Virus record (IMG/VR): IMGVR_UViG_3300046787_000415
Span: 1-63,948 of that record
DNA length: 63,948 nucleotides
Origin: a virus
Strand: one strand, 5' to 3'
A program made the translations under genes and the position numbers. Numbering within the stretch: the stretch's first letter is position 1; each line of letters opens with the position of its first letter. Of the stretch, positions 1 to 63,948 are shown piece after piece. The notes below the pieces were generated by a model that worked only from the letters and a program-made list of their open reading frames with translations, was not told where the DNA came from and did no database searches.

Positions 1-116
1 GTTCTATAGACGTTATTTTATATATGCAACAATTTTTTACCTAAGGCCCTAAGAGAACTCTATACGCGTATTGGAAATAATTGTTAGCAATATAAACTAA
101 GGTCTATTAAACCCTG

Positions 117-272
117 TTTATTATCAGAAATTTCCCCTCCCTTACAAACTTTCTCTGATAATAACTACCTCCTTTTATTATCAACTTTCCCCCCCCTACT
201 CCAAACTTTTCTCGATAATAACTTTCCCCTCTCTTCTTCCTCTTCTTCTATCAATATTGGCGTCTATTATCA
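117..272. repeat. Pyrimidine-rich region with repeated TTATTATCA / TGATAATAA arms
   Basis: Bases 1-399 hold no convincing gene. Within them TTTATTATCA at 117-126 faces TGATAATAAC at 156-165, and the pair recurs at 174-183 and 214-222; a third left arm (TCTATTATCA) is at 263-272. Between the arms lie pyrimidine-rich stretches of about 30 nt. The unit is about 57 bp and repeats two and a half times. Such AT-rich iterated inverted arms could be operator sites or a replication origin (iterons); the sequence alone does not decide which. Confidence 0.6.
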
Positions 273-399
273 AGAAATTCTTCCTCCAACTCCGAAAGTT
301 ATCCACAGGCAAGAAACCTTGCAAATCTTAAAATGCCCCATCTTTCATCCAATAACCACTCCAATAACACCCCCAACACCCTCAGCTACAATAGAAACC

Positions 400-630
400 A
401 TGTCAACAGATAGACTCCCACACGCGTCACTAGTCAACGCCCTTAGGCGTTTAGATTTATGCGCGTACGCAGTTCAGGAGATTCACACAGAGGTTGACGA
501 ACCAGCAGACTCAGAGTCTAAGGCTGACCTTTTAATCGCCACAGAGAAGCTAGTGTCCGAAGTATTCGACCTATACTCAACCGTTAGGCGTTACGTTTGG
601 GGGCCAGACCCAGAAGATGAAGATGACTGA
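400..630 (+). CDS. Hypothetical protein, 76 aa
   Basis: Unrecognised small protein, mostly helical by composition, with an acidic C-terminus (PDPEDEDD). An in-frame TTG at 319 would add 27 residues, but those are Pro/Thr-rich and look like translated upstream DNA, so I prefer the ATG at 400. Its end overlaps the start of the following oxygenase, so the two are probably translated together. Confidence 0.6.
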   Translation: MSTDRLPHASLVNALRRLDLCAYAVQEIHTEVDEPADSESKADLLIATEKLVSEVFDLYSTVRRYVWGPDPEDEDD

Positions 631-1219
631 CACCCAGCCCCCTACCCCCATATTCTTACCTAATCTATTCACTCCAGAAGAGTTAGCTGCCATAAATCAT
701 GCTTTAGATACTCTTCCAGATAGGGACGTCTACGCATATAGAGAGCTAGGCAGGGTTCACTTAGAGAATGGCATGTTGCCACCAGAGATAGAACTTAAGC
801 TCAACAAACTAATTAAAGAGCTCTTTCCTAACTTAGAGCTTGAAGTTATGAACCCACCACTTTGCGTTGAATACAGCAATAAGTATGGCGTTCCGAAGTT
901 ACGTCCGCACTATGACGGTGACTTCACAGATTACATCATTGACTTCCAGCTAAGCTCCAGTCCAAATACTAGTTGGCCCCTAGGTGTTGACACTACACTT
1001 CATACCTTAGAAGACAACTCTGCCCTACTATTCCACCCGAATAGGAACGTTCACTGGAGACCACGCAAGACTTTTAAAGACGACGAATATATTCGCGTTA
1101 TGTTTTTTAGGTTCATTCAGCACCCGCACTCAGACTTCTTCCACCTAAGTCAGCTAGACCCAAGCTCACCTATCTTTGACGAAGTCAATGCCTTTAGGGA
1201 TTCTCTAGGAACCCTCTAA
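623..1219 (+). CDS. 2OG-Fe(II) oxygenase family protein
   Basis: Double-stranded beta-helix dioxygenase of the 2-oxoglutarate/Fe(II) superfamily, about 198 aa. The metal triad is readable as H96-x-D98 in the context RPHYDGD, then H144 (NVHWR) and a candidate 2OG-binding R158 (YIRVMFF). The substrate is unknown. The ATG at 623 overlaps the previous gene and has AGAAG six bases upstream; ATG 617 is a less well-spaced alternative. It is more divergent than the fibre-cluster oxygenases and lacks their YEGGEL signature. Confidence 0.7.
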   Translation: MTDTQPPTPIFLPNLFTPEELAAINHALDTLPDRDVYAYRELGRVHLENGMLPPEIELKLNKLIKELFPNLELEVMNPPLCVEYSNKYGVPKLRPHYDGDFTDYIIDFQLSSSPNTSWPLGVDTTLHTLEDNSALLFHPNRNVHWRPRKTFKDDEYIRVMFFRFIQHPHSDFFHLSQLDPSSPIFDEVNAFRDSLGTL

Positions 1220-1225
1220 CGCTTT

Positions 1226-1600
1226 CTAACGTCTACCAGCCCTAGCAGTTGCCTTAGCAATCTGTACAACTTCCTCCAGCACCTCAGACACATACATGTC
1301 CAACTCAGCTTCAGGAATTAGCGACTCATAGTAAATACGGGCGTCCAGTGCAACCCTCTGACGTCTACGATATGCAGCCTGCAGTGTTGAATACTCCGAA
1401 CTATCAAAGAAGGCACGCTCCTCAGCGTTGCAGAATACCCAGCGATATAGTGCCAAAGCCAGCACTACTCCAATAGGGATAGATGCCAGCACCCCCAGTA
1501 CTCCACCAAAGAAGGCTATACAGCCAGCAACTAGCGCACCAATTCCCCAAGACCAATAGGCTTTAGGAGTTGTATAAGCTGCATAAGTTTCATAGTCCAT
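1226..1600 (-). CDS. Membrane protein, 124 aa
   Basis: Unrecognised. Two closely spaced hydrophobic segments lie at about residues 17-53, followed by a charged cytosolic-type tail rich in Arg and Glu. First of three small membrane-protein genes on the minus strand here. The ATG has no ribosome-binding site but lies 6 nt after a TACTAT -10 box with a TTGACA -35, so the mRNA is probably leaderless. Confidence 0.65.
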   Translation of the reverse strand: MDYETYAAYTTPKAYWSWGIGALVAGCIAFFGGVLGVLASIPIGVVLALALYRWVFCNAEERAFFDSSEYSTLQAAYRRRQRVALDARIYYESLIPEAELDMYVSEVLEEVVQIAKATARAGRR

Positions 1601-1634
1601 ACTTCAATAGTACAGCACTACGCTTATTTGTCAA
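1601..1634 (-). promoter_or_regulatory. TTGACA/TACTAT promoter, leaderless start
   Basis: Reading the minus strand: TTGACA (1634-1629), 16-bp spacer, TACTAT (1612-1607), then six bases to the ATG ending at 1600. This is SigA-like and leaves almost no 5' leader. Confidence 0.7.
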
Positions 1635-1643
1635 GTATTACTT

Positions 1644-1835
1644 CTACTTAAAGAACCTAGGTGGATAGGCGACCTTTGTAAGAATCTGGCGCTTTGTCTC
1701 TTCCTTCATTCCCATGGCATCTAGATCATTATGTATCTTAGGGATGACCTTCAAAGTCAGCCACAGGACAAAAGAAATAACCCCCACCAGCCAAGAGGCA
1801 GCGAGGGTTATTAGGATCCACTCGAAGTTAGACAT
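1644..1835 (-). CDS. Small membrane protein, 63 aa
   Basis: One long hydrophobic stretch (about residues 4-31) followed by a short basic tail. No family recognised. The ATG is preceded at 6 nt by TAGCAT, a candidate -10 box, and there is no Shine-Dalgarno sequence, so it is another likely leaderless gene. Confidence 0.55.
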   Translation of the reverse strand: MSNFEWILITLAASWLVGVISFVLWLTLKVIPKIHNDLDAMGMKEETKRQILTKVAYPPRFFK

Positions 1836-1879
1836 AGTTCTATGCTAACACAGAGCGGAAATATCTAGGCGTTTCAGTC

Positions 1880-2056
1880 TTATTTGTTGCCCTGACCGAA
1901 CATTCTGTCTACTGTCCAGTCATCAGCGAATGATGCAGCCTTCTTCTGCTGCTTCTTCCACTGCTTGAATGCAATGAAGATTACCAGCCAAAACTCAACG
2001 GTTAGCGTTGCCAATACTCCAGCAAAGAACGCCCACCAACTCCAGTCAATGGTCAC
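1880..2056 (-). CDS. Small membrane protein, 58 aa, GTG start
   Basis: Read directly from the bases: a GTG start whose G is shared with the TAG stop of the upstream gene (TAGTG), and AGAGAGG about 11 nt before it. A Trp-rich hydrophobic segment (about residues 5-30) is followed by a Lys/Gln-rich tail. Unknown function; its position suggests membrane or lysis-related work. Confidence 0.6.
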   Translation of the reverse strand: MTIDWSWWAFFAGVLATLTVEFWLVIFIAFKQWKKQQKKAASFADDWTVDRMFGQGNK

Positions 2057-2346
2057 TAGAAACTAACCTCTCTTTTGTTTTTTGCATCAATGAAGTCAAT
2101 ATCATTTTCAAAGTCAAACATCTTATTCACTGATAAATGATTGATTCGTGACATAGGGATGTAGACCACCTCATTGTCAGCGTTTGTCTTATAGATAATT
2201 CCGTCTTCCGCAACGTGAAGTATTTCGTCCTTAGTTAAGCCACCGTCATAGGCTCGCTGATCTTCGCCTTCAATATAGATATCTAACACGTGACCCTTTT
2301 CAAGAGTGTCAAGTAGTAGAGCTATTGCTGGAACTGAAGTCGCCAT
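2056..2346 (-). CDS. Hypothetical protein, 96 aa
   Basis: Unrecognised soluble acidic protein. It is preceded by a ribosome-binding site (AGGAGAG) and overlaps the next gene through TAGTG, so the two are likely coupled. Confidence 0.6.
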   Translation of the reverse strand: MATSVPAIALLLDTLEKGHVLDIYIEGEDQRAYDGGLTKDEILHVAEDGIIYKTNADNEVVYIPMSRINHLSVNKMFDFENDIDFIDAKNKREVSF

Positions 2347-2367
2347 GTTCTCTCCTTTTATTCTTTC

Positions 2368-2679
2368 CTAGTACTTCTCTTTGCCTCGGCTAATTTTATA
2401 TCTAGCCAAGCTTACAGGATCCATACTAGCAGAATCTATCTCATAGTCAAGGTATTTAAGAGCTTCCATTGCAGTAGCACCGTTACGCTCATCTAGTTCG
2501 ATGACCATACCCACACCACCAAGTACTTCAAGCAGCTTACGTTCAGAGATGTAGATACCTTCCCACCTCTTAAGCCACTCAGATAGGAACTCGGCTCTAA
2601 TCCTTTGGATATCGCTAGGGGTAGCATAACCTTCAACAGGCTCGAACTCTACTGGAACTTCTAGTTCTTCTTCGCTCAT
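2368..2679 (-). CDS. Hypothetical protein, 103 aa
   Basis: Unrecognised, acidic at the N-terminus (SEEELEVP). A longer frame reaches 2856, but it would run through the inverted repeats at 2711-2769. The ATG at 2679 follows a TATACT box by 8 nt, matching the leaderless pattern used elsewhere here, so I choose it. Confidence 0.6.
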   Translation of the reverse strand: MSEEELEVPVEFEPVEGYATPSDIQRIRAEFLSEWLKRWEGIYISERKLLEVLGGVGMVIELDERNGATAMEALKYLDYEIDSASMDPVSLARYKISRGKEKY

Positions 2680-2710
2680 AGTTCTAGAGTATACCCCCAG
2701 AAATAGAAAA

Positions 2711-2769
2711 GCGGCCCAGGCGGAAAGAAGGGAATGAGTAACCCAAAAGTTCCTGGACCGCCTTTCCGC
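2711..2769. other. Crossing inverted repeats (possible pseudoknot)
   Basis: GCGGCCCAGG (2711-2720) can pair with CCTGGACCGC (2752-2761; one G.U or A.C position), and GCGGAAAG (2720-2727) with CTTTCCGC (2762-2769). The two helices cross, as in an H-type pseudoknot. It sits between divergent genes; role unknown. Confidence 0.45.
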
Positions 2770-2860
2770 ACACAATAGAAAGGAGTTCACAAAATGGATT
2801 GGAGCACTTAATGAACCATTTACAGTATATACCCAATCACATTCATTTACAAGCATTTCT

Positions 2861-2870
2861 GGTAAAATAG
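2861..2870 (+). promoter_or_regulatory. GGTAAAATAG late-type promoter box
   Basis: Extended -10-like box upstream of the holin-like gene and the PTPEP gene. It matches boxes at 7827, 47358, 63767 and (minus strand) 42902. No TTGACA lies upstream. Confidence 0.5.
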
Positions 2871-2907
2871 TTACAGGGAGAGGCCGCCCAGCACACAGGA
2901 GCCTCTA

Positions 2908-3210
2908 GTGTCTAGCACTAAACCAAAGCCTAAAAGCAAAACCAAAAAAGCCAAGCTAACTCTTGACATCTCGTACAGAGTAATAGCTACGTTTATCGCG
3001 TCTGCCCTCAGCGTTATAGGTGCAGGCTCAATCATTGGTATCGACGTCTGGCTATCCGCATCTCTCGGCGGACTATTAGCTGTTGCCAAAGTTGTAGAGA
3101 AGCTTGCTCTAGCTTTCCTTGAAGACGGCAAGATTGACCAAGCGGAAGTTAACGCCATCTTCTCTCAGGTAGTTCGTCTAAAGAACGCTGAAGAGATGGA
3201 GGGCAAGTAG
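2908..3210 (+). CDS. Holin-like membrane protein
   Basis: 100 aa with a Lys-rich N-terminus, two hydrophobic segments (about 24-45 and 50-72) and an acidic DGKIDQAEVN tail. The plan (IGAGSIIGIDVW...GGLLAVAKVVE) resembles r1t-type phage holins, and a homologue lies at 42560-42838. GTG start with AGGAG at the right distance. The endolysin is 5 kb downstream. Holin is inferred from size, topology and context; a structural membrane protein is the alternative. Confidence 0.5.
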   Translation: MSSTKPKPKSKTKKAKLTLDISYRVIATFIASALSVIGAGSIIGIDVWLSASLGGLLAVAKVVEKLALAFLEDGKIDQAEVNAIFSQVVRLKNAEEMEGK

Positions 3211-5105
3211 TGTCCAAAACCAACAAAGCCTTAAGACTATATTTAGCTCTAGCCTTAACATTTGGTTGGACCTTAGCCGTTGGCGCTACTTCAGCATTTG
3301 CCGAAGACCTACCAGCAGAACCAGTTGTAGTTGTAGTTACCACTCCAGGTGGAGATGACTCGTCCTATCAAATTCCATTGACAACCACTGTAACTTTTGA
3401 TGGAGTTCAGTACGGCTCAGTATATGCAACCACCAATTCAGTAATTACATTCGGGCAACCAGATGGGACGTACTGGACTTTCCCCCAGACTCCATCCATT
3501 TCTCTATACTCGATGGACTGGGTTGTATACCCTGACCAGCGTGCAGACGAGCATCTAACAATTTCCGCGTCAGATGGTGGATTTCAAGTAGACATTTCTG
3601 CTAGACCCATCTGGCTACAGAACGCAACAGAGCCTACCAATATAAACATCGTTGCCGCGATTAACGTTGACGGGACAGTTGCCATCTCTTACTCAATTGT
3701 TGGACCAACTTATGAAGGTCAGACCCGCACTGGTGTAACTCTTACCAGCGGTCAGGTAGTAACTCTAGAGGAGTACGGCGTTATTCAGGTCGAGGAGCCT
3801 CCTGTGCTAACGCCAGAACCCGTAGTACCAACACCTGAACCGACGCTAGAGCCAACTCCAGTACCCACAGTTGACCCAACTCCAACCCCAACAGTGGACC
3901 CAACACCCCCAGCGGAGGTAACGCCGACACCAACGCCAGAGCCAACTCCTGAACCTTCACCAGTCCCGACCACAGAGCCAACCCCAGAACCAACAGTAAC
4001 CCCAGACCCAACACCAGAACCAACTCCTTCTACTCCAGCACCGTTTGTGCCTCAGGGTGCAACTCTACTATCTGAAGGATCATCTATTCAAGTAGTTGCC
4101 CCCGAGGGTCAGCGAATTACAAGCATTACTGCTTGGTATGGCGATCCTAATGATGCAACTCGTGGAGTTGATGTATCATCCACACTCACACAGTTAGCAT
4201 CTGGACAGACTTCAGTAACTATCGAGTCATCAAACATTTATGGTGATCCAGCAGGTGGCACAGTAAAGGTGCTTATTTTTGTTGTGAACTATGAGCCACT
4301 GCCAGTACCTACACCTATACCGACACCGACACCGACACCAGAGCCTGTAGCTACTCCCACCCCAGAGCCAGTTATAACTCCAGACCCTACGCCTTCACCA
4401 ACTCCAACTCCTCAGCCAGAGCCAACTCCTTCGCCGAGTGTCGGACCAAGTCCCGAACCAACCATCCCAGTAGAGCCAACACCAGAACCGACTCCCACTC
4501 CAGAGCCAACACCAGAGCCAACACCAGAGCCAACACCAGAGCCAACGGAATCAGAGGAACCAGTACCGCCAGTAGTAGAACCTGAAGAACCTGTTGTTGA
4601 ACCGACACCTGCACCTCTTCCAGAAGAACCTGTAAATGAAATTCCAGAAGAACCTGAAACCGTAGACAAAGTTATCACAGAGGCTAAGAATTTGCCAACT
4701 GAAATCTCTGCTGAAGAACTTCTAGCAGTTGACTTAACCAGCATTATTGCAACTGACTTAACAGAAGCACAGGCGGAGGCTTTAGTTGAAGCCGCCCTAG
4801 AGACATTCGAAACAGCAGAGCCAGGAAGCGCAGCCTACGAGCAAGCACTAGACGCTCTTATGGTTGCAGCTGAACAGGATGACATCGTACTATCACCAGA
4901 ACTTGCAGCAATCCCTGGAGCCCAAGAGCTTGTTGCAGTTCTCAATTTACTTTCCAACGTAGGTGCTGACATGAACCCAACCGTTCGTGCTGAAGCACAG
5001 AAGGCAACAGTAGCTGCCGTCATCGTTGGACAGATTGCGGGAGCAGCTGCATCAGTCGCATCAGCTGGAGCATCAAGTGCATCAACAAGAAGAACCAATA
5101 AGTAA
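3210..5105 (+). CDS. Secreted protein with Pro-Thr-Pro-Glu repeat stalks
   Basis: 631 aa. Signal peptide at about 1-31 (hydrophobic core, cleavage near AFA-ED). A beta-rich domain (about 45-195) resembles extracellular domains. A first P-x-P-x stalk (about 197-280) is followed by a short beta domain (about 283-360), a second, longer PTPEP-type stalk (about 365-480), a helical acidic domain and an Ala-rich hydrophobic C-terminus ending in Arg/Lys. GTG start overlaps the previous stop (TAGTG) with GGAG upstream. Surface display, adhesion or superinfection exclusion are possible. The repeated prolines make it a candidate substrate for the phage's prolyl-hydroxylase-like enzymes (inference). Confidence 0.65.
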   Translation: MSKTNKALRLYLALALTFGWTLAVGATSAFAEDLPAEPVVVVVTTPGGDDSSYQIPLTTTVTFDGVQYGSVYATTNSVITFGQPDGTYWTFPQTPSISLYSMDWVVYPDQRADEHLTISASDGGFQVDISARPIWLQNATEPTNINIVAAINVDGTVAISYSIVGPTYEGQTRTGVTLTSGQVVTLEEYGVIQVEEPPVLTPEPVVPTPEPTLEPTPVPTVDPTPTPTVDPTPPAEVTPTPTPEPTPEPSPVPTTEPTPEPTVTPDPTPEPTPSTPAPFVPQGATLLSEGSSIQVVAPEGQRITSITAWYGDPNDATRGVDVSSTLTQLASGQTSVTIESSNIYGDPAGGTVKVLIFVVNYEPLPVPTPIPTPTPTPEPVATPTPEPVITPDPTPSPTPTPQPEPTPSPSVGPSPEPTIPVEPTPEPTPTPEPTPEPTPEPTPEPTESEEPVPPVVEPEEPVVEPTPAPLPEEPVNEIPEEPETVDKVITEAKNLPTEISAEELLAVDLTSIIATDLTEAQAEALVEAALETFETAEPGSAAYEQALDALMVAAEQDDIVLSPELAAIPGAQELVAVLNLLSNVGADMNPTVRAEAQKATVAAVIVGQIAGAAASVASAGASSASTRRTNK

Positions 5106-5114
5106 GGAACCCGA

Positions 5115-5315
5115 ATGAAGCATTTCATTAAGGCACTATTTCAGGACCTAGTAGATCAGGCTTGGACCCTATTGGGTCTAGGTACTGCTTGGGTACTCCT
5201 GGAAGGCTCAGCTCGCGAGCTAGTAGGTAATATGATTCTGATCACCCTAAGCTTTTGGGTAATCACCTTCCCTATCTTCCGCTATGAGACGCCAGAAAAA
5301 GAAGACACGAAGTAG
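5115..5315 (+). CDS. Small membrane protein, 66 aa
   Basis: Two hydrophobic segments (about 16-30 and 36-54) and a charged tail. AAGGA precedes the ATG, and it follows the secreted PTPEP protein by 9 nt, so it is part of that operon. Size, topology and context suggest an accessory lysis or membrane-anchoring protein; no family recognised. Confidence 0.55.
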   Translation: MKHFIKALFQDLVDQAWTLLGLGTAWVLLEGSARELVGNMILITLSFWVITFPIFRYETPEKEDTK

Positions 5316-5337
5316 AAATACTCTGAGGGCCCTCGGC

Positions 5338-5871
5338 TTATTCCTTTATATATTTAAGGTATAGGTCGAGGGTTTCTTTGTCATATGCAACAAGTATTAC
5401 CTCTAGGCCACTACCTTCGTACATTTCCTCAAGTGCTTCGACAGTCCTCATAGAAGCCTCGACTGCAATCTTTGCAGCTCGATCTTTAGGGAATCCATAA
5501 ACACCAGCACTAATAGCAGGGATTGCAATACTCTTAGCACCATTGTAGTGAGCAGCTATGATAGCTCTTTGGTAGCAAGTCTCCAGTGCTAGATACTCAC
5601 CAGAACCACCATGGCCATATTTAGGTCCAACCGTGTGGACAATAAACTTTGCCTTTAGATTGTAGCCATCGGTTATGGCAGTCTTAGCTACATAAAGAGG
5701 AGCGTGCTTAATTGTCTCTAACTTAAGTAGCGGACCTGCAGCACGATGAATCGCACCATCGACTCCGCCACCACCAGCCATGTCCTCGTTTGCTGCATTA
5801 ACAATAGCGTCAACACCGAGCGTAGTGATATCTGTCAATATTGCCGAAACGGCTTTTATCTTAATTGTCAT
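5338..5871 (-). CDS. Macro domain protein (ADP-ribose binding/hydrolysing)
   Basis: 177 aa, a complete single macro domain. The ADP-ribose loop appears as VDAIVNAANEDMAGGGGVDG (about 19-38) and the second loop as ISAGVYGFP (about 120-128). Family members bind ADP-ribose, hydrolyse ADP-ribose from proteins or deacetylate O-acetyl-ADP-ribose. In a phage it may reverse host ADP-ribosylation or process NAD-derived metabolites (inference). The gene has a perfect leaderless SigA-like promoter. Confidence 0.88.
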   Translation of the reverse strand: MTIKIKAVSAILTDITTLGVDAIVNAANEDMAGGGGVDGAIHRAAGPLLKLETIKHAPLYVAKTAITDGYNLKAKFIVHTVGPKYGHGGSGEYLALETCYQRAIIAAHYNGAKSIAIPAISAGVYGFPKDRAAKIAVEASMRTVEALEEMYEGSGLEVILVAYDKETLDLYLKYIKE

Positions 5872-5906
5872 AGATTGAATCTAACACAGTCAAGATATTA
5901 TGTCAA
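5872..5906 (-). promoter_or_regulatory. TTGACA-17-TAGATT promoter, leaderless start
   Basis: Minus strand: TTGACA (5906-5901), exactly 17 bp, TAGATT (5883-5878), then 6 nt to the ATG. No Shine-Dalgarno sequence fits. Confidence 0.8.
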
Positions 5907-5910
5907 GTAG

Positions 5911-6753
5911 CTACTTTCTAGCTTTAACTAGAGCTTCTCGCCTGCGCCACTCGGCACCTATACGAGAAGGATCTTCCTTACCGACAATCTTTTTATAGTT
6001 CCACGGTTTTATCTGACTAGCAAAGTGAATCATGATTGCATGCTTATAGTACAGGGGCAAGGACTCAGAGCTGTCAAAGTCAGGGATACCATGAGCATCT
6101 CGCGTAAAGAACAGAAAGTTAAAGGTGAAGGGGATTAGAGTCCAATTAGATCTGATAGTTTCATTTCTATTTAAAAGATCTTCATCAGATCCAAGCGTAG
6201 AATCCCACTCTTCCATAGCGACTCTGAACTCACTCTCAATACCTGAATCTCTCCACCAGTTAAGATCAGCAATCAAAGTTCCAGCATGCAGCCTAGGTAG
6301 TTCACCACGGGACTTCAGGAACATAATCTCGAAGCCAGTCACATCAACAGTTGCCATAAACGGGCTGTACATTTTGTGATCGAGTATTGGTTGAATGTTG
6401 TCTACAATTAAGGCATCCACATCAAAATAGATAACCTTGTCATACTCAGGCAACACAGTGCCTAGGAATAGACGATACCAAGTCATAGAAGGTACCCAAG
6501 AGAATCTCTGCTTAACTGCCCCTGATATCCAGTCGGACAGGTCCTTAGGGTATACAACTTTTATTAGGTGGATACGAGGAGTGACTGACACTAGCTTCGC
6601 TAGCTCATCAAAAGATTCAGACTCATATTCTGGGACTACACAGGTAATGTCAAGCTTCTCACTACCATGGTAGTTCTCCGATAGAGAGTCAATGAATATT
6701 GCCGCCTTCTCTGTATAGTTAGCGTCAAACACTATGGCGATGGCAGTCTTCAT
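5911..6753 (-). CDS. Glycosyltransferase family 8-like protein
   Basis: 280 aa. The N-terminal GT-A fold begins IAIVFDANYTEKA; the metal/nucleotide-sugar motif is the DVD at 111-113 (VIYFDVDALI), and the acceptor region carries HAGTLIADLNWWRD. This fits retaining GT8-type transferases that use UDP-sugars. It is divergent from an RmlB-like gene with only 17 bp between start codons, so sugar-nucleotide synthesis and transfer may be linked. Target (host wall, phage fibre or DNA) unknown. Confidence 0.7.
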   Translation of the reverse strand: MKTAIAIVFDANYTEKAAIFIDSLSENYHGSEKLDITCVVPEYESESFDELAKLVSVTPRIHLIKVVYPKDLSDWISGAVKQRFSWVPSMTWYRLFLGTVLPEYDKVIYFDVDALIVDNIQPILDHKMYSPFMATVDVTGFEIMFLKSRGELPRLHAGTLIADLNWWRDSGIESEFRVAMEEWDSTLGSDEDLLNRNETIRSNWTLIPFTFNFLFFTRDAHGIPDFDSSESLPLYYKHAIMIHFASQIKPWNYKKIVGKEDPSRIGAEWRRREALVKARK

Positions 6754-6770
6754 GATAGGCTTATCCTACC

Positions 6771-7808
6771 ATGTCGAAGCGAATTTTACTAACAGGTGCT
6801 GGTGGATTCATTGGCCATCACACCCTTGAGCACATCCTCAAGACTACCGACTGGGAAGTAGTATGCCTAGAGAGCTTCAGACACAAAGGCATAAGCGCAC
6901 GACTACGTGAAGTACTAGATGCTAATCCATCAGAGCAACACCGTGTCTCTATTCTGACTCACAACATTGTGGCACCGATTGATTCAGTCACAGCTCGCGA
7001 GATCGGTCATGTAGATGTAATCATCAATATGGCATCGGAGTCTCACGTCGATAGAAGTCTAGAAGAACCTAGACACTTCATTGAGAACAACATCATGCTC
7101 GCGACTACCATGCTTGACTACGCACGCACACTCCCAAACTTGGACTTATTCATTCAGATAAGCACTGATGAGGTTTATGGACCAGCGGTCAATGGAACTG
7201 CCCACCCAGAGTACGATGCAATACTCCCATCCAATCCATACTCTGCATCTAAGGCAGCACAGGAAGCAATCGCTATTGCATACTGGAGAAGCTACGACGT
7301 TCCAGTTGTTATCACTAACACGATGAACATTATTGGCGAGCGCCAGGACCCAGAGAAGTTTGTACCTAAGACAATTAAGAAGTTGCTCTCTGGTGAAAAG
7401 ATGCCAGTGCACGGCCAGATGATTGACGGTAAGTGGATCTCTGGAAGTAGATTCTACCTACACGCTCGCAATCAAGCTGATGCACTAACTCACATCATCA
7501 AGCACGCTCCAGAGCACAAGCTCAAGAAGTCGGAAGCAGTCGCGCGTCCACTACGATTCCACGTAGGCGGCGAGCGCGAAGTTTCTAATGACGAGATGGC
7601 AAACCTAATTGCAACATTCATGGGACTAGAAGGCGACTGGGTGGAGTACAACGATGTTGGAAATACCCGCCCTGGTCACGACCTGCGCTATGGATTAGAG
7701 CGCGGATCCCTAGAAGAATGGGGCTGGACTCCAGTAGTGCCATTCGAGGAATCCCTGAAGAACACAGTTAAGTGGACCCTAGATCGTAAGTACTGGTTAG
7801 GCATCTAA
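6771..7808 (+). CDS. NAD-dependent sugar-nucleotide dehydratase, RmlB-like
   Basis: 345 aa short-chain dehydrogenase/reductase of the extended class. NAD-binding TGAGGFIGHH (8-17), the RmlB-type SESHVDRS (89-96), STDEVYG (131-137) with the Asp-Glu acid/base pair, and the catalytic Y157-x3-K161 (YSASK). These fit dTDP-glucose 4,6-dehydratases, which make the 4-keto-6-deoxy sugar precursor of rhamnose and other deoxysugars. No rmlA/C/D is nearby, so the product would enter a host pathway or feed the divergent glycosyltransferase. Confidence 0.8.
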   Translation: MSKRILLTGAGGFIGHHTLEHILKTTDWEVVCLESFRHKGISARLREVLDANPSEQHRVSILTHNIVAPIDSVTAREIGHVDVIINMASESHVDRSLEEPRHFIENNIMLATTMLDYARTLPNLDLFIQISTDEVYGPAVNGTAHPEYDAILPSNPYSASKAAQEAIAIAYWRSYDVPVVITNTMNIIGERQDPEKFVPKTIKKLLSGEKMPVHGQMIDGKWISGSRFYLHARNQADALTHIIKHAPEHKLKKSEAVARPLRFHVGGEREVSNDEMANLIATFMGLEGDWVEYNDVGNTRPGHDLRYGLERGSLEEWGWTPVVPFEESLKNTVKWTLDRKYWLGI

Positions 7809-7826
7809 TCACTATCTTCACTCTGC

Positions 7827-7836
7827 GGTAAAATTG
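7827..7836 (+). promoter_or_regulatory. GGTAAAATTG promoter box
   Basis: TAAAAT lies 6 nt before the ATG at 7841, so transcription probably begins at or next to the start codon. The GCGGTAAAATT context is shared with the boxes at 47358 and 63767. Confidence 0.6.
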
Positions 7837-7840
7837 CCGT

Positions 7841-8098
7841 ATGAGAGGACTCTCCAACCTTTTCTGGTACTTGGTGTACTTCTTCCAAGCAGAAACGTCA
7901 GCCCTGCGTAAAGAGGCATTCAACTCTGCAAAGCAGTATTACGCTACACGTCCACTTAGACACAGGAACAATCCATTCCCTAGGACTATCGAGTATCAGC
8001 AGAGACGAGATGACTTCCAGGCATACCAGCGAGCATATATCAATGCCAAGTGCAGCCTGCTAGCTAAAGAAAAACTAGCCCTAAAGTACACCAAGTAA
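7841..8098 (+). CDS. Hypothetical protein, 85 aa
   Basis: Unrecognised, Arg/Tyr-rich with a short hydrophobic N-terminus (LFWYLVYFF). It lies directly ahead of the endolysin gene and probably shares its transcript. No ribosome-binding site; likely leaderless. Confidence 0.6.
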   Translation: MRGLSNLFWYLVYFFQAETSALRKEAFNSAKQYYATRPLRHRNNPFPRTIEYQQRRDDFQAYQRAYINAKCSLLAKEKLALKYTK

Positions 8099-8131
8099 AA
8101 TTAAACTATTCCATAACTACAAGGATTAAAT

Positions 8132-8980
8132 ATGTCAAAGGCACAGTTCCCAATCGACGGGAAGTTAGGTAAGGACTTCAAGGTCACTTCCTACATGGGT
8201 ATGCGTATCCACCCTGTAACCAAGCAGAAGAAGCACCACAACGGAACTGACATCTGGTCTCCACATGAGCCATGTATCATCGAAGCTCCATTCGACGGTA
8301 AGGTTCTAGAAGCCAAGAAGTCAACCGCTGCAGGTGGTGGCTTCGGTAACTATGTTATCCTTCTACACAAGATCGATGGCAAGTTCTATACAACCCTTTA
8401 TGCTCACATGAAGGATGGCTCTCTTAAGGTTAAGAAGGGCGACAAAGTTACAGCAGGTCAGATGCTCGGAAAGATGGGCACCACTGGTATGTCAACTGGT
8501 AAGCACCTACACTGGGAGCTTCGTCTTGGTAAGGTTCACACCTGGGATGCAAATGGTAAGAACTACATCGAACCAATCGCATTCTTCAAGGCCCTCATTG
8601 CTAAGGAGAAAGCTATCGCTTCAGCTGCAGTTGTTGCAACTGACAACGACCCAGTAGAGGACGCACCAGAGCATGGTGAAGCACAGGCTAATGCGGTAGA
8701 GGCAGCACGTCAGGCAGCTAAGGCTCCAGTAGCAACTGCACCGACAGCAGCCCCGACTGTAGTGACTCCAGTAGTGATTTCTAATCCTGGCTACCCTGGA
8801 CACTATATTCAAAAGGGTGCAACAGGTAATTCAGTAAAATTCATTCAACAGCAGCTTAAGGTTACTGTTGATGGAACCTTCGGCGATAAAACACACGTAG
8901 CAGTCGAAGCACTGCAGAGCAAGCACGGTCTAAAGGTTGACGGTATCGTTGGCCCTAAGACTTGGGCATTCCTAGATTAA
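8132..8980 (+). CDS. Endolysin: M23 metallopeptidase with peptidoglycan-binding domain
   Basis: 282 aa. The N-terminal M23 (lysostaphin-like) peptidase carries H36-x3-D40, H92 (YAHM) and H125-x-H127 (KHLHWE), the zinc and catalytic residues of the family. An Ala/Thr/Pro-rich linker (about 165-220) leads to a C-terminal PG_binding_1 domain (about 224-282: GATGNSVKFIQQQL, VDGIVGPKTW). It should cleave cell-wall cross-bridges at lysis. No signal peptide, so it needs a holin; candidates are at 2908 and 42560. AAGGA precedes the ATG. Confidence 0.9.
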   Translation: MSKAQFPIDGKLGKDFKVTSYMGMRIHPVTKQKKHHNGTDIWSPHEPCIIEAPFDGKVLEAKKSTAAGGGFGNYVILLHKIDGKFYTTLYAHMKDGSLKVKKGDKVTAGQMLGKMGTTGMSTGKHLHWELRLGKVHTWDANGKNYIEPIAFFKALIAKEKAIASAAVVATDNDPVEDAPEHGEAQANAVEAARQAAKAPVATAPTAAPTVVTPVVISNPGYPGHYIQKGATGNSVKFIQQQLKVTVDGTFGDKTHVAVEALQSKHGLKVDGIVGPKTWAFLD

Positions 8981-8998
8981 TCCCGACAAGGTAAAGAG

Positions 8999-9031
8999 AA
9001 ACCCCCTGCTAAACACAGGGGGTTTTCCTTT
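8999..9031. terminator. Rho-independent terminator (bidirectional)
   Basis: A 10-bp stem, AAACCCCCTG / CAGGGGGTTT, with a 7-nt loop is followed on the plus strand by a T-rich tract. It lies between converging genes (endolysin and the FN3 protein) and could serve both. Confidence 0.85.
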
Positions 9032-9040
9032 TCTTGTTTA

Positions 9041-10189
9041 CTAGTTAGTAATAGTGAAGGTAGCACTGGCAACATTGCTTGGTTTAAATGTGCCATTGCC
9101 ATCTACAGATGCTTGTAGTTTACAAGTTCCTATTGTCTTCAACTCAATCTTATCTCCTACCACGTCGCAAACTAACGGGCTTAGAGATAGGACACGAGGG
9201 GTAGTGGTGAATCCTAGGGTAACCGACTTGCTGGTAGCGGTCAATTTAGCAAACCATGAGATACCGATTAACTTCCATATAGCGAGTGAATACTTACCAG
9301 AGATACTTAGAGTTGCTTTATTAGCGAACTTAGTAGGTAACTCTGGGTGAGAAACCTGAGTCGCAGATGGCACAACCACAGGGTAAGTAGCAGGGTTGGC
9401 AACAACTGAACCACATGAACCTAGGTTAGTTTCGCCAGCATTCGCATCGTAGATTGACTCGAAGCAAGTAGTACTAGCCGACCCGCCACTAATGATGGTT
9501 GGCAAGACAATTGCTTTAACAGCAGCAGAGTCGGGGTTAGTTGCTACATATGACCAGTAGTTGGCGGAGTTACAGCCAAGGGCATTACATGATGCCACGT
9601 CAATGATGTACATAGTTTCAGGAGATACAGCCAGCTCAGCGTGAGTGTCAGTATCTATGAACTCCACCTTGGTCGAGTTAATAGGGCTTCCAGTCAATCC
9701 AGACTTCCAGTAAGTAACCCTGTAGCCATAGATAGGCAGGTTGCCAGTGCCTGTAGCAGGTACCCACGCGACATTCACCTCAGTATCAGACACCGCTTCA
9801 GAGGTCACCAGAAGAGGCGCACTAGGGATTGATGCAGCACCTACAGTATTTGACACACCAGAGGTCGCTAGGGTCGTAGAACCGCTCTTAGTGGCTACAG
9901 TGAAGTTAAAGCTCCCCGTGTAACCCAACTGAGCATTGCTAAAGGTACATACATTTGTTAGCGCACCAGTGACTGTACAGGTCTTACCGCCAGTAGCGGT
10001 AACGACATAGCCAGTCACATTTGTCTTAGTGGTGGGAGTCTGCCAAGTAACCATATACCCCAGGTCAACTCGGTAGTAGGCACTGACGCCAAGAGCTTCT
10101 TGGCCAGTAGCAGCATTAGCTGCACCACCAGCAAATAGGCTTCCAGCAGCGATAAGTACAGCGGAGAGTGTTGCGATTGCCTTGTTCAT
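9041..10189 (-). CDS. Secreted fibronectin type III protein
   Basis: 382 aa. Signal peptide (about 1-26, ending ANA-AT), then two fibronectin type III-like repeats (about 30-120 and 124-222) and a Cys-containing C-terminal region (about 235-382) with Ig-like beta character. A signal peptide is unusual in a phage structural protein, so it may be exported from the infected cell or anchored at the surface. FN3 modules often mediate adhesion or carbohydrate contact. Confidence 0.65.
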   Translation of the reverse strand: MNKAIATLSAVLIAAGSLFAGGAANAATGQEALGVSAYYRVDLGYMVTWQTPTTKTNVTGYVVTATGGKTCTVTGALTNVCTFSNAQLGYTGSFNFTVATKSGSTTLATSGVSNTVGAASIPSAPLLVTSEAVSDTEVNVAWVPATGTGNLPIYGYRVTYWKSGLTGSPINSTKVEFIDTDTHAELAVSPETMYIIDVASCNALGCNSANYWSYVATNPDSAAVKAIVLPTIISGGSASTTCFESIYDANAGETNLGSCGSVVANPATYPVVVPSATQVSHPELPTKFANKATLSISGKYSLAIWKLIGISWFAKLTATSKSVTLGFTTTPRVLSLSPLVCDVVGDKIELKTIGTCKLQASVDGNGTFKPSNVASATFTITN

Positions 10190-10217
10190 TTAGTTTCCTT
10201 TCTAAAGGCTTATTTAG

Positions 10218-10246
10218 AAAGTACTACACCTAAAACTATTTGTCAA
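10218..10246 (-). promoter_or_regulatory. TTGACA-17-TACTTT promoter
   Basis: Minus strand: TTGACA (10246-10241), 17 bp, TACTTT (10223-10218), followed by a leader of about 28 nt containing AAAGGA before the ATG at 10189. Unlike the leaderless genes it retains a Shine-Dalgarno sequence. Confidence 0.7.
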
Positions 10247-10254
10247 GTACTTAG

Positions 10255-10818
10255 TTAAAATCCGAGTCTCGATATTGCCATATATTTACTTCCTGACGTT
10301 ACAGGAGTGCCATAATGCATATAGTAGCTAGGGAACATCAATATGTCACCAATAGATGGCTTAATCTCTACATCAAAATCAGTGAAGCCAACATGTCCCC
10401 CAGTATAATCTTCATTTAAGTAGACGATACAGGTATAGATGCCATTGTCAAACGTGTAGTCTTCATCTCTATGAGGCACTATATGCCCACCCAAAACATA
10501 TTTTGATACGTGTGCTAACCACATTTCGCCGACAATAGTGTCGCGTCCGTCATGTGCAGATGAATTGATTAGGGATGCATAGGTTTTTAGAACTGTATTT
10601 AGTTCCTCTAGTATAGATTTTCCAAAAGGCAAAGACCTAGTAATTTCAATATCTTGCTCGTATCTGCGAGTTATGCCATCATTGTGGTTGTCATGCTGAT
10701 TACTACGCCACTCACCCTCGTCAGCCATGTTAGTGACTAATAGGGAATCACTCAGCGCATTATGAAATAGAACTACTCTATCTGCTAGCACACTATAGTT
10801 AGGGTCTAAAGTCGTCAT
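10255..10818 (-). CDS. 2OG-Fe(II) oxygenase, prolyl-hydroxylase-like
   Basis: 187 aa from the ATG at 10818 (a longer frame reaches 10854). Metal triad H116-x-D118 (PHRDED) and H168 (YMHYG), with K178 in the 2OG-anchoring position; YLNEDYTGG and KPSIGDILMFP match the core strands of the fibre-cluster paralogues. Substrate unknown. It overlaps the upstream 99-aa gene by 20 nt. Confidence 0.85.
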   Translation of the reverse strand: MTTLDPNYSVLADRVVLFHNALSDSLLVTNMADEGEWRSNQHDNHNDGITRRYEQDIEITRSLPFGKSILEELNTVLKTYASLINSSAHDGRDTIVGEMWLAHVSKYVLGGHIVPHRDEDYTFDNGIYTCIVYLNEDYTGGHVGFTDFDVEIKPSIGDILMFPSYYMHYGTPVTSGSKYMAISRLGF

Positions 10819-11098
10819 CTTCTTCGCCACGAATGTCCCCATCCAGGGCATCATTAATCATGTCATTAAAGCTGTTGATAATGTCATCGAACGATTCATT
10901 CACACGCACAATCTGCTTGTCTCGCATGAATACTTCAATCATCTCAGCTTTATATAGTAGCTTCTGAAGGACCTTTTGGTCACGACTAGTTAAGTTTTTT
11001 AGTAGAGGATTGGCCAAAATCATCTGCTGAATGTCATACATGTGGCGCTGCTTCTGAAGCTTGCGAAGCTGCTTTTCAGTGGCTCTAATACCGCTCAT
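10799..11098 (-). CDS. Hypothetical helical protein, 99 aa
   Basis: Unrecognised. Predominantly helical and charged, with an acidic C-terminus (GEEDDDFRP). Co-directional with, and overlapping, the downstream oxygenase gene. Confidence 0.6.
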   Translation of the reverse strand: MSGIRATEKQLRKLQKQRHMYDIQQMILANPLLKNLTSRDQKVLQKLLYKAEMIEVFMRDKQIVRVNESFDDIINSFNDMINDALDGDIRGEEDDDFRP

Positions 11099-11167
11099 GT
11101 TCCTCTATCTTCTCTACTACATGGTAGCAATATTGAATGCTCTTATAACTAATTTTACCTTGGATAG

Positions 11168-11359
11168 CTAATCTTTATTCATAGCTCTACGCCAAGGAAA
11201 TACAGTTAGTCGTTCAGACTTCCAGTCGTACTTAAAATATTCATTGTCATAACTGCTATAGTTCAGAATTTCTCTTAAAACTAGCCAGTCAAGTACTTCT
11301 TCACGACCCTCTTGGCGAAATCTTTCCGCCTCTTCGCTACTCAGTTGGCCATTTGTCAT
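11168..11359 (-). CDS. Hypothetical protein, 63 aa
   Basis: Unrecognised. The N-terminal half is helical and acidic; the C-terminal half is aromatic-rich. It overlaps the end of the DUF1599-like gene by 23 nt, indicating coupled translation. Confidence 0.5.
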   Translation of the reverse strand: MTNGQLSSEEAERFRQEGREEVLDWLVLREILNYSSYDNEYFKYDWKSERLTVFPWRRAMNKD

Positions 11360-11624
11360 CGATAACCATCATTGCAATCATGCTATAGTTCGCAAGATCT
11401 AGGAAAGAATCACGCAAACTCTCATTTTCAGGAGTTGCACCACTGTCAATTAGGTGATTGATACGAGCAAGCTTGTCATGCATACGCACACGGAGGCCAT
11501 TAAGTGGTCCACCAGGAGAACGAGCAATGTTGAATGGCCCATAGTCCATCTGCTTCTTTACAAGCACTTGGTATGTCTCACCGTAATACGGCTTCGATAC
11601 TTCTTTGAATTCCTCAATGTCCAT
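11337..11624 (-). CDS. DUF1599-like (nucleotide modification associated domain 1)
   Basis: 95 aa from the ATG at 11624, which has AAAGGA at good spacing. The arrangement KKQMDYGPFNIARSPGG, then RMHDKLARINHLI and a final helical DSFLDLANYSMIAMMVI is, from memory, that of PF07659, a small phage family named for its association with modified-nucleotide loci. Biochemical function is not established. The call rests on pattern recall. Confidence 0.6.
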   Translation of the reverse strand: MDIEEFKEVSKPYYGETYQVLVKKQMDYGPFNIARSPGGPLNGLRVRMHDKLARINHLIDSGATPENESLRDSFLDLANYSMIAMMVIDDKWPTE

Positions 11625-11895
11625 GACTATCCTTTCCAAGAATCTCTTTAACTAGATCTTTTGCACTCTTCTTGTCCTCGTCAGGCAAAGCGCCATACTT
11701 ATGTAGAAGATGTAACAATATAGAAGCATACAGCACTTCATCCATGAAAGTTAGTCCAGGGACCCAATCAAACGGATCAGGAAGAAGTATCAAAGCTATA
11801 AGTAGCCAAGTAGATGCTTTAACCCACCAAGGGCATCTTTTATAGTTCTGGGTATACCTGCCCGCAACAGCCTTTACACGTTTTTTAATCGTCAA
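11614..11895 (-). CDS. Small membrane protein, DUF1232-like
   Basis: 93 aa with hydrophobic segments around LLIALILLPDPFDWVPG and MDEVLYASILLHLL, the Pro-Asp pattern seen in the YkvA/DUF1232 family of unknown function. Overlaps both neighbours in the operon. Confidence 0.5.
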   Translation of the reverse strand: MTIKKRVKAVAGRYTQNYKRCPWWVKASTWLLIALILLPDPFDWVPGLTFMDEVLYASILLHLLHKYGALPDEDKKSAKDLVKEILGKDSHGH

Positions 11896-12346
11896 GATCT
11901 ATCTCATCAATCTGCTCTCCCAGTATGACGCACTCTTCACATACATGCCACAAGACATCATCGACTAGCTGAGTTATATAATATGCACCTGCAGTTGCAG
12001 CATGCTCTTCGAAATCTTTATGTTTATCACACAAGGCGCATCTAAACATTTTGTGACCCATATTGAACTCACCATCTTTAGTAAGCTCTACCCTGAAAGT
12101 TACACCGTTATCGATGCTTCGCATTTCCATGACCATGGCAATGCCATAGCCATCTTCATACGCTTCCTCGTATAAGTCTTCTTCATCCTGAGTAGCAATG
12201 CGCATTTTTACCTGAGCGTAGCTACTTTTGTAATCTTCTACTTCAGAATGCTTAAGCCATACCCAGTCAACATAGTTACAGTTGTCGTCGGCTTCATAGT
12301 AGTCGAACTTATATAAATTCTTTACTTCGTCATTGGATGATTCCAT
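11885..12346 (-). CDS. Hypothetical protein with CxxC pairs, 153 aa
   Basis: Unrecognised acidic protein. Two CxxC knuckles (CALC and CEEC, about residues 103-140) could form a zinc ribbon. Its ATG lies 4 nt after a TAGATT box without a Shine-Dalgarno sequence. Confidence 0.55.
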   Translation of the reverse strand: MESSNDEVKNLYKFDYYEADDNCNYVDWVWLKHSEVEDYKSSYAQVKMRIATQDEEDLYEEAYEDGYGIAMVMEMRSIDNGVTFRVELTKDGEFNMGHKMFRCALCDKHKDFEEHAATAGAYYITQLVDDVLWHVCEECVILGEQIDEIDLDD

Positions 12347-12358
12347 ATATAAAATCTA

Positions 12359-12700
12359 TCAGTATTTATATAAATCTTCATCAAATTTAATGGTATATCT
12401 TGGATCATTAGGATTGGCGTCTGCCGCGAGCGCCCCTGGATATACGGTGTGTGACCTAGAAATTAAGTCAGCAGAGACTCTATAAGCTACTTCCATAGCA
12501 GCCATGTGCTCTTTCAGGGTAGGGCTATCAGTAGCTTCACCCATCAATCTACACTCGCCAGCCTTACGCATAAGGTCGCGCCAAAAGATCTCGCGAGCTC
12601 TAGTGAACCCATCTATAAATCCATCACGGAACCTATCCTCGTAGGGATCCCTAGGGTGCCCATCGTGATAGTTCACTGCCTCGTTGTTATTCTGACTCAC
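12359..12700 (-). CDS. Hypothetical protein, 113 aa
   Basis: Unrecognised. The N-terminus is polar (Asn/Asp), followed by helical stretches (DGFTRAREIFWRDLMRKAG). Overlaps the 81-aa gene upstream in the same operon. Confidence 0.55.
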   Translation of the reverse strand: MSQNNNEAVNYHDGHPRDPYEDRFRDGFIDGFTRAREIFWRDLMRKAGECRLMGEATDSPTLKEHMAAMEVAYRVSADLISRSHTVYPGALAADANPNDPRYTIKFDEDLYKY

Positions 12701-12932
12701 GTAGATCTATCTCCTTTAGAAGGTGTATCACATAGTTGATTCCGTCTTCCCAACGGAGGTCTCGGTCTGGCAGAGACTCTCTAGCCGAGATGACCTGCGA
12801 GGCTAAGACCTCGGCAAACTTTTCCCTGAAACGTAGCTCGCCCTCTTGCATGAATATCTTAACTACCAGCTCTACCGCGGTGTTATCTAGTTCTAGCTCT
12901 AGTTCCTCAGAGAACTTATCTTTATAGGCCAT
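12687..12932 (-). CDS. Hypothetical helical protein, 81 aa
   Basis: Unrecognised, acidic and helical (EELELELDN). The ATG at 12932 overlaps the stop of the upstream SGNH gene (TGATG), pointing to translational coupling; a GTG one codon earlier is an alternative start. Confidence 0.55.
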   Translation of the reverse strand: MAYKDKFSEELELELDNTAVELVVKIFMQEGELRFREKFAEVLASQVISARESLPDRDLRWEDGINYVIHLLKEIDLRESE

Positions 12933-14017
12933 CACATCCCAATCTCTAGTGCCCTAGCTGAAAGATCTTCAGCTATATGAATATGCTTGTGGACCCCGTA
13001 ATGGGACCCGTCTCTAGTAAACCTATCAGTTCCTTCATGAAAAGATAGGCCATATTTTTCTATTAGACCTTGATGACAAGGCCAGAAACAGACGCATCTC
13101 TGTGAATCTGCTAGTTCATTAGAGCATCCAAAATCTGCCATCGTATCTTCCATATGAGCTAACTTGAAGTCTGCGATACCCTCTGGATCTTTCTCTGTAC
13201 TTTCCAGGGTATACAGATGCGACTTCCAAAGAGATAGTCCATCTAACTTTACGTAATTCTCAAACTGATACTTCTCAGGTAGGCCTCTAACTAGCCAAAC
13301 TAGGCTATCAGCCCAGCTGGACCAGACTAGTTTTATGTCAGCAGCCTTGCAGAATCTCTCTAAGTCTTTTATTTTTGTAATAGAAGCCTTAACTGACTCT
13401 TCTAGAATCATCGTATTTTCTATAGGATACGGCTTTTTCAAGTAGTTAGGTGCAGGGTATCCAGCTGGACTATACGAGAGAAGCTTAAGTTTCCCGTCGT
13501 TACTTCTGTACTGGGGAATGAAGTCATTATCACTAGTTTCCGTGGTGTCATTTATCTCAGAGTTGATGACCACATCATGCCTAAGAATGTCGGGGAATAG
13601 TACAATAATTCCACGGACAGGTTTGCCAAAAGTATCTATGTATCTATATATAGAATCAATAATCCATTCGACACTAGCACCAGGCATCGACACGTTCACA
13701 TATGAGGCATCTAGCGTTTTAGATAGATGTACGGGCCATGGCCCATCATCAGGCACACCTATCCCAAACGTCTGAGAACAGCCAGCAGTTAGTACATCAT
13801 ATTTACTAGAGAAGTCAGGCCCCCGATAGTTGTAGTTATTTAGAGTGTATATATTATAACTATCATGATTGGCTTGGATATCCGAGCTTCTCCAGGATAT
13901 TGGAGTAGGCATAGGCATAATAGTTTTACCAAATATTGATTCCTTAAAATCACCAGAGAAGCTTAGCTTCCTACGATAATTTTTAGGTGGTATAACTATT
14001 ACTGGATCGTCAGTCAC
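12932..14017 (-). CDS. SGNH/GDSL hydrolase-like protein, paralogue 1
   Basis: 361 aa. Block I appears as AGCSQTFGIGV with candidate nucleophile S81 (Cys replaces the usual Asp of GDS). A PGAS turn near 112-115 could supply an oxyanion residue. The C-terminal DGSHYGVHKHIHIAE provides the Asp-x-x-His expected of block V. SGNH enzymes are esterases, lipases or O-acetyl-transfer enzymes on glycans. Six paralogues in this window share GCSxT, a YNxRGPEF-like segment and a terminal GVHxHxH motif. Substrate unknown. Confidence 0.65.
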   Translation of the reverse strand: MTDDPVIVIPPKNYRRKLSFSGDFKESIFGKTIMPMPTPISWRSSDIQANHDSYNIYTLNNYNYRGPDFSSKYDVLTAGCSQTFGIGVPDDGPWPVHLSKTLDASYVNVSMPGASVEWIIDSIYRYIDTFGKPVRGIIVLFPDILRHDVVINSEINDTTETSDNDFIPQYRSNDGKLKLLSYSPAGYPAPNYLKKPYPIENTMILEESVKASITKIKDLERFCKAADIKLVWSSWADSLVWLVRGLPEKYQFENYVKLDGLSLWKSHLYTLESTEKDPEGIADFKLAHMEDTMADFGCSNELADSQRCVCFWPCHQGLIEKYGLSFHEGTDRFTRDGSHYGVHKHIHIAEDLSARALEIGM

Positions 14018-14221
14018 TTACTTCAAGCTTCTAGTCTCTACAACAAAGTCATAGAGATATCTAATCTGCATGGTTTTATCGCAGGCATGGTCAGATAGAT
14101 CTCCACTACAAAAAGTTTTGTGGTACTTTTCTAGAACCTTACGCAAGCGAGTACGCTCTTCGTCAACACCAGCCTCGAAAGCGCGATGCTCTGGAGTTCC
14201 TTCTTCATATGTATTAGCCAT
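14018..14221 (-). CDS. Hypothetical protein, 67 aa
   Basis: Unrecognised small charged protein beginning MANTYEEGTPEHRAFEAG, between two SGNH genes and immediately upstream of paralogue 1. Probably co-transcribed with it. Confidence 0.55.
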   Translation of the reverse strand: MANTYEEGTPEHRAFEAGVDEERTRLRKVLEKYHKTFCSGDLSDHACDKTMQIRYLYDFVVETRSLK

Positions 14222-14268
14222 TTATAGCTCACCAATCATATCTGTCAATATATTACCCAAAGTCTATC

Positions 14269-15288
14269 TCATATACCCATATCCGATGCCCGATGAGCAA
14301 ACTCATCAGCAATGTGGATGTGTTTGTGGACTCCAATGTGGGACTGACCATCATTAAATTTAAACCTATCTGTGCCAGCATAGAAGGATAGGTCGTACAG
14401 TGCACTCAGCTCCGAGTGGCAGGTAAGGTCTACACCATGTTCATCTACTAGGTAGTCTTGGACAACATCTACATCATTAAAACGAGACTCCCAGGAGTGC
14501 TTACTAACATTTATGTAGTTGCTGAACTTATATTCAGTCGGTAGATTGTTGACTAGCTCAGATAGAGTCTCGCTCCATGTCCCCCATATAAGAGGTATTC
14601 CAGCTTGAGCGCAAAATATCTCTAGGTCTTTTATAGCTTTGATAGTACGTCTGATTGACTCTTCTTCAATAGTCGTATCCTCAATAGGGAACGGCTTCTT
14701 TAGGAAACTCACGGGATCTTTATGCTTTAGGTGGTATGTAACCAGTCGTACATCCTTGGCATCATCTCCATAGTACTGAGGCACATAGTCAGAGATCGAG
14801 GGGTTGGGGCAGCTATTTAGGACATTATTCACTATTTGGTCTACTCGATACATATCTGGAGCAAGGACCATAATGCCACGACTTGGCTTACCAAAAGTGT
14901 GGACATATCTATATATAGAATCAGTGATCCACTCCATACCAGCGCCAAGCATCGATAGATTCACATAAGTGCCATCTAGGGTTTCAGCTACAAATCTTGG
15001 CCAGACACCGTCATCAGGTACACCTATACCAAAAGTTTGGGAGCAACCTGCAAAAATAAAATCTACATCGCTAGTAAACTCTGGGCCTCTACAGTTGTAG
15101 GAATTTAAAGTGTACTCATTGTAAGTGTCGTACTTGGCCTGTACATCGGAAGTGCTCCAGCCATTAGGTAGTGGACTCTTCAGAAGTTTTTTAGAGAAGA
15201 TATTATCAGCCAGATTGCCAGAAAATGATGGAGCTTTCTCATGCCCACTTGTGTGGTACGTACGACCAGGAATCTGAACTTCACTCAT
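14269..15288 (-). CDS. SGNH/GDSL hydrolase-like protein, paralogue 2
   Basis: 339 aa from the ATG at 15288, which has a strong GGAGGAG site and overlaps the preceding stop (ATGA). AGCSQTFGIGVPDDG and GQSHIGVHKHIHIA are nearly identical to paralogue 1, indicating recent duplication with a 67-aa gene in between. Likely esterase/acyl-hydrolase fold; substrate unknown. Confidence 0.65.
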   Translation of the reverse strand: MSEVQIPGRTYHTSGHEKAPSFSGNLADNIFSKKLLKSPLPNGWSTSDVQAKYDTYNEYTLNSYNCRGPEFTSDVDFIFAGCSQTFGIGVPDDGVWPRFVAETLDGTYVNLSMLGAGMEWITDSIYRYVHTFGKPSRGIMVLAPDMYRVDQIVNNVLNSCPNPSISDYVPQYYGDDAKDVRLVTYHLKHKDPVSFLKKPFPIEDTTIEEESIRRTIKAIKDLEIFCAQAGIPLIWGTWSETLSELVNNLPTEYKFSNYINVSKHSWESRFNDVDVVQDYLVDEHGVDLTCHSELSALYDLSFYAGTDRFKFNDGQSHIGVHKHIHIADEFAHRASDMGI

Positions 15289-15557
15289 CGTGGATCTCCT
15301 CCGCAGCACCCATCGCACCCATGGATTGTATTTAGAACGATATCATCTGGGTCTGGATGCCCGATACCATGAGGGCACATACGCTCCATAAACTTACGGT
15401 CCTGACGCCACCTCTGAGGAAATTCAACCATAGAGTGAGGAGAAGGGTTGTGAATAGTGCAGTAATCATTTCTACACTGGTTAGGTCGATGGACATTTAC
15501 AATCAATTGATTATAATCATCTACCCAGGATGTCTCACTAACCTTCTCAACACTCAT
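15285..15557 (-). CDS. Cys-rich hypothetical protein, 90 aa
   Basis: Unrecognised. Multiple Cys and His residues (CRNDYC, CPHG, CDGCC) suggest metal binding. Four-base overlap (ATGA) with the following SGNH gene. Confidence 0.6.
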   Translation of the reverse strand: MSVEKVSETSWVDDYNQLIVNVHRPNQCRNDYCTIHNPSPHSMVEFPQRWRQDRKFMERMCPHGIGHPDPDDIVLNTIHGCDGCCGGDPR

Positions 15558-15567
15558 GGTGGGTTCC

Positions 15568-15846
15568 TTAGATTACGTGTAGCTCGCCAGTCGTCCAAGC
15601 AAGCTCTTCGTAGCCACCACGAGGGGCAACCTTGAACTGCGCACCGTCTGGAATCTCTACGATAGTTAGAGTAGATCCGCCATCTCCGCGATTGTCTCCT
15701 GCTTCGAAAGAAGCAATTAGACGTGGATCGGTTCGACTTACATCAGAAACCTGCATGTTTGGATTAGTCTTTAGCTCAGGGAAAAGCTCCTTCTGAGCCT
15801 CTGACAAAGTAAATCCATGAGGACAACGGTTTATTAGTACCTTCAT
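15568..15846 (-). CDS. Hypothetical protein, 92 aa
   Basis: Unrecognised. Begins MKVLINRCPHGF and is preceded by AAGGAGATAT. The central Gly/Asp-rich segment (GDNRGDGGST) may be a flexible loop. Confidence 0.6.
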   Translation of the reverse strand: MKVLINRCPHGFTLSEAQKELFPELKTNPNMQVSDVSRTDPRLIASFEAGDNRGDGGSTLTIVEIPDGAQFKVAPRGGYEELAWTTGELHVI

Positions 15847-15868
15847 AATATCTCCTTCTTAGACTGGA

Positions 15869-16006
15869 TTAGTCTATCACGGCATCTAGAAAATAGAGTT
15901 CAGGTCCAAACTGCTCATTCAAAATATTTAGCTGATGCTCCAGCGAATCTATGCTAGAGCTCACCCACAGAGATGAGCCAGTGGCTTTAACGTATATTGC
16001 CCACAT
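15869..16006 (-). CDS. Small hypothetical protein, 45 aa
   Basis: Read from the bases: ATG at 16006, six bases after the stop of the CDGSH gene, running to TAA at 15869. Begins MWAIYVKATG and is acidic at the end. A weak GAGAAG could serve as ribosome-binding site. It fills an otherwise empty gap in a tightly packed operon. Confidence 0.5.
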   Translation of the reverse strand: MWAIYVKATGSSLWVSSSIDSLEHQLNILNEQFGPELYFLDAVID

Positions 16007-16012
16007 AAGCGG

Positions 16013-16204
16013 CTAGACTTCTCGCATTTTATGCTTATGAGCCCCGTCACAGATTGGCTTTTCTTTAGTCAATCCACATCCACAGAGTTTAATATTAGTG
16101 ACCGTCTCGAGGACATTACCTTCAATGTCCACTAAATCGACAGTCCCCGCGATCTTGATAGACCCAGACTTAGGGTTGATGAATACCTTTACGTTATCTG
16201 ACAT
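16013..16204 (-). CDS. CDGSH iron-sulfur domain protein
   Basis: 63 aa from the ATG at 16204 (TAATG overlap with the previous gene). The cluster ligands read C41-x-C43...C52-D-G-A-H56, the zf-CDGSH pattern that binds a redox-active 2Fe-2S cluster through three Cys and one His. It might supply electrons or iron-sulfur chemistry to phage enzymes; speculative. Confidence 0.8.
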   Translation of the reverse strand: MSDNVKVFINPKSGSIKIAGTVDLVDIEGNVLETVTNIKLCGCGLTKEKPICDGAHKHKMREV

Positions 16205-16500
16205 TAGAACGCCTCGCATTCAGGACAGCCGACGTTTTCTTCATAGACACGCACGCCTTTAAGGATGCGAGCAGCCATCTCCATACCACGTGCATGCTGC
16301 GCAAATTGGTCGTGGTCTCGAACTAGCTCCGCAACTTCAGAAAACTCGCGTAATTGTCTCGCTTTACGCTCTAGCTCAGCAATCATGTTGGCACGTTCTA
16401 AACTTGCACCTTTAATTTGGTGCTCCATAGTTAGTTCGTCATACTCATCTAGAGTCAGCTCGCGAGCTACATCTTTTTTAGTAGGTGGCTTCTTTCTCAT
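16204..16500 (-). CDS. Hypothetical coiled-coil protein, 98 aa
   Basis: Unrecognised. Long charged helices (ERANMIAELERKARQLREF) and a C-terminal CPEC. Translationally coupled to the CDGSH gene. Confidence 0.55.
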   Translation of the reverse strand: MRKKPPTKKDVARELTLDEYDELTMEHQIKGASLERANMIAELERKARQLREFSEVAELVRDHDQFAQHARGMEMAARILKGVRVYEENVGCPECEAF

Positions 16501-16509
16501 TTGAATCTC

Positions 16510-17613
16510 CTAATCTGCATCCGAGCTTACCACACGGAAGGTATTTCCGCCAGTTGGCTTTAGCTCTTTCCAGATCATAGGGATAGTAGTACGGTCTTCA
16601 TACATCATAAAGAAGTAGCCCTTATCCTTTTCATCCTTGACAGCCAATGCAAAGTTCTTCTTTGCTTCGCGCTCTTCAACATGTGGGTGAGAGAAGGTAT
16701 CTTCTAGTGGTCCAAACATGATTGCCCGATACGCCTTGATAAGTTCTAGGTGGCGCTTCTCGAAATCTGCCCATAGGCGGTTAGCTACTTCTTTAATCCA
16801 AACGTGAAACTCGTCAGGTGCTCCAGCGAACTCGGAGTCTAGGTCCTTCTCTTCCATCAGGCACTCCCAGACGTGACGTTCAGTCACACGAGTCATGTAC
16901 TTGTGAAGTCGCTTGTAGTCTTCGTACTTAATCTTGACCATTGCACCATCGGATACGCGAGTAACGACAAAGCCCTCAGCATTTTCACGCTCAGGGGCAT
17001 TTAGAACATCACCCCAGGTCTCGTAACTGTAGCGAGTAGCACAGTCCACCTCAGGAACCCAGCTAGGCTCGAAATGACCAGTCTCGTTATCCACAGTGCC
17101 AAGAAATACCAAGCCCTCTTTACCGTTGTAATCAACGACGATTCGGTTCTCAGGAAAAATGATTTCCCATAAATAGGTCTTTCCAGCCTCAAGAGCAATA
17201 TCTGGACGATTTTCGCGCCACCAGTTAGTTGCCCAAATAGCCTGGTCCGATGCAAAAGATCCACGGGTAGCGATAGCCTCCGAGAAGTCAGGCAGATAGT
17301 ATAAGATACCTAGAGATCCGTCAGCCTTATCAGAAGCGATAACTTTGTCGTCCAAAGACAACTTAGGAGCTTGCTCCTGGTCAGAGTTAAAGAACTTAGG
17401 CATACCGCGTGCAACGATATTGCCATCGTCATCCGTAATAAGTCCACGACAATTTAGGGTTGCCTCATCCCAAGCTTGGTCCCATGTGCAGGCGTCAGTG
17501 TAGTTGTGAACTAAATACCCTTGCACTTCAGGGTGCGACTGAACTTTGATATACCCAGCTTCTACAGCTTTTTTGTAGGTACCGCGGTCAATTACGTTGA
17601 AAATGTTAGCCAT
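16510..17613 (-). CDS. RNA ligase, T4 Rnl1-like
   Basis: 367 aa. Adenylation motif I KADGS places the nucleotidyl lysine at K96, with NCRGL upstream as in Rnl1 and later EIIFP and EGFVV motifs. Joins 5'-phosphate and 3'-OH RNA ends using ATP. The kinase/phosphatase gene immediately upstream overlaps it (TGATG). In T4 the same pair repairs tRNAs cut by host anticodon nucleases; the two tRNA clusters here fit that role. Confidence 0.85.
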   Translation of the reverse strand: MANIFNVIDRGTYKKAVEAGYIKVQSHPEVQGYLVHNYTDACTWDQAWDEATLNCRGLITDDDGNIVARGMPKFFNSDQEQAPKLSLDDKVIASDKADGSLGILYYLPDFSEAIATRGSFASDQAIWATNWWRENRPDIALEAGKTYLWEIIFPENRIVVDYNGKEGLVFLGTVDNETGHFEPSWVPEVDCATRYSYETWGDVLNAPERENAEGFVVTRVSDGAMVKIKYEDYKRLHKYMTRVTERHVWECLMEEKDLDSEFAGAPDEFHVWIKEVANRLWADFEKRHLELIKAYRAIMFGPLEDTFSHPHVEEREAKKNFALAVKDEKDKGYFFMMYEDRTTIPMIWKELKPTGGNTFRVVSSDAD

Positions 17614-18527
17614 CAGAAATTCCCTTCTGCAACCTGAAAAGTTGGCAACCCTAGCTTATTACGCCAGAGCTCTACTACCTGATTGCGGTCATCTAGCACG
17701 AACCACACCTTGTACTTATCAGCAATGTGCTCTTGAAATAGTTCATACTTTACAATCCAGTCAGGACGCATGTCTCCAGCAGCTCGCATATAGAGCTCAG
17801 TCTCAATGCCAAGCTCATTCCATAGCCAATCTTCCGTCTGCTTACGAGACTCTTCACCACGACCAGACATGAAGATGACCTTGTAGTCAGTCCAGGCAAG
17901 GTGATGCACCAAGGCAGAGACCGAATAGTTAGGAAGATCGGTGTGGACTTTATCTAGCTCATAAGGTCCACGGCCGTTCATAAGAGCCATGGTCCCATCA
18001 ATGTCGCAAAGAATAACCAAAGGCAGGTCCTGCTCATTGTCGTACTTCTCAATAGTCGGAATAGGAGGAGTAACCCATGGCTTCAACTTCTCCACTGGCT
18101 TAGCCATCTTGCGGATAATGTCTGCACCAACTACACGGTCGCGCTTCGAGTCTCGCTCGATGCACTCTTCAATAGGAACGTTCAAGAAATTATCTACAAC
18201 GATGAACTCAGCACCGTGCAACAAAGTAACATCCTGCAAAGCCTTCACGGTATTAGTCGCAAGGTTAGTGTTATCGATATAGATATGCGTGATGTAGTCC
18301 TGCTCTAGAAAGGTCCTGAGCATTGAAAGACGCAAATGGTGCAACAACTCCTTAGAGTCATTGTTGAACATATTGCCCCACAGCTCGTTATAGAGCATCA
18401 CAGATAGGTCGTCATTATTGAGACGAACTGCAGATCCAGGCGGGTGCATAGCTAGCTGGTTCTTAACATAAGTGCTTTTACCAGAGCCAGGAATGCCACG
18501 AGGCAGGATAACTTTTTTAATAGGCAT
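17613..18527 (-). CDS. pnkP: Polynucleotide kinase/3'-phosphatase
   Basis: 304 aa. The N-terminal kinase has a P-loop, GIPGSGKST (11-19). The C-terminal HAD-type phosphatase has DIDGT (about 173-177) and MSGRGEE. As in T4 Pnk, the enzyme phosphorylates 5'-OH ends and removes 2',3'-cyclic or 3' phosphates, preparing cleaved tRNA for the adjacent ligase. Confidence 0.88.
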   Translation of the reverse strand: MPIKKVILPRGIPGSGKSTYVKNQLAMHPPGSAVRLNNDDLSVMLYNELWGNMFNNDSKELLHHLRLSMLRTFLEQDYITHIYIDNTNLATNTVKALQDVTLLHGAEFIVVDNFLNVPIEECIERDSKRDRVVGADIIRKMAKPVEKLKPWVTPPIPTIEKYDNEQDLPLVILCDIDGTMALMNGRGPYELDKVHTDLPNYSVSALVHHLAWTDYKVIFMSGRGEESRKQTEDWLWNELGIETELYMRAAGDMRPDWIVKYELFQEHIADKYKVWFVLDDRNQVVELWRNKLGLPTFQVAEGNF

Positions 18528-18873
18528 CTGGATCGAAACCCAACTGCTTCTCTAGTGGCTTGTTAGGGTCAGCAAGTATAACCTTGCCAAGCTTCTCTGC
18601 ATCTTTAGATACACGAAACACCTTTTCGAGACGGCGTAGATCTTCCTTGCGATGAGCAATCTGATCTAGGCTTACTTTCTTTAGAAAGCTTGCAGTAAAA
18701 GCCTTAGGAGATTTTTCTGCAGCAGCGAGGATACCTTCACGGAGAAGGTCATTTTCCAAAGTCAGCTTGTCAGCAATCTTCTTCCACTTCTCCGCGAGCT
18801 CCTGAGCCTTATCTGCATCAGAGCTGTAGCGACGTACAGTGCCTTCCCACGGTTCTTCAACACGACATGGCAT
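18517..18873 (-). CDS. Hypothetical coiled-coil protein, 118 aa
   Basis: Unrecognised. Charged helical central part (AEKWKKIADKLTLENDLLREG). GGAAGGAG before the ATG and a TTGACA promoter about 55 nt upstream make it the likely first gene of a transcript leading into pnkP and the ligase. Confidence 0.6.
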   Translation of the reverse strand: MPCRVEEPWEGTVRRYSSDADKAQELAEKWKKIADKLTLENDLLREGILAAAEKSPKAFTASFLKKVSLDQIAHRKEDLRRLEKVFRVSKDAEKLGKVILADPNKPLEKQLGFDPDAY

Positions 18874-19055
18874 TAGTATCTCCTTCCAAAGATAATTACA
18901 ATCATACGCGTTCCTAGCATAATGTCAAGTGTATATTTACGCGGGCCATGGATACCATTTCTCTTGACACCCCATAGGTTCCAACCCCACATACGTGACT
19001 GCTCGCCCTGAGTTTTAGTGAGATCATATCGAATAACTCTAATGAACTTACTCAA
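18873..19055 (-). CDS. Possible small protein, 60 aa
   Basis: TTG start overlapping the previous gene. Basic, with an aromatic-rich middle. Its last third is encoded by the promoter for the next gene, so it may be spurious, or its end may simply double as promoter DNA. Confidence 0.35.
   Translation of the reverse strand: MSKFIRVIRYDLTKTQGEQSRMWGWNLWGVKRNGIHGPRKYTLDIMLGTRMIVIIFGRRY
18901..18928 (-). promoter_or_regulatory. TTGACA-16-TATGAT promoter
   Basis: Minus strand: TTGACA (18928-18923), 16 bp, TATGAT (18906-18901). It lies inside the weakly supported 60-aa frame 18873-19055 and probably drives the RNA-repair operon. Confidence 0.65.
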
Positions 19056-19296
19056 TTGACATCACCTTAGTACTAATCCAAGAATCATTCATTCCACCTA
19101 TGTAGAGACGTTTACCGATCTCTGGCTCACTTCTAGGGATTTCATAGAGCTCTATTACGCTGGTAACTTCGTCAGGAACAGCATACTTATAGAAAACTTT
19201 AAATGAGTCAAGTAGCTCACCATCTTTACTGTACTTACGACAAATCCCATGATCGTCAATGTCGTAGACCGATCCAGTTTCGGTTGTTATTCTCAT
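19048..19296 (-). CDS. Hypothetical protein, 82 aa
   Basis: Unrecognised. Begins MRITTETGSVYDIDDHG, beta-rich by composition. Overlaps the upstream gene by four bases. Confidence 0.55.
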   Translation of the reverse strand: MRITTETGSVYDIDDHGICRKYSKDGELLDSFKVFYKYAVPDEVTSVIELYEIPRSEPEIGKRLYIGGMNDSWISTKVMSIE

Positions 19297-19736
19297 TTGA
19301 GTCCCTCACTGTCTTCAAATAGTTTACGTAGTTTTTCAACTACCTCTGGGTTAGGTGGCGCGTCTAGTGCTTCCTCCAACTGAGTAAACTCTTTGGCTGA
19401 AACAATGATCTGTTCTGGGATGAGACCGAACGCTTCGATCATCGCTTCGCGTTGACGTTCACGCACATCTGGCGGGGTTATATACTCTTCTATATGCGCA
19501 TCAAGATCTGCATGCTCATCGCGAATACGCTCAAAAGCTTTCTGTGGGACCTTATGCCCTAGAGCAACGTGCTCATCTAGGTGCGCCAAAGCTTCGCGAG
19601 CAGTGTTTAGATTGGCAAAGCCAACTATTTCGTAGTCTTCTGGTTCAGTGATGCTACACCCACAGCACTGGATAAATCCGTTAGCGTGCTCGAAGATGTA
19701 GACATCACTGCTATCACTCATACGTGCGTAACTCAT
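19293..19736 (-). CDS. Hypothetical protein with CCGC motif, 147 aa
   Basis: Unrecognised. The N-terminal segment FEHANGFIQCCGC resembles small metal-binding phage proteins; the rest is helical and acidic. Four-base overlap with the exonuclease gene. Confidence 0.55.
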   Translation of the reverse strand: MSYARMSDSSDVYIFEHANGFIQCCGCSITEPEDYEIVGFANLNTAREALAHLDEHVALGHKVPQKAFERIRDEHADLDAHIEEYITPPDVRERQREAMIEAFGLIPEQIIVSAKEFTQLEEALDAPPNPEVVEKLRKLFEDSEGLK

Positions 19737-20284
19737 AGTGCCAACTCCTGTCTCAAGTACTCAAAGCAATACAGACTCATCTTGGCATCCCAGCCAGCAT
19801 CGTGAGCATTCTCATAGCCAATCTTTTCAATTGCATACTCCTTAGAGCGCTTCTTCCAGGACTCGAAGTTTAAGTTGTTCCTACTATCAAGTACAAAGCA
19901 TAGAGCATTGAGATCTACAGTACGACGCGAGAACAGGGAGTATGTTAAAGGTAACGTCTCACGAACGAACGGCATGTCGAAAGCTCCAACATTCCACCCA
20001 ACGGGTACAGTTTTCATGCGACGGTTAGGTTTAGCGCCTTGACTTATTAAGAAGTCATATGCATTTTTATCGACTTCTTCAGAGTTAACATAGCTAGGTA
20101 GATCAGAGCGGGAGATTCCAGGAACAGCCACGGCCTCTTCATCCCACAGCATCTCGCCAGGATTAATCATTGCCAAATATGCTGAACCATCAGCGAGCGC
20201 AAGACCGATTTGAATCAGGCGTCCACCTTGCTCTAACTCACTGCTTGACATCTCTCCATCAAGCCCTACATACATGAAAGCCAT
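19733..20284 (-). CDS. DEDD-family 3'-5' exonuclease
   Basis: 183 aa RNase T/oligoribonuclease-like fold. Exo I D9-x-E11 (GLDGEM), Exo II in GWNVGAFDMPFV, Exo III in HDAGWDAKMSLY (DEDDh type). It should degrade short RNA or single-stranded DNA; possibly nucleotide recycling or tRNA trimming. Separate from any polymerase. Confidence 0.75.
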   Translation of the reverse strand: MAFMYVGLDGEMSSSELEQGGRLIQIGLALADGSAYLAMINPGEMLWDEEAVAVPGISRSDLPSYVNSEEVDKNAYDFLISQGAKPNRRMKTVPVGWNVGAFDMPFVRETLPLTYSLFSRRTVDLNALCFVLDSRNNLNFESWKKRSKEYAIEKIGYENAHDAGWDAKMSLYCFEYLRQELAL

Positions 20285-20512
20285 TTATATAACCCTTTCT
20301 GGTAGCGGTAGCTCAATGTAGGTAATAGGTTCCGACCTACGAGCCACCACCTTGCGAACATATCGATCAGCAGCTTTAATACTTCTACAGTATTTGATAG
20401 GGTGCCATCCACCACTTACTTCAGATTTACCTTGAACCCAACCAGCGCGTCTAGTCTCCCAGTCGCGCTTGAATCTAAATTCCGCGTAGGGTAGTCCATT
20501 TGGTAGTGTCAT
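20285..20512 (-). CDS. Hypothetical basic protein, 75 aa
   Basis: Unrecognised, rich in Arg, Lys and Trp (RFKRDWETRRAGW). Lies between the exonuclease and the HicA-like gene. Confidence 0.5.
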   Translation of the reverse strand: MTLPNGLPYAEFRFKRDWETRRAGWVQGKSEVSGGWHPIKYCRSIKAADRYVRKVVARRSEPITYIELPLPERVI

Positions 20513-20745
20513 TATTTTCCCTTCCCAGGCTTGACAATTTCATAGCCAATTTTAGCCATATCCGTTCGTAAGTGCTGGAAGAATCTCTTTCTATCCGAGG
20601 GGGTGGATGCTGAAATCACAAAGCTTCCTCCAGGGGATATCCACTTTAGGTGATCACCCTTAGTTTTTACTACGGTCCAACCCTGTCGCTCCGCAAGTTT
20701 CACAAACTCACGGATCTCTTTTATATGACTTATTTGGTAGCTCAT
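20512..20745 (-). CDS. HicA-like dsRBD-fold protein
   Basis: 77 aa. EFVKLAERQGWTVVKTKGDHLKW carries the helix, strand and Gly-x-His pattern of HicA/YcfA mRNA interferases. No HicB-like antitoxin is visible beside it. It could be a solitary RNA-binding protein or a phage-borne RNase. Coupled to the upstream gene (TAATG). Confidence 0.55.
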   Translation of the reverse strand: MSYQISHIKEIREFVKLAERQGWTVVKTKGDHLKWISPGGSFVISASTPSDRKRFFQHLRTDMAKIGYEIVKPGKGK

Positions 20746-21329
20746 TATCCCAGATACTCCATCTGACCAGCTTCAGCCATTTTAGTCAAACTCTTAGCTC
20801 TAGTATGCGAGACATCTTTCCATCCAGTACCACTCACATAGTTGTAGAGGACCGCGGTATCATCTTGATACCAACCACTAGGGATGTGAGAGAGCTCCTG
20901 CTCTTCTTCTATCTCTCCACTATCGATAGGGCCGTTTGGCTTTTTATTGCCATTACCGCCATAAGTAGCAATCTTGCTAGTCCCAGCAATCTCAACCCAA
21001 TTAGGATTACTCATGTCATTAGCTTTTAGCCAATAGAGTTTTCCCTCTTTGCGACGGACATAAACCATTTCACCTTCGTGAGGGATTAGCTTGTCTGCCC
21101 ATGAAAAGTCAGGCTCTACTTTAGATGTCTTGGGCAATACTCCAGCACTACCACCAATAGGCATCCAAGTAGTGCCATCACTAACATAAGTACTGGAGTC
21201 TTTGGTCAGGAAGAATAATTCGCCAACACTGCCAGCAGTTTTAGGTAGTTCATCGCCAAGAGCCATTCCTAGCTTGACGGTAGGGTCTGCAGGGAGATCA
21301 ACTCCACGATGCGCTTTAGTAGTTTCCAT
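20745..21329 (-). CDS. Hypothetical protein with fibre-like domain, 194 aa
   Basis: GELFFLTKDSSTYVSDGTTWMPIG (about 37-60) resembles the short beta motif at the start of the tail-fibre proteins on the plus strand (for example 51436). The rest is unrecognised. The ATG at 21329 sits 6 nt after a perfect promoter; a TTG two codons earlier is less likely. Confidence 0.55.
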   Translation of the reverse strand: METTKAHRGVDLPADPTVKLGMALGDELPKTAGSVGELFFLTKDSSTYVSDGTTWMPIGGSAGVLPKTSKVEPDFSWADKLIPHEGEMVYVRRKEGKLYWLKANDMSNPNWVEIAGTSKIATYGGNGNKKPNGPIDSGEIEEEQELSHIPSGWYQDDTAVLYNYVSGTGWKDVSHTRAKSLTKMAEAGQMEYLG

Positions 21330-21364
21330 AGTCAAACTATAGAACTAAAAATTTAATATGTCAA
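21330..21364 (-). promoter_or_regulatory. TTGACA-17-TATAGT promoter, leaderless start
   Basis: Minus strand: TTGACA (21364-21359), 17 bp, TATAGT (21341-21336), then TTGACT and ATG. Same architecture as at 5872 and 42503. Confidence 0.8.
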
Positions 21365-21607
21365 CTATTCAGAAAGATCTATTTGATACTTCTCAGCAAG
21401 CTCTAGCCAGAGCCACTCTAGGATTGCCCCAGCGGTATCATCGCCAGAGGCATATTTATCTGCCATCGCCTCGCGTATAAGCTGAAATAGCTCTATACGG
21501 GCTTTAACCTCGCCAAGCTTTACTGAAGATCTAATTAACATCTCGGCTCTAGTTCCGAGGATCATCATATCTGATTCAAGCTCGCCAGGTAGATCTTTGG
21601 CATCCAT
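21365..21607 (-). CDS. Hypothetical protein, 80 aa
   Basis: Unrecognised helical acidic protein, immediately downstream of the first tRNA cluster and probably on the same transcript. Confidence 0.55.
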   Translation of the reverse strand: MDAKDLPGELESDMMILGTRAEMLIRSSVKLGEVKARIELFQLIREAMADKYASGDDTAGAILEWLWLELAEKYQIDLSE

Positions 21608-21627
21608 CTACCAATTTTACCAAAGTA

Positions 21628-21703
21628 TGGAGCCCCCGACAGGATTCGAACCTGCGACTTCAATATTACAAGTATTGCACTCTACCAACTGAGTTACAAG
21701 GGC
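21628..21703 (-). tRNA. tRNA-Thr (UGU)
   Basis: Complete cloverleaf: acceptor GCCCTTG/CGGGGGC, anticodon loop CTTGTAA, T-loop TTCGAAT, discriminator T and an encoded CCA. Last tRNA of the cluster on the minus strand. Confidence 0.9.
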
Positions 21704-21706
21704 GGG

Positions 21707-21760
21707 CGAGGTAGTCCGCATAGCGAAAGGACAGTATCTGCAGCCTGACCCGCTACCTCG
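21707..21760 (-). ncRNA. Folded element A between tRNA genes (not a tRNA)
   Basis: A 54-nt element closed by a perfect 7-bp stem CGAGGTA/TACCTCG with an inner GTCC/GGAC hairpin whose loop contains CGCTATG. It abuts tRNA-Asp and ends 3 bp from tRNA-Thr. No T-arm or anticodon arm. Similar elements occur in the second RNA locus. Confidence 0.45.
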
Positions 21761-21834
21761 CGATCCTGACCAGACTTGAACTGGCGACCTTCTCCGTGAC
21801 AGGGAGACGCGCTAACCAACTGCGCCACAGGACC
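21761..21834 (-). tRNA. tRNA-Asp (GUC)
   Basis: Standard cloverleaf: GGTCCTG/CAGGATC acceptor, TCTCC-CTGTCAC-GGAGA anticodon arm, discriminator G as expected for Asp. CCA not encoded. Confidence 0.92.
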
Positions 21835-21858
21835 TTACTTCTTTATTCTATTATATAG

Positions 21859-21931
21859 TCCGCCTAGTAGGACTCGAACCTACAACCTTGAAGGTAGAAA
21901 CTTCCTGCGCTATCCGTTGCGCCATAGACGG
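21859..21931 (-). tRNA. tRNA-Arg (UCU)
   Basis: Acceptor CCGTCTA/TAGGCGG, Arg-like D-arm GCGCAACGGATAGCGC, anticodon TCT in loop TTTCTAC with one mismatch at the top of the stem. Reads AGA/AGG. CCA not encoded. Confidence 0.88.
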
Positions 21932-21932
21932 T

Positions 21933-22008
21933 TGGTACTCCAGGTGGGACTCGAACCCACACTGTAGCGATTTTAAGTCGCCCTTCTCTGCCATTGGAAT
22001 ACTGGAGC
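21933..22008 (-). tRNA. tRNA with UAA anticodon (Leu), short variable arm
   Basis: Acceptor GCTCCAG/CTGGAGT with a G.U end pair, anticodon loop CTTAAAA, T-loop TTCGAGT, discriminator A and encoded CCA. By anticodon it is Leu(UUA), yet the variable loop is only about five bases, whereas bacterial tRNA-Leu is class II with a long arm. The D-stem has three good pairs. Confidence 0.8.
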
Positions 22009-22009
22009 G

Positions 22010-22083
22010 TACTGCGACTGGGGCTTGAACCCAGATACCCCACCTTATAAGAGTGGTTCCTTGACCAATTAGGATATCGCAGA
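22010..22083 (-). tRNA. tRNA-Ile (UAU)
   Basis: Anticodon loop CTTATAA, T-loop TTCAAGC, acceptor TCTGCGA/TCGCAGT with a U-U first pair. Reads AUA directly, without the lysidine modification that CAU tRNA-Ile needs. Confidence 0.85.
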
Positions 22084-22084
22084 G

Positions 22085-22158
22085 TCGAGACTGTGGGACT
22101 TGAACCCACGACCGACGGATTATGAGTCCGCTGCTCTAACCAGCTGAGCTAAGTCTCG
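22085..22158 (-). tRNA. tRNA-Met (CAU), elongator type
   Basis: Perfect acceptor CGAGACT/AGTCTCG, anticodon loop CTCATAA, D-arm AGCTCAGCTGGTTAGAGC. It has a paired 1-72 position, so it is not an initiator. A CAU anticodon could also be Ile2 if modified. First gene of the cluster; TTGATA and TATAGT-like boxes lie just upstream. Confidence 0.88.
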
Positions 22159-22214
22159 TAGTTACTATATTTATCTACTTATCAAGTAGATCATTTGAAA
22201 ATATAAAAGTCAAA

Positions 22215-23207
22215 TCAGCGCTCCGATATTTTTTTGTGAAGCATCTCCGCGAGATGGGTATGCATATGCACCCCCATGTGCCTCGCCTTATCTAACGCGT
22301 AGTCCCAGTCAGAGTTATGGGGCAGATCTTGGTGACACTCGGTTACTAGATTTGCACTCCTAAGAAGAAGATCTAAGTCCTCTAATACTATGTAGTCCGA
22401 CATATCTAGAGTGTTATCATATCTAGTTGCAGTATCTAGAGTTTTAGCTTTCTTCTCCGATAAAAATCTATCTGTGTCTGGATACCATGTAGTCAGTACA
22501 AGTTTTATCTTTGCTGCCTTACAGTAATCAATCAAATGATTTATAGACATCATCGACATATATAGGACTGCTTCGTAGGAAATAACTTTAGTTATGTCAT
22601 ACGGACGTTTACTATATGTTGGCCAATTTATGACGTCATCGGCTTCGCTCCCAGAGGGGGTCATGTTCATGTCAAAAGGTATAACTTTACTATAGCTAGG
22701 GTATGTAGTTTTCTCGACCCTATGCGGCTCACCCCCTGGACCAGTGTATGGGTATGAATTTATGTCTACCCTGATAGGTAGGCTAAATCTATATAAGCTA
22801 GGTAAATTTACGCATATAATTTTTGGTACACCATACTCTCGTATGTAAGCAAAAATTAAGTTAATTATAGTTTGATTACCCGCACCAGGCTTCGCTACAT
22901 TTGCGTAAGACATACCCAAAGACGCCGCTAAAATTGCTGGCCAAGTATCACTGTCGTTTTGAATACCAGTGCCAAACGTCTGAGAACAGCCAGCTACAAG
23001 TAGTTCAGTAGATCCTAATTCTGGACCACGAAAACCTCTAGAGTTTAGATTGTACGTAACTGGATCACCTGATTCGTCAGACCTATCAGTACTGGTTCCA
23101 AGCAGGGTAAATTCTGTAAGTTTTCTATACAGCTGATTATCATTAAATACATCTTTAGATAGCTGATCATACTCATATGCATAAGTCTTATCATCACGTT
23201 TAGGCAT
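22215..23207 (-). CDS. SGNH/GDSL hydrolase-like protein, paralogue 3
   Basis: 330 aa. AGCSQTFGTGIQND near 67-80 (block I), PGAG turn, and the C-terminal HMGVHMHTHLAE. More diverged than paralogues 1 and 2 but with the same order of motifs. TAGGAG precedes the ATG. Likely esterase fold, substrate unknown. Confidence 0.6.
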   Translation of the reverse strand: MPKRDDKTYAYEYDQLSKDVFNDNQLYRKLTEFTLLGTSTDRSDESGDPVTYNLNSRGFRGPELGSTELLVAGCSQTFGTGIQNDSDTWPAILAASLGMSYANVAKPGAGNQTIINLIFAYIREYGVPKIICVNLPSLYRFSLPIRVDINSYPYTGPGGEPHRVEKTTYPSYSKVIPFDMNMTPSGSEADDVINWPTYSKRPYDITKVISYEAVLYMSMMSINHLIDYCKAAKIKLVLTTWYPDTDRFLSEKKAKTLDTATRYDNTLDMSDYIVLEDLDLLLRSANLVTECHQDLPHNSDWDYALDKARHMGVHMHTHLAEMLHKKISER

Positions 23208-23217
23208 AAATCATCTC

Positions 23218-23718
23218 CTAGCTAGTCAGGACACTAGATGACGGAGCAAGATGAGTGACCCAGTAATAGTTGCAACGCTCGCAACAAGGTTCATTATTTT
23301 TATCAGTGACAGCTGTAACAAATCCGTGATAGTAATCTGGATCTTTACGATACAAGTTTGCTTTATGGGTAGCAGTTACTCTAGCCATCTCGGACTTACT
23401 TCCGTACCATGACGGTCTACCGTTTCCCCAGCGCTCAATGGTTCTTACGCGCAGTTGAATTAGGTTCTCCTTGTTTTTGTCCGTCTTAATTCCACGGCGG
23501 TCTGCTTCAGCAATCATCGCCATGATGTACTCAAACAATGCATTTTCATGTCCACGCCACATTTTTACTGCAGGGTGGTTGCGCCAACCCGCACGCGGGT
23601 CATCACTCATGAGGACATTCATTATTTGGTAGCCCTCTAGAATCTGTTTGTTGAGGCGCTTCGAATCCAAAGCGTGAGCTGACTTATCAAAGTCTTTATA
23701 AGGTAGGAACGTTTGCAT
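23218..23718 (-). CDS. Pyrimidine-dimer DNA glycosylase-like protein
   Basis: 166 aa. MQTFLPYKDFDKSAHALDSKRLNKQ, GWRNHPAVKMWRGHE and WYGSKSEMARVT match what I recall of the Pyr_excise family (PF03013; relatives of T4 DenV). It may excise UV photoproducts, useful in sunlit water. A CERC motif near the C-terminus could bind metal. Confidence 0.7.
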   Translation of the reverse strand: MQTFLPYKDFDKSAHALDSKRLNKQILEGYQIMNVLMSDDPRAGWRNHPAVKMWRGHENALFEYIMAMIAEADRRGIKTDKNKENLIQLRVRTIERWGNGRPSWYGSKSEMARVTATHKANLYRKDPDYYHGFVTAVTDKNNEPCCERCNYYWVTHLAPSSSVLTS

Positions 23719-23745
23719 ATCTATCTTTCTCTATATCTACATATA

Positions 23746-23774
23746 AATATATACGTAAATATATAATATGTCAA
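23746..23774 (-). promoter_or_regulatory. TTGACA-17-TATATT promoter
   Basis: Minus strand: TTGACA (23774-23769), 17 bp, TATATT (23751-23746), then a leader of about 27 nt with an AGAAAGATAG site before the repair gene. Confidence 0.65.
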
Positions 23775-23784
23775 ATACTAAAGA

Positions 23785-24150
23785 CTATTCTCCATTAGAG
23801 ATATCTCGGAATCTTTCGGGAAGGTTTTTACCAGACTCTTCTAAGTCAGTTGGCTCATCCTCTGATTCCGAGTCATCACCTTCTACAGCCTCAAACATGT
23901 CGTCTAGGGTTTCGTAAGCCGTATCCTCGTCGTCTAGCTCTAGCCCCTCCAGGAGTAGGTAGAAAGTCTCTTCGATAAACCTTCTAGCGGTCTCAGTCTC
24001 TTCGACAATTTCATTAGATATGACATAAGCGAGCGGTAGGCCTATATCGTTGTATTCGATAAAATCAGCGAAGTCTGGATCACTGCGGTAGTTGAGCCAC
24101 AGGTCAGCAAGAATACTGCACTTGTCTTCAAAACTAGTCTTCGAGGCCAT
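23785..24150 (-). CDS. Acidic hypothetical protein, 121 aa
   Basis: Unrecognised; the last 40 residues are very acidic (EGDDSESEDEPTD). Acidic phage proteins sometimes mimic DNA, but nothing here proves that. Overlaps the 53-aa gene upstream. Confidence 0.6.
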   Translation of the reverse strand: MASKTSFEDKCSILADLWLNYRSDPDFADFIEYNDIGLPLAYVISNEIVEETETARRFIEETFYLLLEGLELDDEDTAYETLDDMFEAVEGDDSESEDEPTDLEESGKNLPERFRDISNGE

Positions 24151-24295
24151 TAGAGATCCTAAAGAACTTGATGTCAGTCTCAGCTTGCTTGGCCATTTCG
24201 GTGCCCATCTTCATAAGAAGCTTGGCTACCTCCAGCTTTGCGTAAATCTCAGACACCTGGTCTGTAGAGTATTTAAACCCGTTTTGCTCTTCCAT
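24134..24295 (-). CDS. Small hypothetical protein, 53 aa
   Basis: Read from the bases: ATG at 24295 with a strong GGGAGGAAT site, to TAG at 24134, overlapping the next gene by 17 nt. Helical and charged (IYAKLEVAKLLMKMG). Fills an otherwise empty gap. Confidence 0.65.
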   Translation of the reverse strand: MEEQNGFKYSTDQVSEIYAKLEVAKLLMKMGTEMAKQAETDIKFFRISNGLED

Positions 24296-24322
24296 GGATT
24301 CCTCCCAGCCGAGCTACAGAGA

Positions 24323-24571
24323 CTATTCGTCTTCTACTACTCCAGCTAACTTTCTAATTATGTGGATCGTCAGTTTGGCGTCCTCTTCAGAGCCTAGCAG
24401 GCTATTCTCTAAATTGTCAAGTAGCTCTAACCATCTATCTTTTTCGGCAATCTCCCCTAGAGTAAATCCAAATTCACAGGCTCTATCCACGGCCAACCTT
24501 ACGTCTTCCGTTTGTATAGCATCTATGACACCAGATATATCCATATAGTATGGCTCACGGCTATTTGACAT
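24323..24571 (-). CDS. Hypothetical helical protein, 82 aa
   Basis: Unrecognised, acidic, with helical stretches (RWLELLDNLENSLLG). Overlaps the end of SGNH paralogue 4 by 11 nt. Confidence 0.55.
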   Translation of the reverse strand: MSNSREPYYMDISGVIDAIQTEDVRLAVDRACEFGFTLGEIAEKDRWLELLDNLENSLLGSEEDAKLTIHIIRKLAGVVEDE

Positions 24572-25592
24572 AGGTGCCCTCTAACTCTTTATAAAAGGCA
24601 TCAGCACAGTGGGCGTACACATGAACCCCAGGGTGGGAATACTCTATCCCCTCAGGATGCCTATCATCTCCTATATAGAAATGATCTGGGTAGCTATCCA
24701 ACAAAGACTGATGACACGCACTTAATGCGCAATCAGTACAGTCTCCCTCTGCATGGGACGCTAGGCATGAATTTCTAGTCTCCCAGTCTGGGTAGCAGAT
24801 ATATCTAGATAGAGTAGTTGATACCGAAGAGGCCAAAGAATTACTAATTTTTTTCGAGTAGCTTTCAAACTTTAAAAATTCATAGCTATCTAAGCGCTCT
24901 ATAAGTTCTACAAACCCATGAGACCAGGTTCCCCAGATAAATTTTATATTCGAGGATTTACAGTACTGCTCTAGATGTCTTATTGCTCTAATACTTGCAT
25001 ACAGAGCCGCATCTACGCTAACTGCTTCCTCGGGAGATATAGGTTTTTTCACTATTTTTGTAGAAGTAACTAGATCGTAATTATGGTTAGTGTATAAAGT
25101 CTTAAAGTATTTACTTGACTTATAAGACCTAGTAGACATGACGCCATCTTCACCATCTACCCGTGAAGCGAGGATGTTACCATCGATAGGAACTGTAATC
25201 CTATAAGGGTCAGGAAATACAATCGCAAGATATTTAGGATTTTCATATCTAGAAAAATAGATAAATAGCTCGTCCACTAATCTGTCAATAGCTATTCCAG
25301 GAGATGCCAGCGTAGAGAAGGATTCGGTCCCTAGCCGCCCAGCAAGCAGGTCCCCCCATCTACCATCATTTGGCACTCCCGTTGCACTTGTGTACGAGCA
25401 CCCAGCAATTAGTAATTCAGTGCCCACAGAGAATTCATTAGATCTATATCCTAAAGAATTACGTCTAGTTTTAGGATCAGAGTCGTAGGTATTCAGCGGC
25501 CCTGGATCTCTAGCAGTGGAACTACTAAAAAACTTACCACCATATAGATACGTGAGGTAGTCATCGTATCTATCAAAATCTATAGACACCAC
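24561..25592 (-). CDS. SGNH/GDSL hydrolase-like protein, paralogue 4
   Basis: 343 aa. AGCSYTSATGVPNDGRW (block I) and a C-terminal HPGVHVYAHCADA. It also has a Cys-rich insertion (CLASHAEGDCTDCALSACH) absent from paralogues 3 and 6, perhaps a metal site. GTG start overlapping the thyX stop (TAGTG). Confidence 0.6.
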   Translation of the reverse strand: MVSIDFDRYDDYLTYLYGGKFFSSSTARDPGPLNTYDSDPKTRRNSLGYRSNEFSVGTELLIAGCSYTSATGVPNDGRWGDLLAGRLGTESFSTLASPGIAIDRLVDELFIYFSRYENPKYLAIVFPDPYRITVPIDGNILASRVDGEDGVMSTRSYKSSKYFKTLYTNHNYDLVTSTKIVKKPISPEEAVSVDAALYASIRAIRHLEQYCKSSNIKFIWGTWSHGFVELIERLDSYEFLKFESYSKKISNSLASSVSTTLSRYICYPDWETRNSCLASHAEGDCTDCALSACHQSLLDSYPDHFYIGDDRHPEGIEYSHPGVHVYAHCADAFYKELEGTYVK

Positions 25593-26302
25593 TATGGAGC
25601 TACTCGACCATTTTTATTGAAGGTTTCGTAAGTGATAGGCATCTTCTCAGCGAAGAACTCTTCCATCTTCTCAGCAACCATCTCGATCTCCCGCTGAGGA
25701 AAGCTAGGAAAGTGGGTACCTTCACGAGTTGTACGTAGTGATAGGAAGTTCATAAGTGAGCGAGCATTCATAGTTACATACATAGACGAGTAGATGTTGA
25801 CTGGAAGTACTGCACGAGCAACTTCACGAGCAACTCCAGCCTTTAGCATTCTGGTATATGCCAGATATGCATCGTCATTAGCTCGCATAATTTCTGCTGG
25901 CACCATCTTCTTCTGAGAATAGTCACCATCTTCAAAGGTGTAGGCTCCAGCCTTACCAACCTGAACTAACTTTCGATCTTCTCCAGGCACGTAGAAAACT
26001 GGGCTTAGCTCCTTGTAACGTCCAGATTCTTCGTTGTAGCTGGCAATTCGGTGACGCATGAACTCACGGAACACAAAGATTGGAGCTTCAATAAAGAAGG
26101 TAAATGCGTTGTGCTCAAACGGTGAACCGTGACGGTCACGCATCAGGTAGTTGATTAGTCCTTCTTCTTTGGTTCCCATATCAACATTGCGACTATCACT
26201 GCTAGTAGACACACGAGCGCTGCGAACAACTGCATCATCTCCACCCATTGATTGAATAAGCTCGACGGTAACGTCAGATCTAAATGTAATTCCAGTAGTC
26301 AT
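25592..26302 (-). CDS. thyX: Flavin-dependent thymidylate synthase
   Basis: 236 aa. The signature RHRIASYNEESGRY (83-96) is the ThyX motif. Converts dUMP to dTMP with FAD, NADPH and methylene-tetrahydrofolate. Together with dUTPase and nrdHIEF it supplies dNTPs for replication. ThyX is the usual form in many actinobacteria and their phages. Confidence 0.95.
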   Translation of the reverse strand: MTTGITFRSDVTVELIQSMGGDDAVVRSARVSTSSDSRNVDMGTKEEGLINYLMRDRHGSPFEHNAFTFFIEAPIFVFREFMRHRIASYNEESGRYKELSPVFYVPGEDRKLVQVGKAGAYTFEDGDYSQKKMVPAEIMRANDDAYLAYTRMLKAGVAREVARAVLPVNIYSSMYVTMNARSLMNFLSLRTTREGTHFPSFPQREIEMVAEKMEEFFAEKMPITYETFNKNGRVAP

Positions 26303-26316
26303 AGGAATATCCTAAC

Positions 26317-26886
26317 CTACTGAAGCCCACACTGGGGGGCGTTATATGAATCCTCTAGGGTCTTCTTCCTTTGAGATGCTAACTTAACTAAATACCACTC
26401 ATCTAGTAGTCCAATAAGACTATGCACTGTATCGCAGTAAGTTATAGTAGTTCCGCCCTCATCGGCGGCGGCTTCAAGTATCCCCGCGTACTTTTCTGCA
26501 TATACCCTACTTGTTATGTAGGTACGATAGCCCTTCTTAATCAAATGGATTAAAGTCTCCAGATACCTATCTACATCGTCTACAGCTTCAACAATAATGT
26601 CATGTCCATTGGAGTCGAGTAGCCAATCTCTGTCGTTACCTATACTTGACTCTTTTTTAGTTTTTTGGTGCCCGTCATTTAGAACATTCGCATAATTACC
26701 GTCAGTAAGTTGGTATCGATAAACTAGGTCACTGTCTAGCAGGGAGGCATCATCTACGTACGTGGTATGGATTCGAATACCCTCAGTGTCTGAATCTCTT
26801 TTCTTATAGTATGGAAGTTGTTTAAATTCTGACGTAAAAGATCTAGCCATCTCGGTTCCTCCGAGTACACAGACGCTAATTAGCAT
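26317..26886 (-). CDS. Rossmann-like hypothetical protein, 189 aa
   Basis: Begins MLISVCVLGGTEMARSF, resembling a nucleotide-binding first strand, and contains HDIIVEAVDDVDRYLETLIHLIKKGYRTYITSR, similar to NAD-binding domains of dehydrogenases such as homoserine dehydrogenase. No catalytic domain seen. Overlaps the next Rossmann-like gene, so the two probably act together. Confidence 0.5.
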   Translation of the reverse strand: MLISVCVLGGTEMARSFTSEFKQLPYYKKRDSDTEGIRIHTTYVDDASLLDSDLVYRYQLTDGNYANVLNDGHQKTKKESSIGNDRDWLLDSNGHDIIVEAVDDVDRYLETLIHLIKKGYRTYITSRVYAEKYAGILEAAADEGGTTITYCDTVHSLIGLLDEWYLVKLASQRKKTLEDSYNAPQCGLQ

Positions 26887-27952
26887 TATTCATCTTTCTG
26901 TATGTGAATACAATTGTTTCCAGCCCAGCATGTATCTCTCTTTTAGCTGGTGAATTTATCTTAGGTCTGTAGGAAAAAGAAGAGTATTCAGTGCCACCAA
27001 GTAGTTCTATAGCTGATAGCCCGTCGTTAGTGAGCACAGCTAGAGTACCAGAGTGTACGTATTCTATTACGTAATCACTTTCGGGTTCTGGCATTGGTAC
27101 AGCTTCATCAGATAAGTATTTGTAGTATTTAACAGAGTCAATTTCCAACTCAGGGGCTAGGAACTCCTTAGCAGCCAACTGCTCCGTGTGATGCCACCCA
27201 AAAAAGTATTCAAGCATGCCATGAGTAACTACTAGACAATCATGTTTAGCATCGTAGGTTTCAACTCTAGAATAAGCTTCACTATCTTCTCCATTTATAA
27301 CAAATCTATTTATTAACTCTCGATCAAAGTCTGGTATCGCAGCAAAAATAGAGTAGTGGTCAATAGCTGTAGCACCAGTAGGGTTACCCCCATGGATGAT
27401 CTGATTCTGCCGATTAATTTGGTGGTACCTAGCCATTTTAATTTCAGCCTCGGCATTCAGCTGGGACGCCTCCCTAAGCATCTCGCTACTAAAATCTACT
27501 GGTTCCCAGGGTTCTCCACCGTCTAGCATTATTCTAATTTTAGAGATTGTAGCCTCTGCTCCGATGACACTAGCAGGTATTATTCTAAGATCCCCCTCTG
27601 CTGACTTCAGTAATTCAGCTAGCAAAGAATATGATTCTTGAGTTCTATTGGTGCAGTCAATAATAATCTGAAAAGCTCCAGCCTTTGCCTCTTCTAGTAG
27701 CCAAGGCTTGTAGTTGCTCACTGTAGTTGCATACGTGTCTAGACCCTGTAGTCCGTCATTGTAAGTTCTGTACCCATCCCCATGGGGATCGGGAATTTCT
27801 ACTACAAGATCTTTGCCATAGCTGAGAGAGTTTCTACGAGTAAATATGTGATAGACAAATATTTTATCGTCTAGCCCATACTCAGGGAATCTCTTTATAT
27901 GGTCAGTAATTTTCCTAGCAAGAGGTCCAAATCCGACTATAAGGATTCTCAT
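26876..27952 (-). CDS. Putative NAD(P)-binding protein, 358 aa
   Basis: MRILIVGFGPLARK gives a clear GxGxxA dinucleotide-binding loop. FQIIIDCTNRTQESYSLLAELL resembles the second half of a Rossmann fold. A His-containing middle (YHQINRQNQIIHGGNP) and a beta-rich C-terminal part (about 260-350) follow. No family recognised. It forms an overlapping pair with 26317-26886. Confidence 0.5.
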   Translation of the reverse strand: MRILIVGFGPLARKITDHIKRFPEYGLDDKIFVYHIFTRRNSLSYGKDLVVEIPDPHGDGYRTYNDGLQGLDTYATTVSNYKPWLLEEAKAGAFQIIIDCTNRTQESYSLLAELLKSAEGDLRIIPASVIGAEATISKIRIMLDGGEPWEPVDFSSEMLREASQLNAEAEIKMARYHQINRQNQIIHGGNPTGATAIDHYSIFAAIPDFDRELINRFVINGEDSEAYSRVETYDAKHDCLVVTHGMLEYFFGWHHTEQLAAKEFLAPELEIDSVKYYKYLSDEAVPMPEPESDYVIEYVHSGTLAVLTNDGLSAIELLGGTEYSSFSYRPKINSPAKREIHAGLETIVFTYRKMNNAN

Positions 27953-28665
27953 TACTCAATAAGTCCATTTATTCGATCATGCATTGCCTCTAATCTAGCT
28001 AGCTCACTTCTCATATTTTCAATAGCGACGTTCAAAATTTTTAACTCTTCTTCGGAGACATTAGGGTCATTATCTCTAGCCCACTCTAAATCTTCAGCTT
28101 CCTTACGAACCTTACCGATCACCTCGAAGTGGTCCTGTACATCTTTGAAATGAGCCTCCCCTTTAGTGAAGTACCAATGATCTGCTGGACAGAAGTGAAA
28201 CATAACCAGTACAAGCTCTGCCCCCTCTTGGTCAATACGCTCCCTATAGTGAAAGTCATCGCAGCCCATGAATGCCAATGCTTCGCCTTCAGGTATATCT
28301 AACCCAACTCGATCTTCATCGGTACCGAACCAGATAGGCCACTCGACATTAGACTTAACGCAATAGTTGATTGTATAGATGTTTGCATTAGTATCGTGAT
28401 GCCCTACCAAATGAGATTTAGAATCATAGCTAAGCAGTATGCTGTAAGTTGCCTTTAGTGTCTCATCATCAAAGACCTCTTTGGCAATTGGCTCAAGGAT
28501 CTCATTAAACTTGGCTAGGCCCTTAGCTCGTCGCACTTCCCTATCACTGATGTCATCGAAGTAGTACTTCTTATCAGGTCCCAGATACTCGTCAACAACC
28601 GCCGATAGCTCAGCCCGCTGGTCCTCGGTAAATACGTTCTTTAGGGGTATTGGATCAAAAAACAC
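27952..28665 (-). CDS. 2OG-Fe(II) oxygenase family protein
   Basis: 237 aa from a GTG at 28665 that overlaps the upstream stop (TAGTG, GGAAGG upstream). H89-x-D91 (GHHDTN) and H139 (DDFHYRE) form the metal site. Unlike the others it lacks YEGGEL and has a long C-terminal coiled coil (about 185-235), perhaps for oligomerisation. A TTG five codons earlier is the alternative start. Confidence 0.7.
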   Translation of the reverse strand: MFFDPIPLKNVFTEDQRAELSAVVDEYLGPDKKYYFDDISDREVRRAKGLAKFNEILEPIAKEVFDDETLKATYSILLSYDSKSHLVGHHDTNANIYTINYCVKSNVEWPIWFGTDEDRVGLDIPEGEALAFMGCDDFHYRERIDQEGAELVLVMFHFCPADHWYFTKGEAHFKDVQDHFEVIGKVRKEAEDLEWARDNDPNVSEEELKILNVAIENMRSELARLEAMHDRINGLIE

Positions 28666-29129
28666 TAGGCTGCCTTCCAAAAGACAAATAGTCTACAGTT
28701 GACACCGTCCACAGTTTTACCAAGCGAGAACTCGTCCCAGCTAGCTCTATCAAACCAGACAACATCCCCGATGTCACCGTTATAGGAATCCTTACCTAAA
28801 GTATCTCTATCTCCGCTGTAGTCGCGTCCAAGTTTTGACATGTAAATAACTCCGACAACAAGGGCCTCATCCGATAGCGACGGCTTAGTGTCATTAGCGC
28901 TAAATACTACTCGCTGCTGAGTAAGTTTAGTTCGATTATCCTCGTGCCGTCCTATGTGAAATAGGTTTATGGAATTAATCGAGGAGCCAATTCTAATGTT
29001 AAGAGGTTCAGCGACATGCACACCGTCAGGACTCTCTACGATAAAATCAGTTCCATTCTCTAGAATGTAGGAGAGATACTCTCTAATCTGGCTTCTAGAC
29101 AGATAATTTGCCAACATGTTAATACCCAT
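28665..29129 (-). CDS. Hypothetical protein, 154 aa
   Basis: Unrecognised; beta-rich with a Trp/Phe-rich C-terminus. The ATG lies 6 nt after TAAGAT with no Shine-Dalgarno sequence (leaderless). Coupled to the following oxygenase, so it may be its partner. Confidence 0.55.
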   Translation of the reverse strand: MGINMLANYLSRSQIREYLSYILENGTDFIVESPDGVHVAEPLNIRIGSSINSINLFHIGRHEDNRTKLTQQRVVFSANDTKPSLSDEALVVGVIYMSKLGRDYSGDRDTLGKDSYNGDIGDVVWFDRASWDEFSLGKTVDGVNCRLFVFWKAA

Positions 29130-29149
29130 GCGGCTATCTTATCATCCAC

Positions 29150-29353
29150 TTAGTCAGTTAATTTATAGCTGACTCTAGTTACTCTGCCCCAAGGGAACAT
29201 GCTCAATCGGCTCGGATCTCCTCCGATTGCTAGGTACACGCCCTGCGACAGTTCATTTTGAACGACCCCCTCGAACACTAGGCCATCTTCCAAGACTACA
29301 GTTGCCCACATACCAGCCGTCCCGCTAGTTCGATATTCACTAACCACTGACAT
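29150..29353 (-). CDS. Small beta-barrel-like protein, 67 aa
   Basis: LEDGLVFEGVVQNELSQGVYL resembles a small SH3/Sm-like barrel, but the match is only in general pattern. Function unknown. Confidence 0.45.
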   Translation of the reverse strand: MSVVSEYRTSGTAGMWATVVLEDGLVFEGVVQNELSQGVYLAIGGDPSRLSMFPWGRVTRVSYKLTD

Positions 29354-29483
29354 TTTCAGTCTCCTCTATTACATGGCACTGGCAACCACAGCGATGTCCA
29401 GGGAATTCAAGTATACAAATCTTGTGATGCCCAGTTATGCACCAACCAAATAAGGTCCGCTTCTCGGCTAGATCGTCTTTCAT
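29340..29483 (-). CDS. Cys/His-rich small protein, 47 aa
   Basis: Start taken at the ATG at 29483 because further upstream the frame is AT-rich promoter DNA. CITGHHKIC and HRCGCQCH suggest a zinc-binding knuckle. Overlaps the next gene by 14 nt. Confidence 0.5.
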   Translation of the reverse strand: MKDDLAEKRTLFGWCITGHHKICILEFPGHRCGCQCHVIEETENVSG

Positions 29484-29513
29484 AGTGAACCCTAATTTAG
29501 CTATCTTAATTGA

Positions 29514-29519
29514 TATAAT
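29514..29519 (+). promoter_or_regulatory. TATAAT -10 box, leaderless start
   Basis: Consensus -10 box exactly 6 nt before the ATG at 29526; no Shine-Dalgarno sequence. Confidence 0.6.
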
Positions 29520-29525
29520 TTGGCT

Positions 29526-30296
29526 ATGCAAGATGCCATACACAACTATACTCCATTTGATCACTGGGTGGTAGATAACTTCTTTGATGCTGATACTGCA
29601 ATGCAGCTTGCCTCTGACTTCTATGAATATGACGATCCTAGATGGTTAACTCAACATTCAAACGAGTTAGAGAATAAAAGAATTTCAACGTACTGGGATG
29701 GATATCCAAGAAGCATATATGCAGCCTTTTTCTATTTATGCTCTCAGGAGTTTATAGATCGGCTAGAGATACTTACAGGAATAGACGGACTAGTTGCAGA
29801 CTATGGACTTCATGGCGGGGGTATGCATATACACAGCGGAACCACTGGGAAGCTGAACTTACACCAAGACGCAGAGCTTCATCCTAAATTAGGACTAAAG
29901 CGTAAACTAAATATAGTGATCTATTTAAATCCAAACTGGGATGCTTCCTGGGGGGGTAGTCTTCAGTTTTGGTCATCAGATACTTTTAGTAGCCCTGGGG
30001 AGTTGGTTAAGGAAATAGAACCTAGCTTCAATAGAGCTGTAATTTTTGACACCACGCAAAATTCATGGCACGGGCTACCAGAAAAACTATCTGCACCAGA
30101 GGGACAGAATAGAAAAAGTATCGCTCTCTTCTATTACATAAAAGATGACAATAAATTAGAGGCGCGTAGGACTCGGGCTATGTTTGCCCCATCTAAAGAC
30201 CAGCGCGATGATCCTGCAATTTTAGAGGCCATTCAAGAAAGACTATCTACGACACGCCATCTAGGCGAGCAGACTCAAGCTTGTAGCTTAGAGTAG
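29526..30296 (+). CDS. 2OG-Fe(II) oxygenase, Tpa1/prolyl-hydroxylase-like
   Basis: 256 aa. H113-x-D115 (LHQDAE), H182 (SWHGLPE) and R196 (NRKSIALFYY). The stretch RKLNIVIYLNPNWDASWGGSLQFW recalls eukaryotic Tpa1/Ofd1-type enzymes that hydroxylate a ribosomal proline, though the substrate here is unknown. ATG at 29526 chosen over TTG at 29520. Its end overlaps the converging SGNH gene by 22 nt. Confidence 0.82.
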   Translation: MQDAIHNYTPFDHWVVDNFFDADTAMQLASDFYEYDDPRWLTQHSNELENKRISTYWDGYPRSIYAAFFYLCSQEFIDRLEILTGIDGLVADYGLHGGGMHIHSGTTGKLNLHQDAELHPKLGLKRKLNIVIYLNPNWDASWGGSLQFWSSDTFSSPGELVKEIEPSFNRAVIFDTTQNSWHGLPEKLSAPEGQNRKSIALFYYIKDDNKLEARRTRAMFAPSKDQRDDPAILEAIQERLSTTRHLGEQTQACSLE

Positions 30297-31303
30297 AATT
30301 TATCAGCAATATGAGCATGCATATGCACACCCATATGCTCTTGCTTATCGGTTGCCTCATCAAAGCAGCAGTCACCATGCTCGTCTCTCAATTCTTGGTG
30401 ACAATCAAGTTTAGAGAAGTCTTCTACGCAGTTGCCCTCTAGATAGAAAAATTCCATATCTATATAGCTATCAAAATCGGTATACGGCAGATGAGTCTCG
30501 GACAACTTTAACTCTCTAAAATCTCTCTCATCTTCCACAGTAGTGGGTAGATCTCTAACATATCTGGTGAGGTAGTCTAATCTAAAATCCCACGTGGCCC
30601 AAACTAGCTTGATTCCAGCTTCTTTGCAATACTCAGAGAAATGGGCCAGAGCCTGGCCAGACGCAAAGTATGCAGCTTCAGCATTCAAAACTTTATCAAT
30701 AGGGAACGGGCGCTTAGCATATTTAGGTGTATCAGCATTCTTCATAGATCTATTTGTATGAGTCAATCTAACTGGGTTGATGCTTCCAGTATTAAATTTT
30801 TCCTCTACGCAATATCTAGAGTTTGTCATAGTGTCAAATCTAGAAAAGTCAGGAAGTAGCAGTGCAACCACTTTAGGCTTTCCATATCTTTTTATGTGAT
30901 GCATTACTGCGCTGATAGCAGTTTTAGTTCCCCATCCAGGGACTGCAAGAGTTGCAGTAGTCATGCCCAGCTGTCCCCCTAGAAGGGTCGACCATCTGCC
31001 TTCTTCATGCACACCTTGACCGAAAGTGTGCGAACACCCAGCTGCAATTAATTCAGAAGGACCGTCGTATTCTCGATCTCTGTAGCCATAAGAATTCTGA
31101 TTATATGTATGCACCGAGTCTACAGTCTCTGACCAGTCAAACATGTCTTTAGAGTCTCTGGTGCGCAAGGCATAAATGCCAAATATGGATAGTAGTTGCT
31201 CTTTAGTGTAGAGCCCAGTATCCTCCCAAAGAGACGGGTCAAGCTCTAACTTGAGATCTTCACTATAGTCCCTATCAGGGTTTTTTGGATATGAACGTCC
31301 CAC
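30275..31303 (-). CDS. SGNH/GDSL hydrolase-like protein, paralogue 5
   Basis: 342 aa. AAGCSHTFGQGVHEEGRW (block I) and EHMGVHMHAHIAD at the C-terminus. A YGYRDREYDGP segment matches the conserved region before block I in the other paralogues. GTG start overlapping the dUTPase stop (TAGTG). Confidence 0.62.
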   Translation of the reverse strand: MGRSYPKNPDRDYSEDLKLELDPSLWEDTGLYTKEQLLSIFGIYALRTRDSKDMFDWSETVDSVHTYNQNSYGYRDREYDGPSELIAAGCSHTFGQGVHEEGRWSTLLGGQLGMTTATLAVPGWGTKTAISAVMHHIKRYGKPKVVALLLPDFSRFDTMTNSRYCVEEKFNTGSINPVRLTHTNRSMKNADTPKYAKRPFPIDKVLNAEAAYFASGQALAHFSEYCKEAGIKLVWATWDFRLDYLTRYVRDLPTTVEDERDFRELKLSETHLPYTDFDSYIDMEFFYLEGNCVEDFSKLDCHQELRDEHGDCCFDEATDKQEHMGVHMHAHIADKFYSKLQA

Positions 31304-31731
31304 TAGCTAGTAACTCCAGTAGAACCAAATCCTCCATCGCCTCTATCAGTTTCAGTCAGGGCGTCTACAATTTCGAACTCGGCGTATTCAACCTTTTGAA
31401 TTACTAACTGCGCAATGCGGTCCCCTGCTTTGACTTCAAAATCAAGAGATCCAGTATTTAGCAGAATAACCCCCACCTCGCCTCGATACCCAGCATCAAT
31501 GGTGCCAGGCGCATTCAACACAGTGATCCCATGCTTTAGAGCCAGTCCAGATCTCGGGTGAACTAGGCCGACATAGCCATTAGGAATTGCAATCTTAATT
31601 CCAGTCTTAACTAAAACCCTCTGGTGCGCAGCAATTCTTACGTCTTCAGCGGAGATTAGGTCAGCTCCAGCATCGCCGTCAGTAGCATATTTAGGGGCAG
31701 TAGAGCCCACTACTTGAATCTTTACGCCCAT
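31303..31731 (-). CDS. dut: dUTPase (dUTP diphosphatase)
   Basis: 142 aa from the ATG at 31731 (GGGAG upstream). All five motifs are visible: [30 protein letters not shown] and the C-terminal GGFGSTG. Trimeric enzyme converting dUTP to dUMP, keeping uracil out of DNA and feeding ThyX. Confidence 0.95.
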
Positions 31732-31847
31732 CTGTAGGCTCCCTCTGTCTGTAATGCTCCTCTGCAAAAAGGGCACAGTCCGCTCAATAGAAATTCTAGT
31801 TTATACCAGTTGCCACATCTGTGGCAGCAGTCATTGTCTTTACTCAT
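31722..31847 (-). CDS. Zinc-ribbon mini-protein, 41 aa
   Basis: Read from the bases: ATG at 31847 to TAA at 31722, overlapping both neighbours. Two CxxC knuckles (CHRC and CPFC) about 13 residues apart form a typical zinc ribbon. Could bind nucleic acid or a protein partner. Confidence 0.65.
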
Positions 31848-32190
31848 CGTCATTCATTTCTAGTTCGGCTTTCTTAGCAGCCATCTTTTCTTTGTGTTCA
31901 ATAGCCAGATTAGCTATTGTCTGATTTTTATAGTGTACGCGTTTCACGCGTTCAGGGTAGAAGCTTCTCATAGTTTCCATATGCTTAGGACCGCCAAAGA
32001 CGTCAATCCAAACTTTGCCCTCAGAGGTAGTTACATGCTGAACGAATCGAAACCGACCACGCTCTCCAGAGATTTTTAGTTCGGTGCCTTTAGATACGTG
32101 GCGTCCATTAATCTGTATCTCTACGAGATACACCCAGCCATCGTTAGGCTTTGGCCCCACGGGTAGGCTTGGTTTTTTCTTGCGCCCCAT
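31840..32190 (-). CDS. Hypothetical basic protein, 116 aa
   Basis: Start at the ATG at 32190 (GAGGA upstream), overlapping the protease-like gene. Begins MGRKKKPSLPV; beta-rich centre (VEIQINGRHVSKGTELKI) and Lys-rich end. Unrecognised. Confidence 0.55.
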   Translation of the reverse strand: MGRKKKPSLPVGPKPNDGWVYLVEIQINGRHVSKGTELKISGERGRFRFVQHVTTSEGKVWIDVFGGPKHMETMRSFYPERVKRVHYKNQTIANLAIEHKEKMAAKKAELEMNDDE

Positions 32191-32539
32191 TAAAGTCCTC
32201 TTCCAACTGCAACCATTCAACAACATCAGGATTGTCTTTTATGAACGATAGCATAGGTGCTTCCCAAATTCCAATGAAATGATGTTCCCAAACATCGTAG
32301 TCATCTTTTGGTTTTGGCTGAACTTGACCAGCGTACACCATAGTTATGACATGTATAACTTCATGTAGAAGAGTTTGCTGCTTTTTAGTGAATGCAATAT
32401 TGGCGTCTATAACTATTAGATTCCCCTGATCGATAGTGTAGCCATAAGAGTTGTCGTTTAGGGTGCCGTCAGATTTGATTGTGCGTTCCTCGATCTTAAA
32501 GATCTGACCGCCAATTTTAACTCTCTTCGGAGTCCCCAT
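32144..32539 (-). CDS. ImmA/IrrE-like metallopeptidase
   Basis: 131 aa from the ATG at 32539 (GGAGGGG upstream). H59-E60-x-x-H63 (LLHEVIHVI) is the zinc peptidase motif, in a fold of ImmA/IrrE length. Such proteins cleave repressors or regulators; in a phage it may act on host or phage regulators. No repressor gene is adjacent. Confidence 0.65.
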   Translation of the reverse strand: MGTPKRVKIGGQIFKIEERTIKSDGTLNDNSYGYTIDQGNLIVIDANIAFTKKQQTLLHEVIHVITMVYAGQVQPKPKDDYDVWEHHFIGIWEAPMLSFIKDNPDVVEWLQLEEDFNGAQEKTKPTRGAKA

Positions 32540-33209
32540 CTGTAGCCCCTCCAATAGTGGCGTCTAATACGTTTTTGATACTAGAAGGATACCAGCTCCC
32601 ACCCCTAGGGGTCTGGATGCCGCTTCGGTTAAGGTCATCAGCAATCCGCTGCAAAGAATACCCCATTCTACGCTTAATAGCAATCTGCTCCTTGGTGATC
32701 ATAGAGACTTCCATACGAGGCCCCATGTCTTTGCCCCAGACAATCCCCTGCTCACGACGGTCTTTGTGAATATCTTTCGCTCGTTCAGCAATGATTCCTC
32801 GCTCCATCTCCGCGAGCGCAGACATAATCGTAACTACAAAGCGTCCTTGGTATGTACTTGTGTCTAAGTTCAGGTCCAGCATAATCAAACGCCAACCATT
32901 TTTGCCAGCTCTATCCACGATATCCAAGAAGTCTTTTGTACTTCTAGCAAGTCGATCAATACGGGTAACAATAAGGGCGTCTGCGTCACCACGGTCTAAA
33001 CGTCTAAGCGCCTCAGTTAGGGCTGGTCGCCCCGTGACATTCTTACCAGACTTACCTTCTTCTAGGACTACTTCATAGCCAGAGAAGCCATACATCTCGG
33101 ATGCCTGAATAAGCTGACGCTCCTGGGCACCAAGGGATACCCCGTCCTCTACCTGCATCTGCGTCGATACTCGAGCATACAGTAGGGCTTTGCTGATAGG
33201 GGCGTCCAT
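32517..33209 (-). CDS. Serine recombinase (resolvase/invertase type)
   Basis: 230 aa. Catalytic S15 in YARVSTQ, then the core VTRIDRLARS and ALAEMERGIIAER; a short C-terminal helix-turn-helix (YSLQRIADDLNRSG) makes it a small resolvase/invertase rather than a large integrase. Could invert or resolve phage DNA, for example fibre genes. Starts at the ATG at 33209, 6 nt after TATAAT. Confidence 0.85.
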   Translation of the reverse strand: MDAPISKALLYARVSTQMQVEDGVSLGAQERQLIQASEMYGFSGYEVVLEEGKSGKNVTGRPALTEALRRLDRGDADALIVTRIDRLARSTKDFLDIVDRAGKNGWRLIMLDLNLDTSTYQGRFVVTIMSALAEMERGIIAERAKDIHKDRREQGIVWGKDMGPRMEVSMITKEQIAIKRRMGYSLQRIADDLNRSGIQTPRGGSWYPSSIKNVLDATIGGATDGDSEES

Positions 33210-33252
33210 GACTCTATTATACGGTGCCCAGGACTCTGATAAAATAGGGGGC
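33210..33252. promoter_or_regulatory. Bidirectional leaderless promoter pair
   Basis: Within 43 bp: on the minus strand TATAAT ends 6 nt before the recombinase ATG; on the plus strand TTATAC-17-TAAAAT ends 7 nt before the oxygenase ATG. The elements overlap, so the two promoters may compete. Confidence 0.6.
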
Positions 33253-33906
33253 ATGAACTTTGAATTTTTTGATGGAACCAAAATAGCCGTAACTCATGGG
33301 ATTCTAACCGACGAAGAGTGCGTAATCCTACACAACTATGCCGTGGAGACTAAGCTCGCGGAGACCGAAGAGTCTCGGGCACAGATGGAAATAGACAGCA
33401 AATACGGCGAGTCCGCGTTCATCCAGCTGGACCACACTATTACTAGAGACGTAGGCAGACTTAAGGACTTCTGGGGCTCTAAGAATGTCCACACCAAGCT
33501 TGGACCTAAGCACATCCAGGACATCATCGAAAAGTTGCAGCACAACCTGATTCCAGTAATCGAAGAGTACTTGCGATTGATTGACAACCCTAAGAAGTTT
33601 GTTGACCCAGGAGCAATTAAGTTTGACCCAATCCACGTATACTCAGCAGGGCACAGTTTCAATAATCACGTTGACTGCCATGAGTTTGCACTTGTTTTCT
33701 ACGTAAGTAATCCTGACCAGTTTGTTGGTGGCGATCTTGTATACGATGCTGGACCGAGAGTTACCCCTTCTAGAGGCGCTCTAGTTATTTCACCATCTGA
33801 CATGCCGCACGAAGTATATGAAGTGACCGAGGGTTTTAGGTGTAGCCTAACTAATTTCTTCTCAGCGCAGGATGACGCCTGGGCAGCTCATAGAGCTAAT
33901 AACTAA
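33253..33906 (+). CDS. 2OG-Fe(II) oxygenase
   Basis: 217 aa from the ATG at 33253. H139-x-D141 (NNHVDCHE), H186 (MPHEV) and R196 (GFRCSL) complete the metal and 2OG site. GGDLVYD replaces the usual GGEL. Substrate unknown. It ends 3 nt from the converging degenerate paralogue. Confidence 0.82.
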   Translation: MNFEFFDGTKIAVTHGILTDEECVILHNYAVETKLAETEESRAQMEIDSKYGESAFIQLDHTITRDVGRLKDFWGSKNVHTKLGPKHIQDIIEKLQHNLIPVIEEYLRLIDNPKKFVDPGAIKFDPIHVYSAGHSFNNHVDCHEFALVFYVSNPDQFVGGDLVYDAGPRVTPSRGALVISPSDMPHEVYEVTEGFRCSLTNFFSAQDDAWAAHRANN

Positions 33907-33909
33907 GTA

Positions 33910-34572
33910 TTAGAAACTAACAGAGCTCTCATCCAGCTGGTCTATAGGGTAGTCGTAGGAGACTTTACGATCTATTTCTTGGAAGACAATGATGAGATCC
34001 AGCCTCACCCCCGTTACAACTTCTACTATCTCCCAGTCGTTGAGTCTTTCATTTCTATGAATGACTATATCAGATCTAGCAGGTCTGAATCCCTCTCCAT
34101 TATTTAAGTAGAGGGTCTCTCCAGAATAGTAATCATCAGGGTGCGACGCAGTGACTATTGCAGTATATAGAATTTCGTTATTCTGATTGTACAATCCATA
34201 CTCTTCTTTATATGTTTGTACATCTTCCGTGCGCAGAATAGTAAAACTTCTAGGTTCTAGTTGACCAGAAACTGCATAAGTTTTATAGATATGCTCCCTA
34301 GCAATATCTTGAACTTTCTGCACTACTCCCATGGAATCCCACTCATCGGGGCGGTACTGCAGGGTACATACTTGACTAAAAGCTAAGTCAGTAGTGCTAG
34401 CTGAAAGCTTAGAGTTAATAAAATTCTCTAATGCAGCGCTCTCTTCAGGCGAGATTATTCCAGTTAAGGTGTCAAATTTTTTCTCGAGATATCTATTTTC
34501 TTTTGTAAAAATAGGATCTTCGTAGAATTCCTCTTTAGAGTCTTCAGGCTTTAGTGTAGGTTCGGATCTCAT
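33910..34572 (-). CDS. Degenerate 2OG-Fe(II) oxygenase-like protein
   Basis: 220 aa. The C-terminal core strands are present (SGETLYLNNGEGFRPARSDIVIHRN...GVRLDLIIVF), but where the first HxD should lie the sequence reads TYKEEYG, so the iron site appears lost. Possibly a structural or regulatory paralogue of the active enzymes. Start overlaps a 30-aa gene (TAATG). Confidence 0.5.
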   Translation of the reverse strand: MRSEPTLKPEDSKEEFYEDPIFTKENRYLEKKFDTLTGIISPEESAALENFINSKLSASTTDLAFSQVCTLQYRPDEWDSMGVVQKVQDIAREHIYKTYAVSGQLEPRSFTILRTEDVQTYKEEYGLYNQNNEILYTAIVTASHPDDYYSGETLYLNNGEGFRPARSDIVIHRNERLNDWEIVEVVTGVRLDLIIVFQEIDRKVSYDYPIDQLDESSVSF

Positions 34573-34664
34573 TAGTATATAAAGTCTCTCTTTGGCTTTT
34601 TCTTAGGGAATAAGCAGTATTTAACCTTCAGGTATGCACGTTCTATATAGTATGCAATCTTCAT
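34572..34664 (-). CDS. Small basic protein, 30 aa
   Basis: Read from the bases: its ATG overlaps the stop of the carbamoyltransferase gene and its TAA overlaps the next ATG (TAATG). Tyr/Lys-rich (KIAYYIERAYLKVKY). Position, not sequence, is the main support. Confidence 0.4.
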   Translation of the reverse strand: MKIAYYIERAYLKVKYCLFPKKKPKRDFIY

Positions 34665-36100
34665 CATGATATAACACCCTTCTCGTAGTAGGTTTCCCAG
34701 GCAAGAACATCTACGTCATCATTTAAAACTGGTTGACCTTTTATATTCAAACTAGTGTTCAATAGAATTGGAACTCCAGTTTTTTGATAGAAAGCACTTA
34801 GTACAGCATACAGCCCTGGGTGCTGCTCTTTATTTACTGTCTGAACTCTAGAGGTGCCGTCAGCATGTACAACACTCGGTATCAGCTCTGGTTTTAGGCA
34901 TTTAGGCGTGAACTGCATATAAGGGGATGCGTAATCCATGTCAAACCACTCGCTTGCATATTCTTCCATAACTACTGGAGCAAACGGCCTGAACAGCTCA
35001 CGTTGCTTAATCTTATTTACTTTGTCCTTGATATTAGGATCACGAGGATCAGCAAGAATGCTACGATTCCCCAGAGCTCTTGGCCCATACTCTGCCTTTC
35101 CACTAGCTACTGGTGCCACTTTATCTTTAATAAGGGCGTCTACTATTTTGTCTACAGGATATTCACCAGGGATGTCAGTACCTAAGTACGGGCCCTGCCA
35201 GTCTAGCTTTTTACCGTAAACAATCGCTGCGGCACCTAGCGATGAGCCAGCATCCCCTGGGTTAGGCATAATCCAAACACCATCAAATAGATTCCATAGG
35301 GTGGTGTTTGCCTTACTATTTAAGGCACAGCCGCCCATGAATACAAGATTAGATTTACCAGTCTTCTTTTTTGCATAGAGCATGAAATCCCAAAGCCTGA
35401 GCTCATATACTTTTTGAACAGCAGCCGCGATATCAAAACGATCCTGCTCAGTTATTTCCTGGCCCCAGTTATCTATACCCTTATGAAAGTTATACGTCTG
35501 GTAGTCAAACCTAGGGAAGTAGTGAAGAACTTTATAGTAGTACTTAGTCCAGTCACCATAGGCAGCCATACCCATCATGATGTATTCTTCCTCGTTTGGC
35601 TTAAGACCAATCAAATGAGTAAACGCTGAGTAGAAAAGTCCATAACTAAATGGATACTTCCAACGTTTAACTTGCTTAAGTTCATCACCTTCGCCAACCC
35701 AGATAGAGCTGGTAGTAAACTCGCCAATAGCATCCAACACAACAACTACAGCATCATCGAACGGCGAGGTATAGTAGCCAGCTGCCGCATGGGAGTGATG
35801 GTGGTATGCAGTATAGGTTGGAATATCTCGCAGTTCTGGCATGCTCTTATAGAATGGCTTACCACCACCTAACCCGCCTCGCGAGAGTATGCGCCACTTC
35901 TTTAGCCAGCGATCCTCATAGTAGGCGATCTGGTCTGGCTTACCATAAGACAGTGCTTCTAGGAGTATCTCCCTATTGGTATACCAATCATTCTTCTTCT
36001 TGGAGTATCGCTCAGCGTGAGCAGCAAAAAGTATTTTGCCATTTTCAACGACAGAGACAGCTGCGTCGTGTGTTGTCTCATTTATCCCAAGTATTCTCAT
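34664..36100 (-). CDS. Carbamoyltransferase (NodU/CmcH family)
   Basis: 478 aa. The N-terminal ASKHA-like part begins MRILGINETTHDAAV with a metal-binding HHHSHAAAGYY; the C-terminal YrdC-like part has AEYGPRALGNRSILADPR and FRPFAPVV. Members transfer carbamoyl from carbamoyl phosphate via carbamoyl-adenylate to a sugar hydroxyl or similar group. The acceptor here is unknown; glycans, fibres or modified bases are all possible. Start overlaps SGNH paralogue 6. Confidence 0.88.
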   Translation of the reverse strand: MRILGINETTHDAAVSVVENGKILFAAHAERYSKKKNDWYTNREILLEALSYGKPDQIAYYEDRWLKKWRILSRGGLGGGKPFYKSMPELRDIPTYTAYHHHSHAAAGYYTSPFDDAVVVVLDAIGEFTTSSIWVGEGDELKQVKRWKYPFSYGLFYSAFTHLIGLKPNEEEYIMMGMAAYGDWTKYYYKVLHYFPRFDYQTYNFHKGIDNWGQEITEQDRFDIAAAVQKVYELRLWDFMLYAKKKTGKSNLVFMGGCALNSKANTTLWNLFDGVWIMPNPGDAGSSLGAAAIVYGKKLDWQGPYLGTDIPGEYPVDKIVDALIKDKVAPVASGKAEYGPRALGNRSILADPRDPNIKDKVNKIKQRELFRPFAPVVMEEYASEWFDMDYASPYMQFTPKCLKPELIPSVVHADGTSRVQTVNKEQHPGLYAVLSAFYQKTGVPILLNTSLNIKGQPVLNDDVDVLAWETYYEKGVIS

Positions 36101-37008
36101 ACTTGAAGTTTATCTAAAAATGCATTGGCGTAGTGGAGATGCTCGTGAGCACCCATATGAGCGTGAAACTCACCAAGTTTTCTATCTCTAGCTACAGTAA
36201 AGAATTCCTCGCAGGCTAGCTTGTAGTCCTGATGACAATTCCTAGTAAATAGACCACCATCTTCTTTGTCTACATCTACAGGTATGTACTCTGGCACATC
36301 TAAGGTCGAGGCTAGATCCCTAAAGACACCGTCCCAGGATGACCAATGAAATTCTATTCCGAGGGATACGCAGTACAGTCTGAGTATGTTTATTGATTGC
36401 ATGCCAGCTCTTACAGCATCAAGAGCAGTATTAACATGCTCTACGCCATGAGGACGCTTGGATATTGATGCTCTATGTTCTGAACCATATGCTTCATAAG
36501 TAGCTGGATATACATTTCGAATTTTCTCCGAGGCCGAGAATGATGGCACATACCCTCTATCTATTTTTAGATATCGTTCATCTATTAGTATTTCTGATCT
36601 AGTTATATTAGGAAATAGGCATAAAATATACTTAGGTTTTTTATTAGTTGCTAAGTATGCAAATATCATCCTAACTATCTTCTCAGTTGACCACCCTGGT
36701 CCTGATATGTTCGCATAACTCAGGGATAATTCATTGGCAATTACAGACCCCCATAGATACTCCCTGTCGGGAATACCAACTCCCCAAGTCTGAGAACAGC
36801 CAGCATAGACAATATCGGCGTCCAAAAATTCAGGCGAACGGTATCCAAGAGAATTTTTATCCGCATAAACAGTACCCTCAAAGTCGGTGTATATGTGAGA
36901 GGTATCTACTGGAGGTAGGTCAAGTTTTAGGACATAATCTGCCACAGACTTTGCCACTAGTGTAGAGTTTTCCCCCAACTGGAGCACTACACTATATTCG
37001 TCACTCAT
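36097..37008 (-). CDS. SGNH/GDSL hydrolase-like protein, paralogue 6
   Basis: 303 aa from the ATG at 37008, which lies 6 nt after TATAAT. YAGCSQTWGVGIPD (block I), SGPGWS turn and AHMGAHEHLHYA at the end. It is next to the carbamoyltransferase with overlapping ends, which hints that acyl hydrolysis/transfer and carbamoylation act on the same molecule (inference). Confidence 0.62.
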   Translation of the reverse strand: MSDEYSVVLQLGENSTLVAKSVADYVLKLDLPPVDTSHIYTDFEGTVYADKNSLGYRSPEFLDADIVYAGCSQTWGVGIPDREYLWGSVIANELSLSYANISGPGWSTEKIVRMIFAYLATNKKPKYILCLFPNITRSEILIDERYLKIDRGYVPSFSASEKIRNVYPATYEAYGSEHRASISKRPHGVEHVNTALDAVRAGMQSINILRLYCVSLGIEFHWSSWDGVFRDLASTLDVPEYIPVDVDKEDGGLFTRNCHQDYKLACEEFFTVARDRKLGEFHAHMGAHEHLHYANAFLDKLQV

Positions 37009-37033
37009 ATGGATATTATAGTAGACTATAGCC
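37009..37033. promoter_or_regulatory. 25-bp divergent leaderless promoters
   Basis: The minus strand has TATAAT and the plus strand TAGACT, each exactly 6 nt from its ATG, within a 25-bp intergenic gap. The -35 regions must lie inside the opposite gene. Confidence 0.6.
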
Positions 37034-37597
37034 ATGACAGACTCTAAGCTACCTTATACCCTGGTAAAGGGTGTTCTAACTCCCGCTCAGTGCGCGGCAT
37101 ATAGAACCTGGATAGAGACATATGCAATAGCGGATGCCTTTAGGCCAGGATATCGACTATCTACTGTCGGTATTCCAGAGCTTTACAATGAAAATAATTC
37201 ATTCCTACAACCGCTGAGAGTGCTTCTAAATAAAGTAGAGAGCCACTTCAGGGGTAGCTATGACATTAAGCACACTTTTGACATGAAGCGCCTCTATGGA
37301 AACATCATGGATACAGGGGCTCAGAACCCAGCGCATGACGATGATGGTGACCACTATGATGGAAAGCCAAGTGTAGAGCTCCACTACTCATCAATCCTGA
37401 TGTTGAATAGCGATTACGAGGGTGGCGAACTATACTTCGAGCACCACGGGGTGGAAGTTAAGCTGGAAGAGGGCGACCTAATCATGTTCCGAGGTAACGC
37501 CGAGAATCTTCATGGAGTACGTACCGTCAAAGAGGGACGTCGATTTAACTTTATTTTCTTCTTTAGGGACTATATTCCGACTAGCTCTGCGTCGTAG
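37034..37597 (+). CDS. 2OG-Fe(II) oxygenase, prolyl-hydroxylase-like
   Basis: 187 aa. H101-x-D103 (AHDDDGD), H160 (NLHGV), R169/R170. SDYEGGELYFEHHGVEVKL and GDLIMFRGNAENLHGVR are nearly identical to the protein at 40177, a recent duplicate. Leaderless start. It converges with, and overlaps, the next oxygenase by 28 nt. Confidence 0.87.
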   Translation: MTDSKLPYTLVKGVLTPAQCAAYRTWIETYAIADAFRPGYRLSTVGIPELYNENNSFLQPLRVLLNKVESHFRGSYDIKHTFDMKRLYGNIMDTGAQNPAHDDDGDHYDGKPSVELHYSSILMLNSDYEGGELYFEHHGVEVKLEEGDLIMFRGNAENLHGVRTVKEGRRFNFIFFFRDYIPTSSAS

Positions 37598-38136
37598 CCC
37601 CAAGCAAAAGAAGTCATAGAGTAGCGAGTTCCGTTACTCACTGGATTCACCATGTGCAGGTTCCCTGCGTGGTGGACTATAAGCACTCCACGCTTTGGTT
37701 TGTATTGAATCCCATACTCTGGATAGCAGATCTCTCCGCCATCGAAGTCACTGTTTAAGTAGATCAGGATCCCGAACCTACATTCAGCATTTCTGTTGTC
37801 AACCATGTTTTCGTCTTCATTGTCTCGATGAAGGCCAACTGGATGAAGAGTCTCTGAGTTTCTGACAATAGTCCCTGTTGGAACCATGTGGTTTGCCCCA
37901 GTGAAGAGCGATGCAATTCTATGATTTATATCCTGTATTTTATATTTTGCTTCACGCATGTGAGCAACATGCAGAGACTTGCCAGCATAGTGGCCATCGT
38001 GCGGGTTTAGATTATCTACCCTCCAGCCAGGCTCATCTGTGGATTCGGCTATACGTAGCAGAGTGTCAACTTCATCATCAGTTAGGAAGTTTTCATATTC
38101 CCAGAGTCTATCTTTGACAAGTTCTTTAAGAGGCAT
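37570..38136 (-). CDS. 2OG-Fe(II) oxygenase, prolyl-hydroxylase-like
   Basis: 188 aa. H103-x-D105 (LHRDNED), H161 (NLHMV), R171 (TRYSM); SDFDGGEICYPEYGIQYKPKRG is the paralogue core. The ATG lies 6 nt after TATAAT. Tail-to-tail overlap with the plus-strand oxygenase. Confidence 0.87.
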   Translation of the reverse strand: MPLKELVKDRLWEYENFLTDDEVDTLLRIAESTDEPGWRVDNLNPHDGHYAGKSLHVAHMREAKYKIQDINHRIASLFTGANHMVPTGTIVRNSETLHPVGLHRDNEDENMVDNRNAECRFGILIYLNSDFDGGEICYPEYGIQYKPKRGVLIVHHAGNLHMVNPVSNGTRYSMTSFAWGYDAELVGI

Positions 38137-38205
38137 ATAAGAATTATATCAACGTCATGTTGCATAGATTTATACAATCTTAGACCTAAGTTTGTATGAC
38201 TTTTA

Positions 38206-38228
38206 TGTACATTACGTTTTGTACATTA
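38206..38228. repeat. Paired TGTACATTA sites
   Basis: Two copies of TGTACATTA (38206-38214 and 38220-38228), each containing the palindrome TGTACA, in the AT-rich gap between an oxygenase start and the subtilase end. Possible regulator-binding sites; nothing else is seen in this 130-bp gap. Confidence 0.35.
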
Positions 38229-38269
38229 ACTATGCAAATAGCGGTGTCCAGTATGCTATATTTAGTACC

Positions 38270-40105
38270 TTAGTTTCCACGATATTGCACGATTCCTAGA
38301 TTCTGGGTCCCGCCCGACGAAAGCCTAGCCACTACCTTAATCATAATCTCTTGATTGATTCGGGTAGCAATAACCCTAGAGATGGCACTAGAAGACACAG
38401 ATCCAACAACTACCCAGACATCAGTACCTAGCGGAGCTGTATATATGTCATAGCCACTAGCCCCCAATACTGCGCCCCAGGAGACATTTACTGCGCCAGA
38501 TCCAGCTCTACGCTGAGTAGCAATTACGGTCCCCTGTAGACCAGAAGGTAAGTCTGATACTGGCTCAAAGGCATTAGGTATCCCAGTGCCGAGAATGGAT
38601 AGCTCCGTAGTTGGAGCTCCAGCACCAGCAACTGTCTTCGAGACCACCCTGTAAGTATCCGTAGCCCCAGCGGTAGGCTGGCCTGCCTGGTAGTAGCTAT
38701 TAGTAGTCTCATGCACGGTGACCCAAGTGCCGTTCTTCAATACTTGAATGGCATACGAAGGAATCACGCTACCTCCGTTATAGCTAGGGGCAGACCAAGT
38801 AAGGGTGTAGTTCTTAATCTTAAAGTTCTGAGGGGCACTAGGTACGCCATATGGAGCATAGAAGTAGACCAGTGAACCTTCAGCCAGCTTAACTCCACCT
38901 CGACCATACGGCACTACCTTAACTACATAGTCAGTGTTGCTATATAGATTGTCCACACTAATTTCTGTGTAGGAGGTGTTGGCAGTGTAGATGTATCCAG
39001 CTTGGCCCTTACGTCCAATCTTTACAGAGTAGTAGCTGACACTATCCCTAGGTGTCCATGCTAGAGACACTACCCTAGGTCCTATATTCATAATGAAGAC
39101 ATCCTGCGTAGCAGGGGTCATATCTAGGGTAGGCGTGGCTGGCAGACTCACAGGGGTGCTTGCTGATGTTTTGGCTACGATAGCTATATCATTGTACGAA
39201 GACTTACCACCAACAACTACAGACTTATCTGATAGCGAGTGCAGTAGAGACTCCGCCGATATTGCTGTAGTGACAGAGCGGTTAGAGATGTAGGTAGCGA
39301 TAATCCCAGAGACAAAAGGGCTAGCCTGAGACGTTCCGCTCTTCTGCACAGACGATGAGTGATTGAACGGGGTATCTGAGGCTATACGAGACCCTGGTGC
39401 AAAGATGTCTACACAGGAACCCCAGTTAGAGAAAGGTGACTTAACGTCTACGTTATCTACAGCACCAACTGCGATAACCCCAGGGGTGCTAGCAGGGGAA
39501 CTAGTGCATGCATCAACATTAGAATTACCAGCAGCTGATACCACAATAAGACCAGCGGAGATAAGTCTAGAAGTAGCGGCATTTACTGCATCGTCCTTCG
39601 GACCACCGAGGCTCATATTCACTATCTCCAGTGATCCAGGAGCATGATTAGCCAAGATCCAGTCAATGCCAGCAGTCAATGTCGAGGTCTTACCTTGACC
39701 AGCACAGTTCAACACTCTAACTGGAACGATTGTTGCTTTCTTTGCTACACCAAAATAGGCACCAGCGGCCAGCCCAGCGACATGAGTACCATGCCCATGG
39801 CAGTCAACTTGGTCTAAGTTCTCCCCAAAAGAGTCAAACCCATCCGCGACTCTCCCGCTAAAGTCTGGGTGAGTCGAGTCAACTCCAGTATCTACTATGT
39901 AGATACGAACACCGTCGCCAGATGATCCGTAGGTGTACGCCCCGTCTTTGATGCCATCTATGCGATCTAGCGACCAGGGAGCACTGCCCTGTGTTTCCAT
40001 GATGCTAAAAGTATTCTCTACAGCTGTACTAGGCATAGCTCCGAACCCATGTGGGATAAGGGCAAGCATGGCAGCTATGGCAGTACTAGTTAGTTTTCTA
40101 ATCAT
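38270..40105 (-). CDS. Secreted subtilisin-like serine protease with FN3 domains
   Basis: 611 aa. Signal peptide (about 1-28). Peptidase S8 domain with D72 (VDTG), H105 (GHGTH), oxyanion N194 (AAGN) and S259 (GTSQAS). From about 330 to 600 there are two or three fibronectin type III-like modules. An exported, apparently intact subtilase is rare in phages; it may degrade surface proteins, shape fibres outside the cell, or act as a virion enzyme. Leaderless-type start (TAGTTT, 6 nt). Confidence 0.88.
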   Translation of the reverse strand: MIRKLTSTAIAAMLALIPHGFGAMPSTAVENTFSIMETQGSAPWSLDRIDGIKDGAYTYGSSGDGVRIYIVDTGVDSTHPDFSGRVADGFDSFGENLDQVDCHGHGTHVAGLAAGAYFGVAKKATIVPVRVLNCAGQGKTSTLTAGIDWILANHAPGSLEIVNMSLGGPKDDAVNAATSRLISAGLIVVSAAGNSNVDACTSSPASTPGVIAVGAVDNVDVKSPFSNWGSCVDIFAPGSRIASDTPFNHSSSVQKSGTSQASPFVSGIIATYISNRSVTTAISAESLLHSLSDKSVVVGGKSSYNDIAIVAKTSASTPVSLPATPTLDMTPATQDVFIMNIGPRVVSLAWTPRDSVSYYSVKIGRKGQAGYIYTANTSYTEISVDNLYSNTDYVVKVVPYGRGGVKLAEGSLVYFYAPYGVPSAPQNFKIKNYTLTWSAPSYNGGSVIPSYAIQVLKNGTWVTVHETTNSYYQAGQPTAGATDTYRVVSKTVAGAGAPTTELSILGTGIPNAFEPVSDLPSGLQGTVIATQRRAGSGAVNVSWGAVLGASGYDIYTAPLGTDVWVVVGSVSSSAISRVIATRINQEIMIKVVARLSSGGTQNLGIVQYRGN

Positions 40106-40176
40106 GTCTAGAAACTAGCATACTTATTTTATTTATGCAACTACATAGGCATGCATAAAAATAGTAGACTGAAGAG

Positions 40177-40764
40177 ATGTCAGAGATATATCATCTAGAG
40201 CAGGGAGTATTGACTCCTGAAGAGTGCCTCAAGCTAGTAGATCACATAGCCGCAACAGCAGAGGCAGATCATCGCCCTGGATACCAACACTCTGGAATTC
40301 TAATCTACGATATTTTAGCGGGAGAAGTCCCCGCTGCTGTAGCCCCTATTCGCAAAGCAATAAAACTAGCCAACTCCGTGTTTAAGAAGAACTACGAGTT
40401 TACCTACAATAGGTTTGAGCTGAAGCGGTTATTTGGCAACATCATGAGTAAGGGCGCAATAAACGAGCCTCACGACGATGATGGCGATCGATACCCTGGC
40501 AAGCAGGCAATTGAAGAGCACTACTCCTGTGTACTCATGCTAAATAGCGACTATGAAGGTGGAGAGCTCTACTTCGAGCATCACGGTGTAGAGATTCGTC
40601 TAGAAGCAGGGGATCTAATTATGTTTAGAGGTAATGCCGAGAACTTGCACGGTGTCCGCGAGGTACTTAGCGGAACTAGAACTAACGTGATTATCTTCTT
40701 TAGAAACTTCGATTTAGACGTGCCATACGATGAAGACATTTGGCTAGATTTCATATCTGAATAA
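40177..40764 (+). CDS. 2OG-Fe(II) oxygenase, prolyl-hydroxylase-like
   Basis: 195 aa, duplicate of 37034-37597. H99-x-D101 (PHDDDGD), H158 (NLHGV), R168. Carries an extra acidic C-terminal tail. The -10 TAGACT lies 6 nt before the ATG, the same sequence as in its sister gene, so promoter and gene were copied together. Confidence 0.87.
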   Translation: MSEIYHLEQGVLTPEECLKLVDHIAATAEADHRPGYQHSGILIYDILAGEVPAAVAPIRKAIKLANSVFKKNYEFTYNRFELKRLFGNIMSKGAINEPHDDDGDRYPGKQAIEEHYSCVLMLNSDYEGGELYFEHHGVEIRLEAGDLIMFRGNAENLHGVREVLSGTRTNVIIFFRNFDLDVPYDEDIWLDFISE

Positions 40765-40768
40765 GATA

Positions 40769-40828
40769 ACCCACACATGACTAGCTGCTGACATAGCGTC
40801 AGACTTACCAATAGACAGCGGTGTGGGT
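40769..40828 (-). ncRNA. Folded element F next to tmRNA
   Basis: A perfect 8-bp closing stem ACCCACAC/GTGTGGGT surrounds an inner CTGAC/GTCAG hairpin containing CGCTATG, the same loop word as element A in the first tRNA cluster. It could act as a terminator for the RNA operon, though it lacks a T tract, or be a processing signal. Confidence 0.4.
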
Positions 40829-40835
40829 GTTTACG

Positions 40836-41212
40836 TGGAGATGGCGGGAATTGAACCCGCGTCCGATCAAGGACTAACTATTCTTCTACAAGCTTAGTCG
40901 GTGTATATTTCCAGGACCGCGCCGACACATCCTGTGGTGCTTCAGTTTTACGTCTCCAGCATGGACGCAGTGCGGGTTATTCTATTTATTTAAGACCTGA
41001 CTGCCCAGCTAGAACTACTGCTTTGTCAGGGGCTCTAAAGCGTTTCTTATTCTATACATTTTCAATGAAATGTATAGAATAAGAATCATTTACGCTACTA
41101 GTGCGAATGCTGAACGTGAGTTTGCATTTATTGCTTTGCCCGATTTAAGAGGTACAGGCTTCTCTGCTTGCTTCACTAGTTTGCTGAATGACCGTCGAAA
41201 CCTGTCATCCCC
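40836..41212 (-). ncRNA. ssrA: Transfer-messenger RNA (tmRNA)
   Basis: 377 nt. The 5' end GGGGATGACAGGTTTCGACG and 3' end GGACGCGGGTTCAATTCCCGCCATCTCC are hallmarks; GGGGATG pairs with CATCTCC (one G.U) as acceptor stem. The tag frame (41134-41090) encodes AINANSRSAFALVA and then TAA, ending in the hydrophobic tail used by ClpXP-type proteolysis. CCA is not encoded. It rescues stalled ribosomes; a phage copy may serve during heavy late translation or recode the tag. Confidence 0.93.
41044..41085 (-). repeat. Perfect 18-bp hairpin inside tmRNA
   Basis: TTCTTATTCTATACATTT pairs without mismatch with its complement across a 6-nt loop, immediately after the tag stop codon. It occupies the place of helix 5 of tmRNA and is unusually long and AT-rich. 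Confidence 0.8.
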
Positions 41213-41283
41213 GTCATATTTAGTTATAAGAGTATTGTAGCAGGTAGTACTGCAGACTGACTCAGTGAAATCATACAATACAG

Positions 41284-41351
41284 CGCCGCGTCAAGGGATC
41301 GGACCCTGCAAGACAGACTTTGGAGATCCGTCCGTACCCAGTACCCGCGAC
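41284..41351 (-). tRNA. tRNA-Trp (CCA) with shortened D-arm
   Basis: 68 nt. Anticodon loop CTCCAAA with a good stem, discriminator G as for Trp, acceptor GTCGCGG/ACGCGGC (six of seven pairs). The D-arm is reduced to GTAC-TGG-GTAC without the conserved G18G19 loop, and the T-loop is TCCGATC. Function is plausible but uncertain. Confidence 0.6.
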
Positions 41352-41355
41352 TAAA

Positions 41356-41445
41356 TTGAACTACCTGGATTCGAACCAGGGCTTCGGATTATGTCCTGCA
41401 TTTAGACCTCCGTGTGCTGCCACTAACACTATAGCTCCAGGTTCA
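41356..41445 (-). tRNA. tRNA-like gene, aberrant
   Basis: A canonical T-arm (CCTGG-TTCGAAT-CCAGG) and a D-arm-like GTG...CAC hairpin are visible, but the acceptor pairs at only five of seven positions and no proper anticodon arm can be drawn. A GGA/TCC hairpin may be a long variable arm. It could be a decayed class II tRNA or a tRNA mimic. Confidence 0.4.
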
Positions 41446-41484
41446 GCTTGTCTCGGATGCCTCCGAGATAGTTCCTCTGCCTGT

Positions 41485-41558
41485 TGGAGCGGATAGGGAG
41501 AATCGAACTCCCGCCTTCAACTTGGAAGGATGAGGCACTACCATTATGCAATATCCGC
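41485..41558 (-). tRNA. tRNA-Gly (UCC)
   Basis: Perfect acceptor GCGGATA/TATCCGC, Gly-type D-arm, anticodon loop CTTCCAA (one U-U mismatch in the stem), T-arm GGGAG-TTCGATT-CTCCC, and encoded CCA. Confidence 0.9.
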
Positions 41559-41563
41559 AATCG

Positions 41564-41668
41564 AGGCACCTAAGGTAGCGATCCGTAGGCACCTCTCCAG
41601 AACTCGCATCTGGGACGGATACCTACTTGACGGCGCAGGTATCGAGCCGAATAGAAGTAAACTTCTAT
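41564..41668. other. Hairpin-rich spacer D between tRNA genes
   Basis: No gene. Three good hairpins: CCAGA/TCTGG (41597-41613, 7-nt loop), GATACCT/AGGTATC (41618-41643) and ATAGAAG/CTTCTAT (41651-41668). Also two direct copies of AGGCACCT. Probably part of the RNA precursor, or further small RNAs. Confidence 0.4.
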
Positions 41669-41670
41669 CG

Positions 41671-41743
41671 CTGCCCCAGGAGGTCTCGATCCTCCGACAT
41701 CCGAGTTAACAGCTCGGCGCTCTGCCAACTGAGCTATAGGGCA
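41671..41743 (-). tRNA. tRNA-Asn (GUU)
   Basis: Acceptor TGCCCTA/TGGGGCA, D-arm AGCTCAGTTGGCAGAGC, anticodon arm CCGAG-CTGTTAA-CTCGG, discriminator G. The T-loop reads ATCGAGA, so position 54 is A instead of T. CCA not encoded. Confidence 0.88.
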
Positions 41744-41747
41744 TTAC

Positions 41748-41786
41748 GGTTTATTTTGCTCTCTTGCGGAGAGGCACCCATAAACC
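41748..41786 (-). ncRNA. Folded element B
   Basis: 39 nt: perfect 7-bp closing stem GGTTTAT/ATAAACC with an inner CTCTC/GAGAG hairpin. Same architecture as elements A and F. No anticodon or T-loop. Confidence 0.4.
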
Positions 41787-41798
41787 AAGGGCTTCGCT

Positions 41799-41861
41799 AC
41801 TAAACTGCAAAGAACTCGGAACTACATTGACCATTCATATGATTCCGCAGTGCTGTTTAGT
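41799..41861 (-). ncRNA. Folded element C
   Basis: 63 nt closed by a perfect 7-bp stem ACTAAAC/GTTTAGT. The closing stem length equals that of a tRNA acceptor. Interior pairing is unclear. Confidence 0.35.
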
Positions 41862-41896
41862 ACTTGATACTAGAGGTGGTCATCCTTAGTACCCCG

Positions 41897-41960
41897 TGGA
41901 CTGTAGGGATTTGAACCCTGTTACCGCCTTAACGTGGTGCTCACGCATACAGTGCAGTCC
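41897..41960 (-). tRNA. Truncated tRNA-Asn-like gene
   Basis: Only 64 nt. Acceptor GGACTGC/ACAGTCC (six of seven pairs), T-arm AGGG-TTCAAAT-CCCT, and an anticodon-like loop ACGTTAA with GTT but C instead of the invariant T33. The D region is about six bases shorter than normal. Perhaps a decayed second copy of tRNA-Asn or a decoy. Confidence 0.4.
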
Positions 41961-41986
41961 TAAGCAGTTTCGACCGCTTGCTTAGG
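41959..41986 (-). other. 8-bp hairpin E upstream of the Asn-like gene
   Basis: CCTAAGCA/TGCTTAGG with a 12-nt loop; the stem overlaps the first bases of the truncated tRNA, so folding of the two may be alternative. A processing signal is possible. Confidence 0.4.
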
Positions 41987-42024
41987 CGGCCTTAGTACGT
42001 AGGCTTTCGCCGTCTCTAGGAGGT

Positions 42025-42153
42025 TTATTTACCTGTAACTAGGCGACGCTTTACAGCGTCCCAAATCTTTGGACGTTTCTTAGATGCTTTACCGTTCTTA
42101 CGGTCACTAGTTGATTTTGATGGAGCTGGAGCTCCACCTTTACCCTTTGCCAT
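42025..42153 (-). CDS. Basic 42-aa protein inside the RNA locus
   Basis: Read from the bases: ATG at 42153 with GAAGGAGAG upstream, TAA at 42025. Begins MAKGKGGAPAPSKS and contains about a dozen Lys/Arg residues spread over its length. It sits between tRNA-fMet and the other RNA genes, so an RNA-binding role is tempting but unproven. Confidence 0.7.
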   Translation of the reverse strand: MAKGKGGAPAPSKSTSDRKNGKASKKRPKIWDAVKRRLVTGK

Positions 42154-42177
42154 TTTCTCTCCTTCTTTTGTTGTTAG

Positions 42178-42251
42178 TTGCGGAGGCAGGATTTGAACCT
42201 ACGATCTCTAGGTTATGAGCCTAGCGGGCTGCCGAACTGCCCCACTCCGCG
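42178..42251 (-). tRNA. Initiator-type tRNA-fMet (CAU)
   Basis: Acceptor CGCGGAG/CTCCGCA has the unpaired C1-A72 that marks bacterial initiators; D-arm GGGCAGTTCGGCAGCCC, anticodon CAU, T-arm GTAGG-TTCAAAT-CCTGC. Of the three conserved G-C pairs next to the anticodon, one is replaced by A-U. CCA not encoded. First gene of the RNA operon. Confidence 0.85.
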
Positions 42252-42262
42252 TCGTATATTTA

Positions 42263-42502
42263 TTATATATCTATCCCACGGTTAGTTGCACGCCAAGTAG
42301 ATGGTGAATGATTAGCTTCAACTGCTTTTTTGTGGTCAACATCTTCATACATTCTAACTATATGAATGCATGGATCAGCGCCATCTTCAAACTCGGCATC
42401 TTCGGGTTCTGACATCGGTAGCCCGTCGTGGGTGTAGCAGACTGCTGGTCCGCACCAACCCTTTTCAACACCGTGCTTAAGCCATGCTTCAAAATCTTCC
42501 AT
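42263..42502 (-). CDS. Hypothetical protein, 79 aa
   Basis: Unrecognised acidic protein (MEDFEAWLKHG...). The ATG at 42502 is chosen because it lies 6 nt after a perfect TTGACA-17-TATTAT promoter; the longer frame to 42529 would start inside the promoter. First gene before the RNA locus, so its promoter may also transcribe the tRNAs and tmRNA. Confidence 0.65.
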   Translation of the reverse strand: MEDFEAWLKHGVEKGWCGPAVCYTHDGLPMSEPEDAEFEDGADPCIHIVRMYEDVDHKKAVEANHSPSTWRATNRGIDI

Positions 42503-42537
42503 ACATAAATAATAAACCCTACCTGACATAGTGTCAA
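42503..42537 (-). promoter_or_regulatory. TTGACA-17-TATTAT promoter, leaderless start
   Basis: Minus strand: TTGACA (42537-42532), 17 bp, TATTAT (42514-42509), TTATGT, ATG. The best match to a SigA promoter in the window. Confidence 0.82.
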
Positions 42538-42559
42538 GTAGGGTTATTATTTTTAGATA

Positions 42560-42838
42560 TTAGAGGCCAGTGTCAGATGATGGTGAAGGCTCTTCAGCGG
42601 CACTCTTGCCACCAGCCTGTCCACCGAATGCAGAGTTGATCTCGGCAACATCAAGTACACCGTCAATCATGTAAGCACGTGACAGGTTCTCTGCTACGTC
42701 CATTACACCAATAAATGCAGCCATTGCGCCTGCCTGCCAGAGTTCAACTCCAGCAATCGAACCACCAGCAAAAGTTCCGCTTACGCGAAGAATAATTAGT
42801 GCCGCAGTTCGTCTGAATACTTCAGCGAATACTCCCAT
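42560..42838 (-). CDS. Holin-like membrane protein, second copy
   Basis: 92 aa. GTFAGGSIAGVELWQAGAMAAFIGVMDVAENL and DGVLDVAEINSAFG parallel the protein at 2908-3210 (GAGSIIGIDVW..., DGKIDQAEVNAIF), so the two are homologues. Two hydrophobic segments. TAGGAG precedes the ATG, and a GGTATAATTA box lies about 55 nt upstream. Holin by analogy; not proven. Confidence 0.5.
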   Translation of the reverse strand: MGVFAEVFRRTAALIILRVSGTFAGGSIAGVELWQAGAMAAFIGVMDVAENLSRAYMIDGVLDVAEINSAFGGQAGGKSAAEEPSPSSDTGL

Positions 42839-42892
42839 TAGAAGCTCCTAGGATAGATGTGATTAATTGTCGCCTCTCTCCCAAGGGCACTC

Positions 42893-42902
42893 TAATTATA
42901 CC
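42893..42902 (-). promoter_or_regulatory. GGTATAATTA promoter box
   Basis: Same class as the boxes upstream of lysis and tail genes (2861, 7827, 47358, 63767), here on the minus strand ahead of the second holin-like gene. Confidence 0.5.
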
Positions 42903-42905
42903 ACT

Positions 42906-43199
42906 CTAAGCTGGGCGTCTGTTCCTTCTAAGCGTGCTGCGCTGAGCTTCAGTAGTTCCGCCCCATATACCCATTACTCCAGTTTTCACTGCATATGATA
43001 GGCAATCAAACTTGAGCTCACATCCGCCGCAGACGCTTTTTGCCTGCTGAATACTTGGGTAAGAACTGCCTATAATCCTGCCTTGCGCATCCTCTGTGTC
43101 GACGGAGAAGAAAAGCTCTGGGTCTACCTGAGCGCAGGCTGCCTCACCTTCAAATACAAACTTCGGAATTTCTGCATTTAGGGAGGCTTTGGATGCCAT
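42906..43199 (-). CDS. WhiB-like transcriptional regulator
   Basis: 97 aa from the ATG at 43199 (GAAGGA upstream). Four cluster-binding Cys: C22, C57, C60 and C66, followed by the GIWGGT turn (77-82) and a basic C-terminus. WhiB proteins bind a 4Fe-4S cluster and contact sigma factor SigA. They are confined to actinobacteria and their phages. May redirect host transcription or block host Wbl functions such as superinfection-related pathways. Confidence 0.92.
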   Translation of the reverse strand: MASKASLNAEIPKFVFEGEAACAQVDPELFFSVDTEDAQGRIIGSSYPSIQQAKSVCGGCELKFDCLSYAVKTGVMGIWGGTTEAQRSTLRRNRRPA

Positions 43200-43271
43200 A
43201 GGTGTGTATCCTTCTTTAGACGTATCTATATTGTATTTAAACAAGCAAATAAATGCAACTTAGAGTAGAAG

Positions 43272-43301
43272 AAAACCCCTCCCGAAGGAGGGGTTTTGCA
43301 G
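43272..43301 (-). terminator. Rho-independent terminator after nrdF
   Basis: 11-bp stem AAAACCCCTCC/GGAGGGGTTTT with a 4-nt loop, followed on the minus strand by TTTTCTTCT. Ends the nrdHIEF transcript. Confidence 0.85.
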
Positions 43302-43307
43302 GTAGAA

Positions 43308-46338
<3,031 letters not shown>

Positions 46339-46366
<28 letters not shown>

Positions 46367-46755
46367 AGTTGGTTTAGCCTCTCGGTTACTTGTTCGACAT
46401 CATCTGGTGTACCTAATATTTCAACGCGATACAGCAAGGGTACACCTGTTTTAGCTGAAATCATCTCGGCGGCCTTACAGTAGTGGTCACCAAAATTTGT
46501 ATTGCCGAGTCCGACAACACCGCGTAATAAAATTCTATTAGTCTCGATATTTAAAAATTTCTTAACCTGTTTTGGAATCGTATGATCATCATTTCCACCA
46601 CCATAAGTTGGCACAAATAAGACATACGGTTCAGTGACTACTAGAGGATTGTCTCTATCCCACTTCAAAGGAATTCTAGTAGTTGGTTGACCTAACTTCT
46701 CGACAAATCTCTTAGTATTTTCAGAAATATTGGAGAAGTAGACTAGGCCATACAC
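46339..46755 (-). CDS. nrdI: NrdI flavodoxin-like protein
   Basis: 138 aa. [17 protein letters not shown] is the FMN-phosphate loop, with PTYGGGNDD and [12 protein letters not shown] further on. NrdI supplies the oxidant for NrdF cofactor assembly. Confidence 0.93.
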
Positions 46756-46757
46756 CC

Positions 46758-46973
46758 TTAGATGGTAGCGAGAAGGTCAGGGCGAAAACCTGACCAGTGG
46801 CTGTCGCCAGCAACTACTACTGGAGCTGCTTGGTAACCGAGAGCCTTGACGGTGTCCATGGCTGACGCATCTTTGCTCAAATCTACTACTTCGAATGCCA
46901 CTTCCTTCATTGTCAAGTATTTCTTAGTGCTTTCGCACTGAACACATGATGGGAGAGTGTACACAGTTACCAT
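46758..46973 (-). CDS. nrdH: NrdH glutaredoxin-like electron donor
   Basis: 71 aa from the ATG at 46973 (AAAGGT upstream). Redox motif CVQC (about residues 10-13) and the NrdH-type WSGFRPD near the end. It delivers electrons to NrdE. First gene of the operon. Confidence 0.93.
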
Positions 46974-47007
46974 TTTGTTGGTACCTTTCAAGGTAGAGAT
47001 GAGAAAT

Positions 47008-47044
47008 CCTGACGCTTTTCTGGTGAAAAATCACCTACGTCAGG
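47008..47044 (-). promoter_or_regulatory. Hairpin in the nrd leader
   Basis: CCTGACG/CGTCAGG encloses GGTGA-TTTT-TCACC about 35 nt upstream of nrdH. There is no T tract, so it is more likely a leader RNA structure than a terminator. A TATACT box lies just upstream. Confidence 0.45.
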
Positions 47045-47087
47045 ACTGGCTGGATAACCAGTATAGAACAAAAATTAATCGTTGATT

Positions 47088-47318
47088 TTATTCTTCTGGT
47101 AATAGTAGCGACTCTGCTATTTTTTTGCAAATCGGGCAGATCGGAAACTTTTTAGGATCCCTGGACGGTATAAAAATCTCGCCACAGATGCCAACGACTG
47201 GCTTGCCGAGTATGTATCCTTCAGTCACTGACACGGATTCAGCATAGTGAGAGAACTTAATCTCATCTGAATCTACGTTCGAGGTCAATACATCTGGGTC
47301 ATCGAGCAATCTAGCCAT
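47088..47318 (-). CDS. DUF3039-like protein
   Basis: 76 aa. VVGICGEIFIPSRDPKKFPICPICKK resembles, from memory, the actinobacterial DUF3039 family, which has a C...CPxC zinc-binding look. Function unknown. The ATG lies 6 nt after TATACT (leaderless). Confidence 0.7.
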   Translation of the reverse strand: MARLLDDPDVLTSNVDSDEIKFSHYAESVSVTEGYILGKPVVGICGEIFIPSRDPKKFPICPICKKIAESLLLPEE

Positions 47319-47357
47319 AAGTACAGTATACCTTCAACATAGAGGATACAGCCATGC

Positions 47358-47367
47358 GGTACAATTA
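47358..47367 (+). promoter_or_regulatory. GGTACAATTA promoter box for the tail operon
   Basis: GCGGTACAATTA upstream of the first tail-cluster gene, about 40 nt before its start. Nearly identical to the box at 63767, which precedes the homologous gene at the right end. Confidence 0.55.
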
Positions 47368-47408
47368 AGTGAACTGTATTCCCACTCTCCAAGCCGAAAT
47401 GAGTCCAG

Positions 47409-47771
47409 TTGAGCGCCCCAGCAGCACTGTACAACATCGTAGCCGATCAAGGCTCGACACTTTCGCGCATCATCTATTACAAAGATCCAGCTAAAAAGCC
47501 TATAGCCTTCACAGGGTATAAAGCTCGTATGCAAGTTAGGGCTAATAACTCAAGTGAATCTCTAATTTTAGAGCTCACGACCGAGAATGGTGGCATTGAG
47601 CTGGGAACTACTGACGGCAGCATAGCTCTACTTGTAGATGACGTAACTATGGCCTCCATTTCAGAGGGTATCTACTCATACGATCTAGAGTTGGTAGCTC
47701 CCTCAGCAGACTTATTCGTATATAAAATCCTTCAAGGCAACTTTGCAGTTAGATCAGAGGTGACCAGATAA
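47409..47771 (+). CDS. Tail-associated protein, 120 aa
   Basis: Unnamed family. DQGSTLSRIIYYKDPAKKPIAFTGYKARMQVRA is repeated with changes in the partial gene at 63812, so it marks the start of a tail gene module. Probably beta-rich, a baseplate or fibre adaptor. TTG start; no better in-frame codon exists. Stop overlaps the next ATG (TAATG). Confidence 0.6.
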   Translation: MSAPAALYNIVADQGSTLSRIIYYKDPAKKPIAFTGYKARMQVRANNSSESLILELTTENGGIELGTTDGSIALLVDDVTMASISEGIYSYDLELVAPSADLFVYKILQGNFAVRSEVTR

Positions 47772-48568
47772 TGGCTGGATACACAGTTAGCTCCGTTACT
47801 GCAGGCAAGCACGCTCGCCAGGTAACAGTAGCCGCTTCAGGGCCTCAGGGAGCTGCAGGGCCTAAGGGAGATAGAGGAGACGCTGGAGTCCCTGGCGGTC
47901 TCTCCGCTCCATATAAATTTTTGAATACTTATGCGTCAACAAATCCAGGAACTGGACACTTAGCCTTCAATACTTCTAGTATTTTTTCAGCAACTGCACT
48001 ATATATATCAGAGACTGACTCTCAGACAGATAGTCAGACGGGGCTACTAGATGCTGCAATAACTTCAACTAATAGCTACAAAGCAGTTATCACTGTTCAA
48101 GATGCGGTAAATACTCGAAAATTTTCTAGATACTACGTATTAGAGCAGTCGATGTCTTCTGGTTGGAGGACCCTAGACATCGCGTATATTGATGGCACTG
48201 CAAGATCCTGGACCTATAATGACAATCTAGTTTTTGTGGTCTCCCCTATTGGAGACGCAGGGACCACTGGCGCAGTAGGTCCAACGGGTGCCGTTGGTCC
48301 TGGAGTCCCTGCTGGTGGCTTGGCAGGTCAGATTCTACGTAAGACTGGGCTAGCAGACTATGCCACCGAGTGGGTAGACCCAAATCAGGTGGAAAGCGTT
48401 GCAGTATCAGAGTTGACTGATGTTCAACTCACTGATGTAGGCAATGGTCAGGTCTTGGTTTACGATCCTGAAATATCTAAATGGGTCAACAAGTCAACGC
48501 TGGAGATAGGCATATCAGCCTCCAGCATCTCAGGTACAATTAATGGTGGGTCAGCTAGCGAATTCTAG
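47771..48568 (+). CDS. Tail fibre protein with collagen-like segments
   Basis: 265 aa. Gly-X-Y triplets run from about 24 to 43 (GPQGAAGPKGDRGDAGVPG), with a shorter run near 157-175 (TGAVGPTGAVGPGVPAGG). The first flanks a globular beta domain (about 45-155). The C-terminus ends INGGSASEF. Likely a trimeric receptor-binding fibre. Prolines in Y positions are classical targets of prolyl 4-hydroxylase, and such enzymes are encoded downstream. Confidence 0.75.
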   Translation: MAGYTVSSVTAGKHARQVTVAASGPQGAAGPKGDRGDAGVPGGLSAPYKFLNTYASTNPGTGHLAFNTSSIFSATALYISETDSQTDSQTGLLDAAITSTNSYKAVITVQDAVNTRKFSRYYVLEQSMSSGWRTLDIAYIDGTARSWTYNDNLVFVVSPIGDAGTTGAVGPTGAVGPGVPAGGLAGQILRKTGLADYATEWVDPNQVESVAVSELTDVQLTDVGNGQVLVYDPEISKWVNKSTLEIGISASSISGTINGGSASEF

Positions 48569-48589
48569 CAATAACTTTAGGGTGTAATT

Positions 48590-48964
48590 ATGGCAGTTCA
48601 AATACAACTACGAAATGATACAGCGGCAAACTGGACCGCAGCGAACCCAACTCTAGCTAAGGGAGAACTTGGCGTAGAGATCGACACTAACAAGATGAAA
48701 ATCGGAACTGGTGTCACTGCATGGAATGATCTTCCATATACAGGGATAGATTCACAAGAGATAGTACCTCTGGTGTCGTACTCCCACGTACAGGGTGCAG
48801 ATAGCACTATCTGGACAATCGAACACAATCTAGGCTTCTACCCTGCTGTCACGATCTTTATGAGCTCGGGCGACATTGTAGAGGGAGCTATCGAACACCA
48901 AGACACAAATAACCTAACCATCACCTTCTCGGTTGCTATCTCTGGCACCGCGTACCTCTCCTAA
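48590..48964 (+). CDS. Short tail fibre protein
   Basis: 124 aa. The N-terminus MAVQIQLRNDTAANWTAANPTLAKGELGVE with KIGTG is a common phage fibre attachment domain, repeated in the 733-aa fibre at 51685. The C-terminal half (HNLGFYPAVTIFMSSG) resembles a fibre tip domain. Confidence 0.72.
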   Translation: MAVQIQLRNDTAANWTAANPTLAKGELGVEIDTNKMKIGTGVTAWNDLPYTGIDSQEIVPLVSYSHVQGADSTIWTIEHNLGFYPAVTIFMSSGDIVEGAIEHQDTNNLTITFSVAISGTAYLS

Positions 48965-48974
48965 GGAATAACAA

Positions 48975-51395
48975 ATGGCAAAGCAGTTCTTAACGAACCT
49001 GAACCTCAACAAGAATGAGCTTCAGAATGCAAGGATCCAAAACCTTGCTACAGCTCCCTCTTCGCCTGTTGTAGGTCAGATCTACTACAACACCGTAGAT
49101 TCAGCTCTAAAATACTACGACGGTACATCATGGGTGGCACTTGCTGCTGGTGGTAATGTTACCGAAGCCATCGCTGCCGCAATTACTGCGTTGGACTTGG
49201 CAAATACTTACGATGCAATTGGATCAGCGTCTGCAGCTCAGACTGCTGCAGAAGGCTATGCTGACTCTCTAGCAGTCAACTACGATGCAGCTGGTACAGC
49301 CGCAGCTGCAGGTGCCGCATCAAATGCATATGCAGATAGCCTTGCCACTAACTATGACGCCGCTGGCGCTGCTGACAACGCACTTGGCGATGCAAAAGAT
49401 TACACCAATACTGTCTCTAACACTCTCACTACTGCAATTGCAACCGCTAAATCAGAAGCTATCACTGCTGCTGAAGGTTACGCTGATACTGCAGTCGCTG
49501 CGTTAGTTGACGGTGCTCCAGATCTACTAAATACTCTAAACGAACTTGCAGCTGCTATTGCAGACAACCCGAGCTATGCAACTGACGTTGCAAACCTTGT
49601 TGCAGGTAAGCAAAACAATCTAACTGCTGGCACATCTATTAGCCTCGTAGATGATGTAATCTCTGTTGTTGCTTCAGACTTTGATGCTTCTGGATCTGCT
49701 GCATCTGCTGAAGCCGCAGCGAAGTCTTACGCAGATGGACTTGCAGCTAACTACGACGCTGCAGGCTCTGCTACTTATGCCCTTAATAGCGCCAAAGACT
49801 ACACAAATACTGTAGCAACTGGACTGCAGTCAGATATTGACAATGCTGTAGCAGGAATTTTCGCTACATCTTCTGGAGACGGTCTAAAAGTTGTTGATAG
49901 TGTACTAAGTGTCGATGCAGGTACTGGACTTGACTTCAACATTAATGGCGCTCTAAAGGTTGACCGCACAGCTACAGATGCTTGGTATGATGCAGCTGGA
50001 TCGGCCTCAACAGCTGAATCTAATGCAGCTACCTACACTGATTCGGCTGTTGCAAGTCAGGCAACAACTACAGAAGCCGCGTACAAGAACTATGCAAATG
50101 CTATTGGCACTAACGTAACTTCAGCTTTCGAGCTTGCGGACCAGGGGCTATCGCAGGACATCTCTGACCTGTCTAACACAGTAACAGCTTCTGTTAGCGG
50201 TCTTGGTACTGATATCAGCAACGCTATTCAGACCTCGAAGGACTACACCAACACTGTAGCTTCTGGTCTATCTACCGATATCAGCAACGTAGCCTCCGAC
50301 CTAACCTCTGGGCTAGACGCACTCGAGATCAGCCTAACCTCTGACTTCAACGCTGCAGATGATGTAGTTCTTTCTACTCTCCGTGGCGAGATCGCGGCTT
50401 CCGCTCAAGGGCTAGACGTAAAAGAGTCTGTAAAGGCTCTCGTTACAACTAATGTAAATATCGCTACTACCATGACAATCTACGACCAGATTGTGGATGG
50501 ACCAGGAGTAGACGGGGTACCATTTACAAACGGAGTACCAGTCCGACTACTCCTTGTCGGTCAGACAGATGCTTCAGAGAATGGTATCTATGTACACAAC
50601 TATGGTGCAAATACTTGGACCCGTGCCGACGATGCGTTAGAGATCACCCCAGGAACCTTCACCTTTGTTGAGTCAGGAACCGTTCACGGAGACACTGGCT
50701 GGGTAGTCACAACTGATGGCGATATCGTAGTAGGTACTACTTCAATTTCATGGACTCAGTTCTCTGGTACTGGTCAAATCACAGCTGGAAATGGCATCAC
50801 CAAGAGCGGCAGCACCCTCTCAGCTGCAGCTGGTTCTGGAATTACTGTTGATGTAAACGGCATCTCAATTGCGTCTGACTACGCTGGTCAGTCTTCAATC
50901 GATACAGTCGGAACCATCACTTCTGGTACATGGAATGGCTCAACCATTGATGTTGCTAACGGTGGTACTGGAGCTAGCTCACTTACTGGTTATGTAGTAG
51001 GTAACGGCACCGATCCTCTAGGCGCTCTAGCTGTAATACCTGGTTCAGACATCGATGGTGACATCTCTGGAAACGCCGAGAACGTAAATGGAACCGTGGC
51101 AATTGCTAACGGTGGTACTGGAGCAACTACTGCTGCTGGTGCACGTTCAAACCTTGGTGCAACCACTAAGTACTCAGAGAACAACTCAAGCTTGACTCCT
51201 TCAGCTGGTGTTGTTACCTGGACCGTAACCCACGGGATTGGCACCCTCGATGTGACAGTCCAGATCCGCGACCTAGCAGATAACTCGCTAGTGGAAGCTG
51301 ATGTAATGGTTACAAGCACCAATGCAGTCACTATTTCATGGATCGCTAGCTCAACTGTTTCAGCTGACAGCTACCGTGTAGTGGTAATCGGTTAA
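48975..51395 (+). CDS. Long tail fibre protein
   Basis: 806 aa. A beta motif VGQIYYNTVDSALKYYDGTSWVAL near 35-57, then a long repetitive shaft with recurrent NYDAAG and AKDYTNTV segments (about 70-420). C-terminal domains include the fibre-typical VANGGTGASS / IANGGTGATT repeats and a knob ending in SYRVVVIG. Structural; host recognition is probable. Confidence 0.8.
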   Translation: MAKQFLTNLNLNKNELQNARIQNLATAPSSPVVGQIYYNTVDSALKYYDGTSWVALAAGGNVTEAIAAAITALDLANTYDAIGSASAAQTAAEGYADSLAVNYDAAGTAAAAGAASNAYADSLATNYDAAGAADNALGDAKDYTNTVSNTLTTAIATAKSEAITAAEGYADTAVAALVDGAPDLLNTLNELAAAIADNPSYATDVANLVAGKQNNLTAGTSISLVDDVISVVASDFDASGSAASAEAAAKSYADGLAANYDAAGSATYALNSAKDYTNTVATGLQSDIDNAVAGIFATSSGDGLKVVDSVLSVDAGTGLDFNINGALKVDRTATDAWYDAAGSASTAESNAATYTDSAVASQATTTEAAYKNYANAIGTNVTSAFELADQGLSQDISDLSNTVTASVSGLGTDISNAIQTSKDYTNTVASGLSTDISNVASDLTSGLDALEISLTSDFNAADDVVLSTLRGEIAASAQGLDVKESVKALVTTNVNIATTMTIYDQIVDGPGVDGVPFTNGVPVRLLLVGQTDASENGIYVHNYGANTWTRADDALEITPGTFTFVESGTVHGDTGWVVTTDGDIVVGTTSISWTQFSGTGQITAGNGITKSGSTLSAAAGSGITVDVNGISIASDYAGQSSIDTVGTITSGTWNGSTIDVANGGTGASSLTGYVVGNGTDPLGALAVIPGSDIDGDISGNAENVNGTVAIANGGTGATTAAGARSNLGATTKYSENNSSLTPSAGVVTWTVTHGIGTLDVTVQIRDLADNSLVEADVMVTSTNAVTISWIASSTVSADSYRVVVIG

Positions 51396-51435
51396 TAGTA
51401 AAATATTTAGACAGACTAAGGAAAAGGTCACTTAA

Positions 51436-51663
51436 ATGGCAAAGAAGTTTCTCTCCCCGATTAACATCGTTAACGGAACAGAGTATCCAGTTCAGGCATC
51501 TTCTGGTGACCTTTTCTTTAGATCTGACTTAGGAGCTATGTACACCTACGATGGTTCGGCATGGGTCTCTATGACAGCTTCAGACATTACAAATGTAGAT
51601 GGTGGAAATGCATCAAGTGCGTACAACATCAACTACGACGGTGGAAACCCTTCCAGCTTCTAG
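51436..51663 (+). CDS. Small fibre-like protein, 75 aa
   Basis: Has SSGDLFFRSDLGAMYTYDGSAWVSM, the motif found at the start of the long fibre, and ends DGGNPSSF, resembling the end of the collagen-like fibre. AAGGAAAAGG before the ATG. Probably a fibre tip or adaptor. Confidence 0.6.
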   Translation: MAKKFLSPINIVNGTEYPVQASSGDLFFRSDLGAMYTYDGSAWVSMTASDITNVDGGNASSAYNINYDGGNPSSF

Positions 51664-51684
51664 AGTATATAAGGAATAAGACAA

Positions 51685-53886
51685 ATGGCAGTTAGAATTC
51701 AGTTCAGACGCGGCACCGCCGCTGAGTGGGCAAATGCTAATCCAGTACTAGCCGCTGGTGAACTAGGTTATGAGTCAGATACTGGCTCGTTCAAAATTGG
51801 TGACGCTACCAACAACTGGAACGCACTTTCATATGGTGCAATCAGTCAGTCATATGTAGACAATGCGCTTGCAGATGTAGTAGGTCTTGCCCCAGAGACT
51901 CTAGATACTCTAGCCGAGCTAGCTGCCTCTATTGGCGGCGACGCGAACTTCGGTAACACAGTTACAACTGGGTTAGCAACACTAGACGCCCACATAGATG
52001 ACTCTACAAATGTACATGGGATTGCAGATACTGCAGCTCTAGAAACTCAGACTGGCGCTCAAAACAAGGCAAATGCTGCTCAGGCAAACGCTGCGTCATA
52101 TACAGACACAGCCGTTGCTAATTTAGTAGACTCGGCTCCAGGGACTCTAAATACCCTGAATGAACTTGCAGCAGCTCTTTCGGATGACCCTAATTTTGCA
52201 ACCACCATAACTACATCGCTCGGTGGAAAAATTAATTTTGTAGTGGATACTGCTGCTAATTTTGCAGCCGCAAACGCAATAACTACAGTAGATACTCTAT
52301 ACATTGAAAGCGATCATGCTGGCTTTGTGCGCGTTGGCGATGGGGTCACACACTACAACAACTTAGATTTTGTTGGCAAGTCATACGCTGACAATCTGAT
52401 AAACGATCATGAAAACTTGGATACTAACGTTCACGGTATCTCCAATACCGCGAACTTGGCATACCAGACTGACATCACTAGCGCCCTAAATGCTACCTCA
52501 GACGTAGCAAATACACTGAGCAGCCACGAAGATCTAACTTCTGGGGTTCATGGCATCGCTAGCGTTGCTGACCTAGTAGTTACTTCAGGCCTAAACTCAG
52601 CTATAGATGTCCACAACTCGGACACCACTAACGTTCACGGTATTGCAAATACTGCAGAGCTAGTTACCACAACTATTTTGGCAGCACACTCAGATGATAC
52701 GATCAACGTTCACGGTATCGCAGACACTAGCACCCTAGTTGTTGCCTCGGACCTAGATGCTTATGCTCAATTGGATAGCCCTAGCTTCACTGGTACCGTT
52801 GCACTACCATCATCTACCTCGGTAGGAGACGTATCAGCTGCAGAACTTAGCTATGTAAATGGTGTCACTGGTTCAATTCAGACTCAGTTGGATTCAAAGC
52901 TTGACTCATCCACTGCAGCCACTACCTATGCCCCGCTAGCCGCTCCAACCTTCACTGGCACTGTAGGCCTACCATCGACTACTTCAATAGGAGATGTATC
53001 TGATGTAGAGATTGGCTACTTGAATGGCGTAACCTCTGCAATTCAGACTCAGATTGACACTAAAGCACCAACTGCAAATGCAACCTTCACTGGCACTACC
53101 TCTGGTATCACAAAGGGAATGGTTGGCCTGGGCAGTGTCGACAATACCGCCGATGCAGACAAGCCAATCTCTGATTCCGCTCAAGCTGCACTAGATTTAA
53201 AGGCAAACCTTGCTGGGGCAATCTTTAGCGGTGATGTGACCGTTACTGGTGACTTCACGGTAACTGGTACCACTACTACCGTTAACACCTCTAATTTCAC
53301 AACTTCAGACCCTCTCATATACCTAGGCGAGGGCAACGTTGGCAACACTGCTGACCTTGGCTTTGTAGCAAACTTCGATGACGGTACCTATCAACACACT
53401 GGGCTAGTTCGCGACGCATCCGCTAATACTTGGAAGCTATTTAAAGGTGTAACAGATGAGCCAACTGCCACAGTGAACTTTGGTCAGGGGTCACTTGATA
53501 ACCTAGCTGCAAATAACATTTCTGTAGCTGGAGTCGCGTTCACCGATGGTACTCAAACAAAAGTTGGCGTACCTTCAATATCTAGTTTTATATACAAGAC
53601 CTCTGGGTACACTCTAGACTCACTGTCCTTGCGGGACGGCATTATCGAAGTGGCAAATACCTTGCCATCGACTATTACAATCCCTCTGGACTCTGCTGTA
53701 GATTATCCGATCGGTACTAGCATTGACATTCTTCAGACATCAACTGGTCAAGTGACTATCGCTGGTTCTGGTGGAGTTACTATCAATTCAACTCCTGGAC
53801 TGAAACTAAGGACTCAGTGGTCATCTGCTACACTATTAAAGAGAGCTGCTAACACCTGGATCGTCTACGGCGACCTGACTGCTTAG
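51685..53886 (+). CDS. Long tail fibre protein with NVHGI repeats
   Basis: 733 aa. N-terminal attachment domain as in 48590. The shaft holds several NVHGIADTA-type repeats (about 105-355), then two TFTGTVGLPS-type repeats, a SDPLIYLGEGN domain and a C-terminal beta domain (about 630-733). Typical of large phage fibres; likely trimeric. Confidence 0.8.
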   Translation: MAVRIQFRRGTAAEWANANPVLAAGELGYESDTGSFKIGDATNNWNALSYGAISQSYVDNALADVVGLAPETLDTLAELAASIGGDANFGNTVTTGLATLDAHIDDSTNVHGIADTAALETQTGAQNKANAAQANAASYTDTAVANLVDSAPGTLNTLNELAAALSDDPNFATTITTSLGGKINFVVDTAANFAAANAITTVDTLYIESDHAGFVRVGDGVTHYNNLDFVGKSYADNLINDHENLDTNVHGISNTANLAYQTDITSALNATSDVANTLSSHEDLTSGVHGIASVADLVVTSGLNSAIDVHNSDTTNVHGIANTAELVTTTILAAHSDDTINVHGIADTSTLVVASDLDAYAQLDSPSFTGTVALPSSTSVGDVSAAELSYVNGVTGSIQTQLDSKLDSSTAATTYAPLAAPTFTGTVGLPSTTSIGDVSDVEIGYLNGVTSAIQTQIDTKAPTANATFTGTTSGITKGMVGLGSVDNTADADKPISDSAQAALDLKANLAGAIFSGDVTVTGDFTVTGTTTTVNTSNFTTSDPLIYLGEGNVGNTADLGFVANFDDGTYQHTGLVRDASANTWKLFKGVTDEPTATVNFGQGSLDNLAANNISVAGVAFTDGTQTKVGVPSISSFIYKTSGYTLDSLSLRDGIIEVANTLPSTITIPLDSAVDYPIGTSIDILQTSTGQVTIAGSGGVTINSTPGLKLRTQWSSATLLKRAANTWIVYGDLTA

Positions 53887-53904
53887 TACTTAGGGAGATA
53901 AAAA

Positions 53905-54798
53905 ATGGCAAAGAAAGAGGCTGGCGGCCGTTCCGCTGCTCAAAATGACTTCCTGGAGCCCTTGGCACCAGAGAATGTGACCGCGACTGATGTAGGCACT
54001 AACCGTGCCTACGATAATGGCGCACTTACAATTACCTGGACGATTAATGCTTTATCTCCAGCGCCTACAGACTATCTAGTAGTCAATAGCGCTGGTACAA
54101 CCATCGGCAGCGGAACTCTTCCTACACCATCTAACGGTACATACACAGCTACAGTTACAGGACTAGCTAGCAACTCTTCAGTCACAGCTATTGTCAAGCT
54201 ATCTAATGCCGCTGGAACTTCTCAGGGGACTGCGGCACCTGCTAGAACCGTGACTACTGTACCAGCTAAGCCCGCTGCACCAACAGCATCTTCAACAGTG
54301 CCAGACCAAGACTCTGTCTCTTGGACAGCACCAGCCGACGGTGGAAAAGCTATTTCCAGCTACACCTGGGCATCTACAGATGCTAAGGGAAATACAGTCG
54401 CTTCAACTATCACTTCAATAGTTGTTCCACAGGAAATGAATACAGCGCAGCAGTACAGTGTTATTGCGACTAACGCTAACGGTAATTCTGCTGCATCAGA
54501 TCTGTCAGGTAACGTAACAACACTACCTCCGTTCTTCCCACCATTCTTCCCACCTTTCTTCCCACCTTTCTTCCCATTCTTCCCACCTTTCTTCCCACCA
54601 TTCTTCCCGTTCTTCCCACCTTTCTTCCCACCATTCTTCCCGTTCTTCCCACCTTTCTTCCCTCCTTTCTTCCCTCCATTCTTCCCACCATTCTTCCCGT
54701 TCTTCCCACCTTTCTTCCCTCCTTTCTTCCCGCCATACTTCGCTTACTCGATTCCATGGGAATCATGGGAAGAGCTAAAGGAAGACGACGATAAGTAG
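53905..54798 (+). CDS. FN3 protein with Phe-Phe-Pro-Pro repeat tail
   Basis: 297 aa. Two fibronectin type III-like modules (about 20-115 and 117-207), then about 70 residues made only of Phe and Pro in FFPP/FFP units (about 208-278), closing with an acidic tail (ELKEDDDK). It immediately precedes the terminator and the oxygenase operon. A polyproline-like aromatic rod could insert in a membrane or wall. It is the most proline-dense candidate substrate in the window. Confidence 0.75.
   Translation: MAKKEAGGRSAAQNDFLEPLAPENVTATDVGTNRAYDNGALTITWTINALSPAPTDYLVVNSAGTTIGSGTLPTPSNGTYTATVTGLASNSSVTAIVKLSNAAGTSQGTAAPARTVTTVPAKPAAPTASSTVPDQDSVSWTAPADGGKAISSYTWASTDAKGNTVASTITSIVVPQEMNTAQQYSVIATNANGNSAASDLSGNVTTLPPFFPPFFPPFFPPFFPFFPPFFPPFFPFFPPFFPPFFPFFPPFFPPFFPPFFPPFFPFFPPFFPPFFPPYFAYSIPWESWEELKEDDDK
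54526..54735 (+). repeat. Tandem FFPP/FFP codon repeat
   Basis: Short-period repeat of TTC TTC CCA CC(A/T) units interrupted by TTC TTC CC(A/G) TTC TTC. Codon choice varies at third positions, so the protein repeat is probably selected rather than a recent slippage product. Confidence 0.85.
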
Positions 54799-54813
54799 TC
54801 TCCAAAAAGAGAT

Positions 54814-54848
54814 AGCGGCTAGAGAAATCTAGCCGCTTTTCTTTTTAT
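54814..54848 (+). terminator. Rho-independent terminator
   Basis: 10-bp stem AGCGGCTAGA/TCTAGCCGCT, GAAA loop, then TTTTCTTTTT. Separates the fibre operon from the oxygenase operon. Confidence 0.92.
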
Positions 54849-54867
54849 CTGTAGTAGGATATCTACT

Positions 54868-55599
54868 ATGAATATTTGGTTCACTAAAGATAGATCAGAG
54901 ACTGCATCCTCTAGAATGGCAGACCGCCAACTAGGCCATATGTCAGTACTCAATCCAGCACTAGGTATAAACGTCTATCGAAACGCTATATCAGCATCCG
55001 ACTGCGACAGATACATCTCTCAGTTGGAGGCCAATTTAGACGGCAGCACCCAGTTTCAGTGGAGCAATGCCAAAGTCTCCAACTCTGCTGAGGTCGATGA
55101 TTACGCTAGAAAAGCTCAGGACTTCAAGGTTTCAAGCAACAACTTAGGGCCTAGAACTTCAGAGAACTCTACCCTCTACGATCTCCACGAAGAGATTTTT
55201 CAGAAGCTACGCATGTGCGTCGATGACTACGGAGCCTACTGGGGCGTAGGCATACGAGCTTACGAAGCATTTAATTTTGTAAAGTATGAAGGTGCTGGCA
55301 CTCAGTTTAGGATTCACGCCGATCACGGGCCAACATACGTCGCAACAATATCTGCCGTTATATATTTAAATGATAACTACGAAGGCGGGGAGCTCTGGTT
55401 CCCACGATTCGGTGTAGACTTAAAGCCGAAACAGGGCGATATTGCAATTTTCCCTTCTACATTCATTTACGAGCATGCCTCGAAAGAAATGATAGACGGG
55501 ACCAAGTATGCCGTAGTTGTTATGACTGACTATCACGATAGAGATGGCGTCAATCAAAGAGTTTCCCAAGTTGTCGAAGACTATAAACTAAAGTACTAA
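54868..55599 (+). CDS. 2OG-Fe(II) oxygenase, fibre-cluster member 1
   Basis: 243 aa. H150-x-D152 (IHADHG), H203 (YEHAS), K213; core strands YLNDNYEGGELWFPRFGVDLKPKQGD. First gene after the terminator, with its own TAGGAT box 7 nt before the ATG and no Shine-Dalgarno sequence. Prolyl-4-hydroxylase-like fold; probable protein substrate. Confidence 0.87.
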   Translation: MNIWFTKDRSETASSRMADRQLGHMSVLNPALGINVYRNAISASDCDRYISQLEANLDGSTQFQWSNAKVSNSAEVDDYARKAQDFKVSSNNLGPRTSENSTLYDLHEEIFQKLRMCVDDYGAYWGVGIRAYEAFNFVKYEGAGTQFRIHADHGPTYVATISAVIYLNDNYEGGELWFPRFGVDLKPKQGDIAIFPSTFIYEHASKEMIDGTKYAVVVMTDYHDRDGVNQRVSQVVEDYKLKY

Positions 55600-55607
55600 G
55601 GATAAAA

Positions 55608-56390
55608 ATGGCACAGGACCTAACTCCAGAAGAGCTAGTAGAGAAGCAAAAAGCAGACGCCGCTATTGATCTAAAGGGCAAGCAAGAGCAGCAAAATCTT
55701 CAAAATAGATTAGCTAAGTGGTACACCTTAGATGAGCAAACATGGTCATCCTCTCAGGAAGTAATCCCTGGTAGCGGTATCTGGGTCTATAGGGACGTTC
55801 TCCCTAAAGAGATGAATATCATTAAGCGACTAGAGTCTGTTGTAGACGATCCATCCAATAACTATGACTGGCGTGAAGCTATGGTTGGGTATCAAATGAA
55901 GATGCCAGAGTATCGCGACTGCGTAGATTTTAAATACAAGAAGACCGACATAGAGCATGACAGTTCTGAAGCTGGAGAAATCCTAAAGAAGCTAGCAGAT
56001 GACGTGACATATAGAGAACTCCAGGTAGTTAAGGACTATACCCGCCACTACAACATCGGCGAGCTTCGCTACTGGGAAGCGACTAACTACGTTCGTTACG
56101 GCGAAGGCCAGCACTTCCAGGAGCACCACGATCACGGCTACTCATACAACTGCGTAGTCTCTCTAGTAGCATTTCCAAACGACGAGTATGAGGGGGGCGA
56201 GCTGTTCTTTAGACTGCAGAACGCGCAAATAAAGGCTCGCGCTGGTGATGTATATATCTTTCCATCGAACTTCATGTATCCTCACCGCGCTATGCCAGTG
56301 AAGTCAGGTGTCAAATACTCAATGGTTACGATGCTAGATTTCTCTGAAAAATATCACCGCCCAGAATTCTATGAAGATACAGACGCATAG
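55608..56390 (+). CDS. 2OG-Fe(II) oxygenase, fibre-cluster member 2
   Basis: 260 aa. H173-x-D175 (EHHDHG), H226 (YPHRA), K236; PNDEYEGGELFFRL core. A charged helical N-terminal extension (about 1-45) is specific to this copy. AAGGA before the ATG; stop overlaps the next GTG (TAGTG). Confidence 0.87.
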   Translation: MAQDLTPEELVEKQKADAAIDLKGKQEQQNLQNRLAKWYTLDEQTWSSSQEVIPGSGIWVYRDVLPKEMNIIKRLESVVDDPSNNYDWREAMVGYQMKMPEYRDCVDFKYKKTDIEHDSSEAGEILKKLADDVTYRELQVVKDYTRHYNIGELRYWEATNYVRYGEGQHFQEHHDHGYSYNCVVSLVAFPNDEYEGGELFFRLQNAQIKARAGDVYIFPSNFMYPHRAMPVKSGVKYSMVTMLDFSEKYHRPEFYEDTDA

Positions 56391-57157
56391 TGAGTGTTAT
56401 CAAAGTCCAAAAGCTTTTCCCCGAGGGTAAAACAGCTAACATAGAGCAGCTCCAAGCTCGTCGAGATTGGATGGATAGTACCGACGATAAGCACGCCTAC
56501 ATGTGCTTCCCGATCAATCTGACTAATAGACTTGGATGGGGGATATCGTTTCCCGAGGATCTTAGGTTCATCTGGGACGGCATAACTGACACCACTCCAG
56601 ACCATGTGACGATTTTAGAGGGTCATCAGTTTCTAAATACTGGTAGAGGAAACGCCACTATTAGTTTTACTACTGGATTGAAACTTATAACCGACTCTGA
56701 TACTACGATGTTGACCATGCCAGTCCCTAATCAATTTATTAGAGGGACCCAGTGCTATACGACTCTAATGAGTACCTCGTTCTATATGCACATGTTGCCT
56801 ATAGCCTGGCGACTCACTGAGCCTAATGTAGAAATATATATCCCTGCGGGGACACCAATTGCCGCAGTATTGCCAATATCATTGAACGCCCTGCAGCAGG
56901 ACTACAGCCTAGAAATTTTAGATGGCCTTCCGACCCAGGAGTACTGGCAGGAAGTTCGCAAGTATGGCGACATCCAAGAAATCAAGAATGGTGTAGGCGA
57001 TTGGTCAAAAATGTACCGAGATGCTGTCGACTATAGAGGAGAAACAGTGGGAGCCCACGAAACAAAATCAATCAAGCTTAAGACAGTAACGTGCCCATTC
57101 ACTGGCCAGACCTATGAAGTAGAGGAGGGGGAGTCGGATGGACACTCAGAAAGCTAA
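56390..57157 (+). CDS. Conserved phage protein, DUF6065-like, copy 1
   Basis: 255 aa. No metal triad. Shares with the next gene a central core ending in IPAGTPIAAVLPI (IPAGTPYAQILPF there), so the two are paralogues. The name DUF6065 is from memory and unverified. Possibly a cupin-like or jelly-roll protein acting with the oxygenases. GTG start coupled by TAGTG. Confidence 0.5.
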   Translation: MSVIKVQKLFPEGKTANIEQLQARRDWMDSTDDKHAYMCFPINLTNRLGWGISFPEDLRFIWDGITDTTPDHVTILEGHQFLNTGRGNATISFTTGLKLITDSDTTMLTMPVPNQFIRGTQCYTTLMSTSFYMHMLPIAWRLTEPNVEIYIPAGTPIAAVLPISLNALQQDYSLEILDGLPTQEYWQEVRKYGDIQEIKNGVGDWSKMYRDAVDYRGETVGAHETKSIKLKTVTCPFTGQTYEVEEGESDGHSES

Positions 57158-57878
57158 ATTCATACTAAATAGACCGTGGCTCAATAACGAGAGCCCGTCT
57201 AAGCCAGGACCTGCAATAAAGACTATTCCAGATTGGTATAGAAACGCAGATCGTTTTGCTGTCAACCCAATGACGGGGAAGCCCTGGGAGATGCCAAACG
57301 GTGGAGGTAAGATTCCCACATGGAAGGCGTGTCCAGCCGTATACGACATCATGGGCAGCGGGTATATGTATAAGACTCCCTGCGATATAGAGTTCTACGA
57401 GGATTCTATGGGGCAAATCCAAGTTAAAGTTTTGGACGAGAAGAATAAAGATTTTATCCAAGAACGTATGCCGATGCCGCAATTCCATAACCCATATGGA
57501 TACCACGAGAAGCATTTTGCTTGGTGGGCTGACTGGGCCGTAGAGCTGCCTGAAGGCTACAGCGCTCTATATACCCAGCCTTTCAACCGTTTCGAGTTAC
57601 CATTCCTGACGACCAGCGGGATTATCGACAATGACAAGGTGCATTTACCTGGCACTATGCCATTCTTCATTGCTAAAGGATTCAAGGGGACTATCCCAGC
57701 TGGCACACCCTACGCCCAGATACTTCCGTTCAAGCGCGAGAACTGGGAGTCGGAGACGATTACTAAGTTCGGGCCTATGGAGATGATGGCAAAAAATCAG
57801 GAAAATAGTGTTAAATATCGAGTTCCAGATGGCGGCGTATATCAACGCGAGGTCTGGGAACGACGTAAGTACGAGTAG
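57138..57878 (+). CDS. Conserved phage protein, DUF6065-like, copy 2
   Basis: 246 aa. Contains IPDWYRNADRF near the N-terminus, a Trp-rich centre (HFAWWADWAVELP) and the shared PAGTPYAQILPF core. Overlaps copy 1 by 20 nt with GGAGGGGGAG as ribosome-binding site. Unknown function; co-expressed with the oxygenases. Confidence 0.52.
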   Translation: MDTQKAKFILNRPWLNNESPSKPGPAIKTIPDWYRNADRFAVNPMTGKPWEMPNGGGKIPTWKACPAVYDIMGSGYMYKTPCDIEFYEDSMGQIQVKVLDEKNKDFIQERMPMPQFHNPYGYHEKHFAWWADWAVELPEGYSALYTQPFNRFELPFLTTSGIIDNDKVHLPGTMPFFIAKGFKGTIPAGTPYAQILPFKRENWESETITKFGPMEMMAKNQENSVKYRVPDGGVYQREVWERRKYE

Positions 57879-57892
57879 GGTAGGATAGCTAT

Positions 57893-58570
57893 ATGGCAAT
57901 GACAGCGCATGTTACTAACGGTAGCGATAGACCTTATGAATCAACCACGCCTTCTGGATTTTTCGGTGACTCTAAAGACAACATTGTTGCACTCGAAAAC
58001 TTTATGACCGAGGATGAGCTCAGAATTTTAACGGAGTTCGCCAAGACTAACCAGACCTGGGATAAAACCGAGACTCACTACAACGAGGACGGAACTGTCA
58101 TTTATGACTCTGGCTACTGGGACCATAGAGTTGCTACTGCCCCTACGCTAAACAGCGTGGATCCTTCGATCTCGGAACTTATTGTGGGCATGCAGCTTCG
58201 ACTAAAGGAGAAGGTAGACGAGTTCTTTAGCGTGGATGCGCATGCGACTAGCCCTGCAATCGTTAGGTGGCTTCCTGGCCAGCGCCAACAGCCTCATGCC
58301 GATAAAGAGCTTCACGAGGGCGAAAACCGCGGCAAGCCGAACGACTTCCCATACTACGACATCGCTGGTCTTTTCTACATCAACGATGACTACGAAGGTG
58401 GTGAACTATACTTCCCTAACCAGGGGATTCAGTTTAAACCTAAGGCTGGAGCGGCATACTTCTTTCCTGGTGACATGCACTACATCCATGGAGTGACGGA
58501 GATTAGGTCTGGAATTAGATATGTATGCCCATTCTTTTGGACTATAAAACGTCACTTAGATAAGGGTTAA
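57893..58570 (+). CDS. 2OG-Fe(II) oxygenase, fibre-cluster member 3
   Basis: 225 aa. H135-x-D137 (PHADKE), H199 (YIHGV), R209 (GIRYV); INDDYEGGELYFPNQGIQFKPKAGA core typical of prolyl 4-hydroxylase catalytic domains. TAGGAT box 6 nt before the ATG, so a second internal leaderless promoter. Confidence 0.9.
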   Translation: MAMTAHVTNGSDRPYESTTPSGFFGDSKDNIVALENFMTEDELRILTEFAKTNQTWDKTETHYNEDGTVIYDSGYWDHRVATAPTLNSVDPSISELIVGMQLRLKEKVDEFFSVDAHATSPAIVRWLPGQRQQPHADKELHEGENRGKPNDFPYYDIAGLFYINDDYEGGELYFPNQGIQFKPKAGAAYFFPGDMHYIHGVTEIRSGIRYVCPFFWTIKRHLDKG

Positions 58571-58572
58571 AT

Positions 58573-59349
58573 ATGGCGGAGTCTAGAGACCTGCTTAAGT
58601 ACGTTACTGTATATTCGGGACTATTAGATAATCCGAATGAGGTAGTAGATGCGGTGCTACATGCACCGCACGGCCCTGGGTATATTCTGACAGAGCCAGA
58701 AAAAAATGCTAGGCCAGGCACCCATAGAGTCTCTCTTCACGAAATATACGCAGATAATAGGCTCCCAGACAACGAGAACATAGTGGGGGGCGCAGCCTTT
58801 AGGCATCTCAACGCTAGGTATCCAGCTAATCTGATTCTCCCAGATGATACGGCCTATGACCCCGTAACTAAATCCCTCTTTGCCTTTGAGTCAGCTATAG
58901 GTGACTATATGTCCCGCTGGGATTTAAAGTTTACGATAGATCAGTATACCCCCATAGATTTTAGATACCATGAATCCCCGTTTTTAATCTATCCTCACTC
59001 GGACTATCAAGGATTCTCTAAGTTACATCCAGATTGGCCAATACCAGACGAACACATGCCGCCCCATGAGCCAGATAACTTTACTTTGGCCATAAATCTA
59101 TACCCCAATGATGACTACGAGGGTGGCGAGCTCTGCATAAGGCTATATAAAAAACTTGAAGATGGTAGTTACACTTTCAATGAAACCGAGGACGTCTACT
59201 ATAAACCAGTTGCAGGAGACATTGCAATTTTTCCTTGCGCATTCCCCTACGAGCATTGGGTAGCACTGGCTCCTAAAGACGGGGATAAGCGGTTTGTAGT
59301 TAATATTCATGCTATCCAAACTGAGCAGCCTACTTGGCAGTTTGAATAG
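58573..59349 (+). CDS. 2OG-Fe(II) oxygenase, fibre-cluster member 4
   Basis: 258 aa. H142-x-D144 (PHSDYQ), H228 (YEHWV), R240. Between HxD and the NDDYEGGEL core there is an insertion of about 25 residues, and a further insertion follows GGEL, so the active-site rim differs from member 3. Confidence 0.87.
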   Translation: MAESRDLLKYVTVYSGLLDNPNEVVDAVLHAPHGPGYILTEPEKNARPGTHRVSLHEIYADNRLPDNENIVGGAAFRHLNARYPANLILPDDTAYDPVTKSLFAFESAIGDYMSRWDLKFTIDQYTPIDFRYHESPFLIYPHSDYQGFSKLHPDWPIPDEHMPPHEPDNFTLAINLYPNDDYEGGELCIRLYKKLEDGSYTFNETEDVYYKPVAGDIAIFPCAFPYEHWVALAPKDGDKRFVVNIHAIQTEQPTWQFE

Positions 59350-59386
59350 TGTTATAGACTAGTTACTCTAGTAGGTTAGGAAAATT

Positions 59387-60172
59387 ATGTATCTCGAGCA
59401 GAAGCTACACGAGAATGTTTATCTATATTCGGACACATTAGACGATCCAGCGCGTCTACTTCGACTAATCGAAGAGCTAGACGAGGACGAAACTGTTCAG
59501 TCTGTGATCCCTGAGTGGGGTTTCTGGTTCTCTAATACGCAGGATGGGCACAGCTTCGGCAGTAAAAAAGACTTCAACCTAGAGGGCCTAGACGAGCTTA
59601 CCTCTGAACGCGCTGAAGATGTCCGCTGGGTTGTAGGACAAATTCGAGGTGCCATCGAGAACATCTCTCATGCTTTCTATAAAGATCATGAAGAAGATGG
59701 AGAGCCTAATGTATCCCCATTCGCTGGTATCATGAAGTATAGGCCAGGCTGCGCCATGGGTGCTCACTTTGACGCACAGGCTGGTGACCTAAGCATCAAA
59801 TGGTCGATTGTTGTATATGTAAACGATGACTATGATGGCGGAGAATTATCATTCATCATCAGACCATACGACTTACGTAACCCCAAAAATGGGCACCTAC
59901 GTCCAGCAGACGATGTTAATGACCCATCGAATTCTGAATTAGTAGACTTCACAATCAAGCCTAAAGCTGGCCAAGCATTAATCTTCCCATCTACTCATCC
60001 GTATAAACACCAGGTGCATCTAATGAAGAGTGGGGATAAGTATATGTTCCCTGGATTTATCTTTCAACCAGAATTTGATGCAAATGACCCAGAGTCTCGT
60101 AAGAAGTTTAACGCTGGTTCGGCGTACAACGACGTGAATGCTGGGCCAGCTAAGTATCTAGACGAGGACTAA
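59387..60172 (+). CDS. 2OG-Fe(II) oxygenase, fibre-cluster member 5
   Basis: 261 aa. H127-x-D129 (AHFDAQ), H208 (YKHQV), K218; VNDDYDGGELSFII core followed by a long insertion before the second His. TTAGGA precedes the ATG. Confidence 0.87.
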   Translation: MYLEQKLHENVYLYSDTLDDPARLLRLIEELDEDETVQSVIPEWGFWFSNTQDGHSFGSKKDFNLEGLDELTSERAEDVRWVVGQIRGAIENISHAFYKDHEEDGEPNVSPFAGIMKYRPGCAMGAHFDAQAGDLSIKWSIVVYVNDDYDGGELSFIIRPYDLRNPKNGHLRPADDVNDPSNSELVDFTIKPKAGQALIFPSTHPYKHQVHLMKSGDKYMFPGFIFQPEFDANDPESRKKFNAGSAYNDVNAGPAKYLDED

Positions 60173-60173
60173 C

Positions 60174-60821
60174 ATGTCTGCACCAATCGTCGAGGTTCTC
60201 CATAGGAACGTTTATTATTTTCCAGGAGCTATCCCAGAGATAGCGAACGTTATGACAACGCTAGAGGATCTTAATAGTCTCTCCGTGACCCCTTGGGAAA
60301 CTTGGTATGCCAACAATGACTCAAAAGAGAATCCATACGGAGATTTGAAGACACTTAGCTATCCAGATTTGATTAGAGAGTCTAACCCACTAATCAAAGA
60401 AAAATCAGAGTACGTTTTAAACTCGATTCTGGGGTCAATGGTAGATTGTACAGCAATCTACCTAAGATCCCAAGGGGCAGCCGAGTCAGAGTTGGACCAC
60501 CTACATAAAGAGATTTTTGGGACCCACACGTATGGAATTCGTAGATACGACGAGCATAAAGACATGGGGCCTCATCGGGATATGGTTGTTCCAGGTAGGG
60601 ATACAATAACTATCGCTGTGTATTTAGATGATGAGTATGAGGGTGGCGAGCTAGGAATCGTGCAGCCAGGACTAGATATAGCTATAAAAAACAAGGCTGG
60701 CAGTATTGTAGTATTCCCCTCGGGGTATCTACACGAGTCCAGACCATTAATTAGCGGTCGTAAGACAATAATTACTCACGTACATATGCCTATAAATAGT
60801 CTTATTAATATGGAAGTTTAA
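60174..60821 (+). CDS. 2OG-Fe(II) oxygenase, fibre-cluster member 6
   Basis: 215 aa. H134-x-D136 (PHRDMV), H187 (YLHES), R196/K197; LDDEYEGGELGIV core. Starts one base after the previous stop, so translation is coupled. Confidence 0.87.
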   Translation: MSAPIVEVLHRNVYYFPGAIPEIANVMTTLEDLNSLSVTPWETWYANNDSKENPYGDLKTLSYPDLIRESNPLIKEKSEYVLNSILGSMVDCTAIYLRSQGAAESELDHLHKEIFGTHTYGIRRYDEHKDMGPHRDMVVPGRDTITIAVYLDDEYEGGELGIVQPGLDIAIKNKAGSIVVFPSGYLHESRPLISGRKTIITHVHMPINSLINMEV

Positions 60822-60831
60822 CGAGGATTAG

Positions 60832-61710
60832 ATGGAAGACTACACTAGAGATAATCCAGATGTCGAAATACTAGATGACAACGTAATAGTATTTCATAAT
60901 GTACTATCCGATCCTGACGACTATATCGATTACTACGAAGAGTACGGCGACTGGAGAGGCTGGTACGGTTTCGGACGTCAAATAGATAGCAGAGTGCACA
61001 CATTCATAGCGCACCCGCACTTCCCTACGCTAGAGGAGTGGGAGAATGTTGCTAAAAAAGCAGAAACCGATCAGGGGGAGGACAAATACTTTTTAGAAGT
61101 AGCTAAAGCATTCCACTTTGCAACTAAATTCTATGTCGAGCACACTGGACTATCACTCCCCAACTGGTCATGCCAACCTTGGGGGCTGGCTAGATACATA
61201 CCAGACGAAAATCTAAATGGTAATGATCAATTAACCATGAATTATCACTCTGACTATATGCCAGAGATCGCCGATAGTCCTGGAGATAAATTTGGTATAA
61301 CGGGCGTCCTATATCCAAATGATGACTACGAAGGTGGAGAGATCGCATACCGCGTGATCGAGGACGGGAAAGTTATACGAGAGTTTGAATATAAGCCAAA
61401 AGCAGGAGATTTGGTGATATTTCCTTCAGGATACCCGTATTTCCACGGAGTTAAGAGGATATACGGGGCACCTAAATATATAACAAGACTCTACTGGATG
61501 TACAACTTCGAAGGCACTCAGGACTGGCACGAGCTTAAAGAAAAGTATGGCGACGAGTTTGAGGAACTAGAGGCAGCGCGTAGAAAGCGCCATGATCTAA
61601 AGGTTATGGATCCGTATATGAAGATGAGAGTCACTTTGAAAGAGTATTATCAGCTTCTAGAATCAGGTAAGCTAAAAGATCGTTACGAACCAGACGAAGA
61701 GATTTACTAA
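60832..61710 (+). CDS. 2OG-Fe(II) oxygenase, fibre-cluster member 7
   Basis: 292 aa. H139-x-D141 (YHSDYM), H205 (YFHGV), K215; PNDDYEGGEIAYRV core. A C-terminal charged extension (about 225-292) with many Glu, Lys and Tyr is unique to this copy. Confidence 0.87.
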   Translation: MEDYTRDNPDVEILDDNVIVFHNVLSDPDDYIDYYEEYGDWRGWYGFGRQIDSRVHTFIAHPHFPTLEEWENVAKKAETDQGEDKYFLEVAKAFHFATKFYVEHTGLSLPNWSCQPWGLARYIPDENLNGNDQLTMNYHSDYMPEIADSPGDKFGITGVLYPNDDYEGGEIAYRVIEDGKVIREFEYKPKAGDLVIFPSGYPYFHGVKRIYGAPKYITRLYWMYNFEGTQDWHELKEKYGDEFEELEAARRKRHDLKVMDPYMKMRVTLKEYYQLLESGKLKDRYEPDEEIY

Positions 61711-62574
61711 ATGCCAGAAAAATCGATAAAGATAATTGAAGCTATATCTATCGAGGATCTTCTTAGTGATATAGACGCCCTTAAGGCGGTATTTAAGCGT
61801 GACGGTGTCTTAGTTATTAGAGGTGGAGACTTCTCACTCGAAGATCAGGTAGAGTTGACAAAAACTCTAGGTGATTCCATGGGCTGGAATGTGTCATCAG
61901 ATGCTGCCCGCTCTACCATAGAAACCTCTATCTACCCTGGTGGCCACTCTGACAATCTAGATAAAGATTATAATCAGACCTCTGAAGAGTATGTTTTGGA
62001 TTGGCACATAGAGCAGGTGTATTATGTCTCTCCAATACTTGCTGGAGTGTGGCACATGACAACTTTTACAGCACCTGCTGGCTCGGGCACTACTAGATTT
62101 GTAGACTCTGCTGAACTATATGCACTATACAGCAACGAGGACAAAGAGTTTCTTGCTAGATCAATAGTAAAATGGGACAAACCTACGCCACATGGTACTG
62201 GACCTTTTTATACGAAGGTAGTAGATAAGCACCCACTGAGCGGTCAAGAACTTCTTAGAGTGGAGACAGACCAAGGCTCGTATTTGATGCCTGAACTAGC
62301 GCTCTGGGATGGAAAACCTCCAACAGAAGAGCAAGTGAATAGGCTAAATGACTTACTAGACGTACTCAAAACTAACCTAAATGATAATTTAGAGATTAGA
62401 TACTCACAGCTATGGGAAGAAGGCGACATCCTAATAGTCGATTTATTTAGGATGTACCACTCCGTGATGGGTGGTTTTACCGCTGGACAGCGTAAATTCA
62501 CTGGAATTGGGATTAGGCCAAAAGTCTATGACAACAGTATGTATACAGACATAGAGTTATGGATCAAGAGATGA
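61711..62574 (+). CDS. TauD/TfdA-type 2OG oxygenase, fibre-cluster member 8
   Basis: 287 aa, a different branch of the superfamily: RDGVLVIRGGDF at the start, metal site H99-x-E101 (WHIEQV, Glu instead of Asp), H250 (MYHSV) and R261 (GQRKFTG). TauD relatives act on small molecules such as taurine, amino acids or carnitine precursors. Starts directly after the previous stop. Confidence 0.8.
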   Translation: MPEKSIKIIEAISIEDLLSDIDALKAVFKRDGVLVIRGGDFSLEDQVELTKTLGDSMGWNVSSDAARSTIETSIYPGGHSDNLDKDYNQTSEEYVLDWHIEQVYYVSPILAGVWHMTTFTAPAGSGTTRFVDSAELYALYSNEDKEFLARSIVKWDKPTPHGTGPFYTKVVDKHPLSGQELLRVETDQGSYLMPELALWDGKPPTEEQVNRLNDLLDVLKTNLNDNLEIRYSQLWEEGDILIVDLFRMYHSVMGGFTAGQRKFTGIGIRPKVYDNSMYTDIELWIKR

Positions 62575-63038
62575 GCGAACTAAAAACAGAGCATGTCGAC
62601 ATGGTCTCTGACTATAGAAATCGTGTAGCCAACAAAACTGCTGACTCTTACATGCTTACCATTGCCCGAGACGGTGAGTCTCCAGCTAGGTCTATATACT
62701 TCTATGGTGATGCAGTGGACGCCGCTACTGGATATGCAGCCTACACAGACTGGGGATTTGCTAAAGATTTCTTGACTGTCGAGCTGTACGAGCCTACTGG
62801 TAAGGTGCACACTAAGGTGCTTAGACGTCCACGCGGCGGGGAGTGTACTTTTGTTCGTGAGGACTACCACAAAACTAGCCAGATTTTAAAGTCGGTAATT
62901 GGTAGAATTCCCACAGAGTCCCATCGCTATCTGGCTGTAGAGTTTGCTAAGCTATTCTCGAAAGACAATCAAAGATTTGATAGCAGTAGATTCCTAGTAG
63001 AACTAGGTTATGAAGGAGATTTAGATGACAAATACTGA
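62571..63038 (+). CDS. Hypothetical protein in oxygenase operon, 155 aa
   Basis: Unrecognised, no metal triad. ATG overlaps the previous stop (ATGA), and its end overlaps the next oxygenase by 14 nt. Mixed alpha/beta by composition; possibly an accessory subunit. Confidence 0.6.
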   Translation: MSELKTEHVDMVSDYRNRVANKTADSYMLTIARDGESPARSIYFYGDAVDAATGYAAYTDWGFAKDFLTVELYEPTGKVHTKVLRRPRGGECTFVREDYHKTSQILKSVIGRIPTESHRYLAVEFAKLFSKDNQRFDSSRFLVELGYEGDLDDKY

Positions 63039-63747
63039 GTTCGGTGAGAAGACTTTCTATAAAGACGATATCATCTCGTATGAGGACTTCATCTCTCCTG
63101 AAGAATGCGCTAAAATCGTAGAATTTTTTGAAGACCCAGAGCAGCCTTGGAGCATGTCAGCGTTCTTCGAGTCATATGGTATGAGCATCATGCCAGAAGA
63201 TCCATTGCTGGAGAAATACGGCCTACCTACTGACTACCTAGGTAAGCTTGCAGACAGAATGAAAGCAGCAGTGGAAGATGCCCATCAGCGCCCAGTAAAG
63301 TCAGTCTCGTCTCACGCTCAGAAGTGGCAAGTAGGGGCGTTTGCCCCATTCCACTCGGATAACACTGACATGGAGGGCAACTGGTCAGCATGGGAGAAGA
63401 GTAAGCTAGTCTGCCTTCTCTACATCAATGACGACTACGTTGGTGGAGACTTGAACTACCGAGACCACCCAATCACCATTAAGCCAAAAACAGGGCAGCT
63501 AATCACCTTCCCTGGTGGCATTGGTAACGTACATGAAGTTAAGGTTGTAGAGTCAGGAACTCGCCACACCATTGGCGCTTTCTGGGATTACGCAGAGTCT
63601 ACCTACACCGAGGAGCGCATGGCGGAGTGGGAAGCTGAAATTGAGGGTGTTAGAGCCCAGCAAAAAGAGATGCAGGCAGAGTGGAAGGACCAGCTTGATA
63701 AGGGCGAGCACCCCCTCAAGTCTGGCGGCAACACTGGGGGCTACTAA
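63025..63747 (+). CDS. 2OG-Fe(II) oxygenase, fibre-cluster member 9
   Basis: 240 aa. H110-x-D112 (FHSDNT), H170 (NVHEV), R180 (TRHTI); INDDYVGGDLNYRDHPITIKPKTGQ core. Ends with a coiled-coil and Gly-rich tail. Last gene of the operon, before the next tail promoter. Confidence 0.88.
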   Translation: MTNTEFGEKTFYKDDIISYEDFISPEECAKIVEFFEDPEQPWSMSAFFESYGMSIMPEDPLLEKYGLPTDYLGKLADRMKAAVEDAHQRPVKSVSSHAQKWQVGAFAPFHSDNTDMEGNWSAWEKSKLVCLLYINDDYVGGDLNYRDHPITIKPKTGQLITFPGGIGNVHEVKVVESGTRHTIGAFWDYAESTYTEERMAEWEAEIEGVRAQQKEMQAEWKDQLDKGEHPLKSGGNTGGY

Positions 63748-63766
63748 CTCAGTTTAGCCAAACTGC

Positions 63767-63776
63767 GGTAAAATTA
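63767..63776 (+). promoter_or_regulatory. GGTAAAATTA promoter box
   Basis: GCGGTAAAATTA in the gap between the oxygenase operon and the next tail gene, about 36 nt before its ATG. Matches the box at 47358. Confidence 0.55.
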
Positions 63777-63811
63777 TAGGGATTAGTCTAGTCTCCCTGT
63801 AAGGACTCGCA

Positions 63812-63948
63812 ATGAGCTATTTTCGCGGCAACGTGCACGACCTGGTTACTGACCAGGGATCGACTGTGCACCAAGTTTTTGGTATCAAAAACTCAGCCCG
63901 TAAGCCTATCGCACTTACAGGGTACACGGCTCGTATGCAAGTCAGAGC
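63812..63948 (+). CDS. Tail-associated protein, partial (runs off the window)
   Basis: 45 complete codons are visible. VTDQGSTVHQVFGIKNSARKPIALTGYTARMQVRA is homologous to the start of the gene at 47409, so a second fibre module begins here. AAGGA precedes the ATG. No stop before the window edge. Confidence 0.75.
   Translation, partial: MSYFRGNVHDLVTDQGSTVHQVFGIKNSARKPIALTGYTARMQVR

Follow-up and report, generated by a model that had tools for sequence, protein, structure and literature searches.

The window analyzed here, a 63.9-kb virus record taken as a whole (63,948 nt), was confirmed to contain a complete one-piece phage tmRNA (ssrA) gene on the minus strand at 40837..41212. tmRNA is the RNA that frees stuck ribosomes and marks the unfinished protein for destruction. 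ARAGORN called a minus-strand tmRNA at 40835-41212, and the covariance-model search that the initial annotation had proposed gave a match to Rfam RF00023 at 40833-41212 over the full length of the model (1-374), with 138.8 bits (E 2.8e-54) against a gathering score of 47 bits. That annotation had recognized a tmRNA at 40836-41212; the identity stood, and the strand is here corrected to minus. It had also described the acceptor stem and T-arm as complete, in agreement with the 7/7 pairs of the acceptor stem GGGGATG/CATCTCC (41206-41212 with 40837-40843, minus strand) and the 5/5 pairs of the T-arm GCGGG/CCCGC (40844..40860, minus strand), which was also placed by Rfam. The tRNA-like domain thus held both the T-arm and G3-U70, the alanine identity pair. 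In RNA coordinates (position p is window position 41213-p), the acceptor stem occupied 1-7/370-376, the tag 88-120, the UAA stop 121-123, and the T-arm 353-369. The 3' end read ...CTCCACGT and CCA was absent from the gene; the tail must therefore be added post-transcriptionally.

The tag frame (GCA...GCG TAA; 41090..41125, minus strand), located with ARAGORN and by tag comparison, encoded the 11 residues ANSRSAFALVA. It combined an alanine resume codon (GCA at 41125, within AATAAATGCAAAC), a stop, and a hydrophobic -LxA end. The tag first proposed, AINANSRSAFALVA, had the correct frame and TAA but was too long, because GCA-ATA-AAT (the extra "AIN") stands upstream of the resume codon; these codons aligned with the pre-resume segment of the RF00023 consensus. 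Nine relatives, picked by tmRNA 5' end or NrdE with no use of the tag, encoded ANSRSAFALAA in eight cases and AESRSAFALAA in one, all with a stop, so the tag is conserved within the phage lineage. The 31 IMG/VR contigs matched by a tag DNA pattern all ended in LAA, and the LVA end was found only in the window; the pattern fixed residues 1-9, so these contigs test the tag end alone, and other tags in the lineage would escape it.

Host tags were compared with that of the phage. Examples were ANSKRTDFALAA for Microbacteriaceae and other Micrococcales, AKSKSTDFALAA for Rhodoluna, and ADNSRSDFALAA for small-genome aquatic actinobacteria, and D before FALAA or YALAA was kept in many of the sampled tags. 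The phage tag was found in no sampled actinobacterial genome, either by a pattern over 84,980 species, which demanded a GCA resume codon although GCC or GCT serves in most hosts, or by a search free of this limit that covered 395 Actinomycetes. The initial claim that the phage tmRNA carries its own tag was therefore upheld, the tag differing from every sampled actinobacterial one. A changed tag specificity, also proposed, fared less well: the tag is lineage-conserved and its C-terminal end resembles that of host tags, which makes altered specificity no more than a possibility. Under such tag switching, the phage tmRNA would compete with that of the host, and stalled proteins would receive a tag lacking the acidic residue (AFALxA versus DFALAA), altering the choice of protease or adaptor. 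The stability of the tag across the phage lineage and its difference from sampled hosts, many with D before FALAA or YALAA, speak for this explanation. We nevertheless consider it unlikely: the C-terminal degron is kept (LAA, here LVA), LVA is among the degradation-tag variants in use (PMC9382460), and AFALAA also occurs in some host tags (Streptomyces-type). The LVA change probably keeps degradation, given that this ending is among the variants employed in synthetic degradation tags (PMC9382460).

Conservation of the RNA structure was investigated in an alignment of nine phage tmRNAs. Pairs changed on both sides numbered 27 in the named structure versus 13.2 in shuffles and at most 11 with slid partners; the shuffle control leaves relatedness in, and the slid control removes it. 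Likewise, 88.5% of cells paired, versus at most 45% for slid partners. P1 covaried at pairs 4 and 5 with G3-U70 invariant, and the T-arm and PK2 covaried as well. Covariation in the acceptor stem, T-arm, and PK2 argues that tmRNAs of this type are under selection. The PK1 pseudoknot (AGAG/CTCT, GCCTG/CGGGC; 41138..41165, minus strand) lay 5' of the tag and was placed by alignment and covariation; its stem 2 appeared broken as aligned in two relatives (G001 and G003), which by our own reading of the alignment could pair GCCAC/GTGGC one position off. PK2 (CCTGAC/GTCAGG, CAGT/GCTG, loop TTCTA with TAGAA; 40980..41030, minus strand) showed compensatory changes, as did a PK4-like pseudoknot (CAGGA/TCCTG, GTCGG/CCGAC; 40897..40934, minus strand), which covaried in three sequences: the window, G004, and G005. 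A separate observation concerned one relative's tmRNA (L005:2313-2633, plus strand), uncalled by ARAGORN, which had an intact tag and an atypical T-loop, GGGGC-TCTCGGAT-GCCCC, and is possibly damaged.

In tmRNA, P5 comes after the tag. Alignment placed the P5 helix of the window (CTAG..GCG/CGC.TTAG) at 41035..41101 on the minus strand, closing over the last tag codons and the stop. The helix was weaker in several relatives, and in several a short P5 could form by pairing of CTAG, within the final codons of the tag, with TTAG past the stop, leaving the stops in the loop. Directly after UAA, the P5 loop of the window carried ~46 extra nt, whose core is an 18-bp perfect hairpin with a loop of 6 (41044..41085, minus strand). 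The initial annotation had reported this hairpin after the tag, and rightly: it was the sole perfect hairpin of at least 12 bp (loop 3-12) within the window, and 20 first-order Markov shuffles gave at best one of 12 bp. The insert was absent from all relatives compared, including the 31 tag-DNA contigs, and stands where many of them carry tandem stops. Membership in a repeat family was considered and rejected, as no second copy of an arm was found within two mismatches in the window or the related loci. From these comparisons, the insert is best read as a tolerated P5 extension just past the stop codon. It could instead indicate that the window copy is decaying, the palindrome being a recent insertion that removed a tandem stop while the tag drifted. 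The insert and the A10V change co-occur only in the window, which counts against a working tmRNA and would also fit early decay. Yet the core helices, frame, stop, G3-U70, and leader are all intact and the outer stem of P5 can still pair despite the insert, and we regard decay as improbable. Similarly doubtful is the proposal that an uncultured aquatic actinophage lineage fixed its own tag, ANSRSAFALAA, unlike those of hosts, to redirect tagged proteins in infection, and that the window then added LVA and the P5 hairpin, which would alter tmRNA termination or stability.

A conserved leader box, AACTAAATA, was identified by leader comparison 4 nt before the mature 5' end (41217..41225, minus strand). 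Its consensus, AAYTAAATA, was conserved before the phage tmRNAs (the window, L003, L004, L006, and L262-L288): with up to one mismatch, 21 distinct leaders had it no more than ~10 nt from the 5' end, the remaining upstream DNA being unrelated, and it was missing in two contigs (L271 and L286). A -10-like hexamer, TACAAT (41234..41239, minus strand), stood 8 nt upstream of the box in the window and was recognized only by consensus match and recurring spacing; similar hexamers (TACAAT, TATACT, TATAAT, and the like) stood exactly 8 nt before the box in 10 of the 21 leaders, a spacing that would place the transcription start near the box. No -35 box was identified at the tmRNA leader. In Rhodoluna and some relatives, ATAACTAAACAT directly preceded their own ssrA, and the box (up to one mismatch) was found in 10 of 72 leaders compared, 70 of them from actinobacterial genomes. 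The box looks like a transcribed leader common to host ssrA, with an RNase P leader or a transcription start region as candidate roles. Rhodoluna-type host ssrA was also seen preceded by the box form AACTAAACA, and the box preceded some phage tRNAs, e.g., a tRNA-Ser in L294 at 19450. A role as a general phage promoter or tRNA leader was rejected: there were 5-7 boxes per genome, most away from RNA genes, and those outside tmRNA and a few tRNAs are probably mostly chance.

The genome context indicated that the contig is an actinophage fragment, judging from WhiB, NrdEF, and related 150-kb phage contigs. A WhiB-like regulator, an actinobacterial-host marker recognized by profile and sequence matches, was encoded at 42906..43244 (minus strand), 1.7 kb upstream of the tmRNA, followed by NrdF, NrdE, and NrdI. 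WhiB points to an actinobacterial host (PMC10202952). ARAGORN found tRNA-Gly, tRNA-Asn, and tRNA-Met in the same cluster. A 152-kb relative (IMG/VR contig 3300046787_000438), with an NrdE 96% identical to that of the window, had the order WhiB, small protein, tRNA-Met, small ORF, tmRNA, tRNA-Asn, tRNA-Gly, whereas the tmRNA of the window stood at the far end of the tRNA array; its place has therefore shifted. The tmRNA is dispensable, being present in only nine of 50 phage records chosen by NrdE or 5' end, many of which are fragments; this weighs against the reading as a working tmRNA. A recent capture of the gene from a host, or a host contig wrongly classed as viral, would account for the resemblance of the leader and acceptor stem to Rhodoluna ssrA, but this origin is very improbable: phage genes and phage tRNAs flank the tmRNA, the neighborhood is repeated in the 152-kb phage contig, and the phage tag is in no sampled host. 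The leader box, NrdE, and the acceptor stem together weakly suggest a link to aquatic Microbacteriaceae. NrdE did not fix the host: the closest cellular match was a Rhodoluna MAG at 78%, and most of the small aquatic genomes examined lacked NrdE. BLAST with the complete tmRNA, run against both phages and host genomes, mainly matched the conserved 3' end and was not used for placing the gene.

Other features of the window were noted in passing. A promoter-like TTGACA-17-TATTAT lay inside a 14-bp terminator-like hairpin at 42509-42545 (minus strand), with a 29-bp core identical in the 152-kb relative (G004) and with one mismatch in G012; this element may be both the end of one unit and the beginning of the following one. 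Three tRNA-like stretches uncalled by ARAGORN (41265-41345, 41356-41438, and ~41895-41965, minus strand) appear to be decaying or unusual tRNAs: one resembled tRNA-Trp (CCA) with a short D-arm, one had a ~20-nt anticodon loop (Rfam 31.7 bits), and one had an odd anticodon loop. Between 12932 and 37035 (minus strand), at least six similar proteins of 310-360 aa (12932, 14269, 22215, 24561, 30275, 36097) shared a GCSxTxGxG-type motif and a His-rich C-terminus and were GDSL-hydrolase-like by eye; the one at 22215 had no match in Pfam, PHROG, or phage records. Translations at 54868-63747 (plus strand) revealed an extended series of 2OG-Fe(II)-oxygenase-like ORFs adjoining tail-fibre genes, unusually many for one phage fragment, and an Fn3-like protein with a C-terminal repeated FFPPFFPPFFP tract was encoded at 53905-54798 (plus strand).

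We think it likely that the gene encodes a functional phage tmRNA, one that adds to ribosome rescue in infected cells. Its expression, charging, tagging, and benefit we infer as follows. Transcription during infection would start from its own -10-like box, from the tRNA array upstream, or from both; host RNase P would cut the 5' end, and CCA would be added. Host AlaRS would charge it with alanine via G3-U70, and host SmpB would bind it. No SmpB was found in the 13 phage records searched, with a positive control, and host SmpB would therefore be needed. Once inside ribosomes that had stalled on broken mRNA, the charged RNA would contribute Ala and then ANSRSAFALVA, as read from the resume codon, with termination at UAA and delivery of the tagged product to host proteases of the ClpXP type. 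Such an RNA would be beneficial in keeping rescue running where host ssrA has been lost or shut off, or cannot cope with the mRNA breakdown of infection.

By 2014, tmRNAs had been listed in ten phages, among them mycobacteriophages Bxz1, Cali, Wildcat, and others, and Bacillus phage G; the listing includes a form with little beyond the tRNA-like domain, and a similar molecule inhibits host tmRNA (PMC4131195). The mycobacteriophage and phage G genes are likewise phage-borne ssrA, in other hosts, a likeness drawn from the listing. tmRNAs are also annotated in Streptomyces phages (Stanwilliamsviridae), with the tags ANSKFAFALAA in Samistivirus Targaryen and ANSNVASAYALAA in Karimacvirus CeilingFan. 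These are one-piece and belong to large actinophage genomes, as in the window, and the Targaryen tag is very close to ANSRSAFALVA; in contrast, they are 267-279 nt long versus 376-380 for the window, lack the AAYTAAATA leader, and come from phages of soil Streptomyces. The tmRNAs of related uncultured actinophages (e.g., 3300046787_000438, 152 kb) share a near-identical 5' half, the leader, the neighboring tRNAs, and a tag equal save A10V, but they lack the 46-nt hairpin, end in LAA, and often have tandem stops. The ssrA of a Rhodoluna limnophila MAG shares the acceptor stem GGGGATG and the missing CCA, with ATAACTAAACAT as its leader, but its tag, AKSKSTDFALAA, has TD before FALAA, and its pseudoknot region is not alignable in detail with that of the window. 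Phage tmRNAs are thus already known, and the present one joins them with a lineage-specific tag and an individual P5 extension. The described phage tmRNAs gain about 30 members from uncultured aquatic actinophages, together with structural covariation. A tag shared by no sampled host is a clean marker, since metaproteome peptides that carry it could be assigned to infection, and the LVA ending is a natural counterpart of one employed in synthetic biology.
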